DNA from: Ectocarpus siliculosus
Taxonomy: Eukaryota > Sar > Phaeophyceae > Ectocarpales > Ectocarpaceae
NCBI GenBank assembly: GCA_000310025.1
Contig: FN649729.1
Coordinates: 1,991,207-2,055,206 of the forward strand
Direction: 5' to 3'
DNA: 64,000 nucleotides
The position numbers were made by a program, and so were the translations under genes. The notes beneath the pieces are model-generated. The model was not told the origin of the DNA, made no database searches, and saw only the letters and a list, made by a program, of their open reading frames with translations. Of the stretch, positions 1 to 64,000 are shown piece after piece. Positions within the stretch are counted from its first letter, which is position 1; each line of letters starts with the position of its first letter.

Positions 1-2295
1 GGATGATCGTTCCTGACACCATGATGCCCTGGCCGGGTGACTTCTTTATTACCACACGCTGGTCTTTCCTGAACCACGCCCACTTCTGGTCGTCGTTGGC
101 TGCCGAAGAAAGAAGAAGAAAACAGGGGCGGCCAAAAAAAAAAGAATCAGAGAGTGCAACAAAAACGTTCAGTACTCTGCTGTAATGTACAGTACTCCTA
201 CACAGTACTGCTGTATGTGCGAGACCACTGCACACAACCCAACCTTGTCGAAGTATTTTTGCAACTTTAACTTCACGTGGTGGACGACAATTTTTGCATT
301 GCTCTACAATATTTTTATGTTTTGACTTGACTTCCCACTAACCTCGGAAGATGCTCTCGTCCTGGTAGAGAAGCAAGGCCTTCTTCCCGTCCGGGTACGT
401 TTTCTTGCTCTGTACTTTAGCTTGCAGGTCAGGCGACAGGTCCGCCAACGCCGATTGTAGATCGTCGACACTCACCCAGACACCGTCACCTTCCTGCATG
501 CGGTCGGCCTCCGGCACTTCGTTCACGTCAATGCCCCAGGCCTCGGCTTCCTCGTTCGGCACCGGAATCCACACGTCCATGCGGTCGCGAGCGTCGAACA
601 GTTGCGGCAGAAAGTCGTTGTTCCGGTACTTGAGGGTCTCCGGGTCGTCGTGGCCGTCGAAGTAGAGACCCTTTTTGGCACCGTGGTACTCGCACCCTAG
701 CTTCTTCAGCCATGCCGTTGCTGTAGACAGGGAGATGAAACGCTTCCCGGGAACGGGGGGCTCGCCATCTTTCTCTGTTGGTTCTTCCCGCCGCACTCTC
801 AAGCCGTCGAAAGGGTCGAAGTCCTCCGTCTCCAGCGCCTCCAGCTTGGGCATGATGGTCTTGTTGATCCACTTGCGGAAATCTTCTGCCGTCTTGTTGG
901 CTTCACCGCTCAGTATGCCGCAGTTGTCCAGCATCCACTGCTTCACCAGCTTTTGGATGCCTTCGTCGAGCTCCAGGAGAAAGGTCCGCTGGAAGCGACC
1001 TTTTTCTGGCGGCTTGATTTTGCCGCGTGCTAGAAAACCATGCTCCCAGTCGTTTACGGTTCCAATGCTTCGTCTGCCCACTCGTGCGGCAGCTGCTAGC
1101 GCATCGGTGCGGTTGACCCCGTCTTGCTGGAGAAGGTACAGATGGAGCAACGTCATGGCCTGTTGAACCACGTGGGCCAGCTGGTAGTTGGACAGGGCAG
1201 CCCCCGGTGCGCTCGCCTCGTCCTGTGGAGAATGCCGGAGGGAGAGAGCGAGGGTGTGGGGACGGGGGGGTTAAACAACTGTTGTCGATGAAATGAACGT
1301 TACAGTATTGCTTTCGGATGTGCACTGCACAGCAGAGGCGCCCATGGTGCTGGGCGGACGCAGCAGCAACTTAACAGCAGTGTTTTACAGCAGTATACTT
1401 ATTCGAGTGGTGACACTGTACACAGCAGTACAGTGGTTAAAGGAGAAAGTAGTTTGCGGCAGTACATTACTGCTGTACAGCAGTTCTTTACACACTCAAA
1501 AAAAACACTCACATCTTCCAGTGCCGCTGCCGCACTGATGGCCTTCTGCGCATCCCTCAACACGGTATCAAAATACTCGATGCTGTCCGCGCGAAATTCA
1601 TCCGCCGCCGCCTCAACCGCCCGTGCTCTGAGATCTGCCTCGCGAGCACGCTTGATCTTTTTTCTAGCCTGCGATGTGTTGTACGTGCCCTTGTTCATGT
1701 ACCTCTTCATCGCCTCATCGGCCATCTCAGGCTCAGTTGCCTTCCACGCCCGCAACAATTCTGCCAGCGTCCCAGCTTGAAGTTCGAGTGCGCCTGGAAA
1801 GGCTTTGACGAGCTCCTCGCGCAGCATGGTAGCTCTTTCTCGCCGGGCCCTCTTTCCTAGGCTTCCTTTCTTCCTCCCGGCGCCCTCTCTGGCGCCGCCG
1901 CACCCTTCTCGCAACCTTTCGGCGCCTCCAACACCAGGTTCTTGAAGAGAACCAGGTGCGGGAGCTGCAAGTCTGACACCCGTTGTAACCCGGGAGGGTG
2001 GTTGCTGGATCGCTTCATGCTGGATGGTCTTTGCTGCAAGGTCTAACCATGTTTGCGCTGTGATGGTTCTGCATGCTTGAGACTCGGCGGCTCTGTCTCT
2101 GCCACGTGCACTCTTCGTGGTGAACGTCCGGCTGTGCCACTGAAGTAACGGCTGGCCGGCCTGGCTGCTGTGTCTTGCTTTCAGACCAATGCGGTACTTT
2201 CGTGGAGCCCCTCTGTGCACCTCGAGTTCTCCGAGCTCGTACTCAGCAGGCAGAGTTCCCTTCACATGCAGCAGCGCATCTGTATCGGGGTCCAT
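1..2295 (-). CDS. DDE transposase-like gene, 5' part (three exons seen, runs off the window)
   Basis: Exons read on the minus strand: 2295-1513, 1222-343 and 99 to beyond position 1. Donors are GTGAGT after 1513 and GTTAGT after 343; acceptors are CCACAG before 1222 and CGGCAG before 99. Phases join cleanly (0, then 1). The N-terminal part is basic and Gly/Arg-rich, then becomes Ala-rich and helical. The second exon carries a block LKKLGCEYHGAKKGLYFDGH followed by LLYQDESIFR; across the next junction it continues as ANDDQKWAWF...SPGQGIMVSGTI. This HDES-x-F-x-AND...W...GIMVS pattern is typical of DDE-superfamily endonucleases annotated in fungal and other eukaryotic transposons, with the D of DES as first catalytic acid. 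The later acids would lie outside the window. The start is uncertain; ATG 2295 has a good purine context and the frame is also open upstream. Whether the copy is active cannot be judged. Confidence 0.6.
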
Positions 2296-2965
2296 GGTCC
2301 CGCCCAAGATCTGTGGCAAAAGCGTACCCTGCACGCCCTGAGAAATTTGAAATTTTCCTCTGCTATGCAGACGCTCGGAGGTTCCAACCAAACGTTTTTA
2401 GAACCCATTTTTTGCGGGGATTCCAAAAATGGAACTTTTTTTTGCGGCAAAAAAAGTCTTCGTCGTCGATTGCGCGTTTTTCCTATTTCTCGCCGATTCT
2501 ATGAAAACGGCCAACCCAGCGTAGCTCGTGCCCATCTAATTTGCCGCAGCCAAAAGTGTGTTCATTCGAAAGCTCTCGTTCATAGCTTTCACATGATATA
2601 TAGTTTGCTGTGTGAATCGTCTGCATAGTGGAGATATTAATCAATTGTGCCTGGGCTGGGGGCCGGAAAAATACCACTGCTGTAGTCTCCTTATTCGACA
2701 TGTTTTGGAGCTTGATTGCTGTGTTTGTTGTTGCAACATCAGGAAAGGAGGTGAAGCCGTAGACGGTAGCTTTTGCTCCTAGAGGTAGATGAAGGTTCTG
2801 TCGTTGACACTCTTATCTACGACCACGTAGAGATGCGAAGGTTGCTTGTTTATGCTGAGAGACGATCAGTAAGGCAGCAAGGGTCTGAGATAAAGTGGGG
2901 ATTCAACCTCATCTCCGCAAGTCGTAAATAGTACAACTACCCCAAAGCTGGCGAGATAAAGAGGT
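2296..2965. other. Intergenic stretch between transposase-like gene and retrotransposon
   Basis: AT-richer DNA with no ORF that looks coding. It holds short T-runs (about 2387-2460) and the likely upstream region of the minus-strand transposase-like gene. No terminal inverted repeat was found. Confidence 0.4.
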
Positions 2966-3128
2966 CGGCAGAAATAAACCGTTGGCCAATCAGAAAGCAG
3001 GAAGCGGACGAGCGTGTTGATTCCTGTTTTCAGTATATACTCGCTTCGCCGTGTTTAACCGGGGGCGAGCGAGAGCACGTGTGTGTGCTTGTGGTGGCCA
3101 AGGGTTGTTTCTGCCGTGACGTTTCTTT
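2966..3128 (+). repeat. Split direct repeat A1 of the YR retrotransposon
   Basis: 163 bp matching 8579-8741 (A2) and most of 49941-50098. It starts at CGGCAGAAATAAACC and ends at GACGTTTCTTT. The 48 bp that precede this block in A2 and in the 49.9-kb copy are absent here. Confidence 0.9.
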
Positions 3129-3189
3129 ACGTTTCGAGCGAGAGCACGTGTGTTGTTTCTTTCGCTTTCCCTTCTGTCTCCGGGGCGAT

Positions 3190-4791
3190 ATGGATTCGAA
3201 CCCGAATCTCGGAAAAGGGCCTGCCGACGGTATTCGTACGTCGGTGGATGCCTCCATCGACGGCGGCGGCGGCAGCGGGGGCGGCGGCGCCCCTCCCTCT
3301 GCCGCGGTGGCGGGCGCGGCTGCCGCCATGGTGTTGGCAGCACAGCAGGACCCGTCGGGCCCGCCGCCGCCGCAACAGCAGCAGTCGCAGCCGCAACCGC
3401 AATGGCAGCAGCAACAGCAGCAGCAAACGCAGCAGCCGCAGCAACTTCAACGTCAGCAGCGGGACGCAACAGCTGAAGCCGTCGCCGCGGCGGTCAGCGC
3501 GGCTGAGGCACGGCTGGCCGACGGCATGGCTGGTTTATCCGTGGAGGGCCCCGGTGGGTCGTCCGCCGGGGCCGAGGGGGACAACCGGGGTGCCGGTGCG
3601 GCGTTGGAGGCGCCGGGTGGGTCGCAGCTGGTGCGGCTGCAGCAAGATAACGAGAATCTTGTCTCCAAAGTGTCCGCTTTGGAGCAATCGTTGCAACAGT
3701 TGTTGAACGACCGAGCTGGTGGGGCGGGTTCGCACGTGGTCGGCCCGCAGGATGCTGGTGGCGCGGCGGACGCCGCGGTGGCGGTCAGTGTGGGTCTCGG
3801 TGCCGCTGCCGCTCCGGGATCTGACGCTGATCGCCGGCGTCGCTTCGCCAAAGCGGAATTCGAGAGCACGGCTTCCGCTTGGCGTGCGGGGCGTTTGATG
3901 TGGGTGCTGCGTGGCATGCGGGGACTTGACGTTCCCAACAAAGAGACCCTGCAAACGATGCTGGGAGGGACTGTAACCGGCACCGACAAGACCCTGCAGC
4001 AGCTGCGCACCATGTCCGGACTCAACGTCCTCGACTTCTTTCCCGTGGGCAATTCGGGTGAGCTGTCGGTCCCGGACCATTTCGACTTGACGTGTGCGTC
4101 GATAGTTAGTGTGTTAAAATTTGGGCTCTCTGCCACCTCTGCGGACAACGCCGCAGCTCTGGCGCGCTTGCTGCCCATGGAACAGGCCATGCTGTCGGCG
4201 CGGGGTACGTTGCGCATGCAAGTCCTTCGGAACATGGGTGATTTCCAGGGAAGGGGGTCGCGGGGGACCTTCGCCGACCTCCCCAACGACGACTTTCGTG
4301 AATGGGCCAATGCGGTAATGTTGTGGATGTTACCGATGCAGAATTTGCCGGTGCCGCCGGCGTCGTTCGAGAGCTTTGGCCCCCCGCCGGTCCCTCGCTT
4401 CGACGGCATCCGCGGCTTCTCCATGTCCGGAGGCATTGCGCTCCGGATGTTCGGGACGGCGGGTGGTGGCGGTTCTGCTGGATCGAGTGGGGGTAAGCGG
4501 CGGCGGGGGGACTCCCGTTCCGGGGGCGGGGACTCCAAACGCCGGTCGAAAGTGTGTTTCGAATATCGCGACTCCCAAACGTGCAGGTGGGGCGACTCCT
4601 GCGTGTTTCGCCATGCGGCTGGGGGCGGCAAGGGTGGCGGTGGCGGCGGCGGCGGTGTTGGTGGCCGGGGTGGTCGTCCGCGCGGCGGTGGGGGCCGTGG
4701 TTCGGGGGGGGGGGGGGCCTCGGATGCCGCGGCCGATGGTGGAGGCGGCTCGTCGGCGCTGGTCGTTCGCCGGGGAGGGGGCCGCAACTGA
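3190..4791 (+). CDS. Gag-like ORF1 of the YR retrotransposon (CCCH zinc finger)
   Basis: 533 aa from ATG 3190 to TGA 4789-4791. The frame is open upstream to at least 3079 but lacks an earlier ATG. Composition runs from a Gly/Ala/Gln-rich N-terminus through a probable coiled coil around residues 155-185 (LVRLQQDNENLVSKVSALEQ and following) to a globular middle that likely forms the nucleocapsid core. A single CCCH zinc finger lies at about nt 4552-4612, C-x8-C-x5-C-x3-H (VCFEYRDSQTC...C...H). The tail is very Gly/Arg-rich, as in RNA-binding proteins. DIRS-type elements carry a Gag-like first ORF in this position; the role in RNA packaging is inferred. The stop is in the same frame as the RT ORF that follows, and no stop lies between them. 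The region is strongly GC-rich and produces long antisense shadow ORFs. Confidence 0.8.
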   Translation: MDSNPNLGKGPADGIRTSVDASIDGGGGSGGGGAPPSAAVAGAAAAMVLAAQQDPSGPPPPQQQQSQPQPQWQQQQQQQTQQPQQLQRQQRDATAEAVAAAVSAAEARLADGMAGLSVEGPGGSSAGAEGDNRGAGAALEAPGGSQLVRLQQDNENLVSKVSALEQSLQQLLNDRAGGAGSHVVGPQDAGGAADAAVAVSVGLGAAAAPGSDADRRRRFAKAEFESTASAWRAGRLMWVLRGMRGLDVPNKETLQTMLGGTVTGTDKTLQQLRTMSGLNVLDFFPVGNSGELSVPDHFDLTCASIVSVLKFGLSATSADNAAALARLLPMEQAMLSARGTLRMQVLRNMGDFQGRGSRGTFADLPNDDFREWANAVMLWMLPMQNLPVPPASFESFGPPPVPRFDGIRGFSMSGGIALRMFGTAGGGGSAGSSGGKRRRGDSRSGGGDSKRRSKVCFEYRDSQTCRWGDSCVFRHAAGGGKGGGGGGGGVGGRGGRPRGGGGRGSGGGGASDAAADGGGGSSALVVRRGGGRN

Positions 4792-4950
4792 GGACACGGG
4801 CTCTGCCTTTCGGCGGGGCCAACTCCGGACGTGTGTGGGAGCGTAGATCAGACAGCGAGGCCGGGTTCCCGCGCGCTTGGGGCCGCGGCGTTGGCGGCGG
4901 CGGGCGTGGGCGTCGATCGAGGGGCGTGTGTGCCCGGAGCTGTCTCTTCG

Positions 4951-6540
4951 ATGTTACCAGGTGACGTCTCGTTTAGGTCGGTTGCAGGTTCGCGTGAACT
5001 TGGCGTGTGGCGATATCGTGTGTCTGCTTTAGCGGCGGTGTGTTCACCCTCCGACATGGGTGTGGGTCTTCGTGAGGTGGCTTCCGCTGGTTCCGCCTTG
5101 CTTAGACAGTGTGGGGGGCGCATTGAAGTGCTCGTGGCGGCCGGTGGTGCCGGCTTCTTTGCGCCCCATGTTGATGTTGCGTCGGTTCGTGAATTTTTTG
5201 GAGTCGCGAAACGTTTTCCGCACATTGACAACCTCCTCCGTGTGTTGTGTCCTGGCGCCCCCGTCGATGTGGCGCCGGGGGGGTGTCTCGACGCCGAATT
5301 AAAATACGGCAATCATTCCAGCATTTTACCATACACTTCGCAGATTACTGACAAGATCGTTTCGGATGTTACGTTAGGTCGTGCTCTTGTCTTCGACGTG
5401 CAGTTCATCCGTGAAATTTTGGGTGTGCGTGTTTCCCCCCTTGGGGTGGTGGAAGATCCGAAATTCCGCATCATTCATGATCTCACATTCACAGCGGCTG
5501 GTGCGTCGTCTAGCGTTAATGCAGATACAGATTTTGATCGTGCCCCCGAGTGTCTGTTGGGACATGTGCTTTTCGATATCTTGTCGCGCGTATTGTTTTT
5601 GCGCCAATTGCACGGGCCACATCTCGAGATTCTGTTATGTCGTATTGACGTACGTGAGGCTTTTCGTCAAGTGTTGGTCGACCCTTCGAGGGCATCGGTA
5701 TTCGGATACACGATGGGGGGCGTGGTCGTTATTGACCTTCGTTGCCAGTTTGGCTGGCGTTCGAGCCCAGGTTTTTGGTCGCCGTTCGGTTCCGCTCTTG
5801 AGCATGCACACACCCACACTACTTTTCAGACAGCTTCTGTTTTGCCTGCCGGCGTTGCGGCGGTTGATCATGTTCAGCTTGTTCCTCCCCAACACCTCCC
5901 CGTTTCGCTACCGCGTGATTGTGCCCAAATTACTATGGAGGGCGGTTTCGCTGGTTCCGCGTTTTTCGTTCGATATTATGTGGATGACGGCGTGCTTGTC
6001 GAGGCGCGGTTTTTCAAGGATGGTCGTCGTTACTTACGTGCAGTGCAGTCGATCGCGTCGGACCATTTCCGCCTGCTGGGACACCGGGGGCCACACGATC
6101 CTCCGTTGCTGTCTGCAAAGAAGATCACCGATTTTTCTACACGTTTGGAGGTGTTGGGATGGATTTTGGACACGCAAACTCTCACAGTGACCATGCCTCT
6201 GCGAAAACAACAGAAATTACATCGTTTGTTGGGCGAGTGGCCGCGGTCGCGTCTGTGTGCGACCGCCCGCCAAGTCGCGGAATTGACCGGTTTTCTTCTT
6301 CACGTGTCTTTTGCCTTGCGTCCAGGCAAATATTTCGTCGGCTGTCTGTTGGCTGATGTCGGCATGCCGCAATCCGACGTGTTTCCTTCGCGTGTTTCTA
6401 ACCCCGCTCGGCGTGTCGTGTTGGGCCCCATGTTTCACGATGATTTGGATTTTGGCGCTGGTTTGTGCAGCGCGGTCTGGCGTCGCGTGGCGGACAGTTG
6501 TGTGCACCGATGTACAATGTGGTGCTTCGCCCTCCGGTAA
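4951..6540 (+). CDS. Reverse transcriptase ORF of the YR retrotransposon
   Basis: 529 aa from ATG 4951; the frame is open back to the ORF1 stop at 4791, so readthrough is also possible. RT landmarks in order: VEDPKFRIIHDLTF, motif A CRIDVREAFRQV with the catalytic Asp, the QFGWRSSPGFW block (motif B region), and motif C YYVDDG with the catalytic Asp pair near nt 5974-5990. A thumb-like segment follows (LEVLGWILD...). The frame ends at TAA 6538-6540, but from about 6454 the meaningful protein continues in the -1 frame into RNase H. A heptamer G GAT TTT in the zero frame at 6447-6453 lies exactly where the switch restores homology-like sequence (DDLDF then WRWFVQRG). The sequence relates to DIRS-type RTs rather than LTR retroelements because of the neighbouring YR and split repeats. 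Confidence 0.85.
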   Translation: MLPGDVSFRSVAGSRELGVWRYRVSALAAVCSPSDMGVGLREVASAGSALLRQCGGRIEVLVAAGGAGFFAPHVDVASVREFFGVAKRFPHIDNLLRVLCPGAPVDVAPGGCLDAELKYGNHSSILPYTSQITDKIVSDVTLGRALVFDVQFIREILGVRVSPLGVVEDPKFRIIHDLTFTAAGASSSVNADTDFDRAPECLLGHVLFDILSRVLFLRQLHGPHLEILLCRIDVREAFRQVLVDPSRASVFGYTMGGVVVIDLRCQFGWRSSPGFWSPFGSALEHAHTHTTFQTASVLPAGVAAVDHVQLVPPQHLPVSLPRDCAQITMEGGFAGSAFFVRYYVDDGVLVEARFFKDGRRYLRAVQSIASDHFRLLGHRGPHDPPLLSAKKITDFSTRLEVLGWILDTQTLTVTMPLRKQQKLHRLLGEWPRSRLCATARQVAELTGFLLHVSFALRPGKYFVGCLLADVGMPQSDVFPSRVSNPARRVVLGPMFHDDLDFGAGLCSAVWRRVADSCVHRCTMWCFALR

Positions 6541-7142
6541 TGGCCGTGTTTGCCGATGCGTCCAAAACAGCGTTCGGAGCATACTGTGTGCAAACTGGGT
6601 GTTATTTCCGGCGTGATTTGACGTGTGACGAGCAGTCCCGTTTTGTGGGGTCTAGCAAGTCTGTATCCGCGTGTCCCGATGTCAGTATCAATGTTCTTGA
6701 GCTACTCGGCATGGTCGCGGCGGCGTGGGTGTTGATCGTGCAACAGCGTCACGCGCCGGTGTCGGCCGGTGACTGCATCCAGTTGCGAGGAGACAATGAA
6801 GCGAGTGTGGCATGGATTGAGCGGTGTCGCGGAGGCAAGGAGCCGCGGTCCGGCGCGCTCATGCGGATGCTGGGGGCGATTGAGGTGTCTAGCGGGTGGC
6901 TTTTTCAATCGTCCCATGTGCCTGGTGTGCTCAATTCGCTTGCCGATGGTATTTCTCGCTGGCCCGCCGCTGATGTGTACGACAACCTTTGTGCCGCTGC
7001 CCCCCATGTGCGATGGCAGGAAGTGGAGTTGAATCGAGCCGGGCAAGAGATGTGCTCTGCCGTGCTGGGGCCAGCCTCGTCCGCCAGTCACTTGCGCGAA
7101 CGTCTGAACGAACTTACCTGGGCCTTTTTGGAGGCTGGGTGA
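6454..7142 (+). CDS. RNase H domain of the YR retrotransposon (-1 frame relative to RT)
   Basis: The open frame starts at 6444 and ends at TGA 7140-7142. It encodes FADASKTAFGAYC (first Asp), INVLELLGMVAAAWV (Glu), RGDNEASVAWI (Asp) and SSHVPGVLNSLADGISRWP (His and final Asp), the standard RNase H active-site order. It has no convincing own start and naturally continues RT after a -1 shift at 6447-6453. RNase H removes the RNA strand during reverse transcription. Its last ~150 nt overlap the YR ORF in yet another frame; the RNase H fold itself probably ends near nt 6970. Confidence 0.8.
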
Positions 7143-8152
7143 AATATCGTGTGGCCGTTGTGTGTCGGCCGGTGTTTATTGCTGCTGAGACTGTTCCGCG
7201 TGATGTCGTTGCTCAATTGGTTGAGTACGTCGCGTATGGTTTTTCCGTTTTGGGCCTGCAAAACTCGACGATTGCTAGTCACCTTTCCGCTGTTAAGTTT
7301 TTCCATCGTGTGTCGGGTGAAGGGGAGCTTGATACGCAGCATCCGCTGATTCGTTGTGCTTTACGTGGAGCGGCGCGGGGGCATGCCGACGTGGGAACAC
7401 AGCAGCGGTTGCGGCGGCCGGTGTCTTGGGCAATGTTGCAACAGGGGAGTTCGTTGGTGCCTCAATGGGGCGTAGGCGGGCGCGTTTTGTTTCTTGCGCT
7501 GAGTGCCTCTTTCTTCTTTCTGACGCGAGCGTCTGAGATGTTTGCGGTGTCGAAATTGTCCATGCATGAGGTTCATGGGTTGCGTCGGGGGGACGTAGCG
7601 TTTTTTCGGGGGGCGGTCCAGATATTGCAGTCGGCGCAGTGGCCGTTGGCCGATCGCGTGGAGGTACGTTTTCGTTCGTCCAAAGGGGACCAGTTTCGGA
7701 AAGGGGCGGTTTGCACGCGCACACGGCGAGGTCCGTGTCGTGGCGTAGACCGAGGGGGTGGTGCAGTGGATGTCATGGTGGAGCTGCTTTCTCTGTATAC
7801 GTTTCTGCCTTCGCATGCGCCTCTCGTGGCTTTCGGCGTTGGTCGGGGCCAGTGGGCCATGTGGACTAAGTGTCAAGCTGTTGTGGCCCTTCGCCAAGTC
7901 GTTGCGTTGGCGGGTTTGCAGCCCGAGGAGTACGCGCTGCACTCCCTTCGTATTGGGGGCGCCACTTTCTTGGCGGCGGGGGGTGCATCGCCGGAGGTTC
8001 TTCGTAGAGAAGGGCGATGGTCGGGTGAGAGTAGTTACCAGTGTTATGTTCGGAATGTTGGGGGTGATGCTTCGTGGGTGTCAGAGGTGTTGGCGAACAA
8101 GGAGAAGGTGACTACGCAGCCAGGGCAGGGTACCCGATGGGGTGACGTGTGA
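7013..8152 (+). CDS. Tyrosine recombinase (YR) of the retrotransposon
   Basis: 379 aa from ATG 7013 (a GTG-initiated frame begins at 6989) to TGA 8150-8152, overlapping the RNase H frame. The N-terminal SAM-like part reads LARTSERTYLGLFGGWVKYR...LVEYVAYGFSVLGLQ, typical of the core-binding domain. The catalytic set is visible: Arg in FFLTRASEM, His-x-x-Arg in ALHSLRIGGATFLA, the W in GRWSGES and the nucleophile Tyr in SSYQCYV. YRs of DIRS-like elements integrate a circular DNA by recombination rather than by DDE chemistry. The frame is uninterrupted, so this part could be functional. It is the strongest argument that the element belongs to the YR order. Confidence 0.88.
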   Translation: MAGSGVESSRARDVLCRAGASLVRQSLARTSERTYLGLFGGWVKYRVAVVCRPVFIAAETVPRDVVAQLVEYVAYGFSVLGLQNSTIASHLSAVKFFHRVSGEGELDTQHPLIRCALRGAARGHADVGTQQRLRRPVSWAMLQQGSSLVPQWGVGGRVLFLALSASFFFLTRASEMFAVSKLSMHEVHGLRRGDVAFFRGAVQILQSAQWPLADRVEVRFRSSKGDQFRKGAVCTRTRRGPCRGVDRGGGAVDVMVELLSLYTFLPSHAPLVAFGVGRGQWAMWTKCQAVVALRQVVALAGLQPEEYALHSLRIGGATFLAAGGASPEVLRREGRWSGESSYQCYVRNVGGDASWVSEVLANKEKVTTQPGQGTRWGDV

Positions 8153-8348
8153 AGGGGTTATGTGGCGCGTGGTGTATGTCGAGGTCCTTGTTGTACCGAT
8201 GTTATTTTGCTGTACATTGTGTATGCCGTATATATTGTATGTCGTACATATGGTGTGTGTTGCATTCATATTCATGGTTTGCGGTATATGTTGCGCATAA
8301 AAAAAAGGGGGGGGGGGGGGATCAGTATGGCGCACCAGCCTTAGGTTT

Positions 8349-8530
8349 GGGGGCAGACAGAGTGTATATATTTCTGTCCGTTGGGTGGCTGATGTTTATA
8401 CTGATCGTAAGGAGTAGACCGGGGGCGTGTGTGGTGTGTTGCCCTGCCTGGTCTCCGCTCTTTTCCCCTCCCCCTTGGCGAGCAAAGGGGGTACGCAAAA
8501 TAATGACAAATTTCGAAAGCATCGAGAAAA
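8349..8530 (+). repeat. Split direct repeat B1
   Basis: 182 bp matching B2 at 9319-9500, starting GGGGGCAGACAGAGTG and ending ATCGAGAAAA. It abuts A2 directly. Confidence 0.9.
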
Positions 8531-8741
8531 GCGAAAGATTGACTGACGAAGTAAGGGAAATCTGTGTTTTGTGAGAAGCGGCAGAAATAAACCGTTGGCC
8601 AATCAGAAAGCAGGAAGCGGACGAGCGTGTTGATTCCTGTTTTCAGTATATACTCGCTTCGCCGTGTTTAACCGGGGGCGAGCGAGAGCACGTGTGTGTG
8701 CTTGTGGTGGCCAAGGGTTGTTTCTGCCGTGACGTTTCTTT
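8531..8741 (+). repeat. Split direct repeat A2 (full-length A)
   Basis: It begins GCGAAAGATTGACTG immediately after B1. The first 48 bp are missing from A1 but present in the deleted copy at 49893. The remaining 163 bp equal A1. Confidence 0.85.
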
Positions 8742-9318
8742 TTCCCACCCACCCACCCTTGCTTTTGGGGGTGTCAGTGGACATGGAAATCGGAGCGGCG
8801 GCGTTGTGTCCAATGTGATTGCCTGTCGGGGGGATTCACTGTGTAGCCGCAGTCGGGGTCGCGTGTGCCTATGCTGGGCGCGGTTCCGAGGTGCTCGTCC
8901 CATTTCAATTTTTTTCTGAGTGGGATGTGTGTGTATCGCATTTACTTCAGGCTATATATATGCAGGACGCATGTTGGTGTGTGTATCGGACCGTTGCATG
9001 GTTGGGGGCGTGCACTATTGGCTGCTGTGTGCGGCTGCGTTGGTGCTGCGCGCTTCCCCGTTGCGTGCGTTACGAGTCTGATTGATTGGTGGACACCCGT
9101 ATATATTATATGATTAATTGTACGTGGGGTCCTGGCGACATGTATGTGTGTTTTTTTCTGCAGTGCGATGGAGTGTCAGGGGAACAGAGAGTAGCGAGAG
9201 ACGGGAAAATGGTTTTTTCTTGGTGGCCCGAGTGTTTCGCCTAGTGGCGATGTTAATGTTGATGGGCCTTGTGGGGTTCTCTCGTGGTTTCAGTATGAAC
9301 ACATAGGTGTGGTTACCA
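8742..9318 (+). other. A2-B2 spacer of the retrotransposon
   Basis: 577 bp between A2 and B2 with no coding signal. Such spacers in PAT/Ngaro elements are part of the terminal replication structure. Confidence 0.6.
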
Positions 9319-9500
9319 GGGGGCAGACAGAGTGTATATATTTCTGTCCGTTGGGTGGCTGATGTTTATACTGATCGTAAGGAGTAGACCGGGGGCGTGT
9401 GTGGTGTGTTGCCCTGCCTGGTCTCCGCTCTTTTCCCCTCCCCCTTGGCGAGCAAAGGGGGTACGCAAAATAATGACAAATTTCGAAAGCATCGAGAAAA
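9319..9500 (+). repeat. Split direct repeat B2, right end of the retrotransposon
   Basis: It matches B1 over 182 bp; the sequence diverges right after GAGAAAA. It lies 177 bp upstream of the SMU1 start codon. Confidence 0.9.
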
Positions 9501-9677
9501 AGGTTCTCCAAGGAAATGGGTGGGGGCTCCGCGGAAAGGGGGTTCGCCAACACCATGTGGGACACCGCGCACGCTGTGCACTGCTGTGCACCGTAGCAGC
9601 TACGCTAGCTGCGGCCGTGACACACACTGCTATTGCTGTAGGCTTTGCTCAGCTCTGCTGTCCATCCATCGACGACA

Positions 9678-12600
9678 ATGAGCTTCGAGGTGGAGTCGGA
9701 GGATGTCATTCGGCTCATCCTACAGTTCCTGAAGGTGCGTCTCTCCTTCCCCAAAATGGTAGCACAAGGCAGTCGTATTATCTGTAAGTGTGCTACTGCC
9801 GCTGAGGATACTGCGTGTGGCTGCACTGCCGTACGCTGGACCCGAGCCAGTGATGGCAGGAGAGCCATGGGCAGCCGGCTGCATTGCGGTGTGTTTGGTT
9901 GGTTTTGCAGAGAAGCTTGCAAGATTCGCAGAATATGGGTCACAGCGCGGAACAAGGGCAACGGAAGGCGATCTTTGGGGGGGCTATCCTCTCAACAGCG
10001 GCAGCATTATCAGCTGCAACGTCGACATGTGGACGAGCAACCCGCCAACATCGGCGGAGACGCTGCTGCAGTAGTTGGTGCTGCTGGAGTTGCTCGTGGA
10101 TAGTCAGCAGACGACGACAACGTCATGTCGTCTTTTGCTGACATGAGGGTTCCTTGTTAAAAGCAGTAGCACTGCCGTGGTGCACAGCCTATGGTCTACG
10201 CTACAGCCTGTACAGATATCATCATGCACCCCGCGTGTTCCATCACACTGCTGTGCATGTCGTTGGAGTGATCACCCCCCATACTCGATGCGGACCTCAT
10301 GAATGCACGTCTACTACTGCTGTGACTGCACTTGTTCACGAAATTGATGTAGGGATGCATATGCCCCAACAGCAGTCTGGTCGTCACACAGCAGTCACGC
10401 ACAACCGCCGTGAGGCCGCAGACTACATCTCACCGCGTACAGGACACGACACACATCTAGGAGGGGTGGATACGTAGGTTGCTTAAGATGCGTCACCCGC
10501 CGGATTGATTTGCACCAGCTCGATTGCACTCGGCAGGAACAGTGACCGTGTGGGAATTGGCGGCGTTGGAACTGCTTGTCTCGTCGAGAGCTTCTGAAAA
10601 TGCATCATTTGGTTTCGGCATCCTCTTCGTGGAACACAGCACAGCAGTGTAGAGGTTTGAAATTGGGTCCAGGGGGGGTGGTATCTTACTGGTGTTTAGC
10701 GAACAGCAGTGCTACTTCCGAACACGAAAGGAATGGACCCCCCTCGCGATATTTTTTTAATTAATCTATGAAGTAGAGATGGGGGTTTCGCATCCCTATC
10801 CCTATCCCTAACCCCAGCCCATACCCCCTACAAAGACCAAGCTTACACCCGCGAAGGCTACGTAGGAAAGGCAACGGTTCCATGCGGAACGTCACCCCGC
10901 GGTTTCGCTCGCACGCCCAATGCATTCATGCCAGGAGAACAACCTGACCAAGACGCTCAGGGCTCTCCAGGCGGAGTCTAGCGTGTGCCTCAACACCATC
11001 GACAACCTGGACAACCTCATGAGCGACATCAACCACGGGCGTTGGGAGGCAGTCATGCCTCAGGTACGGAAACCCACCTCCGTCACACAAACTTCGAAAA
11101 TAGTCTCTTTTCCCTGACGGGATACCTGTGTTGCGCCCACCGGGGCTTTTCTTGTTCATGGTGTACGCTGATGCTATATGCTGAGGTCTAAACGAGGCGT
11201 CACCTGTTGCTGTCATGCGTTAGACCGACCTCTCTGTTGGACTAGGATTAAGACGTGTCTTAGAAGGCTGGGCCTTTTTCTTGCCGAGGCCCTCTGCTGC
11301 TAATGCTGCTGCTGCTTCTGCTGCTGCTGGTGATGCCGGTGTTACCGTACTGCTGCTGGTGATGGTGGCGGTGGTGATGCTGGTGTAACTGCACTTGGCC
11401 TCGTCTCGGCCTTTGCGTTTCTTGTTGGGGCGGCAGGTGTCGTCGCTGTCTCTTCCCCTGGCCAAGCTCGTGGCGGTGTACGAGCAGCTGGTGCTGGAGC
11501 TGCTTGAGATGAGGGAGCTGGACGTCGCCAGGTATGTAGGGGGATAACCCCCCTGACGTGGTGCGATCCGCCCTCTTGAGGTAGTGCAATGGTTCGATAC
11601 ATCCTCTTGCGGTATTGCACGAAGTCCACCCCCGCATAATCCCTCGCTGTTGCTAACCGCCGTGCCCATTGCTCAGTATTGCAACGGTGCGATGCATCCT
11701 TTTGGCGGTATTACACTGAACATGCCTCAAGGAACCCCACCCCCCGTGTCCCTGTTGCCATCGTCTCGCTTTGCGCATCTCCGGAGAACAGGGAGATCTT
11801 GCGCACGGCCGACCCATTCCTCCAGATGAAGAAGGAGGAGCCCGACAGGTATCTCCGGCTGGAGCACTGGCTGCAGAAGGGCGCCGCCATCGACCCGCGA
11901 GACTTGTACCCGGCAGGGAGCTCGAAGGAAAAGCGCCGAGCGGAGATTGCCAACATGCTCATCCCTGAGGTGGGCTGCCGGGGGTGGGGGGAGGCGGGGG
12001 TGGGTGGGTGGGGGGAGCCGTACATGCCTTAGTCGTTAGACCACTGACCTCGCATCCCTTCAAAGCCGGGAAGGGGGGGGCACACTCATTGTTTTGCATG
12101 CCTCACTTGCAGCTGTAGCTGTTAGACCATTGACCACGCGTCAGTCCTCGAGCGGACGGAGCGTTGTTACCTCAGGACCGATCGCCGATGGCCAATCGTT
12201 CCTTCCTACTTGAACGAAGGTGGGAGGCGGGTATCAGGGTGGATTTTTCATGTCGAGTGCGGCAGGGGTGCGGTTTTTTTCGGGCTCCGCTCGCTGCATG
12301 CCTAGAATAGCGGGGTGTTGGCTCAAGAGATGCGTGAAAGATGTGATCTGTTGTCATCCGTACTGTAAATCTGTAAGTACTGGTTTTGGTTTACAGGGAA
12401 ACACGCACCTGTATCTATTACAATAGCACTTGTTCACGACGATAGCACTTGGAAAGGGTCCAGAATATGTTCGCGTGAGGTTTCCCCCTCGTGGTTTCCT
12501 CTCGCTCGAGTCTCGCCTTTTCCTGCGACGACGTGATATCGATGCGTTTATTTTAGCCTTGTGAGAACCGCACAAGTCGCCGCACCATCGTCTATTGGCT

Positions 12601-15600
12601 TATTTTCTGCACGTGACCTTCTCACGTGCTAAGGTACGCCCCTGAACCAAAGTATCGAGCATTCGATGTTCCATATAATGAATGCTCCGCAGACGTACTT
12701 ACGCTCCCGTTTCCTCCTTAGCAAACGCAGCGACTTTTTCCCGCTGATATAGGCGTCTTTTCACTGATCAGATGGTCGGAGTGATCGAGGATGCATCCAT
12801 ACCGAATCATGCGGTACGCGCGAGCGCGCTAACTCGCCCGCTAAATCTTCTGTTCTCCTGCAAAGACTACGATGGTGCCTGCCGTTCTGTTGGTCCGCGA
12901 GTATGCGCGTTAGATACGAGCTTTGTCTAAGCTTGCACCCTCCCGCGCACCCTATCACAACGACAAGAACTAGACTTACGTCTTTTCGTTGGTCAGCTGG
13001 ATAGCGCGGTCGATGCTAATAAAGCACACACACGCACACGCACATACACAGGTGAGCGTTGTCCCGCCGAGTCGTCTCTTGGCGCTGGTGAACCAGGCCC
13101 TGAAGTGGCAGCAGGTGCAGGGCCTGCTGCCCAGGGGCCAAAAGTTCGACCTCTTCAGGGGCGGTGCCCGCGCGAGCAAGAAGGACATGGAGGAGAAACC
13201 TCCCAGGAAGATGGCCGGCCAGATTAAGTTCGGTAAGAGAGGGGTGTATGCCGTTGTCGGTAGACCTTTGGCCTCGCATCCCTGTGAACCCGGTGGTACA
13301 GACAAACAATATGTGCGTATATGTGCGCGTTTGGCGTCAATCGGTATGACATCTACAGCTGTTTCTTCTTGCGCACGTTGCTCACCTGTTGTTTGTATTC
13401 GGATTTACTTGAAGCCTCCTCCGAATCCAATCCTCCACCTAGGGTGCCTGGTGTCCGTTACTTTTGTTTCACGTTGAGCTTGCACCTCCTTTGGATTGGC
13501 AAGTCTCTCACGGTCCCTCGCTTGCCCCACCCCGTCGGCATCCCCACAAACAATTTATCGGTATCTATCACGCAGGCACGAAGAGTCACCCCGAGGTGGC
13601 TCGGTTTAGCCCGGACGGACAGTACCTGGCTTCCGGCAGCGTTGACGGCTTCGTCGAGGTGATGTTGCGCTCCTGACATCTTGAATCCTGTTTGCCGTTC
13701 GTCGGTAGACCATGGCCTGTTTTATGATCGAATTTTGGCCAGACATCCTGCCGTCCCCCGAGGTTGTCGTTTGTTTCCGCGACCAGGTATTTTTTTTTCC
13801 TCGATGGGGTGTGCGTCGATGTGACAGGCCGTAACGACGGAATGTGTGAGGTGGGAAACGTGGATGCTTCCCGCTTGGGCGAGCAGTGGGGGGGTTGGCG
13901 TTGCCCCGCACGCAACTCGGGGCGTTTCTGTGCGCTCCTTCTGACCCGGGGCTTGAAAAAGTCGAAACGGAAGGACGCAACTCGAAACACACAAAACATT
14001 CAACACCACACATATATTTTTAGTCCAAACTGCAACAGCTTGAGAAGACAAGCTAAGACGACCAAAAACTGGCACCACACCACGTTAGGCACCACAGAAC
14101 ATCGACACCAAGAACACAATTCTGAAGACTCAACCAGAACCAAGAAGGAAGGATGAAACCACACGTACCCGACGGCCGGGCCGACCACAGGTGTGGGATT
14201 TCGACACGTGCAGGCTGCGCAAGGACTTGGCGTACCAGGCCAAGGACGAGTTCATGATGCATGACAAGGCGGTCCTGTGCAGTTCCTTCAGCAGGGACGG
14301 CGAGCACCTGGCCACCGGCAGCACCGTAAGCGCTTTTGTTCTCCTTGCTGTCGAGACGGGGCGTCGTTGTTGTCGCGTGTGTTATGTTTGCCGGAGAGGT
14401 TTCGGTACACGGGGCGGCCCTGATCTTCAGTCCTTTTCAACGGAGTGGCGTGCACACAAGAGTACCATGATTTTTTTTCCCCTTGAAGATGGGATATTCG
14501 GCTATTGCAAACCCTGATTTCGCTGCGTTGCCGTGCTCTTCTCGACTCCCCTGCACAGCTTCCCCCCCACACCCTCCCAGCTTCTGTTTCACCCTTGTGG
14601 AATGTAGCCTGGGCCGGCGAAAATCCTGCATGTAGCTCCGTCCCGACATTGTAGGGATGCGACGGCAATGGCCTAACGGCTACGGCATGCGTTTACATGC
14701 GTACCCCCCCCCTCCCTTCTTCCTCTCGAGGACGCATGCACAATGGCCTAACGACTACGGCGTGCGAAACTTGAGTACACGCCCCCCTTCCATTGACGAC
14801 GGGCGAACCTGGTTCGGTGAGAACCCGGCGTGCTCCGTCCCGGCTTTGTAGGGATGCGAGGCAAATGGTATAACGACTACGGCATGCACGGCTGAAAGGA
14901 TGCAAGGAAAATGGTCAAACGACTACGGCATGCACGGCTATTAATACGCTCGCTCCTTCCTCGCCCGTCTTATTTTTTCTCGTCAGGATGGCAAGATGAA
15001 GGTCTGGAAGGTGTCCACCGGGCAGTGCCTGAGGCGCTTCGAGAGCGCGCACACACAAGGGGTGACCTCCGTGGCTTTCGCGAGGGACGGGTCTCAGCTG
15101 CTCTCGTCCTCCATGGACCAGACGGCGCGAATCCACGGCCTCAAGTCCGGGAAGATGCTCAAGGAATTCCGGGTAAGGATAGCATGCTTCGAAGGAGGGA
15201 GGGGGGTGTTACTCATGTTTTTGCTTGCCTTACCGGTTAGGACATTGACCACGCGTCCTCGAGAGGACGGAGCATTGTTCCCACAGGACCGGTCACCGAT
15301 GGGGGGGGGGGAGGGGCAGAAACCTCAGCCTGAGCTGCCCCTGTGGGGCGGGTTGCGATTTTCGCAGCCGGTGGTCCCCACAACCAGCAGAGAGTATCAC
15401 CGTTCCTGTTCCAGTTTTTATGTTTTTATTGGAGCTCGTCCTCGCAGGTGCCGTGAAACTCACTTATTTGGACCGTAGCTGGCTCCCTCTTCCGGAACGC
15501 ATGTGAGGAGGCAAATATTCACATGCCGTGAAAGTAGGACCGACCTCACAAGACATCACCAAAGAAAGCGTCTCCCCTTCTCTCCGATGGTTTGATTGCC

Positions 15601-16203
15601 TAGAAAACTCAAGGCTGTACACGTCACATGTATCTGTGAGCTCACATCACGTGTATCTGTGAGCTTCTCCGACGCTGGCCATGGTCTCTGTGGGATTTGT
15701 GTGTTGGTGTGTATGCATTGATAGGGCAACATACCGTGTGAGCAAAGGGAGCAATACATCCACCCACAAGCACGATCCCTTTTCCTTTGAGTGAAACGAT
15801 TTTGTGCTCATCATCGAGGCAAGGTTTCTTCGAATGGACGGCGTTCCTCTTAATAATTCCCACAAGCTCTCACATCTGTTTTGGTATTCGAGTGCCTCAT
15901 ATGTTGGACATGCTTAAGGAGTTACCTCGGATACGGGCTCCCTCCCTGATGGACTCGTCAGTGGTAGACTCCCTGAAGTGGGGATTACGAGGGAGACTGA
16001 TGAGTGAGACGCGAAGTTGCCTCGCCAACGTTGTGGTGTCGCTTCCGCAGGCGGCGTGATTTCCGCGCATTCGACGGGAACAACGAGGTTGTGTCGTGCT
16101 GTTTGCTCGCGTCAAGGGGGCCCCGCCGAATGCAGCCTCCGAGGTGTACTTGGGTGCCATACACGGTCGGTGTCGCTCTCCTCCCTGCGCTGTAAGTTCA
16201 TTC

Positions 16204-16238
<35 letters not shown>

Positions 16239-19200
16239 GATTGCTCTGTGCCCAGGGTCATACGTCCTACGTGAACACCGCCGTGTACATGCACGACGGT
16301 GCTAAGGTGGTCACCGGGTCAGCGGACGGCACGGTAAAGGTGAGCGTTAGGATGTTTTCCTCTGTACATGTTCGAGTTCAGTGTTTCTCCACATCTCCGC
16401 GCTTTCGGCCCGAGGCGGATTTCGTCCGATGGGCAATTGTTAGATCTGTGATGTGGTCGTCAGTACAATGCACCAGCATCAATCCCAACTGGTGAGAGTA
16501 CATGGTGGTGTTTATCCACGAAAGATGCCGCCCGTTCAACCATGATGCCGACGTCGCGGCGGCTTTCCACTTCGTCGATCCGTAGAACTTTTGTCTTCCA
16601 TGCAAATCCCCACAGGCCTTGTCTTTCAACTCTAAATATCATATTCCCGTGGCCTGGGCAGCTACTGATCACTTGGGGCTGATTTTCACTCTCGCATTTC
16701 ACCACCGCATCAACTGTCACAGGGTACTGTGTGAGCAATTGCCCTAGTTCATTCGCGTGCGAACCGAATTTTCAAATTTTTTCACAGAGAGTCAGACGGC
16801 AGGCAACCTAGAACCTAAACGGATTTCAGTTCTGGTGTCACGATGACCGCAACGAAACCTCAATCGAGTGAGCGATATTCAGATTCAATCATTTTCATTC
16901 GCATAAGGCTTAATCCCCGGGAACCCCATCCACAATGCCTGCCAGAACCCCGCGCCGCTTTCACCATGAAGCCCACGTCTCAGTCGCTACAAATGGCTCG
17001 TTTTGCAGCTTCGTTTCATTTGTTTTTCGACGGCACACACGCCGCTTCTGTAATCCAGGAATATGTTTTCACTTTGGTGTTGATATGAATTTTCGATCGA
17101 CAGCTTCAGGCTCATTTTCACTTGCATTTCACTATCCACTAAATCTCTTGGTGCGTTAGCAATTCCCTCGTTGAGTCGTATGAACCGCAAATGCACGAAA
17201 GCCATAACAAAGGATCAGACACCAGTTGCCTAGACGGCTTTTAGTTCTGCTGTCACCATGGCCGCAACGACCCCCCAATCGCACTAGATTTGTGAATTAT
17301 TTCAACCCTGGTTCACGCGCTCGAGACTCATTCCCCGGGAACATAATGTCCCATTTGCCAGAACGACCGTCGCCCGTTGGTCATGAAACCGACGTCCGTA
17401 TACAAAAATGTACATTTTTTTTTGCTCCGGCCTTCACACGAGTCTTGTTTTTTTCGACAGTTTCAGTCTCTCACTTTCACTATTGCATTTCAGTTTACGG
17501 ATAGGACTTTGTCACAAGTTGCTTTGTGAACAATAGCTCTAGTATATCCAATCAATAACGTTTTACTATCATGGAGAGTTATCGCTAGGCGACTTAGAGC
17601 TGTGCGGCTTTCAGTGTGCTGTCACCATGGTCTCATGTGCATCAAATGCACGAGTCATGTGAATAGTTGTTACTCGGGTTTGTTCGACCGAGATTCATTT
17701 CCCATAATCGAACTTCACCCGCGCCGCCCCCCGCGAGAGCTGCACTGCGGTCTATTGGTGTTGTTTGTTGTGTTTCACTGGTGCCCACAGGCCAACAGAT
17801 TACCCAAATGCATTGTTTCTTCACTCCGGTCTTGAGACCGCCATGTTCGTTTTAGGTCGGCAGCGTAGGCACACTTCCCGTATCGCTAGAACCTTATATA
17901 ACAGGTTGATGTCAGAACAACCGCCCCAGTACGTTCGAGCGAATTGAATTCTCATGATCACGGCAAGCCAGACGCTAGGCGGCGTAGAACTTGCATGGCT
18001 TTCAGTTCGTCTGTCACCGGTCACCATGACCTCAGCCAGAAAATCACAATCCCATCAGAGGTGTGAATATCTCTTTTTCGGGTTCACGTGCAAGACACTC
18101 AATACTCTCAAACCAAATTTCACAATTCGAGAACGACGACACCACTTTCGCCATTATATCGACATCTCCTTGGCTACACTTGTGACCCTCCACACCGAAC
18201 CAACACCACATTATTATTTTTGCTAACTTGGTTTGACCGAGTTGCAGATGGGTTGTTTGATCATTAGTGACGTACTACGCTTCCATCGGAGCAGTTTCTT
18301 TTCATTCCGGCCTTCACTCACATCGACATTTTGTTTGGATGGTGGCACTTGCGGGTTCAGTTTCACTCGAATTTCACTACGCGGTAGGGATGAACCAAAA
18401 CCGTCACAAAAGTTGTCACAAAGAGGTTGACACCATGCGACCTAGGGCCTTTATTGCTTTCAATCCTGTTGCCACCATGGCCCAAACAACGCCCTAAGCA
18501 CACTAGAGATAGGAGTTATTTTCACTCGATTTCACTCGCGTGCACGAGACTCATTCCCCACGAACCTGGTATGACAATCCTAGAAAGTGGTAGCATCGGA
18601 AGCGCAGGCTCCCCGTACAGACCTCAAGTACCCACCATCGCTGTAATAACAAGCAAGTCATTCGGGTGCATTCTTCCGCCGCCACTGCTGTATCTACCGC
18701 GGCTGGCACGAATCACGTATTATACTCCAAACCTGAGGTCCTGCACTACAGTGTTCCCATTCTACCACTCGCTTTTCGTTCACGAGATCGACACCGATAA
18801 CGCGGCATATTGTTTGGCACATGAACTACGTGGCACCGGACCTTTCGGACATCCGCCGCCCTGTTGAACTCTCGATCGCCACTTGTTGTATTTTGTCGTT
18901 CTTGTCAGGTGTGGGATGCGAAGACGACCGAGAATCTACACACGTTCCACCCCGCCCTGTCCATCGGCTCCCACACGGAGGCGAGCGTGCACACGGTCCG
19001 CCCGCTGCCGGGCTCCGCCGAGCAGGTGCTGGTGTCCAACCGAACGTCTACGGCCTTCCTTTGCACCCTGCAGGGACAGGTGGTGCGGAGCTTCACGAGC
19101 CCGAAGGTGCGCGAGAGAACAGAGGCAGAGAGACATAGAGACAGAGAGAAAGAGTATTCGGGGATAAGGGGGCTGCATGACTTTTGAAGTCGTGTTTTTG

Positions 19201-20711
19201 CCGCCCTACTGGCGCACTTTGAGACGGTGAAGGTGCGTGCATCGCACGGTGCTTGTGAAGAAGCCCCGGGACAGAGCGGCAGGGCAGGAGGGGATCCGAC
19301 GGCCGCGTAGTTCGTCTGTTTGGTATCCTGGGTTGTGGACGTCCATGTGGAGCGCCGTCCCTTCTGGTGTTTGAATCCGTAGACGGGCGAAGTGTACAGC
19401 GCATCCATGGATCTCTGTTGCCATGGTGTGGAAGAGGTTGGGAATAGCTCCATGGAGCGTTGGCAGGAGCGAGGTGCGGGGGGGGGTACACGGCAAGCAG
19501 GCTGATTACCTTTCGTGGTTCCAGAGACGTGTGAAGAAGTGAACAGAGACCACGAGTTCATTTCCGTGTTGAGCCGGAGAGAAGGCTCGAGTAGGGAGTG
19601 GATAACGAACAACCAAGTCTCAAGGTTGAACATCATTTTAGTAGAGGAAGTGACGGGGACATAAAGGTTGAACATCATTTTAGTAGAGGAAGTGACGGGG
19701 ACATAAAGGTTGAACATCGTTTTAGTAGAGGAAGTGACGGGGACATAGATTCAACATTTTCGAGATGCGGCTTTATCTTGTCTTGATCTTTCCTTCGCAC
19801 CGCAACAGCTGTGGTACCTGCACCGCACTACCTACCTGGACTTTGAAGATAGATGATAGGTTAGTACTTTCGAGTAGCACCAGTGTGAGTTCGGGCTTGG
19901 AATACGCAAGAGCTGGGAGTACTGCCGCGGATTTCGTCGCAGTGTTGCACGCCGGCAGACGCTTGAGAGTGAGGGGTTGCTTCTGAGGAACATGTGTTCG
20001 CTGGCGTCTCGCTCTCAACTTTATGTCGACCCTTGTGCCCTCTTTCATTGAAACAGAATATGACCCTACCCGTTGATGGAAACTCCTCCGTCCGGCTACC
20101 TCGAGACAGAACATGACCCCGCCACCCCCAAATCCTCGAACTTTGTGCCGCGGAACAGTCTGTGCGCGCAGACTTCACGTGCGCGTGCCTTTCTCCCAAG
20201 GGCCGGTGGGTGTACTGCGCGGGGGAAGACGGGGAGTTGTTCTGCTTCGACGCGGCCACGACCGAGGTTGAGAAGACGCTCAAGGTGTCGGAGAAGGAGA
20301 TCATCGGCCTGGCGCATCACCCCCACAGGTATACCATTGTCCAAGCACTGCGAAAAGTGTTCTCGATGCACGAGATTAAGTGCGCCCTTTGTTTGAAGGC
20401 GTCAGTCATTGATTGGAACGTTTGCCGCCATGCTGCCCTCAGCGACAACACCCGCGTGTGTGGTGCATCAAGAATTTGGTAAACATATACACAACGGTGC
20501 ATGTGTTGATGGAAGCGATGCGTGGGAGGGGCGTTTCAGGGTGACGCAACATCGCGAAGAGTGACCGCGCTGCACTTTCGACGGCGACTGCTCATCCTCC
20601 CCCCACCCGCCACCGCGGTCTATGTGCTGTTTGTTCGGTCCTGTTCCTCCTGGCAGAAACTTGCTGGCGACGTTCAGCAACGAAGGGCTGCTAAAGCTTT
20701 GGAAGTCATGA
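9678..20711 (+). CDS. SMU1: SMU1 homolog, WD40 spliceosome factor (12 exons, 516 aa)
   Basis: SMU1 is a nuclear protein that pairs with RED in the spliceosomal B complex and affects splice-site choice. Exons: 9678-9734, 10935-11063, 11437-11531, 11792-11969, 13052-13232, 13576-13658, 14191-14325, 14987-15172, 16256-16339, 18909-19106, 20159-20328 and 20657-20711. All introns are GT-AG and phases join; the total is 1551 nt including TGA. Human SMU1 is 513 aa and the alignment by eye is end to end. The N-terminus [19 protein letters not shown] begins the LisH domain, followed by CTLH sequence ([18 protein letters not shown]). Exon 4 carries [22 protein letters not shown]40 blades run from [18 protein letters not shown] to the C-terminal [12 protein letters not shown]. 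Introns hold many repeats (largest 16340-18908). Nothing looks broken. The start is fixed by homology of the first 19 residues. Confidence 0.95.
14640..14945 (+). repeat. Cluster of a dispersed intronic motif (GGGATGCGAGG...AACGACTACGGCATGC)
   Basis: Four close copies lie in SMU1 intron 7 (about 14650, 14735, 14850 and 14898). Further copies, some inverted, occur at about 12025-12075, 12120, 13236-13290, 13695, 15225 and in RPB7 intron 2 at 30862-30945. Conserved core: AATGGTCAAACGACTACGGC. No coding capacity; possibly a short non-autonomous transposon or SINE fragment. Confidence 0.6.
16206..16239 (+). repeat. CTG/GCT trinucleotide run in SMU1 intron 8
   Basis: About eleven GCT units immediately upstream of the exon 9 acceptor (CCCAG before 16256). 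On the RNA they form part of the pyrimidine-containing tract. Confidence 0.85.
16820..18500 (+). repeat. Degenerate ~400-bp tandem repeat in SMU1 intron 9
   Basis: A recognisable core (TCAGTTCTG-GTGTCACCATG followed by ACCTCAATCG-like sequence) recurs near 16827, 17239, 17611, 18005 and 18460, i.e. every 370-455 bp. Flanking phrases such as CACTTGCATTTCACTA and CATTCCCCGGGAAC recur between them. Copies are highly diverged. No coding signal. Confidence 0.6.
19622..19748 (+). repeat. Three-copy 42-bp tandem repeat in SMU1 intron 10
   Basis: Unit starting AAGGTTGAACATCATTTTAG, repeated at 19622, 19664 and 19706 with one base change in copy three. 42 is a multiple of three, so an apparent 14-residue repeat ORF arises, which I regard as accidental. 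Confidence 0.9.
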
Positions 20712-22847
20712 CAACGGCAAGGAACGAGAGCTGCGTCTGTTCAGCAGTGACTTTTCATTTTTGTGAATTTAGCAAATGGTACGGCGGATTCTTCTCTGAA
20801 GGTTGGCTCGGCTGTCTGTGTGGAAAAGTTTCTCTTTGTCTTCGCACTGCTGTGTCACGGCGGATGAAATGTATTCATACAGTACCACTTTTTCGATTTA
20901 TCGGTTTCCGGGAAAGCCAGGGAGGGCCATGGTTTTTCCGACGCGCGGTACCATATGGTAGTGCGTGCTCAAGGAATGTGACGAACGTCTTGGTTGTTTT
21001 AAGCTGCAAGAACATGGGTGGCGATGGCGGCGTTGCCAACTTCAATTCTGGGCGGTAATTTGCTCCGGCCCGTCTTTGTTCTTGCTGTGGAAAACATTAC
21101 GGCAGCCGCGGCACGTTGGATTTTTCTTGGCCGTGAAGATGCACGATGCCGATTCGATATTGAACTTGTGTTGGAATAGGGAGCCTGGGGCGTGCAGCAA
21201 AGCCGAGGGTGACTGGTCACCTCCAAGACTTGATTACTGGGGCATTGTTGTTTTTTGTCTTCAGTTGTTAATAGTTTCGGTGTGAAAACTGGTCGAGCCG
21301 ACCAGCGGAAGCGACGATAAGGTCTACAATAAACTGTCTCTTGCGTGCTCTATTCCTCGTTATGCAAGTTGGCCAGTACTAGCCTCATCGGCACCACTTT
21401 CCCCCGTGCTTTCTTTCTGCGCATCAAGAACTCAGCACCCGTGAATACACCCGCATATTTTAGTCTATTTAATTTTGCACAAACATTGCAAACACGACGA
21501 CGTAGCAGCATGTGGTTCTTGCTTCCCTCGCAAGCCCGTCAGAGCATCGAAAGAGGATAGTGAGTGCCTCCAAGCATGCCTCATCAATGCCTAGCCACCC
21601 TCCACCTCACTCCTGTAACCCATACCAGCAACCCTCCCTTGAAAGTGATCCAATATTCTTCGCGTTGAATTCCGACAGGCCGGTGCTAGCCTCAATGGCA
21701 ACGCTCTCCTGCCTGCGTTCAGCGCATCAATACCTCAATACCCGTCACCACGTCCGCTTTTTGTGATTTACGAAAGCACAAGTTGTAGAAACGAAAAACA
21801 GTATGTGCGTCTTCTTGCCCTCTCATCACCATCAGAACATCGAAAGAGCAGGAAGTCCCTTCTAGCGGCCCTCATCCATGCCTTCGCCACCCCCCGGTCT
21901 CAATCCTGTAGTAAACGACAACCGCCGCCCCCTCTCGGTGACCGAATACCCTCTGCAGTAAAATTCCAACAGCCAGATATGTCGAAAAACAAACTTCGGG
22001 GCGCTCATTACCCCCGCGCTCACTCTCACTCTCACTCTGTCCCCCCGAGGACAACGAATTGTTTACGCGGTATAATGGGCGGTTCATCTGTCCCCACCGC
22101 GTGTAGACGGAGGCTATGATGATTTCGTCAGTGCTCCCGTTCAAGCAACCGCCCCCGTGTTGGTAAGTGACCGAATATTCTCTGCAGCGAAATTCCAACA
22201 GCCAGCCGGAGTACGCCACAAACCAAACTTCGGGGCACGCGCCCACTCTGCCCCCCGGAGGACAACAAAGCGTTCACTGTATAATGGGCGGTTTATCTCT
22301 GTCGTCCCCACCGCGTGTAGACGGAGGGTACCACGATTTCGTCAGTGCTCCGGTTCAAGCGATGGCGACGCAAAAGACTCCCCGAAACATGTTCACATCA
22401 TGGGCCACTTGCGACCATGTAAAGAATTCACTCACACACGCCGCTGGGCAAAAGACCTTCTTGCATCATTTTGCCCGCCGAGGCCGTCGTCGTGTTTTTC
22501 ACTCGGTGGCCGGCTAGCGGCGTCGGGCGATGATAGAGGAGCCAACGACACACACATTCACCTACATACAAACTCGCACGCCAATGAAACAACACGCGGA
22601 ACGGGGCACCTTCTCTCGCCGAACATGTAACAACATCTACGCATACACTACGGGAGGCCCAACACATGGCACACGAAATGTCGAATCGTCGCAGCTTCTC
22701 TACCTGCTGTGTGCCTCCGCTCGTTCTCCGCGCATGTGTGACCGAGGGCAACCCCCCCCCGCCCGAAACCTCTGCGAAATCCCGCCCGGAATCGAGTCAA
22801 AATTTCAACCCTCTGCACCAATCCCTTCCTCGAACCGCGATCGACCG
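20712..22847. other. Region between convergent SMU1 and SET, with ~300-bp degenerate tandem repeats
   Basis: About 21370-22360 contains four diverged copies of a ~300-bp unit, marked by CATCGAAAGAG, AAATTCCAACAGCCAG, GAGGACAACAAAGCGTT and CACCGCGTGTAGACGGAGG. No ORF here looks like a gene. The 3' UTRs of both flanking genes must lie inside. Confidence 0.55.
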
Positions 22848-25800
22848 TCATCCTTCATCGACAATCGTGTCTCCTCCACCCTCCTCCAACCCGCCGCCGA
22901 TTTGGTTGACACCACTATCATACTCTCCTCCCTCCCCGTCTCCCTCGGGCTGCGCCGCGGCTCCGCCTTCCTCTTCCTCCTCTGATGCTTCTGCGTCGAA
23001 GTCGTGCTGGTACGGTATACCGTACCAGATAGCGGAACGAATAGGCGGGGTTTAGGGGTGAAAAGAGCAAGACGGCGGAACGGCCAAGGCTGCTGGTGCT
23101 TCTGCCGCTTCTGCTGGTGCTTCTGCCGTCGCCTCGGTGATGGTGGCAATACAACACCTCAGGCCTCAAGCAAGCGTCCCGGTACTATTCGCCTGAATCG
23201 AACTGTCCGCTACTGCCCGTTGTAAAGTTAAGGGGTGCATGCACTACCGAGTGCCCTGAGCAACAGGTGCGACGAGTCATTCAACCGCGACACGATACCT
23301 ACACTAACAACCCAAAGAATCTGTAACCCCACGAGCATGTGTGCGGCGATATCTTCGTTCCCTGGCACCGTGGGGGAGTAAAACCGTCGTACACAGCGGC
23401 CGTTCCTTACCCGCATGTAGATGTCGAGCGGGTTGTCCGTGATGTCTCCTCGCAGCGCCTCTCCAAGCTCGTAATCCTCCATGTCGTCGCCGAAAATCTG
23501 TCTCCCCACCCAATCAAACAGACAAGGGAGGACGGGCGCACGCGGAACAACAGCAGCAGCAACGGTTCGGAACGAAGTCGGACAACGTGTGTGCCGCACA
23601 GTGGCGTCATCCGTCGACAAGGCTATAGACTATCTTCAAGGGAAAAGACACTGAGGTGAACGTGACGAACACCAGCAACAGGGGCAGTGCCGACAACAAT
23701 AATAGCCACAAGCAGAAGCAGCTGCGGCAGCAGCATGAGATGGCAGCAGCAGAGGCAGCAGCAGCAGCAGCAGCAGCAGCAAGACCACCACCACCACCAC
23801 CACCACCACCACCACCACCACCTACACCAACACCGACACCAACACCAACAACCCCAACAACAGCAAACAAAAAAAAACGCACGGAGAAAAAGGACGGCGT
23901 CTCCTCGTGCAGCGCCGGGTCAAGGTTCCAGAGCAGGCAGGACTGCAGATCCCTGGATTCGTCTGTATCCTTCCAGTTCACCACCGAAAACGACGCCTGG
24001 GATTATAGAGAGAGACAGAGAGCGAGAGGGAGGGTTGTGTAAATTGGGATACACCACGATTCCCAAAGTGCGCGAAACCCCGCAACACTTCGATGAAAGC
24101 ACGCACATGGGATTGAAATGTCTGCTTTTCACCTGTAGGTGGCACTGTTGCCCGACATGCTTCAAACTCTAGCACCTCAGGAATGGGCACGCCTACTGCT
24201 GTCATCGACGGGCTGCTAACGTTGGCGAATCGTTAATCAAGTGTGCGTCTGTGGGCAGGACATAGAAAACAGTGCCGCCCTCTCCGGAGCTACGCATCTC
24301 CGCCTTGCCTCACGTTGTCCAGTCCGGCACGACTGCGAGCAAAAAATGAACGCATGACTCACACGTGCAAGGCGTTCGTTACGGCAAGCGTTACGTCATG
24401 ACCCGTGGGACCATGCGGGCAGGTAGAGCCAACGTCGGAAAACACGAGACCCAGAGAGCACCGGGGAGGGAGATAAATACAATCGCGGGGGAGGTGAGGT
24501 GCGATGTACACGACGGACACAAAGCTCGGCCCCGGCCCCGTCAGCAACGACCGACCGCACTACATATTTTTCACATCCTCGCAGAATTGGGCTGTTGCCG
24601 TGGCGCTAACGCGTTGATGCAGTCCCCACCTTCTCGTCAGCGGGCTCCCATTCTCGCCAGAGCTCCGAGTTAGAGAAGAACGGATTTTCTCGAAAAGTCT
24701 GCGTGCGTCGGACGCAGGATCGACCATCAGCGAATGAAGGTGGAGGGCGGGGTACATGGGTTTGTCAAGGAGACAGCGCGTCTGCGATTGAGATACGGGA
24801 ATGATGAGGCCACCGACGAGGGTGTGCATCGGGGTACGGTCCAACTGGTGGCAATACCATTGATTGGACCGCGTCCGGAGCCACCACCGGGTGGCATGTT
24901 AACTTTCCTCAAGGACAGACAGACGGACAGACACACAAACACACACACGCGCGCGCGCGCGCAAAAACCGGTGCATCGACCTTCCTGCACAACAGGATGA
25001 TTCGCGTGATAATAAAGACGTTACGCGAATGCCACATGCCTATTGCAGTGGAAGATTATTCCCCTCTTACGATAGGCACTGGTAAGGGGAAAAGGGCTCT
25101 ACAAGATGGATTTGGTGATCCCCCGAGGATTACATGCAGGAGATAAAGAAGAGGAACTCTGCACCAAGTCCATTCTTATAGACGTAACAATCGTCACCCA
25201 TCCGCAAGTCCAAGCATCGACAAGCCGATCCAAAAGCCAGGACCCGCCCTCGAAGATCGAGCCGCAATTAAGGCAAATCATTATGCGGGAACTTTCAACC
25301 CGTCTAGATCTACCCTCCATACTGCTGTTTCTTCAACGAATGGTGGTCTTGGCAGAGGCACAGATCGACTTATCGTAGCCATCGCCAACCACTTGGCATA
25401 TGAAGACTTTTGCAAGGGTAATTTCGACGACGAAACAGCCTTGCTTCGCCCAAAGGCCTTTCATACCAAAAGGATTCGGAGTCGGTTTACCTTCGAGCTC
25501 GCTCGTTTTCTATCCGTACGAACTCGTGATGTTTTCAAACGTCATGGGCTACTTCTTGATCAGTTCCCACCACGGCCAATAGGTTGGGATCTCGATAGTA
25601 GTGCACATAGAAACGACCAGGATGGCAATGAGGGGGATTCCTTTGGCAGCGATGAAGGAGGAGGAGAGGGAACGGGAGGAGGACAAGACAGAGACCAAAG
25701 AAGCAGTCGAGGAGGGAATAATGGCGTGGAAGAGAGCAAGAGCTTCGAGCCAGGTGACCTTCCCCACCACAAACGATGCAGGGCTAGAGGCGATAGGGTT

Positions 25801-27975
25801 GGGTTGGGGTGAAGGAGGATGACGGTGAACGCACTCCAAAACGGAATCGAGTGCAAAGTAGCAGCCTTCGTAGATGTGTGCATTTTTCTTCTGTTGCTAC
25901 CGTTTCTGTCTTTGATCCGGAGAATAGGTTTGTCTCTCCCATGCCACCCTAACGGGGTCCCAGTTGATGGCATTTAGAAGTGTTTTGCATTTTCAACTGC
26001 ACTGAGACTGACGTCTTTTCATAGATCAGCCGGTTAGGGCGGTCGATGCACATAATAAACACACACACACACACAGAGGACGATGAACAAGAGGCGTGCC
26101 GCACATATGACGGCAAATGGCTTGTCCATCTTACGTCCGGCCGTATCGCCTCACTCACGAAGGTCACCCGGAACCCCACGTCGTCGTCATCGTCCAGCTT
26201 CCCCCCCTCCCCTCCGACACTCTCCGACACCTCCTCTTTCTCCTCCTCCGATGCTCCTGACTTCCGTCCCTTGCCACCGTCCGCTGCTCCCGCTGCTGCC
26301 CCCGACGCTGCCACCGCCGCAGCTGTAGGGGTAGCTTTGTGGACAGCCACTGCTTCGAGGTACGACAGCGCGAGCTGATCGCCGTCAGATATGTACGGCT
26401 GAGTCAAAGGGTGCGCGAGGAGCTTGGGAGTGGGGCGAGGGGGGAGGAGGAAGGAGGACAAGGTGTAGACGAAGAGAGGCAAGCGAAAGGGCAAGCTTGT
26501 ATGTGGGGGACAAACGGCGTGGATGGGGTGGGAAAACGGGCAAGAAGGGAAACGACGAAACCCTCTCCGCGTCAACGTACCGCTACATCTCGTTCTTCAC
26601 AGCGTTAGAAATCAGCCGTGTCACAACAAACAACACTACAAAGCCCGCACCCCAGCGGACGCCAGCAAGTCGCAATGGCAAGTAGCTGGAGAAGAGCAGT
26701 GCAAGTTTCCACCAGCTTGAGATGCATGCTGTCTCCGTTTCTTACAGCGACCAGGCGATCCAGCTTGTTCGTCCCTTCACAAGCCGTTGTCGGGTTCTGT
26801 GGGGGCGCAGAACGATGTGTCGATAACTACAGTATTAGCAATTTTAATGTCGTAGCAACCGAACCCTCACCACTTTCAGCCAGAAATCCGGCACTTGCGC
26901 GATTGCCTCTTGCCGCTTGATGTACAGCGGACGCTTGCGCTTCAGAAACGCCTTGTGGACAAGCAGCACCTTTGAGAAACACCGCGGCCCCAAACCGGCA
27001 AGTCGCGGTAGGTGATTGGCGGGCACGAACTTCAGCCACGCTCATAAGGACAGGCATGCGTACGAGAGCACCGAGCGGGGGAAATACCTATCGCGTTCCT
27101 AGAAAAGGTGTACCGCCCAATCTGGGTACTTCAGCAGGTACATGGTACATCTATTTATAGTAGTTTGGCTGTGACCGCGGAAGGCGTCCGAGTCCTTTGA
27201 ACCAGCAACGATATTAGAAGGAACTGAGGGGAGACCGCAACGGTTTCAATGTCAACACAACAACAACAACAACAACAACAACAATCACAGTACGCGAAAG
27301 GGTTCGCGAGTGGGGTCGGTGGAACGCTTGGAACACGCGGCAGGAAAGGTGTCCTCCAGCCTGGTGTGGACGTGGCAATTGCATACAACTGTAGTACGTA
27401 GTGGGGAGGGGACGGGAGGAGGTGCGGGATATTCCATGTTCTGCTTTCATGGAAGAGAGGCTGTCGCCGACCACCCGAAAAACTCTGAATACACGCAACA
27501 GGAGGGACCATGACGCAAATGAGTGTTGCGTGGACCCAGCATTGTTGTTGCTAGGGTGTGACCATCGGCACAGCAGGCGCCACATGTCGGTGCATGTAGA
27601 TCTACTCGAACGGTAGGAAACATGTCTTCCTGCACGGGATCCACTTTGAGTCGAGGTACAGGCGAGAGCACCTCCGTACTGACATCCGCAGCAACTGCCG
27701 TAAGCACCAGCTGCAATATCAGCAGCCAGCACGGGCGGCCTCTTGTCCTCCTGCTGCAGCTAAACGCTCTCCTTTGTCGCCCTTTGAAGCAAACACACCT
27801 GCTGAGCCTCCTCCTCTTCCAGAGCGTTTAGCTCGTCCTGGACATTTGATACCGCTTCCAAACGCTGAAATTCTTGATCTTCTTCCGCCAAGCCCGGCCT
27901 ATCGGCGTTTCCGTCACCCTCCCCTTGGGCACGTTGCCTTTTGGCTGGAGGTTCGGACAGCAACGCACGAGACAT
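22848..27975 (-). CDS. SET: SET/NAP1-family histone chaperone (7 exons, 322 aa)
   Basis: Exons on the minus strand: 27975-27799, 26969-26871, 26422-26159, 24698-24630, 23996-23883, 23497-23411 and 23006-22848; total 969 nt with TGA, all junctions GT-AG in phase 0. The proteins bind histones H3-H4 and H2A-H2B in nucleus and cytoplasm. The N-terminal helix (LEAVSNVQDELNALEEEEAQ) corresponds to the SET dimerisation helix. The next exon (KRQEAIAQVPDFWLKV) matches the segment read as RSELIAKIPNFWVTT in SET. Exons 3-4 hold the earmuff core (HPLTQPYISDGDQLALSYLE; DVGFRVTF joined to TFRENPFFSNSELW), exon 5 has VVNWKDTD and TPSFFS, exon 6 ELGEALRGDITDNPLDIYM, and the last exon is the acidic tail. Odd: exon 3 carries a ~45-residue Ala/Gly/Glu-rich insertion within the earmuff. 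SET versus plant-type NRP cannot be separated by eye. Confidence 0.88.
23748..23822 (+). repeat. CAG and ACC trinucleotide runs in SET intron 5
   Basis: CAG units to ~23785 pass straight into ACC units to ~23822 (plus strand), i.e. CTG and GGT runs on the transcribed strand near the donor of exon 5. Confidence 0.85.
27253..27285 (+). repeat. CAA trinucleotide run in SET intron 1
   Basis: Roughly ten CAA/ACA units, non-coding. Confidence 0.8.
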
Positions 27976-29496
27976 GATTGCTTTTAGTCAGGTCTGTAGT
28001 CACCCACGGGCTTGGCTTTGGCTTCGAAGGGAGGGGCACGGCCAATAGCCGAGCGGAGCAAATTAGGTACAACGGTAGGTGCCGCAGAATATACCAGGTG
28101 TTGTCCCCCTCCCGCCCTCGAGCCTCGAGAAGCATGCCCACATCCCATCATCCTCTGCTCTACGCCACGTCTGTCAGCTCCCACAGCAGTACTGCCAGCA
28201 GCAGAGAGAATCAAAGCCTTTGGGTTTTGGGACCAGCAACCGCATACGCCATCGTCACAATTCTTGTGAGAGGCGAAGAGGGAGAGTTCACAGTCCCGTG
28301 GGCAGCAAGCAGTGTCGGCGGGCCGTGGGCTGTTGGAGAAAGGAGGGGAGTGCTCTCTTCCACGGGCACAGATCCTACGGGGGGGGGGGTGCTTGTTGGC
28401 GTCGGCGGCAACATGTTTTACCTTGTGAGTTGGGAGAGAGAGAGAGCAATGGTGAAGGAGATGGTTGTGGAGCATCCGCTGGTGCCCCTAGCGGTGAACC
28501 GGGTTTGAATTGACTCAAAAAACTGCTGTGCGTAAATTTTGAGAGTGTAGCAGCGGACGTCACGGTCGTAAAGGTCCAGACACATAAAGACATATATACT
28601 TTCAGTGAGAGGCGTCGTCGGCTTGTGAGAATGCGGCCGCATTACATTGCTCAACGCTGAGAGGCCCTCCCCACCATCGTGCACGACGGACTCCTTGCTA
28701 TATATTGCACGACAAGGTGTCGGGTGCACCGTGGAAGCGTGCTTGTTTTGCATCACCGCCAGGCAGCGCACAAACCACGATGTTGGTTTTGTCTTCTGAA
28801 AGCGCTTTCTGGGCGACACGGATGTTTTCAACGTCCACGCACAGAGAGGACATGGCAAATAATTGGCAGCCGCAGGACAGCAGCAGTAATACTACTGCTG
28901 TAGCACGTTGCCATCAAGGGGTGGTATCACGCAGTATCCCTACATATTAGCAGGGTTTTCTATTATTTATCAAGCTTGGATGAGGGCATGCAATTGGGGA
29001 AGTTGGGTTAGGGTTAGGGATAAGGACAGGGATAGGGTCTGCGTATCCCCTCCCTGTTCTATTTCCTCATAAAAATTTGATTTCTCGCCAAGACGGACCG
29101 TATTACGGCAAGGGCACTCGTGGTATTGACGTTCTATCGTCGCCGTCCAACTTTGAGGCTAAACTCTTCTTTCCAGTTCTCCTCCACTGCTGTCCCCCGC
29201 TGCAGGGGGCCCCGCGGATCAGAAAAATGTTCAAGCGTTTTTTCTCCCCCAGTATACGACCTTCGTCTTGGTCATGGATATTTTGGGAGATTTGTTGCCA
29301 TTGAACGAGAACACACCGACGGTACATATAGATTCAAACTTTGTAGAAAAACATTCCATCTTGTGTCGCCGAACAAACATTGGCTTATTTCCCCTTTAGC
29401 TGCGGGCGACCTCAACAACAGCATTCGTAGCCCCGGTTTTAATTGCGGCCCAGCTGGGGCATGCGGCTGGACTCTCGTTCTCCTGCAGCGCCATGC
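27976..29496. other. Shared upstream region of divergent SET (-) and RPB7 (+)
   Basis: No gene recognised. It contains an ACAGCAGCAGTAATACTACTGCTGT-type near-palindrome around 28877-28903 (given here only by its halves ACAGCAG and CTGCTGT) and a TTAGGGTTAGGG telomere-like stretch near 29008-29022. Probable bidirectional promoter space; no TATA box could be assigned. Confidence 0.4.
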
Positions 29497-32400
29497 ATGT
29501 TTTTTGTGTGTGGTGGTGTACGAAGCGCCTACATACACACCTCTGTCGAACAAACGCCGTGGTCAGTACAGTTGCGCTACAGAAGCATGCACGCCGCTTG
29601 ACTGGCTGGAGCACCCATCGTGAGGGCCACTGCTGATAACTTCAACGCCTCCTACCTTGTTGGTTGTTGTTGTTGCTGCTGACTGGATTCTCCGAAAACG
29701 CATGCTGCCGCTGCCGCTGCCGCTGCCGCTGCTGCAGAAAGAGCTGCGTCGGCCGATGCTCGTCCCGCCGTCAGATTTCGGGCCAAAGCTCAAGGACACG
29801 ATACGGTGAGGAATGACCATACGAGAATCACCCCCCCTTCTTGGTCTTTCCTCTTGGCGACTTGAAAGAGTCGTGTGTATAAACTCCGGGTGTAATGCTA
29901 TCCTCGTTTCGCGATATCCGAGACACTTGGAAACTGGCAGCCGCGTTCGTTCGCCGTAAAGTGTTTTTGACCTCAGGCGAGATCGAATCTTTCGTCAGGA
30001 TTTTTTTGTTTGCTTCAGAGCGACGCAAATCCGGAGCCTTCATGGGTGCCGCCGCTGCGCTTGAGATACTGCATGTTTCCCCCCCTAAATACGGAGATTG
30101 TGAAGGCGGAGCGAGACCCGTCCCGAGTGACCGTTGTATATGCTTACAGGAGCGTGTGGCCTTCGGGCCTTTGTGTTTGTCCAACGATTATTGTGTTGTG
30201 TTTTTCCTTTGATCTCGCCGATCGTCCAAACATCAATCAAGTGGACTTGCTTTGCCGCTGCTCTGGCCTATCAACGTCCTTTCACCCCCCCCTTCCTTGC
30301 CGACTGTTTGCCATCGGGGTTGGGTTTTCGTCGCTTGGCAACGATGTTGTAAAACAAGCCGCCCCCCCCGGTGTTTGCCATCGGGGTTTGGGTTTTCGTC
30401 GCTTGGCAACGACGTTGTAAAACAAGCCCCCCACTCGGTGTTTCCCATCGGGATTGGGTTTTCGTCGCTTGGCAACGACGTTGTAATACAAGCCAATTCA
30501 CTTCGTGAACTCGGCAACCAGGTTACCGTTTTTTTTTTTTCCTCGTTTTTTTTTTGGCGGTAACCATAATGGTGGTCGAGTAGATCATGTTGTGCGGGGT
30601 CGAGAAACCTCACTCCGCGCAACGGGGGATGATCGCACCACGTTGTGTTAAAATGGTCAAGCTTCCTCGAGGCAGTTACACAGTGCTTACAACTGTCTCT
30701 GGAAGTGAAAGCACCAGAAAATAAATTAAGTCATACGCAGCTGTCATCCGTACGCAAGGCAGTAAGCACAAGATGCCGAACACCCTTAGCAGGATGCAGC
30801 TCACCCTTCATGCGACTCGCCGAATACCTCACGGCGCTTCGCGCTTGGTGATGTGAGAGCCTGGGCCGGTGAGAACCCGGCGTGCTCCGTCCCGGCTTTG
30901 TAGGGACGCGAGGTCAATGGTCAAACGACTACGGCATGCACGACTATGAGTACACCCCCCCCCCCCCCCCCCTTCCTTGCCGACTGCGATCGACAGGCGA
31001 AAGCTTATCGAGGAGGTCGAGGGGACTTCGGTGGGATCCCTGGGGTTCGTCATCACCGTCACAAACGTGAGCGGCCTTTTTTGTTCTTCTTCCTGGAAGC
31101 CGCTTGTCGTTCCACTAGTGATTGTACTGCCGGTTGTGTTGTGTGCGCCTCAGGTCGTCCTCCCATTTCGGTCGAACAGTGGGGAACGGAAGAGCCATCG
31201 AAGGAAGTACGACACTCTTGAGTTTTATCGTGTTTCTTGTGCTGGGGCTAGTGCGATGGCTTGGTGGCTTTGCTCACGCGGTTGAGGGCGGCCGCTGCCC
31301 ATGATGCTACAGAGTCGGCGAATCCGTCAAACTGCACGAGCTCTCGGCCGTGTAGCGATCGTTGGCTCTCCGTTGTGCGAGCGTCGGTGTTAGCTCGATT
31401 CCTGTGTCCTTTCGTAGTGCCCACCGTGTGTTGCGTGTCTGTCATGACGGAGCGGTGGGACCTCCGCGGGGTGCTTGCCCCAAGCCCCACGAAGGGTGTA
31501 CATGGGTATGACGTACATGGGCATGGCTGCATCTATTCATCCCGTGGACACAGACTGTCGTGTTCAACAGAGTGCCAACTTCTTCTTTTACCACGTGGCT
31601 GTGCCGAGTTCCCGTCCTCCCCGCGGTCGTACGTATGCACCTATCGAATGTGCCTTCTCAAGTATTTTCTTCAGTTGCTCCGTGCACTCAACACCGACGA
31701 CCTTCCTCATGTCAACCTCACAAAGGTATCCGACGACCAGATCCAGATGGGCACGATAGAGTTCGACACCGGGTTCGCGAACGTGTTGGTAGTTTACCGC
31801 GCTATCTGCTTCCGGCCGTTCGTGAACGAGGTGCTCGATGCCGCCGTGAGCCACGTGACCGAGCTCGGGTTCTTCGCGGAAGTCGGGCCCCTCGAGGTTT
31901 TCGTCTCGCGCTTGGTGAGAGCTGCAGCTGGTGCTGCTGGTGCCGGTGCTAGTGCCGGTGCTGGTGCTGTTGTTGTTTTTGTTGCTGCTTGTGGTCGATG
32001 CCGTTGATTCTGTGTTGACGCCCAAAACATTGGTGCCTTTTCCAATCTCGTTTGCGGTCTGGCCCCTGCGAGTCAGCCCCTTTCCTTGTTCCGTTCTGCT
32101 GTGACCTGTGGGTAAACCGATGGCTGTCGTAAACCCTGTGGGCAGACTGATGACGTAAACACGGGTCACGGGCAAAGTAACTTTGGGACCACGATGGCAA
32201 GAGAATCCCACAATGGTTTTGGAAACAAGTGCACAAGTCATGTTTGCGTGCAAGACGCCGACGTTTGGTTGTACTTGGTATTTGGCACCGCGATTGGTGT
32301 TTTTCCTGTAGTGCAAACCACGCTGGCCTCCGCAGGCGCACACGGAGGCAGGCCGACCAACGGCAAGTCGCGAGAGACTGGTGTAGTCTACCCTCTATTC

Positions 32401-34559
32401 CATCTCGTTGCCCCAGACTTCGTTTCCCATGTGGGGCCGCCCTGGCTGTACCCTGTTTTTTCGACCTCTGGCTATACCTCTTTTTGTCTACCTCTGACTG
32501 TACCCCTTTTTGTCGATCTCTCGCTATAGCCCTGCTGGTCGACTTCTGACTATTCCCGCTTTTTGTCGACCTCTGGCTGTACTCCTTTTTGTCGACCTCT
32601 GAATTTTCCAGGGATGTTCCCGGTGCGGTGCGGTGCGGTGCGGTGCGGTTTAACCGCACCGCACCGCACCGCGACATTTCCAAATGAAAAAAACCCGCAC
32701 CACACCGCACCGTCAAATACCGACATGCACAAAACCGCACCGCACCGTCATATTTCGAGACGAAAAACCGCACCGCACCGCACCGCACCGCACCGTAAGG
32801 ATTCACTTACAACCGTAGTTGCGGTTTTATTCGGTGCGGTTTGTCCCACCCCGTAGCCACAACAACCGCGGTAAACTTCGGCAAAAAACGCAGGTAAGGC
32901 ACGGTTTTGTCGTGCAGGCACACACCAGGAACTTTCCAAATTGATATTTTTCTTCTATTTTTGAACCAGCACACGCGCCACACCGCGTCCCCACACGACA
33001 CACACACACCGCCACGGCTGCGATACGCTCCGTGCACAGCTCTGCCCATCTCTGATGGAGTCACCCCCCGACGATGGCGACCAGCCTCGTGCAGAGGTGG
33101 TCGCCACGCGTCCCATCTCCTTCTCCCGGTGGTTCCACCACTGCTGCTGGTGCTGCTGGTGCCGCGCAAACTGGGGGCACCCCGAAGACGGTTCGCAGCG
33201 TGCAACGCACCGTCGTCAACGTATTCGCGGGTTGTAGCCCGTGGCGTGCATGAGCCGCCTGGTGATGCTGCCAGATTTTTCTCCATTTTTTCTAGCATAT
33301 TCGCATAAATTCCTACAACAGGAGTAGTAGTAGAAAGAAGTGAGGAATGTAGCTCGTGTTGCCGGAACGTATGGTGACTGGGAAAACGAAGTACATGATC
33401 AGTAGCTTCTCGTTGGTCGGGGGTTTTCGGGTTTTCTGACTGCAAGCCGCGGGATTTGTCGTGTCGGCCTCAAACCAATGGACTAACCCTAACGTATTCC
33501 ACGAAAAAAAAAAATCATGATTTTGTCCCCCCGTAGTATTCTCCGCGATGTTCTTCGACGGTGTACCGCTGCCAAGGCCGCGGATCGCGCGGTTTTTGTC
33601 ACGGGGTAGAAAAAACGGCACCGTCATAAAAACCGTGCGACGGTGAACCGCACCGCACCGCACCGTCGAATTGGAGATGGTAAAAACCGCACCGCACCTC
33701 ACCGTGATTTGAAAAAACCGCACAGCACCGCACCGTCAAATATCGAGATGAAGAAAACGCACCGCACCGCACCGTGACCACGTCAAGATACAAAAAACCG
33801 GATGCGGTTCCACACCGTGAACATCCCTGGGATTTTCCCCTCCTACTTACGACCCCGGCACGACCGGGCTTCGTTTTTTCCTTAGGGCATGCCGGACGAC
33901 ATCGCGGGGGGCTACGATCCGGTTGGAGACATGTGGGTATCCTCCGAGGATTCGGATACGGAGATCAAGTCCGGCTGCGGGGTACGGCTGCGCATCATCG
34001 GAGTCACCGTTGGGGCAGAGTTGGTGAGATGATCCGGTGTGTTCCAGGCAATATTCGTGTCTGCATTCGGGCTATCGCAGTCTCGCGAAGCTTTGATTTT
34101 CAGCAAGGGCACGGCTTCAAGTGTGTGTGTATACTGTAACCGCCTGCACCGATGTCAAGGGGAAGCGTCTTCGGCATCTGGAAACCATCTTGCTCTCGAC
34201 GGGATGTCTGGGACGTACCTTTTCCGCCTCGAATGGCAAACGCTTAAACAGCTAAATAGGACCGGATGAGGCAATATATTTCATCGAGCTCGAGGATGGC
34301 GTGCGGTGGTGTTGCTCCTGTGTGAAGCACGTGCCGAGCGGCGCATTAATCCAGCCACTGATCCAACACGAACCAACAGTCGGTGTCCGTCGGTAGCGTG
34401 CCCGCTACCACCTCCTTTTTCCCTTCCCAGGTCTTCCCTTCACACCCTTCAACTGACTTGATATCTTGCCTTGCTTGTGCGCGCGTACACCCTCGGCAAC
34501 AGAAAGCGGTGGGCAGCATTAAGGACGACTTTCTGGGACTTGTGTCTGGTCCGGTATAG
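29497..34559 (+). CDS. RPB7: RPB7, RNA polymerase II subunit (6 exons, 176 aa)
   Basis: RPB7 pairs with RPB4 to form the stalk of Pol II near the RNA exit channel. Exons: 29497-29505 (tentative), 29738-29805, 30997-31066, 31726-31914, 33886-34023 and 34503-34559; total 531 nt including TAG. Phases agree, and the length equals that of plant RPB7 (176 aa). Recognisable blocks: PPSDFGPKLKDTI, RKLIEEVEGTSVGSLGFVIT (tip domain), VVYRAICFRPFVNEVLDAAV and TELGFFAEVGPLEVFVS (S1/OB part), VRLRIIGVTVGAEL, and the C-terminal GSIKDDFLGLVSGPV. The first exon is only three codons (Met-Phe-Phe) with donor GTGTGT; it was chosen because family members begin MFF or MFY, and remains the weakest part. Exon 4 could begin earlier at the alternative acceptor TTCTTCAG near 31667. 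Intron 4 carries a hAT-like insertion. Confidence 0.87.
30305..30500 (+). repeat. Three-copy ~66-bp tandem repeat in RPB7 intron 2
   Basis: The unit contains GCCATCGGGGTTGGGTTTTC and GTCGCTTGGCAACGACGTTG, starting near 30308, 30374 and 30442. Copies are nearly identical except for a C-run of variable length. Confidence 0.85.
32445..32605 (+). repeat. Short tandem repeat (~27 bp, about six copies) in RPB7 intron 4
   Basis: Units of the form TGTCGACCTCTGGCTGTACC plus CTTTT, with substitutions. It ends exactly where the hAT-like element begins. Confidence 0.75.
32609..33829. mobile_element. Non-autonomous hAT-like element in RPB7 intron 4
   Basis: 1221 bp bounded by inverted ends CAGGGATGTTC (left) and GAACATCCCTG (right), which fits the CAGGG-type termini of hAT transposons. 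Flanking 8-mers GAATTTTC (32601-32608) and GGATTTTC (33830-33837) agree at 7 of 8 positions, as expected for an 8-bp target duplication. Subterminal regions on both sides hold many GCACC pentamer tracts, direct and inverted, including a palindrome centred near 32650 and tracts at 32765-32797 and 33648-33775. These resemble the clustered subterminal transposase sites of hAT elements. A 212-codon minus-strand frame (33445-32807) lies inside but shows no transposase motif. It lies wholly within the intron and leaves the exons intact. Confidence 0.7.
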
Positions 34560-35458
34560 CAGAAGCAAGCGTCGGAAGGGCGGCGCACGCGGTCACCGGC
34601 TTGATAAGTTTTGTGTAGAACTTTTTTTTTTTCGCTTGAGCCGCCGGGGTCGACTTAGCCAGGGAGTGGATTCTGCTTTTTCGTGGTTGTTTTCCAAGTT
34701 GATCTGCTGGGATCTCCCAGACCAGCCGGCTCCGCAGGGCCACATCAGAAGCAAGAAATTCGCGGGGCATCTTTCGGAAGCTAGCACTTGGTCAGCGCAC
34801 GTCGTGTCATTTTTTTGGGAGCAGGACTTTTGGCTAGGCTCCGGCGCAGCAGGTGTTCGGTGGTCCGTTCAATTTGGAAACATAGTTCATGCGATCAGAC
34901 GTGCGGGTCCATTCTTGGATGCCCTCCCTCACGTCTCGTCTGCTTGGAGATTTTCGTGTTGATGCACTTGTTAAAGCCTGTCGCGCAACAGAAGGGAAGC
35001 CGTTGTACGGTGTCAAGAGTTCCAGCGCCCTCAAATGGAGTTCAGCAGCAGGTGACTGTTCGCAACGACGTTGTGGTGGTCCCACCCGCGGTCACATTGT
35101 CGGTTGTCTCGTCGAACGCAGGAAGAGTGACGGGCGAATTATCTGAGATGGTGAGAAAGGCGAATTTCAAGTTTCGGCGCTTCCATCGCGGGGTTGCAGG
35201 AGTGCCTCCTCACCAACAACTCAAACCGAGAGTACCCCCTAAATCAGCAAGTGTCTAGCTGTCTCTGAACCACCAGGTGCACGCGCGACGTTTGTTTGAC
35301 AGTACCCTCTGAGTGGTCATACCAAACGCCATTACACGCAACTCGACTCCTCCCACAACGGCACAAGAGCTCCCCCCGTACCCTGAGCAAACCGAAAATC
35401 CAAAAGCTCTCTGCCTCTGCCAACATCTCGCGTAGTCCTGGTTCGGACAAGACGGGGT
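34560..35458. other. Intergenic stretch after RPB7
   Basis: Contains the RPB7 3' UTR. No ORF here shows splice structure or family motifs that I recognise. Confidence 0.4.
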
Positions 35459-35701
35459 CTACACAGCACTCGCCGCGTCCACCCTTGGTTTGCAGCACAA
35501 AAGCTTGTGCTCTCTGGCAATCAAAAAGAACTCTCCGCCAATCAACAACATGCCAACGCCGAGAAACACCCCCCACAGACGAGGGTCGTCGTCTTCCTTG
35601 GCAGCGAATACCCCAAAGACAGTGAGACACGCCACGCTGGCTGCGCCTACCCACGTCTTCACGTCCTGATACCATGGCGTCCCCGAAACCTGTACATCCA
35701 T
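35459..35701 (-). CDS. Possible small membrane protein, two predicted helices (80 aa)
   Basis: ATG 35701 to TAG 35459-35461, single exon as read. Two hydrophobic segments are visible: WVGAASVACLTVFGVFAA (about residues 17-34) and LWGVFLGVGMLLIGGEFFLI (about residues 42-61). They are separated by the charged loop KEDDDPR. The C-terminus is short and Cys/Lys-containing. I do not recognise the family. The segment GTACAG just after the ATG could instead be a splice acceptor, which would make this the last exon of a longer minus-strand gene. It lies downstream of the ROCO gene on the same strand, about 370 bp after its stop. Confidence 0.45.
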   Translation of the reverse strand: MDVQVSGTPWYQDVKTWVGAASVACLTVFGVFAAKEDDDPRLWGVFLGVGMLLIGGEFFLIAREHKLLCCKPRVDAASAV

Positions 35702-36066
35702 GCCAGTAACGGAATGGAGTTTACGTTTGTCATGGTCTGTTCACGCAAAGGAGGAGTATAACGGACGTTGCTTGTCGCTACTGTTCGATTTGCTTTCGAA
35801 AGGAAAGTCAACCGATGTGAGGTACGGGAGCGCAACGCACATTTCGGGAGAGTACAGCAGCCCAAGACACACAACGCAATGCTCTAGAATCAACAAGAAA
35901 CAGGCGAGTGAAGCCGATGCAACGGTGGAAACCGTGGAACGCGGACTATCAAGGCAGCTTTGGGGCTAAGTGGCTCAATTTCCGCCATGTTTTTGAATTT
36001 CTACATACATCAAACAGGTCTTTAGAAGCCGAATCAAACCGTTAGACTAGTCAGCCAATAGACTAG

Positions 36067-38181
36067 TCAGATTTCGGCATATCGATCGCAACTTGAGCAT
36101 GTACCCTGGCTAATGCTGTGACAACTTTGAACTACCTGGCCCGTCGGGCTGCTCTGTGTAGGTGCTTGGCTGCTCGAACCGGTCTGCGCAGGTGCTTGGT
36201 TGCTAGACCTGGTCGGTGCAGGTGCTCGGCTGCTCGGACTGATGTCGGAAGAGGTCGAACCCGAAACCCCGCCCTGAATGAAAACAACAGTTGAGTTGCG
36301 AGACGAGCAAAACAACATGCCCGGAGGCCTGAGCAGTCCCACACGACACCTTCAATGCGTACAGCTCAAGCCACATCATGGCATGGACGAAGGCCTTCAT
36401 ACGACCCTGGAAGGCCCGTGCCTGTAGACTGGTACATCGCCTACACATTGTGCCAACTGCATGTGGTGCAAGATACCCCACCTCGAAATGGCTTCCTTGC
36501 TGTGAAGCACAACCCTTACGAGCCACCTTCTCTGCATTCTCGGCAAACTTCTGACGGAGTGGTTCATCGAAGAACTCCTCATCCGAGAATTCCACAACCT
36601 GAAGAGCAGCTGCTAGAAGGTTATTGCCCGCCGTAGGGTCCTGGCAGAGTGGACAAAAGTAACCCTTTTCGACCAGGCCAGATCCAGGCGGTGCCTGCAA
36701 ACATGAGAGCGCGCACGGGTGCTTTCATGAAGTGCGCATCAATATATATCCTAGTGTCTGTCGTGCCCAAAAAACACTTATCTACAACTTGAATGAACCG
36801 AAGCAAGAAAAAAAAACACCGCGATAGCGGCAGCTACCGTGCTGATTGACCAGCAAGAACTGATTTACTTGCAAGTTCACTTTGTTTACCATGGAGATAT
36901 GCATACGACCATCCAAAAAATCATGGTGAATATTGAGCATCGAAATCGGGCGCTTACATCTGTCGTCCTGATCGGCATGCCCTTGGTCTTGTGCTGTGGG
37001 CAGAAAAAGATCGGCTCGCACGGTAAACCAGGGAACTCCGAGAGCATCTTGATCATGACGGAGAGGACTTTCGACAGGGCCGCCCACGCATGGACCTCCT
37101 CACCTCCTCCGAGAACCTCCACTTTCAGCATGTTGTCGTGCTCAGAGTAGTCTAAACTCAGCGAGAACAACCCCTTTTCCGCACCGTTCCCCACTATCAA
37201 AGCCCCGTATCGCCAGAAGGGGTAAGGATAGCCCAAGTGGCAGCACCGCGCTAGGAGACGCTCGACAAAACCAGGGGGCAAACCAAGACTGAACGAGCAT
37301 GCCACAGAAAGCGTGAGGTCGTACTTCCTCGCTTGGTTTGCTTCCTCGCGCCTGATACTATACTCAGGTGGGCGCGTTGTGTCCATGCGCAAAAGGATCA
37401 CCAAGCCCCCATTGGGGTCGTTCGGTAAGGGAAACGTCAGCCCTGCGCTCTTCAACGCCAGGAGAAGGTGTGGTGCGAGCTCTGGAGTCCACAGTTCCTC
37501 AGCGAGTTGCGGCTCGAAAACATGTTCGTTGTCCAGCCGGCGCAAGCTTGCAAGGTTGGTCACCCGAATACCACCCAGATCAATGTCGCCGTATGAATCT
37601 CGCCTGTGACTAAACAAAGGGTCCAGAACTGTGGCAAACCACTCGACGTCGAGGAAGACGTAGTTGCCGTATTCCACCAGCCCTCCCTCCCACTTCCTGC
37701 ACACAGAGAGGTTGTACGATACAAAAACCGGGCCCGACAGCAAGTGGGACGCAGAGCAGAGCATAAATGTGCACTAGCTCTACTGGCTGAAAACGGTTCT
37801 ACTCTATTCAACGTGAACGTTTTTCCTGGTGTGTGCACCTGATGTTAAGCCACACAAACATCACAAACATAAAATATATTTCCGATCCATGCAAACCAGG
37901 ACGTTGAACAGCTGGTACTCGTAGGCAACCAAGCACAAAGTCAACCCAAAACCGCACCGCCGATTGAACTTACCTGATCAAGATCGCACCAGGCATTGCC
38001 GCTTCTGGGGCGGCTACCGGCGTGCCGGCTCCGTTCAGCTCAGCCACCTTGGCGTGCCACTTTTCCTCCAAATCCGCTCTTGTGATGCCCCGGGTTCGTT
38101 GTTCGGCCTTGCGCCTAAAATTGCACGGGTCCGATCGAGAGGAGGTGAACTTTCCATGAATGCATCCCCGACCGCAAGATG

Positions 38182-38216
<35 letters not shown>

Positions 38217-41200
38217 GTGGTGCAATGCTTGAAACGCTTGAGCGGGCACAGCAACGCTATTGCTCCATGTGGAAAAAACACACATCGCTTAAGCCGTTGA
38301 CGTGCATATCGATGTACTGGGACTGCATGACTTGGCGACAAATACATAACATCTTTGGCCTTACCTACTGGAAGAGGCCAGCTCCTCAAGCATCTCAAGG
38401 GCGAGTCGGTAGCTCGGCGGAAGATGCATGGTAACAGTCCTCTTGTCATCGACAGGATCGTATATCATGCGATGAAAAAGCCCCGGGGTGCTCTTGTCGC
38501 AGGGCCAGCCTGTTCCCCCACCGAACGCTGGTGCCGAGACGCCTAGGCAAGACTGCGCGCAGCTCACAAGGCTGACGCCATCTTCCAACGAAAGTCCGTG
38601 GGGTTGATGTCCATGTGCTTTCTCCATCCAGGACTTCAGCCATCGGCGGCTCTCGCATTCTACGTCATCCGCTACTGTACCCCTGGTCCTTACCACGCGG
38701 TCCCACTTGTTCCCCACAAGGATCACGTTTGCATTCGGCACACGGAAAGTCAAGTAACGTAGCCAGGGGGCAATGGCAAGGTCTTCAAGGTTCAAGCCAT
38801 CCATCTCGCTGGCTTTCGCCGCATCCCATACCAACAGGTACACGGCACGAGGGGTGAGAAATAGCTGGAGCAGTCCGTAGTAGACAACCTGTCCGGTGGT
38901 CAAGGTGGGGGATCACAGACACGTCGAGGGGCGCACATGACGGATACATGGTGTCGAAGGAAGTGAATTAAGTAACAGGGTGCAGGAGAATACGATACGT
39001 GTTAGTTCACTGCCGGGGTCCAGGACAGTGTGAAGTCCTTATCGCAATGATGCTGACCGAGGAATGATGCGACTAAGGACGGACGATGTCACCCGCCGGC
39101 TGCATGTTTCTGAAAACGATGAAGAAAACTAGACAACCCCACCCCGCAATAAGATCATGTCCGCTGACGGATATCAATGGCAGTGCGCCCGCGCGGACTG
39201 GGATATGAAAGCCATGTAAACCCCGTCCTGTACTCGCACCAAACGTCCATGCGAATAGCTTGAAACTCCGGTTGGAAGCTGCTCACGACAAAATGAAACG
39301 ATCTCGACCTCCAACCTCGGCCTCGATGATTGCCACAGAACGTCCAATCAAAAGTACACCGACCCACCACGCAAGCTGACTGGGTCAACGCACGCGTGTG
39401 CAAGGAACACAATGGGTCTCACCTGACCGGCACAATCAAATATCCGAATTGGATGACCATCGACTTTGTGGTCTTCGACATCCACGTGGACAGTGCTTTC
39501 CACACCACCGTTTTGTGTCATACACGGCCCCCCGGTCGTGATGCTGCGCCGCAAACTGCGGCAGTGCATTGAGTGAACAAGGTGAGTCAAACCAACCATT
39601 CATGTGATAATGGACGCCCGCACGGCACTTATGCCGCTCAAGTTTTATCTTTCGCGCCGGAGCAGCCCGCAGTGTGACTACAACACGTGAGGGGATGCCA
39701 ATCGGAGGAGAAGAGCAGCGCACGACAATGACCCACGAATGAGCCACGTAGATTCGTACCGAAACAGTCGGAAAGATGGCACTGCGTGCGATCGATTTGT
39801 TAAATGCGTTTTCCTTGGGCTATTCATCGCACCCCGGTGCCATCTCTCCGACCTCGGTGCCATCTCTCCGACCTCGGTGCGGAAATATCAATTCAAGCAT
39901 TTCGTTTAGGATTTTCAAGGCACCGGTGCGGTCTCTCCGACCGGTGCGATTCCCGATGAAATACACACAGGTGTTGTATGCACGCACCCCGGTGCCATCT
40001 CCCCGACCGGCACCATACAGTGTAGGCATACCCACGCTCACGCACGGTCTTCTTGCATACACGTGTAGGTACCGTTGTTGCTGGTGGGAAGCACACCGGT
40101 AATGGCAACGTAGGCTGGTACCAGTTTTCCATGCAGCGAGGGGTCTTGTGTTTGAAGGCGAGTTTGGCTATGGCGACAAGGACAACAAACGATGTGGTTT
40201 CCCTCTGAGGTACCGGTACATACGATATCAGATTATCTTCTGCTTTCGTTTCGGTCTTCCTCTACGGATACCAGTACGTGCGCAGCAGTACAACAGTTTC
40301 GTGTTGTGTAGAGTGGGGTAGGGTGCGGCTTGTACGTTGTGTGTTTGGTTGAGTGTACGGCTGGCAACTTCCATACCAATAAAAGAATGAAAGCAACTGA
40401 CATCCCGCGCGAACGGCGACCATGCATACGTGCATGCAGGACAAGAGTGATGCTCCGCGGACACCGTCCCCACGTGCGAAAGGTACGCACACGTGCCTAA
40501 TTCCGTCAGCTGCAAAGGAGCTCAATGTTGGATTTGGGGGTCGGTGAGATCCGGGTGCGATCTCACCGACCCCGGTGCGTAAATCGAATAAAATCATGTC
40601 GTTCTTGCATTTTTTTGCACCCCGGTGCCATCACCCCGAACGTTGCCATCTCTCCGACCGGTGTTATCTCTCCTACTATTACGGTACTTTTGAAAGCTAC
40701 TGTTCGAAGCGTATACGGGGTGCCGCCCTGATTGCACCTACCTATACACGAACGTCGCCAATGATTTTCGCAACATCAACAGTAGATTTTTGAGAAGCAC
40801 CGAAAAACAATCGCACTGGCGATCCCGCGGGGAGGGCAGGTGCATTGGTTGGACCATATTCCCCTGCAGGACACAGTTTTACCCTACACACACTCAACAT
40901 TTGTGGAGCGCCGGACCTCGCTCTCACCGTTCAACAAATATGGCTGTATAGCACCGTCCTTCAATGACTTACAACAGCGGGTTAGTGTCGGCGCTCGTAC
41001 CCCAGCGGTCAGCGATGTGGGACCTGTGAAGAAAATACTTGCACAAAGTCGAGTGAGCACATTTTGTACGAGGAAAAACGGAGAAATCGATAAGTGGCCT
41101 TCGTACCTTGTTTTGCCAACAGTCTCCTTTCCAATGATGACGACTTTAAGCGGTCGGGTCACAGCGGTAGTTCCGCCCTTGAACATGGCTTCGTAGTAGC

Positions 41201-44200
41201 CCCTCACCGCCTGCACGCCACCCGCCACGATCGCCTCGGGAGGGTGCTCCCACGGGTTTCGGGAAAGGTCCAAACTTCGAAGCCCGTCAAACACGTCCAG
41301 AAGACGGGCTAAATCCACCGGAAGCGTACCTAGAAAGCATCAATTAACGCACAACATGTGGTCGGGCGGAGCGATGCATAGTCATGCTGCCAACTGCAAC
41401 GATGGGTGTGCATACCACACTACTCAGCGCCTCGATCTCGACCAGGTCACCTACCCTCCGCGTCCACAACTAGGCTTCCAGTTGCGGCGTGGATGTACCG
41501 CCTCCCCTTCAAATTACGTTCGAACTTGCCGGGCACCGACAAAAAAAAACACTATATTCTCCGTAACACTTGTTGTTGTTGTCTTCACATTAAAAACCGT
41601 TACGATCTCTCTCTACCCAGTACCTTCATATGTCGGTACTTATCCAACACTTGACGCGGTCGGTTCCAGTGGTCACAGGCTATCTTACCCTAAAAAGGTA
41701 CGCTCAAACAAACACTGCTGTGTAGGCAGGAATAGATCCTTGGTTCAATCTCTTCAATTCGGGTAGAAATTTTGTGTCAAACCACGCGGACGAATAAACA
41801 CGCTCTGGAGACCACACAGCGAGATCGACAGCGTAGCAGGGGCAGATCAGGTCAGCCCACCTATGTGAAACATGCAAGCGCCATCCAAAGCTTCAAAGGT
41901 ACTTTCGATAACCTGGATGCTCTCCGCACGCACTGAGCAAACACAAGTATTTTGCATACAGAGCATGCCCAATGAAACCATACGACCGACTTTGGCGCCA
42001 TCCATTATTCAATCTAGGCCTCCCAATTCCGAACTATGCGACTGCCCCGCAAAGCACACGATAGAGCGGGTGCACCATAGGTTATTATTTTCATCAGCCC
42101 CCATGACCATTACCTATGTACATGCTGGCACAATATCACCGTCGAGAAACGAACAACGTATTCAACACACCTGGCCGGGCTGCCATTGAACCAGTCTGGT
42201 CCTGTCCGAGTGTGTGCCATAGTCCTGCATGGAAACGTGGTGTGATCGGTTGATTTTGTAGAACAGAAAAACCGTGACACAAGTAAGGACATACCGTCGG
42301 GTTAAACCGACGAACCTCAATCATGCACACTCCCCGAGTGACCCGCAGAGAACATTCAGCATCGCTAGGGCGCCTCGGCAACTGGCAACGACTTACTTGC
42401 ATTTCAACAAGCTCAGCGGTGAGCTTCCCTTGCATATCTATATAGTGTCTACAGATCGTGTGCATGCCGTAACGCACGAATAACGAGCTACTCTCAAAGT
42501 GCTGGAAAACTACCTGATGTATGCATAGAATGCAGCTTTTGGTACAATCCCTACTGGAAAACTGGTTGTTGGGAATCCAAAGATGACCCAGCTGCCTCAG
42601 AGCTCCGAGTTCCTTCGGGATGGTCCCTGCACAAGCAACACAAAACCTATCGTATGTATCAGCAGTTCAGAACTGAACACGTGAGTCGTGTATTACTCAC
42701 CCTGTCTGCAAGACACATCTTCTAGAAGCCTTGATTACGCGATCTTCCCATATTGTATGTTGATGTTCTGTTGCATTGTGAGGGGTCGATACCCAAGGAG
42801 CTGGGAGCGCTCACGGGGCCGCAGGAGCTTGGTGGAAACTTCAATCGGCTTATAACAACTGCAAGGGTCTTATTTCATTGTATTTCCAAACACTGCTTCT
42901 AAAACATTTGTCCCGCGTATGTAGTTGGCGTCCACTCACTGGTCTAGAAGCCGGGACATTATTTTTGTTTTGACCCGCAACCATCTCTCCGTTTTCCTTC
43001 TTCCACTTACAGGTCCCATTCCGCCGGCGCTGGGAAAGCTCGCAGCGCTTCAAGATCTGAACCTCGACGGGAACCAGCTAAGCGGTGAGACACTGTTTAG
43101 ATGTGTTGAAAAAAATTCCCATGAAGTTTCAAGATGAATCCCGTGTATGCGTGCGCGGGATTCACCTTGAATCCAGATCGACCTTTTTCGGTTCCTCACC
43201 TGTAAGCCGGTTTCTTGCGATCAAAAGCTTTTCCAGCTTACTCAGCGCTCCCAGCTCCTTGGGAATGAGTCCTGTACACAAGACATAGGGAAATTAGGTA
43301 GAGCAAAAGATATCCCGCGAGTTCTGAAATTTCGTACTCGCCTACGTAGTTGGCGGGACAGGATCTACGGAGATGGATGTACTAAACCAAATGTACCCAC
43401 TCACGCCGAATCGGTCGGGAAAGAGCTATCAAATCACGTGTTCACCCACCGCTTAGCTGGTTGCCGTAAAGGATGAGCTCCTTCAGTGCTGAAAGGTGCC
43501 CCAGCTCCGATGGGATAGGCCCTGCAAGAGGACGGGTGGACGGAGTACCTGAGCGGGACAAAAAGTATTACCCCGCTTTCTAGAACATCGGTCCCGCCTA
43601 CTAATACGCGGGATTCATGCACGTTCACAACTTGAAGGAAAATATAACGCATTTCGAATTGTGTTCAACTCACCATCTAACTTGTTGCGGCTGAGGTAGA
43701 GGTCTTGCAGGGCGCCAAGATTTCCTAGCTGCGGCGGGATATGGCCTGTAGACGAGGGAGTCAACGCAGGGTAGTTTGGCAGGGTACAGAAAAGTTATCC
43801 CGCGAGTTCTGAAATTTCGTACCCGCCTACGCATACACGGGATTCATGCACGGAACAAGTTTGGTAAACATTCAACATCCCCAAGAAAGTTGCAAAAGTT
43901 GGTACCTGTCAGCTTGTTGTTGTGGAGGGCCAGCACCTGCAGCTCGCTGAGAGCTCCCAGCTCCGGCGGGATGCGCCCTGCAAGCCAAAGGGGGGATAGC
44001 GGAGATAGTAAGCGGGGCAAAACACAAAAATCCCCCGACTTCTAGAACACCTACTCACCCATGCATAGGCGGGTACGAAATTTCACAATTGCGGAACTCG
44101 CGGGACGTCTTTTGCTACGCGTGTCGGTGAGGAGGCGGAGAAGCATTTAGTCAATTCTCTGTTTTTCTCGTACTGCTCTCCTGCTTGCAGGTCATATCCC

Positions 44201-47200
44201 TCCGGAGCTAGGGAAGCTTGGCGCGTTGAAGACACTCGGACTCACCGTCAACAAGTTAGATGGTGAGTCCAGAGATGAAATCCATTTCATTTACTATTTT
44301 GTTGACACAAGGTACATGAATCTCGCCGACGCGTCGGCAGGATTCTTATCTCGTGAACAAGAAAACTTTCAACTCTTGTTCGATTCTCTCACCTGTGAGG
44401 CTGTTGTCGTTGAGCCAAAGCATCTCCAGCCTACTAAGTGCTCCCAACTCCTTGGGGATGGGTCCTGCACAAGAATGCAGCAGGGAGAAAATATCAGCAA
44501 GGACAGTTGTAGAAAAACATGCGTAGGAAAAGATGTCCCGCGTTGGCGTCCTCTTATTTCGTGAACAAGAAAACTTTCAACTCTTCTTCGATTCTCTCAC
44601 CTGTGAGGCTGTTGTCGTTGAGCCAAAGCGTCTCCAGCCTACGAAGTGCTCCCAGCTCCTTGGGGATGGGTCCTGCACAAGAATGCAGCAGGGAGAAAAT
44701 ATTAGCAAGGACAGTTGTAGAAAAAACTGCGTAGGAAAATATGTCCCGCGAGTTTCGAAATTGTGAAATTTCGTACCCGCTATTTCTGAAGTTTCGTGGA
44801 CGCCAACGCGTTGGCGTCCACGAAACTTTTGTACGGGACCAATGTTCTAGAAAGCGGGGGGTTGTTTTCTTTTGTCCCGCTGAGCTACTCCGTTCCGTCC
44901 GTCCGCTTGCAGGCCCCATCCCATCGGAGCTTGGGCACCTTTCAGCACTGAAGAAGCTCTACCTTTCCCGCAACCAGCTAAGCGGTGAGTCAACATGTGA
45001 TTTGATGACTGTTCCACGACCGATTTTGCGGCGAGTCCCGTGTACGAATCTCGCTGATGCACGTGAGTGGACGCCAACGCATCGGCGGGATTCATCTTGG
45101 AAACTCGAACAAAATAACTTACCAGTTAGCTCGTTCCCCCTAAGGCTGAGGTACTCCAGTACGGCGAGCCGTCCAAGCTCCACAGGGATGGGACCTGCAA
45201 TCGAAGGAGAAAAAACGAGAACACAGTACCCATAATGTAGCGGGAAGAATCAAAGCTAAATGCCCCGGCTTCTAGAAACACCTACTCAATTAACGCAACT
45301 CGTAGCAAAAGATGTCCCGCGAGTTCCGAAACTGCGAACCTTCGTTCTCACCCACGCATACACGGGATTCATAATGAAAATTCATGGGAATTTTTTTCAT
45401 CACATCTAAAGAGTGTCTCACCGCTTAGCTGGTTCTCGCCGAGGTTTAGCTCTCGAAGCGCTGCGAGCTTTCCTAGCGCCGGCGGAATGGGACCTGTAAG
45501 TGGAAGAAGGAAAACGGAGTGATGGTTGCGGGTCAAAACAAAAGTAATGCCCCGGCTTCTAGACCAGTGAGTGGATCCTGCCAACGCGTTGGCGTCCACG
45601 AAACTTCAGAAATAGCGGGTACGAAATTTCACAATTTCGGAACTCGCGGGACATCTTTTCCTACGCATTTTTTTCTACAACTGTCCTCGCTGATATTTGC
45701 TCCCTGCTGCATTCTTGTGCAGGACCCATCCCCAAGGAGCTGGGAGCACTTAGTAGGCTGGAGACGCTTTGGCTCAACGACAACAACTTCACAGGTGAGA
45801 GAATCGAAGAAGAGTTGAAAGTTTTCTTGTTCACGAAATAAGAATCCTGCCGACGTAATTAGCGTCATAAAAGTTATGCCGCTAGTTCTGAAGTTTCGTG
45901 GACGCCAACGCGTTGGCAGGAACGTTTTTCTTGACGCCGGGGGATTTATTTTGTTTTCCCCGGCTAACTTCTTATTCCCTTTCGTCTGGCAGGCACCATC
46001 CCGGCGGAGCTGGGAGAACTCACGGCACTGCTAGAGCTATACCTCAACGGGAACGAGCTGAGCGGTGAGTCCCTAGAGCCCATATCGCACAATTCCAACA
46101 TTCTTCTGTGAAGTTGCCGTATGCGCAGATGAATCCTGTGCACGCGTACGCGTCCACGAAACTTCAGAACTAGCGGGATAACTTTCATGACGCCAATTAC
46201 ATACGCGGGGGCGGGACCGATGTTCTGGAGGTTCAGAAGTCGAAAGAACAAATGTTTTTTACTATCTACTCAACTCACCCTCTAGCTTGTTGTAGCTGAG
46301 GTCGAGGGTCTTGAGGGCGCCAAGATCTCCTAGCTGCCGCGGGATGTGGCCTGTAGTTGAACGAGTCAAAGCAGGGCAGTTTAACGGGATAAAAGCAAAA
46401 GATACCTCCCGCTTTCTAGAAGATCCGTCCCGCCAACTAAAAAAAAATCCCCGCGTTTTCCGTACAAAAGTTTCGTGGACGCCAACGCGTACGCGTCCAC
46501 GAAACTTCAGAACTAGCGGGATAACTTTTATGCCGCCAATTACATACGCGGCATTCATGCTCAATTTCATGACTCACCGGACAGCTGGTTGTTCGACAGG
46601 TTGAGAAGGACGAGCGCTGTGAGCTTGCCCAGCTCCGACGAGATAGGCCCTGCAAACAGACAAGCAAAACAAATACTCCATTATTTGGGGGGGGACCACC
46701 AAAAAGTTAATGTTCGATCTCCGTAGAACTATGGACGCGGACGCGTTGGCGTCCACTCACGTGCATCAGCGAGATTCGTACACGGGACTCGCCGCAAAAT
46801 CGGTCGTGGAACAGTCATCAAATCACATGTTGACTCACCGCTTAGCTGGTTGCGGGAAAGGTAGAGCTTCTTCAGTGCTGAAAGGTGCCCAAGCTCCGAT
46901 GGGATGGGGCCTGCAAGCGGACGGACGGAACGGAGTAGCTCAGCGGGACAAAAGAAAACAACCCCCCGCTTTCTAGAACATTGGTCCCGTACAAAAGTTT
47001 CGTGGACGCCAACGCGTCGGCAGGATTCTTATTTCGTGAACAAGAAAACTTTCAACTCTTCTTCGATTCTCTCACCTGTGAGGTTGTTGTCGTCGAGCCA
47101 AAGCGTCTCCAGCCTACTAAGTGCTCCCAGCTCCTTGGGGATGGGTCCTGCACAAGAATGCAGCAGGGAGCAAATATCAGCGAGGACAGTTGTAGAAAAA

Positions 47201-48102
47201 AATGCGTAGGAAAAGATGTCCCGCGAGTTCCGAAATTGTGAAATTTCGTACCCGCTATTTCTGAAGTTTCGTGGACGCCAATGCGTACGCGTCCATCCAA
47301 CTACATACACGGGATGTTCCACAGCATCATCAAATGACATAACTTAAACACCTGCCAACAATATCGCAACATGTGTACTTGGTACCTGTGAGCTTGTTGT
47401 GGTTGAGCCACAGCTCCTGCAGCTCGCTGAGAGCCCCTAGCTCAGGTGGGATGTGGCCTGAAAGCGGACAGGGGGGACAGAATAGCTCAGCGGGGCAAAA
47501 AAATATTATCTCCCCGCTTTCTAGAACACACCTTCTCACCTACGTACGTAGGCGAGATACATGCATTTTGCTTCTCCAGAAGTTGAAATAAAATTCACGC
47601 TCGACTGTCCCGGGGTCACTATCTAACTCGTTGTAGCCAAGGTTGAGGCTCTCCAAGGCGCTGATACTTGGTGGGATGGGTCCTGTAGAATTGGATTTTG
47701 CCAGGGCTGTTGCTGCTGGAATTCTCAAGAACAAATGAGTTGTTTCTAAACGTACCTACTTCCACGCGTGTAGGGAGTAAGTAGTCTACACGTGTCCGCG
47801 TGTTCTAGAAGCTGCAAGCGTTGATCAGGCATCTACTACACGAATTCGTAGGGATGGTCAAGCACATTTATCTTTACACGAAGCACGTGCAAGCAGTAGA
47901 CTAAATGCTGAAGAACTCCTTGTACACCTCGGAGGCTGTTTCCTCCCAGGGAAAGATTTACCACCCGGCCCTGGGCGTTGACTTCGACTCCATGCCATGT
48001 CGCTATGGCAGCATCTGTGTCCCAGTTGCCTCTCTGCCTCCATCCAGCCCCGCCGGTCGAACGAAACAGGGCAACCAGTGCTTCACGGTCCGTGGAAGCC
48101 AT
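36067..48102 (-). CDS. ROCO LRR-GTPase (24 exons, 1185 aa as assembled)
   Basis: Exon 1 (48102-47928) encodes MASTDREALVALFRSTGGAG, the LRR N-cap. Fifteen LRR exons follow: 47682-47620, 47457-47386, 47147-47076, 46910-46839, 46649-46578, 46350-46279, 45493-45422, 45194-45123, 44672-44601, 44464-44393, 43977-43906, 43745-43674, 43521-43450, 43271-43200 and 42626-42555. The Roc-COR part uses 41329-41107 (P-loop GKETVGKT), 39555-39423 (DCAGQ, switch II), 38888-38365 (NKWD), 38114-37974, 37696-36958 (COR) and 36694-36350 (YFCPLCQ, possible zinc site). The last exon is 36273-36067, a Ser/Pro/Gln-rich tail. Total 3558 nt, frame intact. ROCO proteins couple a Roc GTPase to a COR dimerisation domain. 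Brown-algal members have been proposed as immune receptors and reported to shuffle LRR exons. The actual set of LRR exons used in mRNA is unknown, and opposite-strand LRR exons sit inside the introns. Confidence 0.88.
38184..38213 (+). repeat. AC dinucleotide run
   Basis: About fourteen AC units in a ROCO intron, 70 bp from the exon at 38114. Confidence 0.9.
39825..40675. repeat. GCACCCCGGTGCCATCTCTC-type degenerate repeat in a ROCO intron
   Basis: Phrases built from CCGGTGCCATCTCTCCGACC and its inverse GGTCGGTGAGATCC recur at about 39832-39885, 39920-39950, 39985-40013 and 40540-40672 within the intron 39556-41106. No coding signal. Confidence 0.6.
42349..42418 (+). pseudogene. Decayed LRR exon, opposite strand, 70 nt
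   Basis: CCGCAG acceptor and GCG|GTGAG donor are kept, and the 3' half reads LATTYLHFNKLS-like, but the length is 70 instead of 72 nt and the GxIP start is lost. Confidence 0.5.
42786..42855 (+). pseudogene. Decayed LRR exon, opposite strand
   Basis: Starts GGTCGATACCCAAGGAGCTG (G-S-I-P-K-E-L-G-A-L) but then diverges; neither a clear CAG acceptor nor a GT donor remains. Confidence 0.6.
43013..43084 (+). other. Opposite-strand LRR exon (intact)
   Basis: 72 nt with TTACAG acceptor and GCG|GTGAG donor, encoding GPIPPALGKLAALQDLNLDG plus NQLS. It is close in sequence to the minus-strand exon 45493-45422. Confidence 0.85.
44191..44262 (+). other. Opposite-strand LRR exon (intact)
   Basis: 72 nt with TTGCAG acceptor and GATG|GTGAG donor, encoding GHIPPELGKLGALKTLGLTV plus NKLD. 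Confidence 0.85.
44325..44338. repeat. Palindromic hinge core GCCGACGCGTCGGC
   Basis: Perfect 14-nt palindrome between plus exon 44191-44262 and minus exon 44464-44393. Confidence 0.9.
44789..44828. repeat. Perfect 40-nt palindrome at an LRR orientation switch
   Basis: Half-site AAGTTTCGTGGACGCCAACG followed directly by its exact reverse complement. It lies between the minus exon 44672-44601 and the plus exon 44913-44984. Confidence 0.95.
44913..44984 (+). other. Opposite-strand LRR exon (inverted copy of 46910-46839)
   Basis: 72 nt with TTGCAG acceptor and GCG|GTGAG donor, encoding GPIPSELGHLSALKKLYLSR plus NQLS. By eye it is identical to the minus-strand exon at 46910-46839, with intron flanks also matching in inversion. 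Confidence 0.88.
45580..45593. repeat. Palindromic hinge core GCCAACGCGTTGGC
   Basis: Perfect 14-nt palindrome between minus exon 45493-45422 and plus exon 45723-45794, followed by GTCCACGAAACTTCAG as in the 40-nt hinge. Confidence 0.9.
45723..45794 (+). other. Opposite-strand LRR exon (inverted near-copy of 47147-47076)
   Basis: 72 nt with GTGCAG acceptor and ACAG|GTGAG donor. It encodes GPIPKELGALSRLETLWLND plus NNFT and differs by two bases from the minus-strand exon at 47147-47076; the flanks match in inverted orientation. Confidence 0.85.
45993..46064 (+). other. Opposite-strand LRR exon (intact, inverted cassette)
   Basis: 72 nt with CTGGCAG acceptor and G|GTGAG donor on the plus strand, encoding GTIPAELGELTALLELYLNG plus NELS. 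It is opposite to the ROCO gene and so cannot be spliced into it in this orientation. Confidence 0.85.
46142..46153. repeat. Palindromic hinge core ACGCGTACGCGT
   Basis: Perfect 12-nt palindrome followed by CCACGAAACTTCAG, between plus exon 45993-46064 and minus exon 46350-46279. Confidence 0.88.
46469..46508. repeat. Near-palindromic hinge between LRR exons
   Basis: Left half GTGGACGCCAACGCG joined to right half TACGCGTCCAC, outer arms AAGTTTC/GAAACTT. It looks like a hybrid of two hinge types. Neighbouring LRR exons on both sides are now in the same orientation. Confidence 0.85.
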
Positions 48103-49892
48103 TGCTCAGGGGACCTGCACGGAGTTGATTTGGCGACACGGCAACCGTAGTTTCAATCCCGAAAACACCCCGTCAACCTGCCTGCGATTTAGAGTCACGT
48201 CACCTCCAATCACCAATTAGACTATCGCAGGGAGCTTGCGGGAGAATAGAACTCAAAATACGCCGTGCTGCTGAAAGCTGTGCACTGAAGCTGTGCACTG
48301 CTGTGCACACAGTGCAATAGACAAAGCTGCTGGGATTTCGATGAACTAACTGCGTGAGAGAAGCTCTCGTTCGGAAAAGTAGACCGTCTTGTTGCAGCAT
48401 GCGCTTCCCGCGTTCCCGCAAACGCGAACGCACGTGGATGGTGGGATAGCTTCTTTTCTTTTCTTTCTACACGCAGATTGGAAACAACGGCGGGAATACC
48501 GACAGCGTACATAAACCCTAATACAGAGCGCTTGTCGATAATGGAAGGGAAAGACAAATGGTAAAGCTGGCCGCGGCATTCTTTCCAGATGGAATGAGCA
48601 CCTGAGCACGCCTCGACCAAAAGCAAGTGGTTACCCAAGGCAAGCCAAGGTGCAAAGGAACAAATCGGGAACTCACCGACGAATAAAACGGGTCGCAGGG
48701 GCGATTGTGGTATCTCGCTTGCAGCAACACGCTCCTCTCGTTTTCTGCCACCACCCGAAGACTTTGAACCAAGAGCTCCGGTAACTCCTCCCCTTGTTTG
48801 TTGTTTGATCCCGTCCCCAATCTACCTCCTTGGGTTAGAAGCGTGAGGGGCAGAGGTGGGTGTGCGGAGTGCGGAGGAATCACAAGCAGCTGCTTATTAT
48901 GGGATGCAGTGCCATCTGCGAGCCCCCCCTTTCAACCCTCAGTCCTCAGTCCCGCCCTCTCCTCCTCCTGCAAGTGTGCGTGCGCTTGTGACGGCAGGTA
49001 GAAGGGTGGACTGGTTGCTCATGCCGCGTGGCTGAGGTTGTATAGAATTGTATGGAGTTTACTTCAACAGCAGCAGCAGCACATGACGACTCTCTTGGTG
49101 CTGAATCCCCCCGCATCTCTCGGGGCGACCAGTCACCTGTCACTGCTGTTGTAGCCGTGCTTGCTGTGCACGATCGCAGTGCATCCGAAGCACACAGAGC
49201 TTCGGGAACCTCGGTGGTTTCTGTGGCATGCATGGTGGGTCGAATGGTATAGCTGGGGAAGGTGTCAATTTTAGTGCGACGACTCTCCTGTGGTGGTCAG
49301 GGATGAGCGACAGCAGGGCGATAGAGGTGAGTCGCGAGGTGCACGATGATTCGATGCTTCAAACCGTCGATATTCCGCTTCACTATGTACTTCCACGTAC
49401 ATCTGCTGGGGATGATACACTGATGGTCGATGGATGATACCCCCACAGCCACTGTAGCTACCGCCAGGAGAGAGGAGGGACCTGGGACAACGTTGTCGCA
49501 ATCCAACGAACTGCTGTGCAGGGCTGTACAGCAGTAGTAGGTCACGTTGCCGTACAGCAGTGTGAGGGAGAAAGATCTGAGCGTTGTGTGAGTACACACA
49601 CCAAAGAGTTCGACAAAAAACAAAAAACTACAACACTGCTGCTGGACGTAGGTCTTCTGCAAGGTTCCACCCCAAAAAGCGTATGCATACATTAGCCTAC
49701 GTGTAGCTGCCGTTCGGTGGGAAAACTCCCCCAATCCACCCTTGTGCAGGGTTTGCAAAATTTGAAATTGAATTGACTACATGTGCAAAGCCGACCAACC
49801 GCGAGATTCACCACAAGGCGGCTCTTTCCGTGGGACTGAAGCCGGACTCTGCGATCTCAGGCTTCAGATTATTTTACGATGTTGACAGTACT
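48103..49892. other. Upstream region of the ROCO gene
   Basis: No gene recognised. The first ~250 bp hold GTGCACTG/CTGTGCAC palindromic phrases (about 48278-48313), and 49500-49565 holds several ACAGCAGT/ACTGCTGT motifs. A 66-codon plus frame at 49052 has no supporting features. Confidence 0.4.
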
Positions 49893-50136
49893 GCGAAAGA
49901 TTGACTGACGAAGTAAGGGAAATCTGCGTTTTGTGAGAAGCGGCAGAAATAAACCGTTGGCCAATCAGAAAGCAGGAAGCGGACGAGCGTGTTGATTCCT
50001 GTTTTCAGTATATACTCGCTTCGCCGTGTTTACCGGGGGCGAGCGAGAGCACGTGTGTGTGCTTGTGGTGGCCAAGGGTTGTTTCTGCCGTGACGTTTCC
50101 GCAAAATAATGACAAATTTCGAAAGCATCGAGAAAA
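49893..50136 (+). mobile_element. Internally deleted derivative of the YR retrotransposon
   Basis: 244 bp: complete A (from GCGAAAGATTGACTG, as A2 at 8531) up to GACGTTTC, then jumping directly to the last ~37 bp of B (GCAAAATAATGACAAATTTC to GAGAAAA). Both outer ends coincide exactly with the A start and B end of the full element, with the rest lost. One base is missing (GTTTACCGG versus GTTTAACCGG). The flanks read ACAGTACT on the left and CTGTAAGA on the right. Confidence 0.85.
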
Positions 50137-50577
50137 CTGTAAGATTGCGATAGACAGGTCACGGAATTGGGGCACCGTGCCTGATTTCAGGTCTGGAGAG
50201 GTACTTACTCTAGCCCTCCGACGAACTGCGAGGCCCCTCTCTTCACAGTTCAGAGTAGTCTCCTACGTCGTTTTGTCCGCGGGCCAAGATGTGCCCGTAG
50301 GAAACCACACCGCTGGGTGACCATGCCATGCGCAACTGGATTCGATTGCGTCTGAGATGGAGCGGCAGAGAGATCACTGGTTCCTGGTTTGTACACCCCA
50401 GGCTACGTTATCGTGCAGGGGTGCAGACCTTTGCTATTTTCTGTCCAACCAAAGGCAACGTCGTATGTCTTGGTAAATTAACGTAACACCTTCGAAGCCA
50501 ACAGGGGTGGGTGGGCGGGAAATGACACCACGCCTCTATCCTGCTGCGTGCCCACGTATGCCGTAGTCCTCGTACAG
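50137..50577. other. Stretch between the deleted element and the first Q-rich gene exon
   Basis: No ORF with support; the 5' exons of the Q-rich gene should be here or further left but I could not assign them. Confidence 0.3.
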
Positions 50578-51531
50578 AAGAAACGCCCAAGGACCATCAG
50601 AGCCGTCAAGCGAGGGCGCGGTGGTGGAATCGGTGACAGTCCGACACGGAAGAGGACCAAGCCTAACACGAACAAGCCGAACGAAGCGATGCAAGTAAAT
50701 GTGTGGCACGTGTTGCGGTGTGTTTGTGTTGGGGGTTGACTGCATGGGGAAGGGGCACCAGTCGACGAGTTGTCATCTTAATTTGGTCCACCAAGCTTAT
50801 ATCGCTGTTCGCCCTGCCGCTCTCGTTCTTGTTTTCTTGCTGTGATGAATCCCATTGGGGGTCAAGCAGCCTGCCGGTGGGGCGACAGCGGCCGCCGAAG
50901 CGAGAAGGGCACGGGAGGGTGTGGAGCCGGAAGACCTCTACGACAGGCCAGAACGTCGCTCCAAGGTCGATGCGGCATCCGACTACAGTTTCGGACGTAC
51001 AGGTGGGCCCTGGGACGAAAACAAGAACAACGTTGTGATCGGTTTGTGGTTTTCGCGGTGCGCTGAGAGCTCTATTTGCGGTTGCGTTGGGCGTTGACAT
51101 GAAGAGGAGGCACGAGATGATGCGATGGAGTGTTCACTGTCTAGGTTCGATCTTATCTTGGCCCTCAAGGATCTCTTTTGATACCAACGAAATTCTTTTG
51201 GCACTGTCAACAGGTTGCACGTGGGTGGGGTAATTTTCCTTGCAGTCGGGTACTTCTTCTGGAAGTTGAAGTGACTCACCTTCAAGATCTCCTTGCGCCT
51301 TCATCGTGGCTGTGGGAATGGAATAAACAAACAACGACGGCCGGAATGTGTCGTCTCTTTGTAGAGAAAACCTGATTTTCATTCGGTTGGGTTGTGACCA
51401 TAGGGTCGTTCTTATCGACCAATAAAACACGAAAAAAAAAACGAAACCGTGTTTTCTTGAACAATTATGGAGGCGTGTTTCCCCGAAAGCCGTGAAAAGA
51501 AGGAGCCGGGTTTTTTTGGGGCTTGCTACTT

Positions 51532-51852
51532 TCACGAATCCGTGTTTTTGACAGAAGCATCGGACAAGCGCACCGCGGGCGCTGTAACATCACTGAGAAC
51601 GCTAGAAAGACCTGCCAGACTCACGTCCAGGTCTGTTGTGGAGATGGACAAGCGGCAGAAGCGACGTTCAGTCCGTTCTTGGCCCAAAACTAGGCATTGC
51701 GTGGTGCTCTCGTCTTCAACTGCTGCTGTTGGTGCTGGTTTTTTTTTTTCAATCACACATAGCAAAGACGGAAACAGTAGAACGAGTACAGCAGCAGCAC
51801 CAAGACCTCCAACGCGCTGATTCCTTCGGTTCGGCTGTCTATATGATACCAT
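51532..51852 (-). CDS. Hypothetical small secreted or type II membrane protein (106 aa)
   Basis: ATG 51852 to TGA 51532-51534. Residues about 17-32 (GGLGAAAVLVLLFPSLLCVI) form one hydrophobic segment after a basic start (RRNQR), as in a signal anchor. The following KKKPAP and a Cys-containing stretch complete it. A strong donor-like site GAC|GTGAGT inside the frame suggests the exon may end there instead. It overlaps the large intron of the plus-strand Q-rich gene. A ~60-bp decayed copy of the signal-segment region lies at about 52015-52080. Family unknown. Confidence 0.35.
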   Translation of the reverse strand: MVSYRQPNRRNQRVGGLGAAAVLVLLFPSLLCVIEKKKPAPTAAVEDESTTQCLVLGQERTERRFCRLSISTTDLDVSLAGLSSVLSDVTAPAVRLSDASVKNTDS

Positions 51853-53367
51853 CTCCCGGCGCCGTGATGCTTCGTGGGTATTGGGTGCTTGGGTGCTGCT
51901 CAATAAAGTGTGTGAGAGACGTGTGCCACCTCACCAAAATGCCGTTGGAAAAAATGCGGCGAGATGATCTGTTTTTGGTCGGACGCATCAACATCAATCC
52001 AAGGCACTACGCAGCAGTAGAGCAACAGGGCCTCCGACACGCTAATTCTTTCGGATTGGCCATCTATATGATGCTGGCCGTCAGCGCGTCTGCCGCCCTA
52101 TGATTGTTGAGCTCGTCTACCTTTGGGCAGGTGGTGGTCAAAAGATGAGAGTCGCAACCGTGAAAAATGAGCTGGCAAACTGAAGAAATCGCAAGCAACA
52201 CCCAGGTGGCGACACTCTGCCCTGCGCCTTTTGTTGCTGAAAACTGAAAACAGCAGGCCAGGTTGACGGGATCTTTCTAAGTGTGTTGTCCTCTGTGTCG
52301 GGTGCTGCTCATTGCGCTTTCACCGCTGCTCTATGGTGAGCAATACCATGTCAACCTGTTGTGTGTCGAGCAAAACGTGTATTGAGGGAAGGAAACGAAC
52401 CTTTCGCGATGACATCACGATTAGAACAAGCGAAGAATAATCGGATCTTCTTTTCACCGTTCCGTGAAAAGAAGCGTTTTTTTTTCGTTGCGTTAACAAT
52501 ACCCCTTAGTATTTATGCTCGAGGAAGAAAAACGAAGCGAGCGCTCCTCGAAATAGAACGTGCAATGAGACGCTGTATCGAAGAGGCGTGCCGTCCGTTT
52601 CATTTGTGAACGCTCCTTTGTACCACACCTTCAGGTGGGTGTGGCAGAGGGTTGGTTTGGTGGGCGGAATGAGAACTCGCCGGCTCCGTGAAGACTAAAA
52701 TTTTGCTTGTTCAGGGTGTGCTTCGCGTGTAGTAGCAGTCCCATCGCGCGTCCGATGGGCTCTGATGTTCTTGTTGCCGTTGCTCCAACTTTTAATCGCT
52801 CGTCAGGGGGTGTTCCTTGCTCTCACGCGGTGTACATACCTTCCGGGGGTTAAAGGTCAAACGTGGCTGTTGATGATCTGTAAAAGGACGACCACACAAG
52901 CATTAGTGTTGTCACACACGTACCGCTTTGGACAAGCCAGAGCGTCCGGCGATCGTCGAGATGTATTCTCTGGTGCAGCCAAAGGAAATTTGATGCTTAG
53001 CCTCAACAGTACAATGCTACCAAGTTCCCGGTCGATGTGCGTACCCGGCACCGAAGACATTTTTCCGAATCAAAACTCACCCAGTCTACCTCCTGTTCAT
53101 CCCTCTACGCATGCAGTGTAAGGCACGACGCTATTACCGCCGTCCATTGTTCCAACAACTTGGGTTCTTTCGCCCGTCACGTCCCCCGCAGCAGGGGACA
53201 AGACAGTCGCCGGTGTTGGCAGGATCGTCAAGTGTCAGTTCCAGCGCCAGCGGGTACGGCGCCGATAAATGTCGGGGCGGAGCCACGGGGCCCGACGGCG
53301 CAGCAAAGCCGCCTGCTGTGAGCGCCAGCGGGGCAGCAATGTCGAAGCCCCGGCGCGCGGAGGCCTC

Positions 53368-53370
<3 letters not shown>

Positions 53371-53430
<60 letters not shown>

Positions 53431-53440
53431 GCAACAGCAG
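53371..53440 (+). repeat. CAG trinucleotide run (polyglutamine frame)
   Basis: About 23 CAG units with a few CAA/AAG interruptions, inside the last exon of the Q-rich gene. Confidence 0.9.
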
Positions 53441-53612
53441 GGTCTGCGGAAGGTTAATGATTTTTTCTGCCCCAAGTCTTGCCCCTACGCTTAGGCGCAG
53501 CACAAGGAAGCGCGCCCATGTTCAGTACTCGGAGACTGATACAAAGGGGAAGCTCAGGGCTCCCGACGAGTCTACCACTGCCGAGTTGTCCTCGGACGAG
53601 GAAGAAGACTAG

Positions 53613-56600
53613 CCGCCAGCGCCTCCCTCGATGCCGGCAAGGCCCACATGGGGTTGAAGCGGGTCGACTCGGCACGACTGCTGCTCGAGAGGACGGCATA
53701 GCCTCCGCAACGACCCGACAAGACCACCACGTTACAACTACAATCATAAAACACCGGCAACAACAAGAGCCCTGTTCTTTGTAAGTGGTGGTGGGGGTAG
53801 AGTTGGTTGTGTTAGCAGTGATCGTGGTGGTGATGTGGTGTTGCTGGGGTCCTTATCGGATGAAGGGTGTTGTTGCGGCTCGTGGCTCTTGTGGTATTAT
53901 TGCGTGTTCTTTACTGGCTTGTCGCTTTTGTTTGAAATGACCGGTCGAGGTGTGCTACGCGGAATCTTGGAGCTCATATCTATGCATGCGCTATTCGATG
54001 TAGTCTACTGTTCGAAGGAGTCGCAAAAGCTACAAACAACCGTGGTTGTGTGTGTGTTCAGTCAACTCGTTCTTGGGCGAGTGTTGTTTTGGCAAAGTGC
54101 GGAGTGAAACTTCGCAAACACTACGCATACGTACGATAGAAGGGTAGTATAGGGTATATTTGAAGGGGAACCTTACCGTTTGGTGGGAGGGTATAGAGGG
54201 TGCGTTTACATTGGGCTAATTTTTGTTTACACAATGCATACAGAAACGCTCTGCCGCATTGATCTCTTGATTGACTTATCCCCCCCCTCCCCGTCATGCA
54301 CCATTGCACCAATCCCCCACAAGCAGATGACGTGCCTTTCCTGTCTTGGGTGGCCCGTTTTATGTTGTATTTTGTTGTTTCGTTTGTTTGTCGCTACGGT
54401 AGTGGTTCTGGCGTGTGCCTTTCTCTGTGTGTTATTCCTTTTTTCTCCCTCTGCTTTCTTCTTCCTTTTCTTTTTCTTTTCGAAGCTGTACGTCTTTTTA
54501 TTTTCTTAATATGACCCAACGAATCCATCTCCTCTATGTAAGAAAAATGTAAGGATTTCCCAACAAGCGCGTGGTGTTGAACGCACTTAATCAGTGACAC
54601 AAGCACATACGCCACAGCACATCACCATTCGCTCTAATTCCTGGCGTGGCGGGTGCTCGATTTGGTGGTTCAACGCTGCCCGCGGAGCTGGGAAGTGTCA
54701 CATAGACTAGAACGCCCCCCTGCCTCAAAGGTTCATGTAAAACTCCCCCAAGGCGTTCGTCTCCTAACTCCTAAAAGTTGGAAATTGCTTAATTACTTGA
54801 GATTGTATGGATTATTTGAATTTGCCACAGAAGTGGCATCGTGAGAGGATTCGTAGAACTGTTCATCCGTACGCACACACACACAGAAGAAGCCGGGCTG
54901 CACTCACTGACACCTGGCACCAGGGCCATTCGTTGTTTTTTGCGGTTGAGAGTGGACTTTTTCACCTCGTCTGCTACGATAATGAGTGCGCGTGTTGGCT
55001 AGGGGATAGCACGCTGCCCGTGAGCGGACCCGCCTTGAGTTCGACACCCACTGCACCGGCGATTTTTGGTCGGCTACAGACCGTCGGTAGAGGAGAGCGC
55101 TTGCCCCCGAAACAATAAATCCTGCCTCCATATCTATCTCCCTGCGAAATGGAAGAAAAATGAAAAAAAAAATACAGGATTTCAATGCTAGAAGGCATGG
55201 ATGGATGGATGGATGGATGGAAAACCCAACCTGGAAGGCATTGGCGTTGCCTTGATATGAACCACTACTATTTATATGTATCACTTGCTGTACGCAGCGT
55301 TTTCGACATTTATATTGCCGCAGGAGTAGACGCCATGAAGGTGCACCGAACCGTACATGTTCGTCAGATCTGGTGACGGGTGCTGGCATTTCAAGAATCA
55401 AACACCAACAGCTTGGGCGGGGGGCATTTTGCTGGAAGACTAGAGTATTCAAAAGTAACTGCCTTGAGTGCTTAATTTTTCGGGAAATACCGCAAGTGGT
55501 TACGAATCGCGTTGCTGTACAGTAGAGCGCCTGGCATTTACTGTAGGATTGGTGAGCCTGAGCCTCTTCGAATGCTCCTGAAATAGAACCGGACACAGGT
55601 CCAGACACAGGCCCCTGCGGTGGTAGGATCTCTCATTGGTCTTTGACAATCAATACCTGCCATAGACCCCGAGCGATTTGTCCCAACATCGTTCGCTAGC
55701 TTTCCTGCCGCCAACAGCAACCATCGGTACTAACGAATGCTGCTCACGTTTGGAAGACACAAATGACACCGTCTGCACCAGTTTGACACGTACAGGACAA
55801 ATAAAATGTACGACATATAGAGGGTGCCTCATTCTCGAAGGAATCTGATTCCTGTCGTGTCCGCCAAGCAGCCAGCACAGGTGCTGATCGCCGCAAGCTC
55901 AGCCCGCCCAGTACCTTCAATTGGTCGGTCTGGGTGGGGCGCCCAAAAACACATCCGAGATTTGAACTCATGGCGGGCTCCAAAAAAACGTTACCCAGAA
56001 GATTTTTCAGATTGCCGCCGAATCTTGACCGGTGTTGAACCTTCATCATTGCAGGAGGACGTGTACTGCCACAACGTTGACGGTGACACGGTGTTAGGCC
56101 GCATACTTCATCATTCTGTATGACATCATTCTCGAGGGAGACCTCCTCCCCTACCTTCACGTCTAGACCATCTTAAAATAGTCCCCAATACATCTAGGTA
56201 AAACAACGTACCATCGCCAACAACCTTCTACACTCCAGGCGAGCCCACCGCGAAGGGTGACCAAAACTCAAACACGCGGCAGCTGCGGGAGCAGCCGGTC
56301 TGTCTCAGTATTCTATCGCGATCATAGAAGGTCAACTAGTCGCACAAACGGACAAAAACCACCACCAGCAGCAGTAGATGTAGCAGCAGCAGCAGCACAC
56401 GGGTCGCATAGCCTCCTCCCGACTAGAGGCAATCGACGACGACACAAACAAGACAAATCGCAAAATCATAACAATCGCGCATTGCGCGCAGGAACAGCAA
56501 GCACTGTCTTCGGAATACGGTTGTGCCTGGAACTGGGTGTCCACAAAAAACACAAAAAACCCACGAGAAAAGCTGAAGCGCAGTCAGTCGTGAGTACAAA

Positions 56601-56785
56601 CGAAGGCAGCACAAGGTTAGTTCTCCGTTCGCAATAAACGGGAAAATATTCTGACACAAAAACGCAGCAGCAACGATAACCACATGACGACCAACACCCC
56701 AAAAGCAGCAGAAACAGCTGCAGCAGCAGCAGCAGCAGCAGGAAAAACAAACAGCACTACAAAACAAGAACAGCTTTTTTTTCGG
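53613..56785. other. Region between convergent Q-rich gene and exportin-like gene
   Basis: No gene recognised. It contains a GGAT run at 55197-55221, CAG clusters at 56374-56398 and 56719-56743, and a minus frame of 138 codons at 56160-55744 with no family signature. Confidence 0.35.
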
Positions 56786-59700
56786 TCACTTCGTCTGGAG
56801 GAACCCTCGGCAGGACATGGTGAACTCCTTCATGGCCTCGGGGAAACGCCGCCGCCCCGCCCTGTCCAGGCCACCGCCGCAGGCCGCGTGGCTGGCGTGC
56901 AGCTTGTGAAACGCCTTCACCAGGCGAGGCCTGACGGTCTCGGGCTGCGATGCCACCAGCTCCTCGGCGAGTCTCTGGAAACCCTCCTGCTTTTTTCAAT
57001 GCATTTTGCAAACACGCGGAAAATGCTTTGTACTAGTTATTTTTCTTATTTTTTGCCGACACGCGACAAGTGAAAGTGGCAGAGGCCCATTGCGCGCATC
57101 ATCACGCCGCACGAACAATATACAACGTGGTTGGTTGGTTCACTACAATCACCGGCAGTCAATTTACCAGACACGAACAGGATTTTTGGGACATGTCAAC
57201 GAGAGTAGTCTAAACAAGATTTACACGTTTGGACTCCGAAAGATGGAAGGGTTTCCGTCTATCAACCCTACGCTTGTCCATGCTACATGCGGTTGCAGCT
57301 CCCTCGAAACGACAACAACACCGTCCTATTTTTTTCACCCTGTACCTGCTCGCAGACGAGTAGCGGCAGCACCGCCAACGAACACGCGTCCAGGCGATCC
57401 CACAGCGATCGCTGGAACATGAGCATCTGCCAAACCAAACCAGAGGGTCAACAAAAGATCAGTGGAAGTTTAGGCATCAATAGACTCGAAATAGACCAGT
57501 ATCCAGCCAGTATTTTCGGCCATTCACTGCAAAGACTTTCAACCCATCCACTTCAACTGTATGGTTATATCTGGAGTAGTAAGTAGTCTTCCTTTGGTTG
57601 TATGTATATTTTCTAATGACGAACATGTCCTCGATTGTCATCAACAAGGCGCATTCGGTAGCCCAAAATGCGCTCCGCGCTGCTCAAGCTTTGTCGAGGT
57701 GTGCGCACGCTTGTTCGGATGTGGGGGTAATACGTTGGTTTACGATCGCTTGTTGGCATTTTCTTGTTCAGCCAACATGCCATCAAGGGGCGAGAGTGGA
57801 ATAATGAGCTCAGCGTGCAAAGCAAAGCACCAATAATGTAATCGCGTGTGGTATTTATAGTCATTACTTCTATTTCATTGTATTCTTGGAATTCGTGTGT
57901 GTTTTCAAGGAAATGTCATATTGTTGATTTTGGACACAATTGACGTCGTGGCACTCGGTTAATCTGCTTAGACTTCCCCAAGAGAAACCCTTGGTATTCC
58001 ACGGCTTTTCGAGCGGAAAAAGAACAACTCACGGCATCGAGTCACAGCCAACGCACTAACTGGGACATACAACAACAATGATAACGGCAGATCAGCAACA
58101 ACGCTCACGTCCAGCAGGGTACGGAGGATTCCCAAGAAGAGGTCCGGCTTCACGGCAAGGTGTGCCGACAGCCCCTCTCCCCCCTTCACTTTTTCCGACA
58201 CGTGGTGCCCGGCCATCACCGAGATGGCCTGCAGGCTGTTCCGTGCGACGGGAGAGTTCGTCTGCAAGGACAACGATAACGACGAAAATAAGTGCAGGGG
58301 GGGCAGAGACGATCGTGGTCATGATGGAGGAGCGAGAAAAAAACGCGGCCACGAAGGAGAGCATAAACGTCGTCAACGGGTCAAGAATGACAAAGAGGCC
58401 CTAGAATCTAGGTATAGGTCTATGCGTACGTCTCGTTCCCCTCCTTGCGATTTCGATTATGCCGCCAGGCATGATGAACGGCGAGACACGCGCGCTTCGC
58501 GGAGCAGCAAAATGACGAGAGAGAGATTGAAACTCCCACCACGCGGAGAACTAACAAAAAGGCGAAAACAGCACGACGCGTGCATACCATACAAGTAGAT
58601 GGCATGTCCTTCCAAAGCTGTTCCAACAGCTTTTGATTCATAGATTCATAGAAACATACCGCACAATCTATCCTGCAAAAACGCTACACCAAGGTGAAAA
58701 AAAAGGACTCATGGAGAGCACCTCCAAGAGCTCAAAAAGCTGAAGAACCAACAACAACGCGAGCGAACGCACAGACCCCGACGGTACTGAACTCTCGCAG
58801 CTTTACTCGTGTGCTCACACGGCGCGGCGGCGCGCGGCACTCACGCTCTGGCTCCCGAAAACGAGTGAGCTGACGACCTGCTGGAAGAGCTCCGGCTCTA
58901 GGCCCGACAGCTTGTCGGAGAAGGTCTGCACCATGAAACCCACCTGAAGGAAGGTTGAGAAGTAATGACGCAACGAGGTACATGGAGAGAGGGAGGGAGA
59001 GACAGGCAGACAAACAGGCGGGCAGGCGGGCAGGCGGGCAGACAGACACACGGGCAGAAAAAGAGAGCGAGCAACCTGAGTTGGATACCGCGGTAATCCT
59101 TCAAGCGATGAAGTATGCATAATTTTCGCGGCGAAGACCGGAGAAAATGGAATAAAACCATGGCATCGCTGCGAATTGAACTCACCACGCCACTAAATCC
59201 ACGCAGAGAAAGGCGGCACATATCACCCATACTTCTGTAGGGCGGCACGAAGAATAAACGAGTGTTTCCTTGGTCGTTGCTGGAAAAACCTTCCGGGCGC
59301 ATGCGAAACAGCGGGGGCGTCCTGTCGTCGACACGGGCCAATCATGATTGGTTCCACATCTCTAGATAAATAGTGCACAGAACACATGAGACCAGCATCC
59401 ACTGGAACGGCTCTTGTGTTGCTCAGTGCACCAACATTGTCCTTTGCACTCATTCACACTCTGTCTCTGTCTCTGTTCTCTCTCTCTCTCTTTCCCTCTC
59501 TCCCTTCTCTCACCAGGGAAAAATACTGTGTGGCGAGCTCCGGGAACTGCAGCAACCCCTCCGTCATGAGAGGCATCACCTTCTTCAGACCGAAAAAAAC
59601 CACGTCCGTCACCTTCACGTCTCGATCCTGCACACCCAACACACGTACATGACAACGAAAAAAGTAGTATTATAGATTAAAATAAAAAAAAAACACACAC

Positions 59701-60458
59701 ACGTCAATTTTTTGGGGCGACAGCAACAAATCGGGCGCCATTTGATGGACAATCAAAGGGTGGCAAAAGCTTGGCAAGAATTATTTCCAACGATGGGAAA
59801 ACATGTACCAAATGCAAGTGAGAAAACCCAACCATCGAAAAAATATGGCATCTCGAAACCTTTCATGCCGCAATGACGGGCCGAACTTAACAACACGAGC
59901 AGCAACATCCGCTCTAGACCCACAAATCTTTACTGCAGTCGTTCCCACTTGAAGGATCCTTGAGTGTATTCTTCAACAACCCTGTCCATAAAGCGAGGAA
60001 AAATCCTTACGACCCCCCATTACCCTCTGTGGGGCATCATCTTTCTGGAAAAGGTGGTGTCCCAAAACGCAGGGGACGGCTGAACAACGGCGAGAGCGAT
60101 GCCACATGCTTTTGACGGCAGCGCCCAGGCACCGCCATTGATTCGCGCGGGATGCACAACAGACGAGCGAGTCGTGGGTGAAGCGCAGGGCGCCTAGCTG
60201 AGGGAGACCAGTAAGCTAACCTTTTCGCTGGCGGGTTCGTCGCTTTGGTCGACGAGATCTTTCGTGATCAGGTTGCTCAGCAGCTGCAGAACGCACACGA
60301 CGTCCTCGTACGCGTCCTCCTCCGAGGTGGGGTCAACACGCCTGACAAACAGCAACAACAAAAAACAACAGCAGCAGCGGCAACAAGAACGACCCCAGCA
60401 AGATATTCTGAGCACTCGCTGCTGCAAAGACGTTAACACGCCTTGAAACAGCGAAAAG

Positions 60459-60505
<47 letters not shown>

Positions 60506-62038
60506 TTTTTCGACACGCACTGCTGAAAAAGGCGTCAACACGCCGAAAAACAACAAACAAGGACAACAGCAGCAAGGTTTTCTCAGCTCTCACTGCTGTG
60601 AAGAACTCATTGATGTATACATGTACTGGAGGCGGGCATCCATGACTAGCAAGTAAGACTGGCGAAGCGCGTGAACGGCCAAACAGCAACAACAACAACG
60701 ACAACAACAACGACATTGACTTCAGCACGCAGCCAGATCACGACGCCACGGCATCTTCGAAGGACAATCGATCGAGCTACCTCGCACCTTACGCTCCCAG
60801 CGTGTTGGTCCGTGTAAATCTTGAGGGCCTTCCCACAAGCCTCGTAGAGAGCCATGGATCTGCTCGAGGACATGAAGATCAGCAGGTGTTCTGCGATGTC
60901 CCTACGAAGCAATTCAACGAAGCAAGAGGGCATTACATCGAGAGAGGGAAAGGGAAAGGAGAGGGGCGGACAAATAAAGCCTTGCTGGCGACAGCAAAAA
61001 TACCTACAGGATAACCACCGCCTGTTGTCCTGTAGTAATTGGTATGGCATTTTTGTTGTTTGTTGTGCTTTGCTCTCGCGAGCTTCTCGAAACATTTTTG
61101 GCATTCAGAGTCGATCGATAATGTTGAGGGTTTAGAGAGGAACAGAAAAGGGCACCTGAAGGCAAATCACAATGAGTGGCCAGGAAAAAAAAAAGAAGAC
61201 GAAAACAAATGTGGAAGCGACTTGTGAATTCACCTTGCGAAACAACAATCAATCGGAAAGTGACAGCCCACGTTTTGTTTATGTGTTTGTAGTCCCATTG
61301 ACGCTGATGTCAACTTTCACTCACTTCGGTACTTTCTCTGGATGCGTCATTGTGTGAAAAGTCCCATTTAACCTGGATGCCACTTGTCACTCACTTCGGC
61401 ATTTACGCTGGGTGCGTAATTCTTGCGTATAACAGTCCCATTTATCCTCCATGTCAGCTTTCACCCATTCGGTAATTCTCTGAACACATCATTGTTAGTA
61501 TGACAGCAGTCCCGTTTTCCTGGATGACGGGTTTTGTACTCACTTCGGTAGTTTTTCCGGGCGCATCTACTGGGCCACAGAGGAGACTCGCCACACACGA
61601 TTATCAATTGTCGCTGTTCTCCACTTTCCCTTCTGCGATATTCCCCAATATTCCAAGCAAAACAAATGCTGCAAAAAACCCATAGAGATCATGATGACAA
61701 CGAAAAAGAACTACTACGTATCACACAAACAACACTGACAATCTTCGGCGACATTACCCTCCATTTCAAGCAAAACAAACGGTGCGGGTATCCATGGCAC
61801 TCATCGTAGCAACGACACAACACACACAAAACAACGATCGCAAGAATAGGTACTCCACCACAGCAAACAACCGAAAAACATCTTTCACCAGAATATTCCA
61901 GGAATTTTCCACCTCACCTGAGGTACTGCAGCACCTCGAACACGACGCTCTGAGCGCCAGACACGTGCATCGTGAGCAGCAATGTCATGCCGTCGTACGT
62001 CTGCTCAACGAACGACTCGCCCAGCTCGTAGTGACTGC
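56786..62038 (-). CDS. XPO4: Exportin-4-like nuclear transport receptor, C-terminal 333 residues (8 exons)
   Basis: Exons on the minus strand: 62038-61918, 60901-60788, 60341-60221, 59627-59514, 58943-58845, 58261-58109, 57426-57346 and 56986-56786 (TGA). All are GT-AG with continuous phase, 1004 nt. Helical HEAT-like sequence throughout: DIAEHLLIFMSSSRSMALYE, EDVVCVLQLLSNLITKDLVD, DVVFFGLKKVMPLMTEGLLQ, PELATQYFSLVGFMVQTFSD. The final exon ends in LDRAGRRRFPEAMKEF...RGFLQTK, which resembles the LDR...F...F...GFL ending of XPO4 proteins rather than exportin-7. XPO4 carries cargo such as eIF5A out of the nucleus with Ran-GTP; that function is family knowledge. Full XPO4 is about 1100 residues, so the N-terminal two thirds must lie beyond 62038, and none was found up to 64000. 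Confidence 0.75.
60460..60504 (+). repeat. CAG run in an exportin-like intron
   Basis: About fifteen CAG units (CTG on the transcribed strand). Confidence 0.9.
61290..61575 (+). repeat. Four-copy ~70-bp tandem repeat in an exportin-like intron
   Basis: Units marked by AGTCCCATTTA/GACCTGGATG-like starts and CACTCACTTCGGTA, beginning near 61292, 61361, 61437 and 61512. Copies are diverged. Confidence 0.75.
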
Positions 62039-62081
62039 CTGGCACGGTGCGTTCCAGGAAAGCAAGAGGCATGCATCGGGT

Positions 62082-62268
62082 AGGGGGCTTAACTCGCCTG
62101 TTTCTTTTTCGCCTGCTGCTTGTTTCGCCTCAGAAGGGATGGATGTCTTTGGCAACCAATTGACGGCGGGGGGAGCAGGAGGGCTAACCCGTCTGTTTCT
62201 GTTTCGCTTGCTGCTTGGTTCGCCTTTTAAGGGATGGGTGCCTTTGGCTACCGATCGCCGTAGACGCC
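62082..62268 (+). repeat. Two-copy ~95-bp tandem repeat
   Basis: TCGCCTGTTTCTTTTTCGCC...GGATGTCTTTGGCAACC and a diverged second copy from about 62180. Confidence 0.75.
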
Positions 62269-62399
62269 CTGTGCTGCATCGGAGACATGTCTCTTTCTAG
62301 ACCCTCATGATAGGTGGTACCTCCGTTCATGCGGGGCGTCTCCCGTCGCACTTGCCCTTCTCACGTAAGACTGAAAGTTTCCAAATAAGGTGCGACTAA

Positions 62400-62842
62400 G
62401 TCTCCATGCGCACGGTTCACGAGTGCGCTGCCCGGGCTCCTCGAACATCGGCGTGACCCACATTGACATCGGTGTGTCGCAGAGTGTTGGGACGGACGCC
62501 GTTCTGAAGAATGGGGGCCACCTTGAAGTGTTAATCCATCGATCCCCGGAGCTTCTTTGTCATGCCCTGGCGTTCCGCGATGAGTCCCGAACACACCCCG
62601 CGTGACCCGCTGGACCTTTCGAAGATCCAGCGGGGGGCGCGCGGGCCGTGCTTGGGACTCACTGCAGCAAGGCCAAGGCCTGGAAACGAATCTGAGGGGG
62701 TCGATCCATCAACTTCCGAGATGGACGCCATCCCGCAACACGGCGTTCGTCCCAACACTTCTCTCGTGACAAAAACAAACATGATTCGAGGAGCCAGAGT
62801 TCACCTCGCTCGCTGACCGTGGTGCGCTGCATCGGCACAATT
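62400..62842. mobile_element. Foldback / inverted-repeat element 1
   Basis: Arms of about 140 bp: 62480-62545 (GTGTTGGGACGGACGCCGTT...ATCCATCGATCCCC) is mirrored by 62695-62762. The match continues outward (GGCTCCTCGAACATC against GATTCGAGGAGCC) and inward to a hairpin CTGGACCTTTCGAAGATCCAG-like core around 62610-62632. No coding potential; MITE-like or palindromic insertion. Confidence 0.65.
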
Positions 62843-63004
62843 AGACGACGAGCACGAGAAGGCTTCATCCTCGGGGAATAACGGCGACGAGCACCGCACG
62901 TGCTGCTACATACTGTAAATGCCGGAGGCATGGCGGTCCCTGCGGTCGAGGTCGTCACCATGTCCTATGGCACAAGCATATACCCTAAAGCCTCGCCGAC
63001 TCCC

Positions 63005-63480
63005 ACACGTCTACACGTGGTGTTCTCGTACCCGGCGTGGTGGCAACCAGACCTATGCCTTCCACGGTTCAAGTTTTTTCGGTGCTTCGCGGGAATGCTT
63101 GTCACGCAGGTCGGCCACAGGTGAATCCACAACATGATGGCCGACAATATCCGGCAGGCGAGCGAAGCGCCTTGGGAACAAGTTCGCTAGGCTCCCCGCT
63201 TCAACATCCGCACACGTCACGTCAAGGGAAGCACCGTGCTACCCTACACGTGGACGTGGGGAGACGGCGTAGGAGGTAACCCTGGCGATGTTATCCCCAA
63301 CGGCGCTTCGCTCGCCTGCGGGGCATTGTCGGCAATCCTGTTGTTGATTCGCGTGCAGCCGACCTTCGTGTCGAAGATTCCCGCGAAGCACCGGAAAAAT
63401 CGACCCGTGGAGACCCCGTGGTATGCATAGGTCTGGTCTGGGGGTTGCCACGCCGGTCACGAGAACTCCATGAGTACATG
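63005..63480. mobile_element. Foldback / inverted-repeat element 2
   Basis: The left arm (about 63005-63172, with ACACGTGGTGTTCTCGTACC, GGTGCTTCGCGGGAATGCTT and CAGGCGAGCGAAGCGCC) is mirrored by the right arm (about 63299-63480). Arms are ~165-180 bp with substitutions and small gaps; the loop is ~125 bp. No coding potential. Confidence 0.7.
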
Positions 63481-64000
63481 TGGGAGTCGGTACGGTTATA
63501 AGGTACCGTATGAACTTTGGCTTCTCAGTTATTGAACCCCGATACCAAAGCCTAGATAGTCAATGTTAGGAGCAAAAAGGCCTCCGGTAAATACAAGACG
63601 TTAATCTGAACTCCCAGGTTCCCAAGTGCTGGCACCTTCTACATTTTGGCATGTGCCCTGCTTCGCAGTATCTACCAATAAGAGAGTTGCCAGCCACACA
63701 CCCCTTGCGAGTTGCAGACACAAAATTGGTTCGAGGCCAAGCGTTGCCTTACGCCGACGGCAAAAAAGGCAGCAACAGCATCAGCGCGACACCATATAGT
63801 CGGTCACCAACCCCCTGTCGGGGTAGTTCACCGATACAGCGGCCCGAAACCGAACATATTCATCCTCAGGAAATGAACACGTTTTAAGCAGGACAGCATG
63901 CCTACCAGGGTGGCAGGTAACCCTCTACACGGGCTGCTACGGGCCGCCACTCCGCCACCCAAAATCCGCCAGTTTAGCTTAGGGATAAAGTTAGGGTTGG
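63481..64000. other. Right end of the window, no gene recognised
   Basis: No supported ORF. The last bases include TTAGGGATAAAGTTAGGG, a telomere-like phrase. Confidence 0.35.

Follow-up and report, generated by a model that had tools for sequence, protein, structure and literature searches.

Exon shuffling is already known for the LRR-ROCO genes of brown algae. These genes combine an LRR-ROC architecture with one 72-bp exon per repeat, whose codons lie at nucleotides 3–71 (Teng et al. 2024, PMC11378527; Zambounis et al. 2012 cited there), and their exons are shuffled, with residues of the binding face under diversifying selection. In the sections available, PMC11378527 favours alternative splicing, reports no recombination site and notes that neither site-specific recombinases nor somatically recombined ROCO loci had been described; its main text does not use the words antisense, opposite, orientation or reverse, and 'inver' occurs solely within 'invertebrates'. 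A published hypothesis holds that ROCO receptors of brown algae diversify through somatic recombination.

Receptor segments which are bounded by conserved sites and joined via deletion or inversion are known from V(D)J recombination, including inverted V kappa segments, where RAG acts somatically on heptamer-nonamer RSS. Three further systems are described in articles of which parts were available. Paramecium IESs are short and end in inverted sequences placed at a dinucleotide that is its own complement; TA-centred cuts, end joining and concatenation of the excised pieces were reported for them (PMC3077386, PMC7374600). The att sites of serine integrases carry inverted half-sites flanking a 2-bp crossover, the bases of which must be complementary (PMC4111918). 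In Tetrahymena, fixed-length, phase-locked LRR exons of 90 bp form arrays and are shuffled between genes as in the alga; the explanation invoked there differs, namely unequal crossing-over and retrotransposition, and the word 'orientation' is absent from the text (PMC6564038). Literature searches retrieved no earlier report of the joint or of the two-way cassettes described below.

The window, the whole stretch of 64,000 nucleotides analysed here, holds a ROCO gene on the minus strand which reaches from 48102 to a point below 38.4 kb. Splicing of its first exon, 15 LRR exons and three ROC exons yielded a stop-free frame of 707 aa with Pfam matches to Roc (E 2.4e-13) and LRR_1 (E 9.7e-60). As in the described brown-algal genes, the ROC GTPase domain is located downstream of the LRRs, and 14 of the 15 sense exons are 72 nt long, all in frame; the joint site and the orientation-blind cassettes are what the present analysis adds. 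The COR-B match further downstream scored 22.8 bits against a curated cut-off of 27, and the first exon has 60 matches in the genome, its own copy counted. The coding parts are as follows.

47928..48102, minus strand, first exon of the ROCO gene, N-terminal cap MASTDREALV... (open splice)
47620..47682, minus strand, sense LRR exon 1, 63 nt, in frame (nhmmer and open splice)
47386..47457, minus strand, sense LRR exon 2, 72 nt
47076..47147, minus strand, sense LRR exon 3, 72 nt
46839..46910, minus strand, sense LRR exon 4, 72 nt; matches antisense 44913-44984 exactly, flanks included
46578..46649, minus strand, sense LRR exon 5, 72 nt
46279..46350, minus strand, sense LRR exon 6, 72 nt
45422..45493, minus strand, sense LRR exon 7, 72 nt
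45123..45194, minus strand, sense LRR exon 8, 72 nt
44601..44672, minus strand, sense LRR exon 9, 72 nt
44393..44464, minus strand, sense LRR exon 10, 72 nt, direct tandem duplicate of exon 9
43906..43977, minus strand, sense LRR exon 11, 72 nt
43674..43745, minus strand, sense LRR exon 12, 72 nt
43450..43521, minus strand, sense LRR exon 13, 72 nt
43200..43271, minus strand, sense LRR exon 14, 72 nt
42555..42626, minus strand, sense LRR exon 15, 72 nt
41107..41329, minus strand, last LRR and start of ROC (Walker A) exon (open splice, Pfam)
39423..39555, minus strand, ROC exon 2 (open splice, Pfam)
38368..38888, minus strand, ROC exon 3, 3' end approximate (open splice, Pfam)
36886..37770, minus strand, COR-B-like open frame under the curated cut-off (E 8.5e-5)

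Reversed LRR exons, intact and decayed, all lie inside introns of this gene.

45993..46064, plus strand, antisense intact LRR exon, 72 nt
45723..45794, plus strand, antisense intact LRR exon, 72 nt
44913..44984, plus strand, antisense intact LRR exon, 72 nt, identical to sense exon 4 including flanks
44191..44262, plus strand, antisense intact LRR exon, 72 nt
43013..43084, plus strand, antisense intact LRR exon, 72 nt
42783..42832, plus strand, decayed antisense LRR exon (nhmmer E 9e-6)
42345..42423, plus strand, decayed antisense LRR exon, weak match (nhmmer E 0.0011)

The count of 15 sense, five intact antisense and two decayed exons given in the initial annotation was reproduced by exon scan, open splice and nhmmer. 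Its description of good splice sites, uniform phase and a length of nearly always 72 nt also proved accurate: the window scan revealed 14 such minus-strand exons (42555-47457) and five plus-strand ones, and all 19 are exactly 72 nt long, AG/GT-bounded, stop-free and in a single register in which the first 2 nt finish a codon and the last nt opens the next. The LRR motif fits 19 of 19 with zero mismatches, while every other AG/GT-bounded match to it in the 64 kb needs 2 or 3 substitutions. This perfect fit, an inverted pair identical across 275 bp (44806-45080 / 46743-47017) and the recurrence of such arrays at 11 further loci place the mixed orientation beyond chance.

Loci with mixed-orientation LRR arrays number at least 12 among the matches listed, the window included; the locus first put forward as a well-resolved example is real, and it is one of a class. 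At 12 mixed loci, selected partly for matches on both strands among the matches listed, nhmmer detected 191 intact cassettes, 113 sense and 78 antisense (p 0.014), and the numbers with decayed copies included are 129 and 112 (p 0.30). Of the 60 exons in a further eight LRR arrays, 55 share one orientation.

The cassettes meet at an intronic palindrome of ~24 bp with the consensus TCCCGCCnAYGCRTnGGCGGGA and the centre GC, less often TA. Like the ends of V(D)J segments, cassette ends carry a conserved signal, which differs from theirs in not being an RSS heptamer-nonamer. In the window, joints (no strand) were located at the following positions.

42909..42935, joint, spacer GTA
43137..43162, joint, spacer GC
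43334..43360, joint, spacer GTA
43590..43615, joint, spacer TA
43819..43844, joint, spacer GC
44051..44076, joint, spacer GC
44319..44344, joint, spacer GC
44796..44821, joint, spacer GC, perfect 26-bp palindrome
45067..45092, joint, spacer GC
45344..45369, joint, spacer GC
45574..45599, joint, spacer GC
45898..45923, joint, spacer GC
46132..46157, joint, spacer GC
46475..46500, joint, spacer GC
46529..46555, joint, spacer TAC; encloses with the 46475 joint ~54 bp of filler without exon
46731..46756, joint, spacer GC
47002..47027, joint, spacer GC
47271..47296, joint, spacer GC
47532..47559, joint, spacer GTAC, outermost found

Two good half-sites were present in 141 of 182 introns from 15 loci, compared with 1 of 182 after shuffling; 41 introns lacked a clear site. 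Among controls, mainly one-strand LRR arrays yielded such sites in 5 of 154 193-nt pieces and in 6 of 45 long introns, and the remainder of the window in 1 of 292 pieces. The palindrome also emerged as the highest-ranking motif when EM was run without constraints on 169 introns (r 0.97 between the motif and its reverse complement), in agreement with the symmetric version. When the half-site matrix was refitted without the window, 17 of 18 window introns still passed, in a leave-out test that refitted this matrix alone and used sites located by a model which had seen the window. Across the genome, the strict site occurred at 9 places (reversed control 0), each with an LRR cassette of the fetched loci at most ~350 bp away. 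Sites with at most one mismatch were at LRR loci in 16 of 17 places for the GC type and 8 of 8 for the TA type, 5 of these 24 calls resting solely on a protein match within 1 kb. The genome-wide spread of insertions expected of an exon-carrying MITE was not seen, given these 16 of 17 GC-type sites.

An arms-only scan (n=155) revealed 132 GC, 17 TA and 6 other centres. At GC-centred joints, the Y and R bases on either side vary independently of each other (51/27/27/10, p 0.42), and the exchange is accordingly mapped to the 2 central bases. Among the 141 joints, 27 have three-nt and 5 four-nt spacers, and the serine-recombinase rule of joining solely matching 2-bp centres does not hold for these. 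All 27 three-nt spacers are GCA/TGC, GTA/TAC or GCC/GGC and would fit two 2-nt ends that share one nucleotide.

The moving unit is a single exon with flanking intron. Near-identical blocks (>=95% identity, >=120 bp), which are not independent as they derive from an all-against-all comparison, contain exactly one intact exon in 133 of 157 cases, none in 23 and two in 1; their ends lie at most 4 nt from the centre of a joint in 144 of 285 cases, compared with 4.1% at random, and farther away in 141. Segments between consecutive joints, with a median of 240 bp, hold one exon in 105 of 143 cases (random placement 30%). Orientation looks random, even among nearest relatives: neighbours are -- in 44, -+ in 43, ++ in 43 and +- in 39 cases, and 71 nearest-relative pairs comprise 24 SS, 35 AS and 12 AA, where random pairing predicts 24.9/34.3/11.8.

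Taken together, we consider it likely that the LRR region at these at least 12 loci consists of single-exon cassettes (~240 bp) lying end to end at palindromic joints and moved by site-directed, orientation-blind cut-and-join. Each cassette would comprise one 72-nt LRR exon and part of the intron on either side. A nuclease or recombinase recognising the site would make a double-strand cut at the joint, with cohesive ends that are short and self-complementary. Any cassette flanked by two cuts would then be rejoined, or else transferred or copied into cuts elsewhere, via ligation or end joining and, because a cohesive end is its own complement, would enter facing either way with about equal chances. 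As all exons share a single phase, splicing could include the sense cassettes and pass over the antisense ones, which would stay intronic. Selection would keep the sense cassettes and diversify their putative binding residues, while antisense copies would be silent and then decay or re-flip. The process probably operates in the germline. These features suggest that receptor parts in immune-receptor-like genes of the alga are shuffled by a dedicated DNA cut-and-join process. That it is still active, cutting at joints and thereby allowing cassettes to be re-ligated, to flip and to change places between loci, perhaps in somatic cells as well, has in our estimate somewhat less than an even chance.

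Short segments and inverted ends at a self-complementary dinucleotide are shared with Paramecium IESs. However, IESs are removed from somatic DNA, whereas the algal cassettes carry exons, are kept in the assembled genome and have GC as the main centre. With serine integrase att sites the joints share inverted half-sites around 2 bp. Serine-integrase centres are normally not self-complementary, in contrast to those of the algal joints; moreover, the three-nt joints fit end joining better, and no suitable serine recombinase was found. Domain searches of the genome (PF00239, PF00589, piggyBac-type) revealed no convincing enzyme: PF00239 gave a single match adjoining a TnpB-like frame, although a divergent or split gene could escape this search, and PF00589 gave four matches (E 6e-5 to 0.006), one above the cut-off.

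DDE_Tnp_1_7 (piggyBac-type) gave 29 matches resembling transposon copies, and such transposases would suit an alternative in which the cassette is a non-autonomous DNA transposon with a captured LRR exon, the half-sites being terminal inverted repeats, GC/TA a 2-bp target duplication, and a transposase acting in trans inserting copies beside existing ones. The same inverted half-site at both ends, the 2-bp centres and the copies at many loci in both orientations agree with this explanation. We nevertheless regard it as unlikely, since near-consensus sites are confined to LRR loci in nearly all places (16/17 GC-type, 8/8 TA-type), unlike those of a free transposon, cassettes abut each other, and half-sites reassort among cassettes.

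Palindromes are prone to rearrangement, and a direct tandem duplication is visible at 44344-44542/44552-44750. One window intron without a clear site lies between these duplicates, which indicates that ordinary tandem duplication acts too. Both points would suit an origin without any dedicated system, by microhomology-mediated repair or template switching at a chance intronic palindrome and unequal crossing-over, followed by selection. The presence, in 141 of 182 introns separating cassettes of different types, of a two-arm site whose centre hardly varies, the reassortment of adjoining Y/R bases at 2-bp resolution and the scarcity of sites in mainly one-strand arrays (5/154 pieces) render this improbable.

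The association of joint site and mixed orientation is imperfect. Two joint-bearing loci are mostly one-strand (L027, 5 to 1; L028, 4 to 1), and mainly one-strand arrays hold 4 joint sites and, among 79 nhmmer matches, 14 reversed decayed copies, 7 of these in L014; this slightly lowers our confidence in site-directed cut-and-join. An assembly error, or two overlapping genes on opposite strands, is a very remote explanation of the mixed arrays. The data are from one assembly with N runs within several of them (L001, L007, L008, L009), and near-identical repeats of ~275 bp can mislead assemblers; yet 34 decayed antisense cassettes are hard to obtain by misjoining intact ones, and the same joint recurs at at least 12 loci. 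No match to an opposite-strand first exon, LRR-ROC exon or ROC exon was found within 20 kb at the 12 loci, and thus no second gene of the same kind was seen.

Since cassettes are frame-neutral, occur as near-identical copies in opposite orientations and share a joint, their sequences support repeated re-orientation in the past. In antisense pairs, 10 of 21 changes fall in 4 of 23 codons, the putative binding codons, so that antisense cassettes probably spent earlier time in sense orientation. The initial annotation had gone further and proposed that inversions switch exons on or off; its re-orientation part is borne out, but switching within an individual sits poorly with an excess of decay in antisense cassettes. 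At the 12 loci, 34 of 112 antisense and 16 of 129 sense cassettes are decayed (p = 0.0008), or 24 of 95 and 13 of 109 without L010 (p = 0.018), which argues against a routine somatic switch with each cassette regularly flipped on. Flipping during life in individuals or cells would be compatible with cut-and-join, as its timing, and is in keeping with frame-neutral cassettes, randomised orientation, an identical cassette both ways inside the window gene and changes that still concentrate at putative binding codons; in view of the decay we hold it to be rather improbable.

The joint site is a candidate for the missing cis element of ROCO receptor recombination. It suggests where breaks might be sought, which junctions could be amplified and which DNA could serve as bait for the enzyme; in reads, the event to score would be a single cassette that is inverted, lost or gained. 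If there is such an enzyme, assembling receptors through DNA rearrangement has had an additional origin, in organisms only distantly related to vertebrates, and nature offers an orientation-blind exon shuffler for study; an active dedicated system would represent eukaryotic receptor diversification independent of V(D)J and lamprey VLR assembly.

Absent from the account of the initial annotation, the joint site is the most informative feature of the locus. The 63-nt fifteenth sense exon (47620-47682, listed as exon 1) lies beyond the outermost joint found (47532-47559).

The minus strand of the window carries a ROCO gene whose first exon, 15 LRR exons and three ROC exons, when spliced, encode a stop-free product of 707 amino acids with Pfam LRR and Roc matches. 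Fourteen of the sense LRR exons are exactly 72 nt long and one has 63 nt. The introns of the gene also contain plus-strand LRR exons, of which five are intact and 72 nt long and two are decayed, one of the latter being a weak match. Splice assembly, an exon scan and nhmmer agreed with the initial annotation, which had counted 15 sense, five intact antisense and two decayed antisense LRR exons. Each LRR exon with the adjoining intron parts is termed a cassette here, and the palindromic intronic site at which cassettes meet, two inverted half-sites around a short centre (spacer), a joint.

47928-48102, minus strand: first exon of the ROCO gene
44806-45080 and 46743-47017: 275 bp, identical in opposite orientation, each copy ending at joints
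44344-44750: one cassette duplicated in direct tandem, with no joint between the copies
46475-46555: example of exon-less filler between joints

An inverted duplicate of the gene is located about 130 kb away on the same contig (G000:C4:1890190-1902613, retrieved as loci L001 and L021), and its ROC protein is 98% identical. Identity between the two genes is 98.9% at the ROC end (2,265 bp) and 92.7% at the first-exon end (2,233 bp). The array of the duplicate includes about 8.4 kb of N, and the six cassettes visible before it match the window array in scattered positions, without collinearity.

Mixed LRR arrays form a class, and the window locus is not unique. Intact LRR exons on both strands were found in 11 (L001-L011) of the 20 loci retrieved first, which were picked among LRR matches listed genome-wide and in one case via a 15-base word; such counts describe retrieved loci, with many further LRR matches outside them, and are not genome frequencies. 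The composition ranged from three sense and two antisense exons (L001) to 17 and seven (L010). In eight further loci (L012-L019), 55 of 60 exons passing the splice test share one direction, and decayed minority-strand copies occur as well (14 of 79 nhmmer matches, seven of the 14 in L014); L020 has no array. Among loci retrieved later, L029 is of mixed orientation, L027 (5 to 1) and L028 (4 to 1) are mostly one-stranded despite having joints, and in L033 and L034 decayed copies are numerous on either strand. The 12 mixed arrays, window included, contain 191 intact cassettes; judged against the first exon or ROC exon of their locus, 113 are sense and 78 antisense. Cassettes with N, more than one core substitution, a stop or no AG/GT were not counted as intact; the decayed class comprised nhmmer matches, fragmentary ones too, at E values of 0.1 or less, the window's in-frame sense exon of 63 nt among them. 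A second gene composed of the antisense exons was rejected, since no exon of the first, LRR-ROC or ROC type was found on the opposite strand within 20 kb at any of the 12 loci.

Near-identical blocks (at least 95% identity over at least 120 bp) in the 12 arrays mostly contain exactly one intact exon (133 of 157; none in 23, two in one), which indicates that cassettes mostly move singly. When the arrays were cut at joints, 105 of 143 segments carried one exon, 23 two and three more than two; the remaining 12 were exon-less filler with a median of about 55 bp. The facing of neighbouring cassettes is random (-- 44, -+ 43, ++ 43, +- 39). The same holds for descent: among 71 pairs of nearest relatives, 24 were both sense (SS), 35 antisense/sense (AS) and 12 both antisense (AA), against random expectations of 24.9, 34.3 and 11.8, so that orientation memory is absent. 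Pairs with no more than 1% intron divergence comprised three SS, seven AS and three AA (n = 13). Unequal crossing-over as the only cause would preserve orientation, yet orientation is randomised here, and this explanation was rejected.

The ends of homologous blocks, which are mutually non-independent, cluster at AYGCRT (135 of 302 within 3 nt versus 3.2% expected) and at the joint centre (144 of 285 within 4 nt versus 4.1% at random). A motif search of 169 introns returned TCCCGCCnACGCGTnGGCGGGA both with symmetry imposed and without it; this search and the half-site intron count used N-free introns of about 60-450 nt. At a site score of 11, 137 sites were found in the 12 arrays, two elsewhere in those loci, four in the eight loci with mainly one-strand arrays, two of them in L014, and none in shuffled arrays. 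With two half-sites and a free spacer, a joint was detected in 141 of 182 introns from 15 loci versus one of 182 after shuffling; in the controls, six of the 45 long introns of mainly one-strand arrays had a joint (five of 154 when counted by pieces), as did one of 292 pieces from the remainder of the window. The half-site matrix was also refitted on the other loci, whose sites had been placed with the full model; 17 of the 18 introns in the window then passed, and the sole failing one separates the two direct tandem duplicates. The 15-base word pointed to the joint but was discarded as the site itself, being one half-site type only; one of its 17 matches (contig C68, L020) had no cassette or site.

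Genome-wide, the strict site pattern occurs at nine places, all of them adjoining LRR cassettes, versus none for a reversed control. Allowing up to two mismatches yielded 91 places versus 20 controls. The 50 places listed comprise every one of the 17 that have at most one mismatch, together with 33 that have two. Fourteen of the 17 adjoin cassettes in retrieved loci, two lie within 1 kb of LRR matches, and one, on contig C411, has no cassette within the 2 kb retrieved; the 33 divide into 23 in retrieved LRR loci and 10 elsewhere or beyond retrieved loci. The TA form of the site matched 22 places versus two controls, and with at most one mismatch eight of eight were at LRR arrays, three of these judged from the LRR match alone. 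One of the nine strict-pattern places is at L030 (G000:C20:1520700-1522700), where a perfect joint adjoins a decayed LRR cassette that is an orphan within the 2 kb retrieved.

When 155 sites were scored by their arms only, the central pair was GC in 132, TA in 17 and another in six; GC and TA are each self-complementary. The bases flanking a GC centre track their own half-site and assort independently (p = 0.42), which places the exchange within the two central bases. Spacers of 2 nt were present in 105 of 141 joints (GC 91, TA 12, two others), and all 27 spacers of 3 nt were GCA/TGC, GTA/TAC or GCC/GGC. The latter are compatible with two 2-nt ends sharing one base; in this reading, which also fits 33 of 34 three-nucleotide spacers in a scan of all joints of the 12 arrays, 22 of the 27 would combine ends of the GC and TA types. 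Judged from sequence, this pattern would be the expected residue of cohesive ends joined by repair, which it resembles more than strict serine recombination.

The arrays combine one-exon units, a self-complementary joint centre, random orientation and site specificity. The best explanation, which we consider probable, is a site-directed, orientation-blind cut-and-join at joints: a putative protein would cut the DNA at the joint and the short cut ends would be rejoined, both mostly in the germline. Our confidence was lowered slightly because joints and mixed orientation coincide imperfectly in L027, L028 and L014. We regard the palindromic, orientation-blind joint defining exon cassettes across a receptor family as the main finding and rank it above the on/off exon switch by inversion proposed in the initial annotation, a plausible hypothesis. 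Profile matches to serine recombinase, tyrosine recombinase and piggyBac families in the genome provided no clear or convincing enzyme candidate. The sole PF00239 serine-recombinase match found (L022, G000:C16:5120587-5123775) adjoins a TnpB-like zinc-finger frame and presumably belongs to an IS607-like element, here within the genome of a eukaryote. The piggyBac transposase domain was located at 29 places, and at nine of these the open frame has a length of exactly 251 amino acids, as in recent transposon copies.

For brown algae, PMC11378527 establishes 72-bp LRR exons, exon shuffling, selection and alternative splicing. It cites Zambounis et al. 2012 for the hypothesis of somatic recombination, and states that neither ROCO loci recombined in somatic cells nor site-specific recombinases have been reported. 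In the brown-algal LRR-ROCO family, neither a joint site nor LRR exons on opposite strands are described in the titles and abstract beginnings of the open-access papers listed, and an earlier mention is possible. The nearest comparisons, as far as excerpts of the sources extend, are Paramecium cut-and-close, serine integrases and Tetrahymena LRR arrays.

Exon changes between related cassettes concentrate in the binding-face codons 13, 15, 17 and 18, which hold 53 of 87 changes in SS, 60 of 89 in AS and 10 of 21 in AA pairs (a small sample of nine pairs), versus 17% if uniform. As AA pairs also display this concentration, it suggests that antisense cassettes were once expressed. Exon/intron ratios are biased by the picking of pairs with low intron divergence, and the evidence is therefore limited to codon concentration within exons. 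dN/dS by orientation class was rejected as functional proof, since pooled pN/pS values of 0.97 (SS), 1.06 (AS) and 0.76 (AA) did not clearly separate the classes. Decay affects 34 of 112 antisense versus 16 of 129 sense cassettes (p = 0.0008; p = 0.018 without L010), which indicates that present orientation matters to selection. Some pairs in the 12 mixed arrays, AA pairs included, have identical 120-nt intron flanks and one to three nonsynonymous exon differences; selection, exon conversion or targeted mutation could account for them.
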